A stretch of 23,130 nucleotides of DNA, taken from IMG/VR virus record IMGVR_UViG_3300046006_002567, positions 1-23,130 of that record; one strand, written 5' to 3'. The notes beneath the pieces were generated by a model, which saw only the letters and a list, made by a program, of their open reading frames with translations, had not been told where the DNA came from and did no database searches. Every line of letters starts with the position of its first letter. Positions within the stretch are counted from its first letter, which is position 1. The stretch comes from a virus. Below are positions 1 to 23,130 of this stretch, in pieces. The position numbers and the translations under genes are program-made.

Positions 1-161
1 CATTACTATCAGTCAAAAGAAATTTCATTGCAAATAGTACACCAGTATCAAATCAAATTAAAATATTTGGTCCTATTGGTGTACAATATGTACCAGAAAT
101 TGCCACAGAAAATGATATCACATTAATAACAGAAGATGGTAGAACAATCCTATTGGGGTAA
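1..161 (+). CDS. C-terminal end of an unidentified upstream protein (partial)
   Basis: Reading from base 3, the frame is open from the left edge to a TAA at 159-161 and encodes about 52 residues, ending in GRTILLG. The fragment contains IKIFGPIGVQYVPEIA and no family hallmark that I can name. It is followed 3 bases later by the fibre-like gene starting at 165, so it is probably the previous gene of the same late structural operon. In T4-like phages the neighbours upstream of gp8 are other baseplate wedge or fibre proteins, which makes a virion protein likely, but that is inference from position only. The start codon and most of the gene lie outside the window. Confidence 0.75.
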   Translation, partial: LLSVKRNFIANSTPVSNQIKIFGPIGVQYVPEIATENDITLITEDGRTILLG

Positions 162-164
162 ACA

Positions 165-2963
165 ATGTCAACAGTAAAAATTTCTCAATTACCAAATCTA
201 ACACGTTTAGATAGCAACACATCAAATACAATATTGGTTGGTATTGATAACTCAACCAGTGTTACCAGTCAGTTTACAGCTAGAACATTGGCTGAAAGTC
301 TCTATTCCAATACTGCACTGAATGTTGGTAACAACGCAATCATTCTACCAAATGTTATTGCACAGTTTGTTGGTAACAGTTCAGCATACTTACAAACAAA
401 CTTGCAAAATAAAACACCTTCTGGTGCAGCTGACCATGTTATCACCGCTGATGTTGGTACGGATGAAAAAGATTATATTGACTTGGGTATACATGGTTCT
501 ACCAGCTCTGATGCAATATTCACTTCTATACTACCACTAGATGGTTATTTGTTTGTACAAGGTAACACCGCAACATCGACAGGTGGTAACCTAATCATAG
601 GTACAACAACCGCAGGTAGAACAGTTAACATCATTGCAGGTGGTCCAGGTTCCGACAAACTTCAAGTAAAGATTTCAACAGATGGTGTGAATTTGGTCGC
701 AAAACCATTGAAGTTTGCAGATGGAACATCACAAAACACCTCTGCAACCGCATCGGCCGCTTCAGGTGAATCGTTCGCCAACGGTGCATTTGCAAGAGCC
801 AACGGTGCATATGGTGTTGCAAATTCTGGTTCATCATTTGCTAATGGTGCTTTTACGACAGCCAATTCTGCGGCCATATTTGCTAATGCTGCATTTGGTC
901 AAGCCAACTCAGCCGCATCTTTTGCTAACGGAGCATTCTTGGTTGCCAATTCAGCTGCCATATTTTCTAACGCAGCATTCGACCAAGCCAATTCTGGTGC
1001 ATCTTTTGCAAATAGTGCATTCTTGGTATCCAATTCAGCCGCATCTTTTGCTAACGGAGCATTCTTGGTTGCCAATTCAGCCGCATCTTTTGTTAATGCA
1101 GCATTTACTACTGCTAATGCTGCATTCGGTCAGGCAAACTCTGGTGCATCTTTTGCTAATGGATCATTCTTGGTTGCCAATTCTGCGGCCATATTTGCTA
1201 ATGCTGCATTCCTACAATCTAACACGGCCGCTGCATCTTTTGGCCAAGCAAACTCAGCCGCATTATTTGCTAATGCTGCATTTAGTCAAGCCAATTCTGG
1301 TGCATCCTTTGCAAATAGTTCTTTTATAGTTGCTAACTCAGCAGCCATATTTGCAAATGCTGGGTTTACCAAAGCAAACTCAGCAAATGTCTTGGCACAA
1401 TCCGCATATGATAAAGCAAACTCAGCTGGAGATTTTGCCAACGGAGCATTCACATCCGCAAACTCTGGTTGGACCAGAGCAAATTCTGCACACACTCTAG
1501 CATCCACTCAAGCAGGTCGGTTAGATGTTGTTGAACCAATTGCACAAGAAGCTTTTACAATTGCATACTCTGCCTTAGATTTGGCCACAGGCAATTCAGC
1601 GGCTTGGTTACCATTAAGAGCAAACTCGGCAGCCATATTTGCCAACGCTGCGTATGCTCACGCTAATGCATCTTATACATCTCAAAATACAACAGCATCT
1701 TTTGCTAATGCAGCTTTTGTAACTGCTAATGCATCTTATACATCTCAAAATACTACAGCTGAGTTTGCTAACGGATCATTTATAACTGCCAATGCATCAT
1801 ATGCATCACAAAATACTACAGCATCTTTTGCTAACGGAGCATTTATAACTGCTAATGCATCTTATACATCTCAAAATACTACAGCATCTTTTGCTAATGG
1901 ATCATTTATAACTGCTAATGCATCATATGCATCACAAAATACTACAGCTGAGTTTGCTAATGCAGCTTTTGTAACTGCTAATGCATCTTATACATCACAA
2001 AATACAACAGCATCTTTTGCTAATGCAGCTTTTGTAACAGCCAACTCTGGTGCATCGTTTGCTAATGCAGCTTTTGTAACTGCTAATGCATCTTATACAT
2101 CTCAAAATACTACAGCTGAGTTTGCTAATGCAGCTTTTATAACAGCCAATGCATCATATGCATCACAGAATACAACAGCATCTTTTGCCAACGGATCATT
2201 TATAACTGCTAATGCATCTTATGCATCACAGAATACAACAGCATTTTTTGCTAATGGTGCTTTTGCACATGCTAATGCAGCTTATGCTCAAGCAAATACA
2301 GGTGTTATAGATGCATGGGTAAGAACTCAGGCAAACAATTCTTACGACACAGCCAATTCTGGTGCATCGTTTGCTAATGCAGCTTTTGTAACAGCCAATT
2401 CTGGTGCATCTTTTGCCAACGGAGCATTTATAACTGCTAATGCATCTTATACATCTCAAAATACAACAGCATCTTTTGCTAATGGTGCTTTCGATAAATC
2501 TAACACAGCAGCAATAAATGCACAAGCAGCCTTTAACTTTGCGAATACTACTTCAAATATATCATTAACATTTAGTGCTACGACTGTGTTGGATGTATCT
2601 GCAAGTGGAACCACAGCTTATATTTTTTCTCAATATACAGGATTAAACAATCCTAATATATCAACTTTTAGTGCTACAACTTTAGGATTTAATCTAAATC
2701 CACTTTCTGCATCTCATCCATTTCATATTAGAACAGGTGATAATAGTGCTGATTTCGACACAGGATTAGTTCACATTTCACCTACAGGAACAATTTCTTA
2801 TGAATCAGCCGCACAAGGTAAAACAAGTGGATTATTATTATGGAGAATTCCACACACATCTGTTGGCAATTACAAGTATCGTTGTTCTGCTCATCCAGGA
2901 GCAATGATTGGTAATATTAATATTGCTAACACAGCAGGCATATATTTCACCTATAGTTCATAA
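165..2963 (+). CDS. Tail-fibre-like protein with 7-residue repeat stalk and C-terminal cupredoxin-like domain
   Basis: A 932-residue virion fibre or adhesin is the likely product. Residues 1-200 form a head (opening MSTVKISQLPNL, a style I associate with phage fibre N-termini) followed by a Gly/Thr-rich beta-looking segment. Residues about 203-790 are a low-complexity stalk in which Ala-Asn recurs every 7 residues (units such as SFANGAFLVANSAA, later ASYTSQNTTASFANGAFITAN), with an interruption at about residues 460-500. Residues about 798-932 look like a type 1 copper (cupredoxin) fold, with H851, C907, H910 and M914 as candidate ligands. The start ATG at 165 follows the upstream stop by 3 bases and has a GGGG element 6 bases before it. 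The next gene is the gp8-like baseplate wedge, so attachment to the baseplate or tail periphery is plausible. The stalk DNA is highly repetitive and prone to assembly collapse, so the true copy number could differ. Confidence 0.88.
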   Translation: MSTVKISQLPNLTRLDSNTSNTILVGIDNSTSVTSQFTARTLAESLYSNTALNVGNNAIILPNVIAQFVGNSSAYLQTNLQNKTPSGAADHVITADVGTDEKDYIDLGIHGSTSSDAIFTSILPLDGYLFVQGNTATSTGGNLIIGTTTAGRTVNIIAGGPGSDKLQVKISTDGVNLVAKPLKFADGTSQNTSATASAASGESFANGAFARANGAYGVANSGSSFANGAFTTANSAAIFANAAFGQANSAASFANGAFLVANSAAIFSNAAFDQANSGASFANSAFLVSNSAASFANGAFLVANSAASFVNAAFTTANAAFGQANSGASFANGSFLVANSAAIFANAAFLQSNTAAASFGQANSAALFANAAFSQANSGASFANSSFIVANSAAIFANAGFTKANSANVLAQSAYDKANSAGDFANGAFTSANSGWTRANSAHTLASTQAGRLDVVEPIAQEAFTIAYSALDLATGNSAAWLPLRANSAAIFANAAYAHANASYTSQNTTASFANAAFVTANASYTSQNTTAEFANGSFITANASYASQNTTASFANGAFITANASYTSQNTTASFANGSFITANASYASQNTTAEFANAAFVTANASYTSQNTTASFANAAFVTANSGASFANAAFVTANASYTSQNTTAEFANAAFITANASYASQNTTASFANGSFITANASYASQNTTAFFANGAFAHANAAYAQANTGVIDAWVRTQANNSYDTANSGASFANAAFVTANSGASFANGAFITANASYTSQNTTASFANGAFDKSNTAAINAQAAFNFANTTSNISLTFSATTVLDVSASGTTAYIFSQYTGLNNPNISTFSATTLGFNLNPLSASHPFHIRTGDNSADFDTGLVHISPTGTISYESAAQGKTSGLLLWRIPHTSVGNYKYRCSAHPGAMIGNINIANTAGIYFTYSS
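768..1500 (+). repeat. 14-residue (42-bp) repeat block in the fibre stalk
   Basis: In-frame imperfect tandem repeats have the unit (A/S)xFANxAFxxANSA, mostly 14 residues and always multiples of 7. Copies vary mainly at the two residues after the phenylalanine (LV, TT, GQ, DQ, IV). Codon choice drifts between copies (gcc/gct, aac/aat), so this is an aged or recombining array rather than a fresh duplication. It is coding, not a CRISPR or regulatory array. Confidence 0.85.
1668..2276 (+). repeat. 21-residue (63-bp) repeat block in the fibre stalk
   Basis: Nine 63-bp units begin ASY(T/A)SQNTTA and end in (I/V)TAN, or AHAN in the last. They start at 1668, 1731, 1794, 1857, 1920, 1983, 2088, 2151 and 2214. 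One 42-bp unit lies between the sixth and seventh, at 2046-2087. Total length is 609 bases (9 x 63 + 42), so every unit is a whole number of 7-residue blocks and the register never breaks. A further degenerate copy lies at about 2361-2490. Confidence 0.9.
2556..2960 (+). other. Cupredoxin-like (type 1 copper) domain at the end of the fibre protein
   Basis: Residues about 798-932 of the 165-2963 gene. The segment HPFHIRT supplies a first histidine (H851). The segment YKYRCSAHPGAMIGNI supplies Cys907, His910 and Met914 in a C-x2-H-x3-M arrangement followed by G-x-I, as in the C-terminal copper loop of plastocyanin-like proteins, where the Cys-His-Met spacing varies by subfamily. Domains with HPF(Y/H)I and Y-x-C-(S/T)-x-H are, from memory, common at the ends of marine phage fibre proteins. 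Actual copper binding is inferred from ligand conservation. Confidence 0.72.
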
Positions 2964-2968
2964 TGACA

Positions 2969-2976
2969 GATAAATA
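2969..2976 (+). promoter_or_regulatory. Possible late promoter GATAAATA
   Basis: This matches the NATAAATA late-promoter motif of T4-like cyanophages (T4 consensus TATAAATA). It lies in the 17-base gap between the fibre stop and the gp8-like ATG at 2981. The promoter element would end only 4 bases before the ATG, so a transcript from it would have almost no leader. That weakens the case unless it is used leaderless or is an evolutionary remnant. Confidence 0.35.
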
Positions 2977-2980
2977 AATC

Positions 2981-4348
2981 ATGACAAATAAAAATATACT
3001 CACAAACGGTTCAAAGCTTTCTCAGATAGAACTGATGTATTATGCACCGGTGGCCGTGGTGCCGCCATATCTAACTGAGCCAATCAATGTAATGTATTGT
3101 TTTCTAGCAAAACCATTACCATGGAATGATAATATAAATCCCCCTGTTCCTGAAACTCATTTGAAAGCACTCAAAGAAGTGTATAGGAATATCTTTATTG
3201 TTAAGAAAATAAAAACAAATGATATATCACCAGTCATACAACGCATAGATTGGACTTCAGGTGTTTCGTATAATTGTTTTCTAGATGATGGAGATATGTT
3301 TGCAAAAGATCAAAATGGTTATATAACTTACATATTTTATGTGAAAAACAAATATGACCAGGTTTTTAAGTGTTTGTGGAACAATAATGACGAACCATCA
3401 ACAGTAGAACCATACTTCGAACCAGGCACTTATACCGCAAACAAATTGTTTCAAGGTGCAGACGGTTATAAATGGAAGTTTATGTACACCATTGACACCG
3501 GGCTTAAACTCAAGTTTATGGACAAAGAATGGATGCCAGTTGCAGTTGGATCAAACACTCCAAACCCATTGGTCACAACGGCCGGCGCAGGTAGTATAGA
3601 TGTTATTAATGTAAGTGAAGGTGGCTCAGGATATGATCCTGGTAACTCCGTGGTGCAAGTGGTCATAACTGGTGATGGAACTGGTGCGACAGCTACGGCA
3701 AATGTACAGAACGGTGTCATTCACGATGTTATTGTTACTAATCCAGGCAGCAACTATTCTTATGTGAGTGTCGCAGTGGAATCTGGTTTTGGTAATGGTT
3801 GTGTACTGGCGGCATCAACATCACCTGTTGGCGGCCACGGCTTTGATCCATTTTCTGAATTAGGTTGTGCTCATGTAATGATGACTTGTGAGTTTGAGGG
3901 AACAGAAGGTGGTCTATTACCTACAGACATTGACTTTCACCAATTGGGATTGATAGTCAATCCAACGACAAAGCAATATAATCCAGCATATGCAAATGGT
4001 GTTGTGTATAGTACAACAACAGACATTATTGTTGCAGCTGGTTCGGATATTGGATTTGCAACGGATGAAGTTATTTACCAGGGTCCTGTCGATAATCCAA
4101 CATTTACTGCAACAGTTTTATATTTTAATGTTTCCACCAATCTATTAAAGCTAATAAATACGAGAGGTGTTCCAGTAATTAATAGTCCTATTTTTGGACA
4201 AACATCAAAGTCAACAAGAACTGTACTATCATACAATCTTCCAAATTTTGCAATATATTCTGGTCATTTGGCTTATATTGAAAATAGAACAGGTGTTCAA
4301 AGAAGTGATGACGGAATAGAACAACTCAAATTTGTATTAGGTTTCTAA
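2981..4348 (+). CDS. 8: T4 gp8-like baseplate wedge subunit
   Basis: The product is a 455-residue baseplate wedge protein. In T4, gp8 dimerises and joins the gp6/gp7/gp10 wedge. The identification rests on a pattern shared with gp8 of T4-like phages as I remember it: a Y-C-F-L-A-K-P-L-P-W segment near residue 40, IDWTSGVSYNCF near residue 90, and the segment around residues 155-170 with GADGYKWKFMYTI. At about 455 residues it is longer than T4 gp8 (roughly 330-345). Much of the excess is an inserted beta domain at about residues 203-279 (GGSGYDPG ... NPGSNYSY), which recurs in the next gene. No good Shine-Dalgarno precedes ATG 2981, and M19 could be an alternative start. The gene sits directly before the giant DUF4815-type gene, consistent with a baseplate cluster. 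Confidence 0.82.
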   Translation: MTNKNILTNGSKLSQIELMYYAPVAVVPPYLTEPINVMYCFLAKPLPWNDNINPPVPETHLKALKEVYRNIFIVKKIKTNDISPVIQRIDWTSGVSYNCFLDDGDMFAKDQNGYITYIFYVKNKYDQVFKCLWNNNDEPSTVEPYFEPGTYTANKLFQGADGYKWKFMYTIDTGLKLKFMDKEWMPVAVGSNTPNPLVTTAGAGSIDVINVSEGGSGYDPGNSVVQVVITGDGTGATATANVQNGVIHDVIVTNPGSNYSYVSVAVESGFGNGCVLAASTSPVGGHGFDPFSELGCAHVMMTCEFEGTEGGLLPTDIDFHQLGLIVNPTTKQYNPAYANGVVYSTTTDIIVAAGSDIGFATDEVIYQGPVDNPTFTATVLYFNVSTNLLKLINTRGVPVINSPIFGQTSKSTRTVLSYNLPNFAIYSGHLAYIENRTGVQRSDDGIEQLKFVLGF

Positions 4349-4357
4349 GGGAAAAAA

Positions 4358-7300
4358 ATGGCTCTAAATTTTAACGTTGATCCTTACTATGATGATTTCG
4401 ATGATACAAAAAACTTTCATCGAATCTTATTCAAACCAGGTAAGGCAGTACAGGCCAGAGAATTAACACAGGCGCAAACGATTCTACAAGATCAGATTAC
4501 AAAGTTTGCCAATAACATATTTAAAGAGAATTCTCCCGTAACTGGTGGGCAGATTACAACCAATTTCAGTTGTTTTTATATTAAGTTACAAAGCACATAC
4601 AATGGTGCAACAATTGATGTTTCTGAATTTAATGGATTGCTTATAACAAATTCAACAGGTACAATTAAAGCAAAAGTTGTTGCTGTTGCACAAGCAACAG
4701 GTACCGCAGGTGAAGGTGATCCACCAACATTGATTGTTGTATATAAATCAGGCACACAATTTACCAATAATGATATCATATATGATGTAAATTCAAATAA
4801 AGCATGTCAAGCAATCACAAACAATTCAACCGGCCAATCTTCTGTAGTCTCTATTGCCAAAGGTGTTTTCTATGTACTTGGCAATTTTGTACAGATTGAA
4901 CCAACAACAATCGTTTTAAGTAAGTATGACAGCACACCATCAAGAAGGGTTGGTCTGGAAATTACCGAAACAATTTATGACTTTGCAAATGATGCATCGT
5001 TGTTAGATCCTGCGGTTGGCGCATCAAACTACCAAGCGCCAGGTGCAGACAGATACGTGATTAGTCTGGAACTTACAACAAAACCATTATATTTTGGTGA
5101 TGACCAATTCTTCATTGAATTACTTCGTATTGAAGAAGGTAATGTTTTCAAAATGGTTAATGGATCAGTCTATGCAGCAATTGATGATTATTTTGCAAAA
5201 CGTGACTATGAAACAAATGGTGATTACATTGTAAATGATTTCACTTTAACACCAAAGGTTGATCCTGATGATGAGGACAAGTACATAATGGGTGTTGGTA
5301 AAGGCCTTGCGTATGTGCATGGTTATCGTGTAGAGAATCCTTCACCTGTTAATTTGTCATCTAATCGTGCGAGATCAAACTCCTCTATAAACAACGACAA
5401 TACTATTATAAATTACGGTAGTTATTTTACGGTTGCAAATGTTGTTGGTGCAAATGCAAGAGCGTTTGAGATAACTACAGCAAATACAGTGGATTTCCAT
5501 TGTGTTGCATCAAGTGACGTTTATACAGCAAACGCAACAACATATAATTCTACACTTGTGGCCAGAGGTTATATTCGTGGATTGGATTTCCAAAGCAGCC
5601 CAGACAATTCTGATGCAAACACATATATTTACAAAGCTTTTGTAAATGATCTTCAAAACCAATCTTTGACGGGAACGGTTGTAAGTGCAGGTGCAAATAC
5701 AGTAGTGTTACCCGCAACTAATGGTAAAACATCTACAGTTAATGATGCATATATTGGTGTTGACATTTCAATTACTTCTGGAACAAATGCTGGTGAAACA
5801 AGAACTATTATAGGATATGTTGGTTCAACAAGAACTGCAACCGTAAATAGATCATGGAGTGTCACACCCGATAACACATCAACTTTTGCACTAAATTTTA
5901 ATACAGCTGATGTGGAATCCTTATTACAAATCGGTAGTGATTACACAATATACGGTAAAGCTAAGATCGACAATACAGGAAAACAAGGCAATTTGGCCAG
6001 CGGAGATGCAGTTTTCGAAAATCCAAATAAACCTGAATTAATTTTCACGTTAGGTTTACCACATGTTAAATCAATTACTGATGCATCATATACAACATAC
6101 ATAGAAAGTCGAGGTGTTGTTTTTGGTGCTTCTGGTGGTGATTTATCTGCAACACTGCCATTAACTGGAAGTTACTTGAATGTAATTAAACATTTAGGTG
6201 AAGGTGGTACTACACTTACTTCGGATTTGGTTGAAGAAAATTTCACAATTATTGTAACCAGTAAAGGTTCAAATTCAAAATTTGCTGTTGGTGATATTGT
6301 TCCATGGACAATATCTGGTAGAACAATTGATGTGAATAGTAATTTGTCTGTTGCAACATTAAAAACATTGACAAGTGATTTATCTGGATTTACAGCAACC
6401 ATTATTTACAAAGTTTTTGTACCTGTTGCAACGAATTCCAGTTTGATTTTGAAAATTAAAAATTTGGTTACAGCAAATGCTAATACAATTGTAACTGATG
6501 GAACACAAGTTGATACCTACACATATGTTGATGATGGTGGAACTTCTAGTGGTCAAGTTTTTATACAAGCGCCAGGTGTTCAACCACCCGGAACAAAACA
6601 ATCACTGTATTTGTCTGATGTGAAACGTGTTGTAAAAATTATCGACACTAAAAATAATTATACATTACCTACAACAGCAATGTATACTGATTCAACATAT
6701 AATGTTACGAATAATTATATATTTGATAATGGTCAAAAAGATGGTTATTATGACCACGCTTCGATTACTTTAAAACCTGGTGCACCTAAACCGGCCGGAC
6801 ATTTACACGTTTATGTTGATTACTACAAACATTCTGGTGGTGACGGATACTTTAGTAAAATGTCATACGTGGACGCTTCAAATGCACCAGAAAATTACAG
6901 AGAAATTCCAAATTACACAAGTAAAAATGGAACAACATATTCATTAAGAGATTGTTTAGATTTTAGACCATCTAGAGTAAATGCTCAATCAAATTTTATT
7001 TTCCGTTTTTCTAATCCATCAGACACAAGATTTGGTTCACTATTACCTGTAGATTCTTCAAGTTTCATTTGTGACTATGAACATTATCTTGGTCGTAAAG
7101 ATAAATTAATTTTAACCAAAGATAGAAGTCTACAAATAATTGAAGGTTCATATTCCATTAATCCAATTTTACCTAATGAACCAGATTCTTCATTGACGAT
7201 AGCAAATATCACACATAATCCATATACTGGTTATATAACCACAGAAGTTCCACCAGGTAAACTACCAGATTTGTCTATTGATAAGGTACAACACCGCCGT

Positions 7301-10300
7301 TACACAATGGCTGATATTGCAGGGCTTGACACAAGAATTAACCGTGTTGAATATTACACATCCTTAAATTCACTTGAACAGAATGCAAATTCTTTGCAAA
7401 TTTCAGATGCATATGGATTAAACAGATTCAAAAATGGTATTATGGTGGATGATTTCTCTGGTTTTTCAGCATCGGATGCCGGTGTTACAGACTTTAATGC
7501 AAACATTAACAGAAGAACCAGACAAATGACTGCTGGCCAAATTGTTAAGAATTTCCCATTGAAGAATTTGGCAATGGTCTATAACATGAATTCACCAACA
7601 ACAGCATCTATTGCTGCGTTGAATTACAATGTTACTAGAGATGGTTCAGTGAATTATTTTACACTACCATATACTACAACCAATCTTGTTTCACAAAAAT
7701 TGGCAAGTAGAACGACCAATGTAAACCCATTCAATACTCCTTTTGCAAAGGGCAATTTAGCATTGTCTCCAAACATGGACACTTGGGTAGACACAACATA
7801 TTCACCAGCCCTATTGGTTGTTGATCCTAATTTACAAGTGTATCAAAGAGGAAATGTCAACAACACATTGGCTTTTGGTGATTGGCAAACAGTTCCTGGA
7901 ACATCAGCAACAAGCCTACAATCGCAAACATCTAGTCCTTGGGCAACCATTTCAAATTCTGTTGGATGGACTGGCGGAACAACTGGATTGCAACAAACAA
8001 CAATACAGAATTCCACACTTTCTTCAACTTACATTACAAAGTTTAAAGAACAGCAAAGCAATGTAGTTGGACCATACAATAAAATAGATAACACGTATGC
8101 ATTGAACAATGGTTACATAAATGACATTAGTATTCTTCCATGGATCAAACCACAACAAATTACAATTATAGCTTCTGGTTTGTTGATTAAAACAAAACTA
8201 AATGCATTCTTTGACAATATAAATGTTAATGCTTATGTTCGCAAATTAAACACAATTGAAGTGGAATCAGTGACTGGCACCTTTAAAGCAGGTGAAATTA
8301 TTGGATATTTTTCATCTGGAACATTTACACCTACAGCTAAAATTGTTGGTGTATATAATTATACTGACACAACAAAGATGCGTTTGTATGTTTCAAACGA
8401 TTTTAAGACAACAACATACAATAACAGTTTAGCGTTACAAAACGGTTTCTTTAATGCATCAGGTGTTTACCAATCATCTACTGCTTCTGGCAGTGTTGTT
8501 GCAACACAATTTAACAACTCCAGTGAACACTATAGTGGTACATTGAAAGATTCAACATCTCTTACATCAATACAATTATCACCATTAGCATCAAGTGTAA
8601 ATGATTTTTACAATGGTTTAACGATTTATATAACATCTGGTACAGGTGCTGGTCAGTCAGCTGTGATTTCAGATTATGTTGGATCAACAAAGGTTGCAAC
8701 ACTTGCAACACCTATAACAGTGGCTTCAGTTGTTGGTTTACCAGATAAAGAAACATATTCCATTGGTTCAACTACAGGTTCAATTGAAACTAATGAACGT
8801 GGTGATTTCTTTGGTGTGTTTACGGTACCAGCAAACAGTTTCCATACTGGCCAAAAAGTCTTCCGTTTAGACAATCGCATTAACAATAATGCTGCTACAG
8901 TATCAACATATGCAGAAGGTACCTTCTATGCAGAAGGACTACAAGTCAATAAACAAAATATTGATTTTGGTGCATCACCATCTGGAGCAAAAGATACTTT
9001 CAGACAAACATTGTATAAAGATTCTTCTTATACAACCAATACATCAGAAGTACAATCAAGAAGAATAGTTACAGATTTGGAACCACCGCCGCCTTGGACA
9101 GGTGATCCTGTTGCTCAAACTTTCCAGATTGACCCAACAAACTTTCCAAATGGTGCTTTTATATCAACAATCAGAGTGTTCTTTGCATCAAAACCAACAT
9201 CAACAAATGATGGTTCACCAATAACACTTTCAATTGTTGGTACACTGAATGGTTATCCAAACGGAGTAACATTGGATCATGCGGTGGCCACTTTGGATCC
9301 AACTAAAGTTAGAGTTTCTTCTACACCACAATACTTGGATACAAACGCATACACAGAATTCACATTTAGTTCACCAGTTTATGTTCAATCTGGTGTGTTG
9401 TATGCGTTTATGGTAAAATCTTCGTCAAATGAATATACATTGTGGACCGCATCAAACAATGAAGAAGCATTACCGTCAACGGTAAAAAATCTTCCGACTG
9501 ATCCATATCCAAGTTCAATTACAAAAATATCTGCTGCACATTATGTTGGTGGTTTATTCCTTTCTCAGAATTCACAAACATGGGAAGCAGATCAAAACCA
9601 AAATCTAATGTTTACAATTGAACGTTGTGTGTTTAACACTGCTGTTACACCATCAATCAGAATGGTTATACCTAAAAAGTTGCCACAAAGAACTTTGGTT
9701 GATTCTGAAATAGATTATTATAAAAATGCAAATACAATGACAGATTTGATTTTAACAACATCAAATTCTGATATATTGGTAGATGCATTTAACATATCAA
9801 CAACTGATTTTGTACCATCATCAACCTCAATTAATTATAATTATGATGCAACATTGCAAAACGGAACTTCTGCTGGCCAGGTTGGTATAAATCCAGGTAA
9901 ATATGGCACAACAATGTATGACCATATACATTTGGATGATAATCAAGGTGAAAGGGTGTTATTCGCAAATTCAGAAACATCTTTCTCATTGTATGGTCAA
10001 CTATATTCACAAGACAATGCTGTTTCTCCAGTTATTTCTGATGCTGGAACAACTGTATTTACGGTGCAGTATGATATCAACAATTGCCCTCTGTCAAACA
10101 GTTTAATATCAATTGTTTCTGGTGGAACCAGTTACGCTACAGGCAACACAACAGTTACCGTTTCTCCACCAACAGGTAAAAATGGTATGCAAGCTTATGC
10201 ATCACAAACTATTGTGAATGGTGTCATAACTTCCATTTATCTAACTGATGTTGGTTCTGGCTATATTGAAACACCAACTGTTTCAATTAATGTATCTGGT

Positions 10301-10789
10301 GGTTCTGCTGCTGGTGCATCTGCAATCATAACAGGTGAAACTTCTGTTAATGGTGGTCCTGCTGCAACAAGATATATAACCAAGAAGGTTGTATTGGATG
10401 CAGGATTCGATTCTGGTGATTTGAATGTTTATTTGACTGCTTATCGTCCAAATGGAACAGATATATTAGTATATTACAAAATTTTGAATAGAAATGATAC
10501 TCAAGGTTTTGCTGACGGTTCTTGGAAGTTGATGACAAAAACTAGAAGTTCGGATACATTATATTCTAAATTTAGAAATGATCTACATGAATATACTTTT
10601 GCGCCAGGAAGTTTGGGTGTAGATCAAGGTTATGTTTCTTATACCTCAACTAATGGCCAAACATACAATTCGTTCAATCAATTTGCAATCAAGATCGTTT
10701 TGGTGACCACAGATAAGACTATAGTTCCACATTTAACAGACATGAGATGTATTGCATTGCCTTCAAACATCAATAGTTCAATTGGTTGA
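4358..10789 (+). CDS. Giant DUF4815-type virion structural protein
   Basis: A 2143-residue protein, the largest product in the window. The N-terminus has the hallmark of the DUF4815 phage family: YYDDFDDTKNFHRILFKPG, then QARELTQAQTILQDQ and TGGQ (residues about 10-67). Around residues 909-1040 is the second conserved core (YLGRKDKL, VQHRRYTMADI, DTRINRVEYYTSLNSLEQ, GLNRFKNGIMVDDFSG). Residues about 1600-1705 look like a jelly-roll module that may bind carbohydrate (FPNGAFISTIRVFFASKPTS). Residues about 1914-1996 hold the GGxSY/GSGY beta domain. The C-terminal 145 residues (ITKKVVLDAGFDSGDLNVY ... MRCIALPS) are, from memory, typical of this family in T4-like aquatic phages. A beta domain is duplicated internally at about residues 438-512 and 1393-1469. 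AAGGGA at 4347-4352 supports ATG 4358. Its exact place in the virion (baseplate periphery or fibre base) is not shown by sequence. Confidence 0.85.
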   Translation: MALNFNVDPYYDDFDDTKNFHRILFKPGKAVQARELTQAQTILQDQITKFANNIFKENSPVTGGQITTNFSCFYIKLQSTYNGATIDVSEFNGLLITNSTGTIKAKVVAVAQATGTAGEGDPPTLIVVYKSGTQFTNNDIIYDVNSNKACQAITNNSTGQSSVVSIAKGVFYVLGNFVQIEPTTIVLSKYDSTPSRRVGLEITETIYDFANDASLLDPAVGASNYQAPGADRYVISLELTTKPLYFGDDQFFIELLRIEEGNVFKMVNGSVYAAIDDYFAKRDYETNGDYIVNDFTLTPKVDPDDEDKYIMGVGKGLAYVHGYRVENPSPVNLSSNRARSNSSINNDNTIINYGSYFTVANVVGANARAFEITTANTVDFHCVASSDVYTANATTYNSTLVARGYIRGLDFQSSPDNSDANTYIYKAFVNDLQNQSLTGTVVSAGANTVVLPATNGKTSTVNDAYIGVDISITSGTNAGETRTIIGYVGSTRTATVNRSWSVTPDNTSTFALNFNTADVESLLQIGSDYTIYGKAKIDNTGKQGNLASGDAVFENPNKPELIFTLGLPHVKSITDASYTTYIESRGVVFGASGGDLSATLPLTGSYLNVIKHLGEGGTTLTSDLVEENFTIIVTSKGSNSKFAVGDIVPWTISGRTIDVNSNLSVATLKTLTSDLSGFTATIIYKVFVPVATNSSLILKIKNLVTANANTIVTDGTQVDTYTYVDDGGTSSGQVFIQAPGVQPPGTKQSLYLSDVKRVVKIIDTKNNYTLPTTAMYTDSTYNVTNNYIFDNGQKDGYYDHASITLKPGAPKPAGHLHVYVDYYKHSGGDGYFSKMSYVDASNAPENYREIPNYTSKNGTTYSLRDCLDFRPSRVNAQSNFIFRFSNPSDTRFGSLLPVDSSSFICDYEHYLGRKDKLILTKDRSLQIIEGSYSINPILPNEPDSSLTIANITHNPYTGYITTEVPPGKLPDLSIDKVQHRRYTMADIAGLDTRINRVEYYTSLNSLEQNANSLQISDAYGLNRFKNGIMVDDFSGFSASDAGVTDFNANINRRTRQMTAGQIVKNFPLKNLAMVYNMNSPTTASIAALNYNVTRDGSVNYFTLPYTTTNLVSQKLASRTTNVNPFNTPFAKGNLALSPNMDTWVDTTYSPALLVVDPNLQVYQRGNVNNTLAFGDWQTVPGTSATSLQSQTSSPWATISNSVGWTGGTTGLQQTTIQNSTLSSTYITKFKEQQSNVVGPYNKIDNTYALNNGYINDISILPWIKPQQITIIASGLLIKTKLNAFFDNINVNAYVRKLNTIEVESVTGTFKAGEIIGYFSSGTFTPTAKIVGVYNYTDTTKMRLYVSNDFKTTTYNNSLALQNGFFNASGVYQSSTASGSVVATQFNNSSEHYSGTLKDSTSLTSIQLSPLASSVNDFYNGLTIYITSGTGAGQSAVISDYVGSTKVATLATPITVASVVGLPDKETYSIGSTTGSIETNERGDFFGVFTVPANSFHTGQKVFRLDNRINNNAATVSTYAEGTFYAEGLQVNKQNIDFGASPSGAKDTFRQTLYKDSSYTTNTSEVQSRRIVTDLEPPPPWTGDPVAQTFQIDPTNFPNGAFISTIRVFFASKPTSTNDGSPITLSIVGTLNGYPNGVTLDHAVATLDPTKVRVSSTPQYLDTNAYTEFTFSSPVYVQSGVLYAFMVKSSSNEYTLWTASNNEEALPSTVKNLPTDPYPSSITKISAAHYVGGLFLSQNSQTWEADQNQNLMFTIERCVFNTAVTPSIRMVIPKKLPQRTLVDSEIDYYKNANTMTDLILTTSNSDILVDAFNISTTDFVPSSTSINYNYDATLQNGTSAGQVGINPGKYGTTMYDHIHLDDNQGERVLFANSETSFSLYGQLYSQDNAVSPVISDAGTTVFTVQYDINNCPLSNSLISIVSGGTSYATGNTTVTVSPPTGKNGMQAYASQTIVNGVITSIYLTDVGSGYIETPTVSINVSGGSAAGASAIITGETSVNGGPAATRYITKKVVLDAGFDSGDLNVYLTAYRPNGTDILVYYKILNRNDTQGFADGSWKLMTKTRSSDTLYSKFRNDLHEYTFAPGSLGVDQGYVSYTSTNGQTYNSFNQFAIKIVLVTTDKTIVPHLTDMRCIALPSNINSSIG

Positions 10790-10791
10790 TT

Positions 10792-11013
10792 ATGACATAT
10801 TTGAAAGTTGAAGGTACAAAATTGGTGAGAGATACCAGAAGCGGTGCAATTATAAATCAAGATAAAAATGGTTTAGATGAGTATTTGAATAAGCGCCGGG
10901 CATTAGAGTCTCAAAAAAACGAAATAAATAATGTTAAGTCTGAGGTTAAAGAACTCAGAGAAGATATAACGGAAATAAAAAGTTTGTTATTAAAACTATT
11001 AGAAAAAGGTTAA
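10792..11013 (+). CDS. Small conserved coiled-coil protein of the structural operon
   Basis: The product has 73 residues beginning MTYLKVEGTKLVRDTRSGAI. The first 35 residues (YLKVEG, LVRDT, GAIIN, DEYL) look like a short globular motif that I remember from tiny proteins in T4-like aquatic phages. The rest is a charged helix (about residues 36-71, ESQKNEINNVKSEVKELRED) with leucine/isoleucine/valine spacing of a coiled coil. I chose ATG 10792, two bases after the upstream stop; a TTG at 10786 in the same frame would add two residues but is less likely. No strong Shine-Dalgarno is visible, so translational coupling to the giant gene is likely. The function is unknown. Its position between the giant virion protein and a fibre suggests a minor structural or assembly role. 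Confidence 0.8.
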   Translation: MTYLKVEGTKLVRDTRSGAIINQDKNGLDEYLNKRRALESQKNEINNVKSEVKELREDITEIKSLLLKLLEKG

Positions 11014-11014
11014 A

Positions 11015-14000
11015 ATGGCTAATACAGTATCCTCATTAAGTTATGCCAATACATTTGGTGATTGGATGGTTGCGACCAACAATTTAGTTATAGAAAATAA
11101 CATTATTGCCAAAGAAAATTATGTCAAAGATTCTGGAACTTTATATCTTTCAGAAAGTTCACAAACAGCCTTACAATCAAACGGTAATGTTATTATACAG
11201 AAAGTATTCTCTGTTCAAGGCATAGGTTCTTCTGCATCAATTCAAAACAATTTAGATGTTCAGGGTCAAGGATATTTTACAAACGTAAATTTAAGTCTTG
11301 CAACAACAGGTAATGCAAATGTTGGTAAAACTTTGGAAGTTTTAGGTACAGGTAATGCACTATTAGTTTCAAACAATGCTATAATTGGTGGTAATGTTGC
11401 AATATCATATGCAACCATCACAAGAACACTACAAGCAAATAATACTGTTAATACATCATACGCTTCAATATACAATACATTGTTTACTGATAAATTGCAA
11501 GCAAACACTAGCACTTTGACTGGTATAGCTGTTGCAAATAGTTCCGTTTTTACCAACTATCTACAATCCAATACAAACATATTAACAGCAGCACTACATT
11601 CAAATAATCAGATTAGCACTACATCCGCTTCTGTAACAGGTACTACTTGGACAAATGTGCTGCAAGCAAACAATTCCACAAATACATCAAATGCAAATAT
11701 AGTTTGGACAGTATCAGCAAATGCTGTGCAAGCGCATGTTTCAGTAAACACATCCAATGCATCTGTTGTACATACAACTTATACAAATTTCTTGCAAGCC
11801 AATACTTCAACAAACACATCAAATGCAAGTATAGTTTGGACTTTGTATGCGAATAATGTTCAGGCCAATGCAACAGTTAATACAACAACAGCTTCTATTA
11901 CTGGAACAACATTTACTGATAAATTACAAGCCAATACACAAGCAAATACACAAACACTTTCTGTATCCGAAACTGCATTTGTTAATATATTAGAAGCTAA
12001 TAGTGCGGTCAATACAACCACATTATCAGTGTTTAGTACTTCACACACTGAGGTATTACAGGCCAATTCAGCTGCTAATACTAGAACAATGTCTGTTACT
12101 GGTGTAACGCATACTGATGTGTTACAAGCCAATTCAGCTGCTAATACTAGAACAATGTCTGTTACTGGTACTACACATACCAATGTGTTACAGGCTAATA
12201 GTGCAGCCAATACTAGAACAATGTCTGTTACTGGTACGACACATACCAATGTGTTACAGGCTAATACATTAGCCAACACCGAAACAATGACAGTTACTGG
12301 TACCACACATACGGATGTGTTACAGGCCAATTCTGCGGCTAACACTAGAACCATGTCGGTTACTGGTACGACACATACAGATTTGTTAGTAGCAAATACT
12401 AGAATTAATACAGTAAATGTTTGGTCGACCCATACAGTAACGGCAAATACAATAAGAGCAAATTCTGATGTTTTCACACCAAATGTCAGAGTTTCAGAAT
12501 TAATTGATGCTGAAGATGCTGAAGCAAGAGTTTATAACCTACAGGTTGGTGAAGGTGGTTTGAGTATTGCTGGCAACTTCACACTTAATGGAAGAACAGT
12601 ATTTAATTCAAATGAATTTATTATAAGTCAAGGAACACCAAATCAAACATCAAAATTTAGTGTTTTCAGAACAGCTAATGGTGCGGCAAATGGTGTTGCA
12701 TCGAATGCATCTATTCGTTGGAATGAAACAGATAATTATTTTGATCTAAATGACGTTAGTGATGGAACATATTATAGAATTATTACCGAACAACAACTCA
12801 CTGGTTCAACAACAACAGTAAGTTCAGTGTTGGCCGCATCAGCCACAGCGGCAAACACATTAAACGATGCAATACAAACAGCGAATACTTTCTTAAAAGC
12901 AAGAGTAGATTCTTCTGATTCATTTGCTAACGGTGCATTTGTTAGAGCCAATTCATCTTATTTGTCACAAAACATTACAGCAGTATTTGCAAATGCTGGT
13001 TTTGCACATGCAAATGCTTCTTTCGCTGCAGCAAACAATGTTGGACCACAAATTGAACCAGCACATGCAAAAGCTAATGCGGCTTTTTCAAAGGCTAATG
13101 CTGCAACATCTGAGATTAAAGGAACAACAGGTTCAATATCACCAACTGATGCATCATTGACATTCACATCTAATAACGGTGTACAAATTTATGCAACTGC
13201 TGCAAACACCTTAGCAATCAGCACATCACAAGATTTGCGGACTACTGCAACTCCGTCATTTTCTTCATTGACATTACCTGGAGCTCCATTGCCAATATCA
13301 TCTGGTGGTACTGGTTCAACATCAGCTTCATCAGCTTTCAATACACTGGTTGCGGCCGCAACTGCCACACCAAACCCAACTTCAGGTTATGTTCTTGCAA
13401 CTACTGGTACAGGTTTTTATTGGACTGCTGCTGGTGCAGGTGGTGCAGGTACACAACCTGGTACTAGAATTACATCTAATAGATTATCTTATACTGGTGA
13501 TGGTACAACAACAATTTATACAACACCAACATTCAGTCAGGCCAACCAAGTTAGAGTGTATATTAATGGTGTTCGTCAATTAGAATCTGAATATAGTTTA
13601 AATTCTGGTACATCTAGAGTGACAATGACTGTTGCACCAGTTCTTAATGACAAGATATTGGTCGAAGTAGATGGTTATGCAGTATATGAATATTTTGCAA
13701 ACAATATCGTATACGGACCTGGAACAGGTGCTCTTTCAGCAGGCACAATCCAAAGCGCAATTGACGGTTTAGAATCTGGTAAGATGCCAAAAACTGGCGG
13801 CACATTTACAGGCGATGTTATTGGTTTAACGATGCCAACGGCTACATCAAACTCATCATTTGCAACAACATCTTTTGTTAATAGCCTTGCAAATTCTTCT
13901 TATACATTCTCACATAGTATAACAGGAAATGCGGGTACAGTAACAAATGGATTAGTTTCAACAGGAACTTATACAAATCCAAGTTGGATATCAAGTATTA

Positions 14001-15115
14001 GTGCAAGTAAGTTATCTGGTGGCACAATTAGTAGTACAATACTAGAAAATTCATCCGTCTTTATTGGCACAACTTCTATTCCACTCAATCGTGCATCGGG
14101 CGGATCACACACATTGAATGGTGTATCTATTGATGGTAATGCTGGTACAGTTGGTAGTTTAGGAATAAACACGATTCACACAAACGCTGAAGCTAACAAA
14201 CTTGTACGAACCGATTCAACAGGAAATACTATTATAAAAACTATAGTTTCCTCTACACATGATAAAATTGCGGCAACTCCAGTTTATGTCATGGCTTCGA
14301 ATAGTACTGGTACATTTGCAAACGTCACATCATATCAAACATCTTATTTAAGAGTTCAATATGCAGACACAGCAGGTTCAGCAGGTTCAGCACCAGCTTC
14401 TGATGTGTATACATGGGCAAAAGCCGCAACGAAGCCATCATATACCAAAGCTGAAGTTGGTTTGGGTAGTGTAGATAATACAGCAGATTCAACCAAATCA
14501 GTAAGTTATGCAACCACAGCAGGAAGAGCATACCCAAGACGCAGTGATGGTGGTGATTTAAATTTCTATTGGTCTGGTCAATCTGGTCAACCAACTTGGT
14601 TATGGGGCGGTACTGATGGTGTAAACATGTATGTTTATAATCCATCAAACTTCTCAGTAAACTATGCTGCCAGTGCTGGCAGTGCTGGCAGTGCGGGTAC
14701 ATTCACTAGCACAAGTCAAAACTCACAGTTCAATTCATTAGGTATTGGTACTGCGGCGTCAACAACAGCCGGAGAAATTCGTGCAACCAATAACATTACT
14801 GCTTATTACTCTGATGACAGATTAAAAACCAAACTTGGTAATATTGAAAATGCACTTGACAAAATAGACCAACTAACTGGATTCTATTATGAAGAAAATG
14901 AATTGGCAGAATCATTGGGATATAAAAAACGCCGTCAAATAGGTGTATCGGCACAACAAGTACAAAAACAACTACCTGATTGTGAAGTCGTTGTACCTGC
15001 ACCAATTGATGAAAATTATTTAACAGTGCGATATGAAAAATTGATTCCATTATTAATTGAAGGTATTAAAGAATTGAAAGCTGAAGTGGAAACATTAAAG
15101 GGACAAATTAAATGA
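11015..15115 (+). CDS. Long tail fibre with 22-residue repeats and C-terminal S74 chaperone domain
   Basis: A 1366-residue trimeric fibre or adhesin is likely. Residues 1-138 form the head. Residues 139-457 are an exact 22-residue tandem array. Residues about 636-700 hold the Asn/Ala 7-residue stalk (SFANGAFVRANSSYLSQN). At about residues 820-900 lies a GDGTTTIYTT ... VYINGVRQLESEY domain. Near residue 1130 is ASDVYTWAKAATKPSY followed by GLGSVDNTADS, a common phage fibre segment. Residues about 1266-1366 are the intramolecular chaperone of endosialidase type (peptidase S74): S1266-D1267-D-R-L-K, then ALDKIDQLTGFYYE, the QIGVSAQQVQ segment and a terminal helix. In that family the domain drives trimerisation and is released by self-cleavage at the conserved Ser-Asp. 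AAAAAGG just before ATG 11015 supports the start. Its stop overlaps the next start. Confidence 0.9.
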   Translation: MANTVSSLSYANTFGDWMVATNNLVIENNIIAKENYVKDSGTLYLSESSQTALQSNGNVIIQKVFSVQGIGSSASIQNNLDVQGQGYFTNVNLSLATTGNANVGKTLEVLGTGNALLVSNNAIIGGNVAISYATITRTLQANNTVNTSYASIYNTLFTDKLQANTSTLTGIAVANSSVFTNYLQSNTNILTAALHSNNQISTTSASVTGTTWTNVLQANNSTNTSNANIVWTVSANAVQAHVSVNTSNASVVHTTYTNFLQANTSTNTSNASIVWTLYANNVQANATVNTTTASITGTTFTDKLQANTQANTQTLSVSETAFVNILEANSAVNTTTLSVFSTSHTEVLQANSAANTRTMSVTGVTHTDVLQANSAANTRTMSVTGTTHTNVLQANSAANTRTMSVTGTTHTNVLQANTLANTETMTVTGTTHTDVLQANSAANTRTMSVTGTTHTDLLVANTRINTVNVWSTHTVTANTIRANSDVFTPNVRVSELIDAEDAEARVYNLQVGEGGLSIAGNFTLNGRTVFNSNEFIISQGTPNQTSKFSVFRTANGAANGVASNASIRWNETDNYFDLNDVSDGTYYRIITEQQLTGSTTTVSSVLAASATAANTLNDAIQTANTFLKARVDSSDSFANGAFVRANSSYLSQNITAVFANAGFAHANASFAAANNVGPQIEPAHAKANAAFSKANAATSEIKGTTGSISPTDASLTFTSNNGVQIYATAANTLAISTSQDLRTTATPSFSSLTLPGAPLPISSGGTGSTSASSAFNTLVAAATATPNPTSGYVLATTGTGFYWTAAGAGGAGTQPGTRITSNRLSYTGDGTTTIYTTPTFSQANQVRVYINGVRQLESEYSLNSGTSRVTMTVAPVLNDKILVEVDGYAVYEYFANNIVYGPGTGALSAGTIQSAIDGLESGKMPKTGGTFTGDVIGLTMPTATSNSSFATTSFVNSLANSSYTFSHSITGNAGTVTNGLVSTGTYTNPSWISSISASKLSGGTISSTILENSSVFIGTTSIPLNRASGGSHTLNGVSIDGNAGTVGSLGINTIHTNAEANKLVRTDSTGNTIIKTIVSSTHDKIAATPVYVMASNSTGTFANVTSYQTSYLRVQYADTAGSAGSAPASDVYTWAKAATKPSYTKAEVGLGSVDNTADSTKSVSYATTAGRAYPRRSDGGDLNFYWSGQSGQPTWLWGGTDGVNMYVYNPSNFSVNYAASAGSAGSAGTFTSTSQNSQFNSLGIGTAASTTAGEIRATNNITAYYSDDRLKTKLGNIENALDKIDQLTGFYYEENELAESLGYKKRRQIGVSAQQVQKQLPDCEVVVPAPIDENYLTVRYEKLIPLLIEGIKELKAEVETLKGQIK
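11429..12385 (+). repeat. Exact-length 22-residue (66-bp) tandem repeat array
   Basis: Fourteen in-frame units, each starting with (L/V)(Q/E)(A/S)N or similar, start at 11429, 11495, 11561, 11660, 11726, 11792, 11858, 11924, 11990, 12056, 12122, 12188, 12254 and 12320. The third unit is 33 residues, so the total is 319 codons (14 x 22 + 11). Units 10-14 (12056-12385) are nearly the same at DNA level (LQANSAANTRTMSVTGTTHT), so the 3-prime end was amplified most recently. Confidence 0.9.
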
Positions 15116-16473
15116 CAACAAAGATTACGCCATCAGTTCTAGAAAATACAACTGTTGTAGCAGCCACACATGGTACTGCTGCATCAATACCAGTTATAGT
15201 TGTTGATCCACAAGGTAGAATTACTGGTGTCACCAATACTTCTATTAGTATAGCCACAAGTCAAATTGGTAGTGGCACACTGGCTGATGCAAGATTGCCT
15301 GCTCAGGCGGATTTGACTGCTGCAAACTATTATGGTGATGCAACCAAGACTGTTGCAATTGTTACTGATGCAAAAGGTAGAATTAAATCAGCAGCCAACG
15401 TTACAATTGCAATTGCTTCTAGTGCAGTTTCTGGTTTAGCAACCTCGGCAACCACAGACACTACAAATGCTGATAATATCGGTTCAGGCACATTAGCTAC
15501 AGCAAGATTGGCAGACTCTGGTGTCGTTGCAAGAACATATGGTACCGCTTCAAGTGTAAGTCAAGTTGTTGTTGATGCAAAAGGTAGAATTACTGGTATT
15601 TCAAACGTTGCAATACAAATTGCAACCTCGCAAATTACTAGTTACCCGACATTTGCAGCCTCAGCAACCACAGATACTACAAATGCTACTAATATCGGTT
15701 CAGGTACATTACCTGATGCAAGATTAAGTAATGCTGGTGTTAATACTGGTACATTCGGATCAGCATCAGTAGTTCCAAGAATTGCGGTAGATGCAAAAGG
15801 TAGAGTTACGGGTGTAACTGCAACTAACATTGCAATTGGTGTTGGTGCAGTTTCTGGTTTAGCAACTGTTGCAACATCTGGAGCATACGGAGATTTGTCT
15901 GGAAGACCTACGATACCAACCATACCAGCTTCATTACCAGCTTCTGATGTATACGCATGGGCCAAGACTGCAACAAAGCCATCATATGCATATTCGGAGA
16001 TAAGTAGTACACCAGCCATACCAACCACATTACCAGCATCTGATGTGTATGCATGGGCAAAAGCAGCAACAAAGCCATCATATGCATATTCAGAAATATC
16101 TAGTACACCAACAAATGTAAGTTCATTTAGTAACGACTCAGGGTTTTTAACTGCTTCCAGTTTTCTAAAATCTTTAAATGCTAATGGTTACATAAAGTTA
16201 CCAGGAAATATAGTAATAGTATGGGGTTCGACAACTGCTTCAATAGGAGGTTCAACCGGCGGAACTGTGACTGCATCTTATGCATCAGGCAATGGCATGT
16301 CAACACTTTATCAAGTTCTTTATAACATCTATCCGTCTACCGCTGATGGTGGTGCTTATTTTGTGGAAAGATTAACTGCAAAAAGTGCAAGTTCACTTTC
16401 AGTACTTATTCGGTCAAGTAATGGCAGCACATTCACTTATGTGTTGAACTATATTGCTATTGGAACTTACTAA
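15112..16473 (+). CDS. Fibre-like protein with gp53-like C-terminal tip domain
   Basis: A 453-residue fibre or receptor-binding protein is likely. Residues 1-260 contain four copies of a repeat centred on (V/T/A)VDAKGRITG, each preceded by a (Y/F)G(D/T/S)A segment, with IGSGTL(A/P)DARL between copies; this is a known phage fibre architecture. Residues 271-334 are two 32-residue copies of a segment containing ASDVYAWAK(T/A)ATKPSY. From N358 (NGYIKLPGNIVIVWGS) to the end the sequence resembles the C-terminal domain of phage tail fibre gp53-like proteins, which I recall as a compact tip used for receptor contact. The ATG overlaps the previous stop (ATGA at 15112-15115), with AAAGGGA at 15097-15103, so translation is probably coupled to the S74-tipped fibre. 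It could form a second fibre or the distal part of the same one. Confidence 0.85.
   Translation: MTTKITPSVLENTTVVAATHGTAASIPVIVVDPQGRITGVTNTSISIATSQIGSGTLADARLPAQADLTAANYYGDATKTVAIVTDAKGRIKSAANVTIAIASSAVSGLATSATTDTTNADNIGSGTLATARLADSGVVARTYGTASSVSQVVVDAKGRITGISNVAIQIATSQITSYPTFAASATTDTTNATNIGSGTLPDARLSNAGVNTGTFGSASVVPRIAVDAKGRVTGVTATNIAIGVGAVSGLATVATSGAYGDLSGRPTIPTIPASLPASDVYAWAKTATKPSYAYSEISSTPAIPTTLPASDVYAWAKAATKPSYAYSEISSTPTNVSSFSNDSGFLTASSFLKSLNANGYIKLPGNIVIVWGSTTASIGGSTGGTVTASYASGNGMSTLYQVLYNIYPSTADGGAYFVERLTAKSASSLSVLIRSSNGSTFTYVLNYIAIGTY
15922..16113 (+). repeat. Two direct 96-bp repeats (32 residues each)
   Basis: Units at 15922-16017 and 16018-16113 both encode IP(A/T)(S/T)LPASDVYAWAK followed by ATKPSYAYSEISSTP. 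A related but diverged single copy lies in the preceding fibre gene near 14395-14450, where it continues into an unrelated GLGSVDNTADS segment. Confidence 0.88.
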
Positions 16474-16577
16474 ATTTCGAATTTTTGCGTTCCGGCCCGA
16501 GAATTTTCTCCGACAGCTCCAAAAGTCCAAAAAGCGAATTTACTTTCAGTATAAATACCTCCAAAAGGGGTTAAACA
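16474..16577 (+). other. Longest intergenic gap, between the fibre pair and the small virion proteins
   Basis: The gap is 104 bases. It contains a short GC-rich patch (TTCCGGCCCGAG), a 12-base perfect palindrome GAGAATTTTCTC at 16499-16510 whose centre is too tight for a hairpin, and an imperfect inverted repeat (AAATTTCGAATTTTT near 16472 against AAAAAGCGAATTT near 16530) that might act as a weak terminator. I see no convincing stem followed by a T-run. The right end carries a late promoter and ribosome binding site. Confidence 0.5.
16550..16557 (+). promoter_or_regulatory. T4-type late promoter TATAAATA
   Basis: This is a perfect match to the T4 late promoter -10 element, which is read by the phage sigma factor gp55. 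It lies 20 bases before ATG 16578. The ribosome binding site AAGGGG (16565-16570) sits between them, leaving room for a short leader. It is placed in the longest gap of the window and probably starts the transcript for 16578 onward. Confidence 0.75.
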
Positions 16578-16919
16578 ATGCCAGCTGGTTACCAAGAATT
16601 ATTTCTAGAACAAGGTTCAAACTTTAGTACATCCATTTCTTTGGACCAGGCTGATGGTTCACCTTTTGTTTTAACTGGTAGCGAAGTAAAAGCTGCCATG
16701 AAAAAATCATACTATTCTAGTAGCACAACTGCAAACTTTGTGGTACAAGTTAATGATCCAACAGAAGGTGTTATACTTTTAACTTTACCATATGCAAACA
16801 CCGCAAACATTTCTGCTGGTCGTTATGTGTATGATGTGGTTATCAAAGATTCTTCAAACACAGTAATACGTGTTTTAGAGGGAGTTGTGAACGTTTTACC
16901 TCAAGTTACAGTATTTTAA
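16578..16919 (+). CDS. Small BppU-like Ig-type virion protein
   Basis: The product has 113 residues. It opens MPAGYQELFLEQGSNFSTS, followed by PFVLTGSEVKAAMKKSYYSSS, a TLPYANTANISAGRYVYDV core and VLEGVVNVLPQVTVF. The pattern 'tolerates a thiol-free G-S-F-S-T strand, then transverse L-T-G, then A-G-R-Y-V-Y-D-V, then V-x-E-G-x-V-x-V-x-P' resembles the N-terminal domain of phage baseplate upper proteins (BppU), and small standalone copies are, from memory, common in T4-like aquatic phages. It is probably a beta-sandwich docking protein at the base of fibres. It is the first gene after the TATAAATA late promoter, with a clear AAGGGG ribosome binding site. It ends 9 bases before the next gene, a pairing that suggests the two products act together. 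The fold assignment comes from motif similarity only. Confidence 0.75.
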   Translation: MPAGYQELFLEQGSNFSTSISLDQADGSPFVLTGSEVKAAMKKSYYSSSTTANFVVQVNDPTEGVILLTLPYANTANISAGRYVYDVVIKDSSNTVIRVLEGVVNVLPQVTVF

Positions 16920-16928
16920 AGGAATAAA

Positions 16929-17462
16929 ATGGCGACCGTAACTGTTACACAACCAGCAACTATAAAAGTTAGAGTTGAAGGCCAGAAAACTAAAGTACAG
17001 ACGTTATCCTATGGTACCAAAACACTTAGGAGTTTAACTGACCTTAGTTTAGTTGGTGCAAACACGGGTGATGTGATTGTATACAATTCACAAACCAAAA
17101 CATTTTCTGCCAAAGGCCTTGGTACCGATACTCCTGTACATGGAAATCTATTACCAACACAGTCAAGAACATTTGACCTTGGTAGTAGAACAAATAAATT
17201 CCGAAGTCTATTTCTAAGTGGTAACACAATTGACTTGGATGGTACAGTAATTAAAGCTGATGAAGTTTCTGGTGCAATATCTTTTGCTGCACGTCCAACT
17301 GAAACACAACCAAATCCAATCGCTATTGTTGTATCTCCGATTGGTGGTTTTGTACCTGTTCAGACTGTTGCTGGTGTAATTCCAGAACAAGCAATTCAGG
17401 CCGCAATAGCAAACTCAGTAACGTATTTGGCTTTCCAGGGTGCTGATTCCGGTTTCTTTTAA
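16929..17462 (+). CDS. Fibre-like structural protein ending in DSGFF
   Basis: The product has 177 residues. Residues about 1-50 are a basic beta-rich start (TIKVRVEGQKTKVQTLSYG, then LTDLSLVGANTGDVIVYNS, a turn motif I recall from phage fibres). Residues about 75-105 contain FDLGSRTNKFRSLFLSGNTI, a recognisable phage fibre motif, followed by KADEVSGAISF. The last residues are ADSGFF, a variant of the D-G-G-x-F ending found in the next three genes. AAAGGA at 16918-16923 overlaps the upstream stop and supports ATG 16929. The stop is immediately adjacent to the next ATG with no gap, so translation is probably coupled. The likely role is a fibre-base or adaptor component; no enzymatic motif is visible. 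Confidence 0.8.
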   Translation: MATVTVTQPATIKVRVEGQKTKVQTLSYGTKTLRSLTDLSLVGANTGDVIVYNSQTKTFSAKGLGTDTPVHGNLLPTQSRTFDLGSRTNKFRSLFLSGNTIDLDGTVIKADEVSGAISFAARPTETQPNPIAIVVSPIGGFVPVQTVAGVIPEQAIQAAIANSVTYLAFQGADSGFF

Positions 17463-17696
17463 ATGGCAAATACATCAATACAAATTCTCCGTTCATATGC
17501 GAACACCGCACCTGGCAATCTAGCAGACGGAGAATTAGCTTATTCCTTTCTTTCCAATACACTTTTTATTGGTAGTTCCACATTAAATGTGCAAAGTCAA
17601 TTGTGGACCAACAATATTATTAGCATTGGTGGATCAGAATATATCAGTAATGTTATTTTAAATACGGTTAGCGATTTTGACGGTGGCACGTTTTAA
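17463..17696 (+). CDS. 77-residue mini adaptor with DGGTF ending
   Basis: The N-terminus, MANTSIQILRSYANTAPGNL then ADGELAYSFLSNTLFIGS, matches the start of the 642-residue fibre two genes' width downstream (MANTALRIRRS ... NLAAGEIAYSYASNTMFIGS). Both follow the pattern of the N-terminal domain of major tropism determinant and related phage fibres (basic strand, then L-x-x-G-E-x-A-Y/G, then a short strand ending in I-G). About 30 residues later it stops with FDGGTF. The protein therefore holds an adaptor domain and the shared C-terminal tag with almost nothing between. It may be a capping or competing subunit, or a shortened fibre. It begins directly at the previous stop. No strong ribosome binding site is visible, so coupling is likely. 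Confidence 0.78.
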   Translation: MANTSIQILRSYANTAPGNLADGELAYSFLSNTLFIGSSTLNVQSQLWTNNIISIGGSEYISNVILNTVSDFDGGTF

Positions 17697-17702
17697 TAAA
17701 TA
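17695..17702 (+). promoter_or_regulatory. Late promoter-like AATAAATA
   Basis: This matches NATAAATA. It overlaps the stop codon of the 77-residue gene and lies 42 bases before ATG 17745, leaving room for a leader of about 30 bases. The ribosome binding site AAGGA is at 17732-17736. Confidence 0.55.
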
Positions 17703-17709
17703 GATCATA

Positions 17710-17721
17710 GGATTTAAATCC
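17710..17721. other. 12-base palindrome GGATTTAAATCC
   Basis: A perfect inverted repeat in the leader between the AATAAATA element and the 642-residue fibre gene. Without a loop it is unlikely to fold as RNA. It could be a protein-binding site or chance in AT-rich DNA. Confidence 0.25.
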
Positions 17722-17744
17722 AATTAACAACAAGGATAATAATA

Positions 17745-19673
17745 ATGGCAAATACAGCACTAAGAATTAGACGTTCCCTTACCACAGGCATGCCGGCCAA
17801 CCTGGCAGCTGGTGAGATAGCATACTCATATGCATCAAATACCATGTTTATTGGATCACCTGCTGGTACAGGTGTTCTTAATATTGGTGGGCAATATTAC
17901 ACCTCAACTATAGATAGTGCAACCAGTTCAAATACTGGAGGCACACTTGTTCAACGTAGTGCATCTGGTAACATTGCTGTTGGCCACGCAAACGTTAGAA
18001 GTCTTAGTTTCTCTGACGGCGGTTCATTAAGTACCACTTCTTTCTCGGGTAATGCAAACTCTGCAACGCAATTTGAAACCGACAGATTTATTGATATTAC
18101 TGGTGGTGATATTACTGCTGCTGCACAATTGTATGATGGTACTGCAAATGCAACATTGAGTGCTACACTTAACACTGTTGCTGGTCTAACTGCTGGTACT
18201 TATGGTGGAACAACAGTTATACCTGTAATTCAAGTAGCTGCAAATGGCCGTGTTATGGTCATTGCCAATTCGTCAACAATTTCAACTGCATTGACTGTTG
18301 CAGCTGATTCTGGTACAGCTGATGTTGTTAATCTAGCAACCGACACACTTACAATTGCTGGTGGTGCAGGCCTTACATCAACTGTAACAAACAATCAAGT
18401 AACTATTGATGTTGACACTACAGTCATTCGTGCAAATACACCAAGTATGAGACAAACCATTGATGGTGACCTTATCATCAGTGGTAACGTATCCATTTTA
18501 GGTAACTCTACAGTATACAACGTTGAAACGCTTAGTGTTGAAGACTCATTGATTGCACTTGGTAAAAACAACACATCTGATGCAGTTGATATTGGTTTCT
18601 ACGGCCACTACAACAATGGTGCAGACCGTCATGCAGGTTTGGTGCGTAATGCTGGTGATGGTTTCTTCTATTTGTTTGACAACTATAACATAGAACCAAC
18701 AGGTAACGTTATTAACGTTGCGGATGCAAGCTTCCGTCAAGCAAACTTGAAGTCCAACTTAATTGCAGCATATGCTAATACAACTCAAGCAAACGTTGGA
18801 ACTCTATTTGTTGCCGGCACCGCACAAATTAAATCATTAACACTAACTGATGACTTAACAGTACCTAACGGTGGTACTGGTGCAAGTTCATTCACTGCTG
18901 GTTCTATTCTTGTTGGTGATGGCACGAACTCATTAAAAGAACTTTCTAATACAACCTTTGTTGCAACACAAAGCGGACCAACATCAGGCACACAAAACAA
19001 TACCATTACATCTGTAACAGTAGATTCATATGGTAGATTCACTGCGGCCACATTCAATCAAATTTCTGGTCTAACAGTTGGTCAAGGTGGTACCGGTAAA
19101 TCTACCTTCACCACAGGTAAAATTGTTATTGGTAATGGCACAGGTGGTTTGGATGAACTTGCTAACGTAACATACACATTGACTGGTACATTAGGTGCTG
19201 CTAAAGCAATCACTTCACTAACAGTAGATGCTTATGGTCGTGTATCAGCAGCAACAGCTGAAGATATTGCTGGTCTAACTGTTACACAAGGCGGTACCGG
19301 TGCATCAACATTAAGTGCAGGTGGTTTGTTAATTGGTAACGGAACAGGTGCAATTTCTACACTTGCTAACGTAACATACACATTGACTGGTACATTAGGT
19401 GCAGCTAAGACAATTACATCGTTGACTGTTGATGCATACGGCCGTGTAAGTGCTGCAACTGCGGCTGACATTTCAGGTCTGACTGTTGCACAAGGTGGTA
19501 CTGGTGCTTCTACATTCACTTCAAAAGGTATCGTTTACGGTGATGGCACAAATGCACTAGCAGTTACCTCTGCTGCAGGCACATCAGATCAAACATGGTC
19601 TAATCAGATTCTTACAACAACAGATGCAGGTGTACCAGTTTGGTCATCCACAATAGATGGAGGACAATTCTAA
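17745..19673 (+). CDS. Tail fibre with adaptor head, HYNNGA domain, VDxYGR repeats and DGGQF ending
   Basis: The product has 642 residues. Residues 1-45 form the adaptor head (IRRSLTTGMPANLAAGEIAYS, MFIGS). Residues 46-235 are beta-rich with a VAANGRV element. Residues about 240-350 form a domain containing SVEDSLIALGKNN, DIGFYGHYNNGADRHAGLVR and NVADASFRQANL; a paralogue occurs in the 21319 gene. Residues 373-607 are a 68-72-residue repeat with NGGTGAS/QGGTG(A/K)S followed by GNGTG and TVDAYGRVSAAT. The protein ends in TIDGGQF. This is a typical low-complexity phage fibre and no enzyme motif is seen. AAGGA at 17732-17736 fits ATG 17745, and a late promoter-like AATAAATA lies upstream. The near-identity of the two middle repeats indicates recent duplication. 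Confidence 0.87.
   Translation: MANTALRIRRSLTTGMPANLAAGEIAYSYASNTMFIGSPAGTGVLNIGGQYYTSTIDSATSSNTGGTLVQRSASGNIAVGHANVRSLSFSDGGSLSTTSFSGNANSATQFETDRFIDITGGDITAAAQLYDGTANATLSATLNTVAGLTAGTYGGTTVIPVIQVAANGRVMVIANSSTISTALTVAADSGTADVVNLATDTLTIAGGAGLTSTVTNNQVTIDVDTTVIRANTPSMRQTIDGDLIISGNVSILGNSTVYNVETLSVEDSLIALGKNNTSDAVDIGFYGHYNNGADRHAGLVRNAGDGFFYLFDNYNIEPTGNVINVADASFRQANLKSNLIAAYANTTQANVGTLFVAGTAQIKSLTLTDDLTVPNGGTGASSFTAGSILVGDGTNSLKELSNTTFVATQSGPTSGTQNNTITSVTVDSYGRFTAATFNQISGLTVGQGGTGKSTFTTGKIVIGNGTGGLDELANVTYTLTGTLGAAKAITSLTVDAYGRVSAATAEDIAGLTVTQGGTGASTLSAGGLLIGNGTGAISTLANVTYTLTGTLGAAKTITSLTVDAYGRVSAATAADISGLTVAQGGTGASTFTSKGIVYGDGTNALAVTSAAGTSDQTWSNQILTTTDAGVPVWSSTIDGGQF
18861..19565 (+). repeat. 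68-72-residue tandem repeats (about 204 bp) in the fibre
   Basis: Units start at 18861 (72 codons), 19077 (68) and 19281 (68), with a truncated fourth at 19485-19565. Each opens with V-x-x-G-G-T-G-x-S and contains G-(D/N)-G-T and VD(S/A)YGR. Units 2 and 3 share TYTLTGTLGAAK and ITSLTVDAYGRVSAAT exactly, with synonymous changes in the DNA. Confidence 0.88.
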
Positions 19674-19690
19674 AGGCTGACTATATAATG
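19661..19690 (+). promoter_or_regulatory. Weak sigma70-like promoter before the coiled-coil gene
   Basis: TATAAT at 19685-19690 has an AGGACA (4 of 6 match to TTGACA) at 19661-19666, with an 18-base spacer. It lies 31 bases before ATG 19722, in one of the few real gaps. No NATAAATA element is present here, so this gene could be expressed differently. AT-rich DNA gives such matches by chance, so confidence is low. Confidence 0.25.
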
Positions 19691-19721
19691 TAATAGATTT
19701 TTTTTATGATAGGAGTTTGAA

Positions 19722-20477
19722 ATGGCAAATGAGAAGTATTTAAATTATTATATTGAGACAATGACAAGCACATTAACAGATTGTGTGGTTCGAAATATCT
19801 CAATGCAAGCAAATGCAAAAATAACTGATGAGGTTGTTAAAGAACAGACTGAGAAAATTGATAATTTAAAGTTGATGAATAGTGAACTACAATCTATGAT
19901 TGTGGAACTAAAAGATACCAATGCATCAAATGAAAGTACAACTGTTCTAGAATTGAAAAATACATTGTTGGAAAGTGAAAAACTTGTAACAAAATTAAAT
20001 AACGATGTTAATGAATTAAGTAACAAACATCGTGCCGAAATTGATGTATTGACAAGTAAGTTTCGTGATTATGATAGTGTTAAGAATCAAGCTGGTCATG
20101 TGGAAACATTTAAAGGTGAATTGATTAGAGCAAGAGAAGAGGTTAATCAGGTTCGTTCAGAACTTGAGAATAAAATCAATTCTCTTACATCTGAAAATAC
20201 TGGAAAAATTAATGCGTTAACGGAACAGAATGAAAAGACTGTTGCATCATTATTGAAACAGAATGAAGATACTGTTAATAATTTGATTCAAAAACATGAA
20301 ACTGAAAAGAGTGAATACAACAATAAGATAGATGAATTAATTGCTAAAATTGATTACTTACAACTACCTCCTTCCAAAAGAAAAAAAATTGATGAGCTGA
20401 ATAAAGAAGTGGAACCAACAACTTTAACAAGTTTAATTGGTACCAATGGCCCAGTCAAAGATGGCGGAACGTTTTAA
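19722..20477 (+). CDS. Coiled-coil protein with DGGTF ending
   Basis: The product has 251 residues. The N-terminus (MANEKYLNYYIETMTSTLTD, then VVRNISMQANAKI) is a short conserved-looking head that I recall from T4-like aquatic phages. Residues about 40-225 are a long, charged, heptad-rich helix (IDNLKLMNSELQSMIVEL, and repeated SLTSENTGKINALTEQNEK with sibling segments at about residues 150-190), plus a segment HVETFKGELIRAREEVNQVR. Residues 226-251 are a flexible tail with basic PPSKRKK, ending PVKDGGTF. It is not a fibre by composition (Lys/Glu-rich, no beta repeats), yet it carries the same C-terminal tag as three neighbouring fibre-like genes. It has a strong AGGAG ribosome binding site at 19711-19715 and its own 48-base upstream gap. 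A scaffold, linker or fibre-assembly chaperone is a reasonable guess, not shown by sequence. Confidence 0.82.
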   Translation: MANEKYLNYYIETMTSTLTDCVVRNISMQANAKITDEVVKEQTEKIDNLKLMNSELQSMIVELKDTNASNESTTVLELKNTLLESEKLVTKLNNDVNELSNKHRAEIDVLTSKFRDYDSVKNQAGHVETFKGELIRAREEVNQVRSELENKINSLTSENTGKINALTEQNEKTVASLLKQNEDTVNNLIQKHETEKSEYNNKIDELIAKIDYLQLPPSKRKKIDELNKEVEPTTLTSLIGTNGPVKDGGTF

Positions 20478-20481
20478 GTAA

Positions 20482-20961
20482 ATGTCAAACACAGCAATAC
20501 AGTTAAAAAAATCAGGCGCAACGGGAAACACACCATCAGGACTATCCTATGGTGAGTTAGCACTCAACTACGCCGATGGTAAACTGTATTATAAAAATGG
20601 TTCTGGTGGCACTTCTTACATAAGTAACCAATTCTCTTTTGATACAATCAATGCCAACAGTTCTTTAATATTGGCCACAAGTGGTTCAGACACATTGTCT
20701 TTTATTGCTGGTAATAATATAACCATCAGTACAAATACAACCACAAAAACAATCACAATCAATGCATCAATTGCTGGCGGCAGTGATCCTGGTCCTGCGT
20801 TTGACAGGGCTAATGCAGCATATGCATCACAAAACATCACGGCGGCGTTTGCTAATGCAGCTTTCATTCATGCCAATGCAGCTTTCGATAAGGCAAACAC
20901 GGGCACAACCGCACTTGATGTAAATGCCGACATTGTTGCTTTCACTATCGCCTTTAGTTGA
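20482..20961 (+). CDS. Short adaptor-plus-stalk virion protein
   Basis: The product has 159 residues. Residues 1-45 are the third copy here of the adaptor head (MSNTAIQLKKSGATGNTPSG, LSYGELALNYADGKLYYKNG). Residues about 46-95 are a beta-rich segment (SFIAGNNITISTNTTTKTIT) typical of phage fibre necks. Residues about 108-145 hold four blocks of the Asn/Ala 7-residue stalk (AYASQNITAAFANAAFIHAN). The end is DIVAFTIAFS, so it lacks the DGGxF tag. It starts 4 bases after the coiled-coil gene's stop with no clear ribosome binding site, so coupling is likely. It looks like a shortened version of the larger fibres and could be an accessory fibre or a fibre base. Confidence 0.8.
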   Translation: MSNTAIQLKKSGATGNTPSGLSYGELALNYADGKLYYKNGSGGTSYISNQFSFDTINANSSLILATSGSDTLSFIAGNNITISTNTTTKTITINASIAGGSDPGPAFDRANAAYASQNITAAFANAAFIHANAAFDKANTGTTALDVNADIVAFTIAFS

Positions 20962-20964
20962 TGT

Positions 20965-20972
20965 AATAAATA
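20965..20972 (+). promoter_or_regulatory. Late promoter-like AATAAATA
   Basis: This matches NATAAATA. It is 18 bases before ATG 20991, with two AAGGA elements (20973-20977 and 20979-20983) between; the second is 7 bases from the ATG. The layout is the same as at 16550 (promoter, ribosome binding site, ATG), which supports use. Confidence 0.55.
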
Positions 20973-20990
20973 AAGGATAAGGAAATTTAA

Positions 20991-21317
20991 ATGGCAAATA
21001 CTTTTAAAAATCAACTACAAGCAGCAGTCGGAACATCACCAGCAACCATATATACTGTTGGTGCTAATGTATCAACCACAATTATTGGTATGACAATTGC
21101 AAACATAATAAACACAACCATAACAGCCAATGTAATATTGAATTCTGGTGGTTCAGACTACTACATGGTTAAGATGGCTGAGATTGAACCTGGCAGTTCT
21201 TTAATCACTATTGGTGGTGAACAAAAATTGGTAATGAGAGCCAATGATGTTCTAAAAGTTTCAACAAGTAATGCTTCATCAGCAGATGTTATTTTAAGTT
21301 TGTTGGAAATAACATAA
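20991..21317 (+). CDS. Small beta-sandwich virion protein
   Basis: The product has 108 residues: MANTFKNQLQAAVGTSPATI, then YTVGANVSTTIIGMTIANI, NVILNSGGSDYYMVKMAEI, EPGSSLITIGGEQKLVMRAN and DVILSLLEIT. Alternating beta-type hydrophobics with G-S-S-L-(I/V)-x-x-G-G-(E/D)-Q-K-(L/I)-V are, from memory, a recurring small structural protein in T4-like aquatic phages and other tailed phages. No signal peptide or enzyme motif is visible. AAGGA at 20979-20983 and AATAAATA at 20965 support the start. It ends one base before the next fibre's ATG. A decoration, collar or fibre-associated role is plausible; the exact location is unknown. Confidence 0.82.
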   Translation: MANTFKNQLQAAVGTSPATIYTVGANVSTTIIGMTIANIINTTITANVILNSGGSDYYMVKMAEIEPGSSLITIGGEQKLVMRANDVLKVSTSNASSADVILSLLEIT

Positions 21318-21318
21318 T

Positions 21319-23130
21319 ATGGAATTTAGTTACATTGGCAATCAAAGTAAGAAGGATGTAAGGTTAGCAGGTTCATTTGCCAACGGTGCATTTGTAACTG
21401 CTAACTCAGCAGCCTCATTTGCCAATGGTGCTTTTGATAGGGCTAATGCTGCATATAATGCTGCAAATACCAGCAGTACAGATTCATATGCAAGAAATAC
21501 AGCTAATGCTGCATTTGTTACTGCAAATTTGGCATACAATACCATATTTACCAGTAACAATACTGCGGCTTTATATTACATAACCAGAAACTTTACTGGT
21601 GATGGTAACACCAATACATTTACAATTTCGTCCAATACATCAGCAAACAGTATTCTTGTTTTTGATAATGGTATTACACAAAATCCAATAGTTGATTATA
21701 GTGTATCAGGAAACAATATTATTTTTGTGGATGCTCCGGCAAATGGAACAATAATACAGATACGTGAGTTATTGAGTAATGTTCCAGTAGTTACGGACAA
21801 TTCCAATTCGGCATTCGATAGAGCTAATGCTGCATATGCAACTGCTAATGCAGCTTTCAATGCGGCAAATACTGGTAGTTCTAGTACAGATTCATATGCA
21901 AGAAATACAGCTAATGCTGCATTTGTTACTGCAAACTCAGCCGCATCATTTGCCAATGGTGCATTCGATAGAGCCAATGCGGCCTATAATGCCGCCAATA
22001 CAGCTACAGATTCTTGGGTTAGAACTCAAGCAAACAATGCTTACGATACAGCCAATTCATCTGGATCATTTGCTAATGGTTCTTTCGTTACAGCCAACGC
22101 AGCAGCCACTTTCGCTAATAGTGCATTTGATAGAGCTAACGCAGGATACAATGCAGCAAACTCAGCAGCCGCATTTGCTAATGGTGCTTTCACAACAGCA
22201 AATTTAAAATTCAACTCATCTGGTGGCACAATTTCTGGTGATGTTTCTATCACAGGTAACCTAAGTGTACTAGGTAATACATTTAGTACCAGTGCCACAC
22301 AGATTGTTGCTAATGATACTCTGTTTATTATGGGAACAGGAAATTATTCAGGTGATGTACTTGATATTGGTTTTGCGGCACACTATAATAATGGCGCCAA
22401 TGCACATACTGGATTGATAAGAGATTCTGGTACCAAAGAATGGCAACTGTTTGAAGAATATACTCCAGAAGTTGGTTCAAACAACAATATTAACATTACG
22501 GATGCATCATTCAAAATATCAACGTTAAATGCAAATGTAAAATCAACAACTATATTGATAAAAAATATTGATGTATTGCCTTACATAAACAATGCATATG
22601 CAGCTGCAAATTCTGGTGCATCATTTGCTAATGGTGCTTTTGATAGAGCCAATGCAAGTTATGGTGTAGCAAATACAGGTTCTAGTTTTGCCAATGGTGC
22701 TTTTTTAACAGCTAATAGTGGTGCATCTTTTGCCAACGGTGCATTTGTAACTGCTAACTCAGCAGCCTCATTTGCCAATGGTGCTTTTGATAGGGCTAAT
22801 GCTGCTTATGCAGCTGCAAATACTGGTAGTTCTAGTACAGATGCATATGCAAGAAATACAGCTAATGCCGCATTTACAACAGCCAATTTAGCTTACAGTA
22901 CAATTGTTACCGCCAGTAATAGTGCGGCAATTTATTATACAAGCAGAAATTTTACAGGTGATGGAAATACAAATACATTTACAATATCAGCTAACACAAC
23001 AGCTAATAGTATTCTTGTATTTGATAATGGTATCACACAAAATCCAGTAGTTGATTATAGTGTATCAGGAAATACCCTTACATTTGTTGAAGCACCAGCA
23101 AACGGAACAATAATTCAAGTTCGTGAATTA
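21319..23130 (+). CDS. Large modular tail fibre, C-terminus beyond the window (partial)
   Basis: The frame is open from ATG 21319 to the right edge, 604 codons with no stop. Residues about 1-75 are a short start (MEFSYIGNQSKKDVRLAG) and the Asn/Ala 7-residue stalk. Residues about 90-151 are a FTGDGNTNTFTIS ... VFDNGITQNP(I/V)VDYSVSGN domain. A second stalk follows (about 155-295). Residues 302-412 are a copy of the HYNNGA domain of the 642-residue fibre (GNLSVLGNTF, DVLDIGFAAHYNNGANAHTG). A third stalk comes next, then a second copy of the FTGDGNTNTF domain at about 545-604. The ATG is one base after the previous stop, with only a weak GGA upstream. It is a fibre by composition, and its tip, which would decide receptor type, is not visible. 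Confidence 0.87.
   Translation, partial: MEFSYIGNQSKKDVRLAGSFANGAFVTANSAASFANGAFDRANAAYNAANTSSTDSYARNTANAAFVTANLAYNTIFTSNNTAALYYITRNFTGDGNTNTFTISSNTSANSILVFDNGITQNPIVDYSVSGNNIIFVDAPANGTIIQIRELLSNVPVVTDNSNSAFDRANAAYATANAAFNAANTGSSSTDSYARNTANAAFVTANSAASFANGAFDRANAAYNAANTATDSWVRTQANNAYDTANSSGSFANGSFVTANAAATFANSAFDRANAGYNAANSAAAFANGAFTTANLKFNSSGGTISGDVSITGNLSVLGNTFSTSATQIVANDTLFIMGTGNYSGDVLDIGFAAHYNNGANAHTGLIRDSGTKEWQLFEEYTPEVGSNNNINITDASFKISTLNANVKSTTILIKNIDVLPYINNAYAAANSGASFANGAFDRANASYGVANTGSSFANGAFLTANSGASFANGAFVTANSAASFANGAFDRANAAYAAANTGSSSTDAYARNTANAAFTTANLAYSTIVTASNSAAIYYTSRNFTGDGNTNTFTISANTTANSILVFDNGITQNPVVDYSVSGNTLTFVEAPANGTIIQVREL
21376..21771 (+). repeat. First copy of a duplicated stalk-plus-GDGNT module
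   Basis: This is a direct repeat of 22729-23130, offset by 1353 bases at its start and 1359 after a 6-base insertion in the second copy. The first 77 bases (21376-21452) are identical to 22729-22805; the rest is similar with many synonymous changes. Confidence 0.9.
22729..23130 (+). repeat. Second copy of the duplicated stalk-plus-GDGNT module (cut by window end)
   Basis: See the copy at 21376-21771. The 6 extra bases encode two more residues in the Gly/Ser-rich linker before TDAYARNTANAAF. The repeat continues past the window edge at the same point in the domain (IIQVREL against IIQIREL). Confidence 0.9.

Follow-up and report, generated by a model that had tools for sequence, protein, structure and literature searches.

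Four consecutive genes in a stretch of uncultured viral DNA encode proteins with nearly identical C-terminal pentapeptides, which raises the question of what a peptide shared by such dissimilar proteins is for. The window analysed here (the whole 23,130-nucleotide contig, called with a simple longest-ORF rule) is viral DNA with T4-like baseplate genes, and the tagged genes are neighboring tail-fiber genes of an uncultured T4-like phage. The first-pass annotation had reported ends of the form D-(G/S)-G-x-F on these four proteins, written in different codons in each copy and absent from the other products; all four were found where it had placed them, the four codon strings do differ, and no further product of the window has such an end. 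The relevant features are as follows.

At 2981: gp8 (PHROG 438, E 3e-83, and Pfam Phage-Gp8)
At 4358: DUF4815/VrlC-type protein, 2143 aa
16578..16919, + strand: 113-aa LtfC/p132-like collar protein, which opens the module and ends, without a tag, in PQVTVF; PHROG 3304, PHROG 1084 and p132 profile match
16929..17462, + strand: adaptor, 177 aa, with C-terminal tag; N-terminal part common to the short adaptors of cultured phages (alignment)
17445..17459, + strand: tag DSGFF of the adaptor (proposed plug 1); GAT TCC GGT TTC TTT TAA (17445-17462 including stop)
17463..17696, + strand: mini segment, 77 aa, with an IKRS-type N-terminal domain and a tagged tail predicted to be disordered (alignment, AlphaFold)
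17463..17600, + strand: IKRS domain of the mini segment (proposed socket; end approximate); HMM match, Foldseek
17679..17693, + strand: tag DGGTF of the mini segment (proposed plug 2); GAC GGT GGC ACG TTT TAA (17679-17696 including stop)
17745..19673, + strand: fiber segment, 642 aa, with IKRS domain, repetitive stalk and tag; 63 tagged homologs
17745..17900, + strand: IKRS domain of the fiber (proposed socket; end approximate); HMM match
19656..19670, + strand: tag DGGQF of the fiber (proposed plug 3); GAT GGA GGA CAA TTC TAA (19656-19673 including stop)
19722..20477, + strand: coiled-coil protein, 251 aa, with predicted helix 3-213, KRKK motif and disordered tagged tail, and without an IKRS domain (alignment, AlphaFold)
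20460..20474, + strand: tag DGGTF of the coil (proposed extra plug); GAT GGC GGA ACG TTT TAA (20460-20477 including stop)
20482..20961, + strand: untagged protein of 159 aa, the last in the module with an IKRS domain and proposed to be the distal segment or its start; HMM match, same untagged position in the loci examined

Three further products of the window touch on its fiber genes. A 75-aa protein (10786-11013; ..KVEG..L.R...) belongs to a family located between the VrlC/DUF4815 gene and the fiber genes, and occurring in T4-like phages regardless of whether they carry the tag. It is followed by a separate, untagged fiber of 1366 aa (11015-15115), the C-terminus of which resembles a peptidase-S74-type intramolecular chaperone. 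At the other end of the window, a fiber-like protein with FANGAFDRANAAYNAAN repeats (21319-23130) runs off the contig.

The tag is conserved in hundreds of related fiber proteins. Across about 120 related loci, collected in two IMG/VR scans, the commonest C-terminal pentapeptides are DGGSF, DGGTF and DGGQF, with DAGFF and DSGFF close behind, and the proteins that carry them belong mainly to the families of the four genes in the window. The tags are very similar in all of these families, and are absent from the neighboring LtfC-like (0/63) and 108-aa (0/59) families. Of 3,351 proteins, 171 end in the strict form DGGxF, and the same motif occurs internally at 15 sites over 947,281 residues (near-identical sequences being partly retained). 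Amino-acid composition predicts 0.07-0.10 ends of the type D.G.[FY] per genome of about 230 genes, compared to four consecutive ones here, and chance or composition as the origin of the tag was therefore rejected. Proteins outside the module do not carry such ends equally often: in six large relatives (G001-G006) the sole additional family ending in D.G.[FY] is one membrane protein, found in two genomes. This predicted membrane protein (MIFLT...YYS...) ends in DAGKF or DGGKF (G001:129636-130814, G003:80398-81426), by chance or as a second user of the tag.

Conservation of the terminal residues is clearest in the coiled-coil family, 65 of 66 homologs of which are tagged. After thinning to <70% identity over the last 30 residues, the D, the second G and the F are invariant and at the extreme C-terminus in all 34 remaining sequences, with about 4.3 bits at each of these positions compared to about 1 bit in most preceding ones; the 20 residues before the tag are nearly random, and the tag is thus kept while the preceding sequence drifts. 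A protease recognition end, one of the roles initially suggested, is not supported, because the tag stays at the extreme C-terminus throughout these divergent coils. Several tags in related loci (DGGTFS, DAGNFS, DGGTYS; L013, L018, L051, L059, L081, L196) have one more residue after the aromatic, which therefore need not be the final residue. In both proteins modeled with AlphaFold, the mini segment and the coil, the tag is located on a tail predicted to be disordered (pLDDT <50; residues 68-71 and 74-76 of the mini segment), as might be expected of a linear motif whose folding is coupled to binding. A conserved motif on a variable, predicted disordered tail also has the hallmarks of a short linear docking motif with a putative binding function. 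Taken together, a conserved C-terminal docking tag on the proteins of the fiber module is strongly supported; we found no description of a DGGxF-type end tag in open-access papers.

The protein encoded directly upstream of the tagged genes, at 16578, matches PHROG 3304 ("L-shaped tail fiber protein assembly," E 3.6e-17) and PHROG 1084 (E 3e-22). Its family profile matches the PDB chains of T5 p132 (7qg9, E 5.3e-8) and of an L-shaped tail fiber assembly protein (8hqz, E 9.4e-8), which the single sequence reached at E 0.65-0.77. As judged from these profiles, the first protein of the module is a sequence homolog of the T5 p132/DT57C LtfC collar. The LtfC profile also matches chain M of PDB 26dk, a 197-aa "Structural protein" (E 1.3e-7), and this virion could show a related collar.

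A tagged adaptor directly follows LtfC in the related loci, and an adaptor comes next in about half of a wider set of LtfC loci. Alignment of the adaptors gave the consensus VRVG....KV...L.DVD..GL.DG.VLVY......, followed by the tag. In cultured phages, short adaptors of this kind directly follow LtfC in P-HM1, MED4-213, Mosig, Melnitz-2, S-CAM9, ACG-2014f and S-CAM7, as well as in S-SRM01, S-SKS1, Sf-CH5, S-T4, S-8S56 and DSL-LC02. Two LtfC-anchored scans yielded 57 further complete adaptors of 66-959 aa, 50 of which end in [DN]xGx[FY], rising to 56 with relaxed letters (SGGxF/Y, EGGSF, DYGGF), against 1 of 50 LtfC neighbors of non-adaptor types; the tag remains terminal as the adaptor lengthens from 66 to 959 aa. 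Some adaptors have S/T-G-G-x-F/Y tags (LSGGSF, ISGGTY, ITGGIF; L475, L477, L481, L484, L489, L396), and the fibers of these loci mostly end in DGGTF, DGGTY or similar. Adaptors that precede a mini segment end in D-(A/S/M)-G-x-F in 37 of 38 cases, and the adaptor tag subtype (GG or A/S/M-G) tracks the class of the next segment (Fisher 6e-8, raw table); on the LtfC tree, however, just two changes of class occur, and the covariation is no more than suggestive. In one locus (L077:7068-9959) an untagged 714-aa adaptor is followed by an unrelated 248-aa protein ending in DGGGF, whose tail (TTNNFTANAITVDGGGF) matches that of a 370-aa tagged protein from another locus (L069), indicating that a swapped end module carries the tag along with it.

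The four tagged proteins had been described as otherwise different. This does not apply to the 77-aa and 642-aa proteins, which share an N-terminal domain with each other and with the untagged 159-aa protein (alignment, HMM). We refer to it as the IKRS domain after its consensus, M..T.I.IKRS...P..L..GE.A.....LF.G; no Pfam or NCBIfam model matched the IKRS N-termini tested. A Foldseek search of BFVD with the model of the mini segment (mean pLDDT 74) retrieved viral proteins annotated as "Major tropism determinant N-terminal domain" (best E 7e-3, TM about 0.5), with no match at E<=0.001 among PDB structures. A search of the PDB returned no useful relatives of the adaptor, mini segment or fiber. 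The fiber homologs of P-HM1 (PHM1_093) and MED4-213 also end in DGGTF.

The order of the genes follows a simple grammar. In 56 of 65 distinct LtfC-anchored loci (counting two where gene calling missed the small adaptor) the genes run from LtfC through a tagged adaptor and one or two IKRS proteins with tags to the coil and, last, an untagged IKRS protein; the other nine are explained by contig ends, by missed small genes or gene-calling artifacts, or by one replaced adaptor (that of L077). The last IKRS protein in the chain is untagged in the cultured genomes and in the loci examined.

The number of tags also corresponds to the number of IKRS domains when complete genomes of cultured phages are scanned with a model built from uncultured loci only. 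Among those without a long coil, tags and IKRS domains co-occur one to one: 1:1 in S-T4, Sf-CH5, S-SKS1 and ACG-2014f, 2:2 in S-8S56, Mosig, Melnitz-2, DC31 and P-HM1, and 0:0 in the tag-less BUCT-ZZ01, S-CREM2, S-ShM2 and HTVC008M (a few regex matches with an extra last residue were taken as chance). DSL-LC02 has a ratio of 2:1 plus one fiber socket (IRFKRG) too divergent for the independent model. In S-T4, Sf-CH5, S-SKS1 and ACG-2014f the IKRS fiber lies about 80-100 kb from the adaptor, and the association is therefore more than gene neighborhood. In a wider set, a strong IKRS match was found in 14/14 tagged and 0/10 untagged phages (Fisher 5e-7, ignoring kinship), with weak relatives of the domain in three tag-less phages (S-ShM2, S-CREM1, HTVC008M); for six unlinked phages with domains absent from the model, the corresponding value is 1e-4, again ignoring kinship. 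The Limnohabitans phage DC31, whose genome is 76 kb, has the same module; its adaptor ends in ESGQY and its fiber in DGGTY. When all 121 DC31 proteins were used in iterative searches of 20 phylogenetically non-independent genomes (16 tagged, four complete and untagged), the IKRS domain was the sole family present in 16/16 tagged and 0/4 untagged genomes. LtfC was found in 16/16 and 2/4, and the remaining families common to all 16 were also found in 4/4 untagged genomes.

Since the family that tracks the tag is an N-terminal domain repeated on successive segments, the most likely role of the tag is to connect consecutive segments head to tail, and not to bring four proteins to one site. The earlier proposal of a docking tag for one partner thus holds for the docking tag on module proteins and fails for the single partner. 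We think it probable that the tag acts as a C-terminal plug and fits the IKRS socket of the next segment in a daisy-chained lateral fiber, and we infer the contact between tag and IKRS domain, the trimeric state and the order along the fiber from the observations above. On this model, D-(G/A/S)-G-x-(F/Y)-COOH would be a C-terminal short linear motif on the segments of LtfC/p132-type lateral tail fibers. The LtfC-like protein would form the collar in which the N-terminus of the adaptor is anchored, and the free C-terminal tails of the adaptor, presumably three per trimer, would fit into the IKRS domain of whichever segment follows, be it a mini segment or a fiber. Each segment's own tag would in turn enter the IKRS domain of the following one until the last, untagged segment terminates the chain, and the fiber would be a daisy chain of exchangeable trimers governed by one plug-socket code.

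The same co-occurrence data bear on the alternative that every tagged C-terminus docks to the same partner and that this is not the IKRS domain but, for example, a fiber-assembly chaperone or a hub in the baseplate or neck. The strong similarity of the tags in all families would fit a single binding site, as would the co-occurrence of tag and module with LtfC in all tagged genomes tested, and the coil carries a tag with no socket of its own to pair with. However, in the DC31 profile the IKRS domain alone fits all tagged and no untagged genomes, and a single hub leaves both the matching numbers of tags and IKRS domains and the untagged last segment unexplained. LtfC itself is present without tags in HTVC008M, S-CREM2, S-SSM7, P-TIM68 and S-CAM1, which weakens its candidacy as the partner of the tag. 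We consider a common partner unlikely. Less likely still is a partner-free function as a structural end-cap or register element closing a trimeric stalk: the tag often follows the stalk motif ILT..G.P.W...[IL]DGGxF in adaptors and fibers, but it is equally invariant on the disordered tail of the coil and on the mini segment, both of which lack this motif, and the terminal segments, which are also fibers, do without the tag.

The tag residues could also be dictated at the level of nucleic acid, by a Shine-Dalgarno sequence or translational coupling, or by a shared DNA segment. GGNGGN is Shine-Dalgarno-like, and certain adaptors and coils have GGA codons 9-13 bases upstream of the next start. 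The mini segment and fiber genes, in contrast, end about 50 bases from a start that has its own Shine-Dalgarno-like sequence, a Shine-Dalgarno function does not account for the Asp, the Phe and the Ala/Ser/Met variants, and the synonymous codons of the tag vary between and within families. A Shine-Dalgarno sequence or copied DNA segment was therefore rejected, largely on the codon data and also on the spacing, and such an origin seems to us extremely improbable. Where the next start is close, the GGA codons of coils and certain adaptors may at the same time contribute to a Shine-Dalgarno sequence.

The coiled-coil protein does not fit the one-to-one pairing: in loci with a long coil, tags exceed sockets by one. 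It is predicted to be a single long helix with a conserved KRKK region ahead of the tail, it had no tblastn match in cultured phages, and matches in the PDB were to generic coiled coils only. Within the plug-socket model the extra plug may, speculatively, belong to an assembly chaperone or a clamp for the distal socket. More specifically, its tag could be a case of molecular mimicry, in which a fiber chaperone comparable to T4 gp57A would bind or block the distal IKRS socket before the tag of the fiber arrives. In line with this, the coil lies between the fiber and the distal IKRS gene in nearly all of its loci, short untagged coils occupy the same place in P-HM1 and DSL-LC02, and in one lineage the gene is kept after loss of the tag (G005, ending in KDIFKK). 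Yet a search for homology to known chaperones found none, and the coil could equally be a structural link; we therefore regard mimicry as a tentative addition to the plug-socket model that is rather doubtful at present. Coil relatives or coil-like proteins without a full tag also include two of 65 and 68 aa (L218:6816-7013 and L002:20232-20438, ending in EDFS and PDDF) and a coil of 170 aa (L074:11674-12186, ending in KDIFKK).

The hosts within reach of a phage are determined by its lateral fibers, most components of which carry the annotation "hypothetical" in the abundant marine and freshwater T4-like phages. If the plug-socket model is correct, the order of fiber parts could be read from sequence, including cases in which tens of kilobases separate the genes, the exchange of segments would be explained, and a directly testable joint would be provided. 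Whether a C-terminal DGGxF/Y and an N-terminal IKRS domain form a general code, by which T4-like phages of cyanobacteria, SAR11, methylophiles and freshwater bacteria and the distant Limnohabitans phage add, lose and swap segments, with the coil mimicking the plug in assembly, appears to us an evenly balanced matter.

Several known systems resemble parts of this arrangement. The Foldseek hits suggest a tentative connection between the mini segment and viral proteins that bear the Mtd N-terminal annotation, a possible likeness of predicted fold only, with no Pfam domain detected at the IKRS N-termini tested. In the receptor-binding proteins of Klebsiella phage KP32 (PMC13082707), as proposed here, a short peptide docks one fiber or spike protein on another. 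There, an N-terminal peptide docks on a T4 gp10-like branching domain, whereas the peptide described here is the extreme C-terminus of every non-terminal segment and is paired with the N-terminal domain of the next. The bead-chain neck fiber gp82-gp81-gp80 of A-1(L) (PMC10966104) is a head-to-tail chain of trimers, such as we propose here. Its proteins attach to the neck and not via LtfC, and as gp80, gp81 and gp82 have no tag at their ends, these fibers were rejected as users of the tag. A further relationship is with T5 p132, which has the BppU N-terminal fold (PMC10038345), and with DT57C, where the N-termini of the fibers donate beta-strands to a dodecameric LtfC ring (PMC10713586). The module shares with these systems its first protein, directly followed by the adaptor, and by analogy with DT57C the N-terminus of the adaptor probably donates strands to LtfC. 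T5 has one fiber protein and DT57C a branched arrangement with LtfB attached via LtfA, whereas the segments described here look linearly chained, each non-terminal one ending in the tag.
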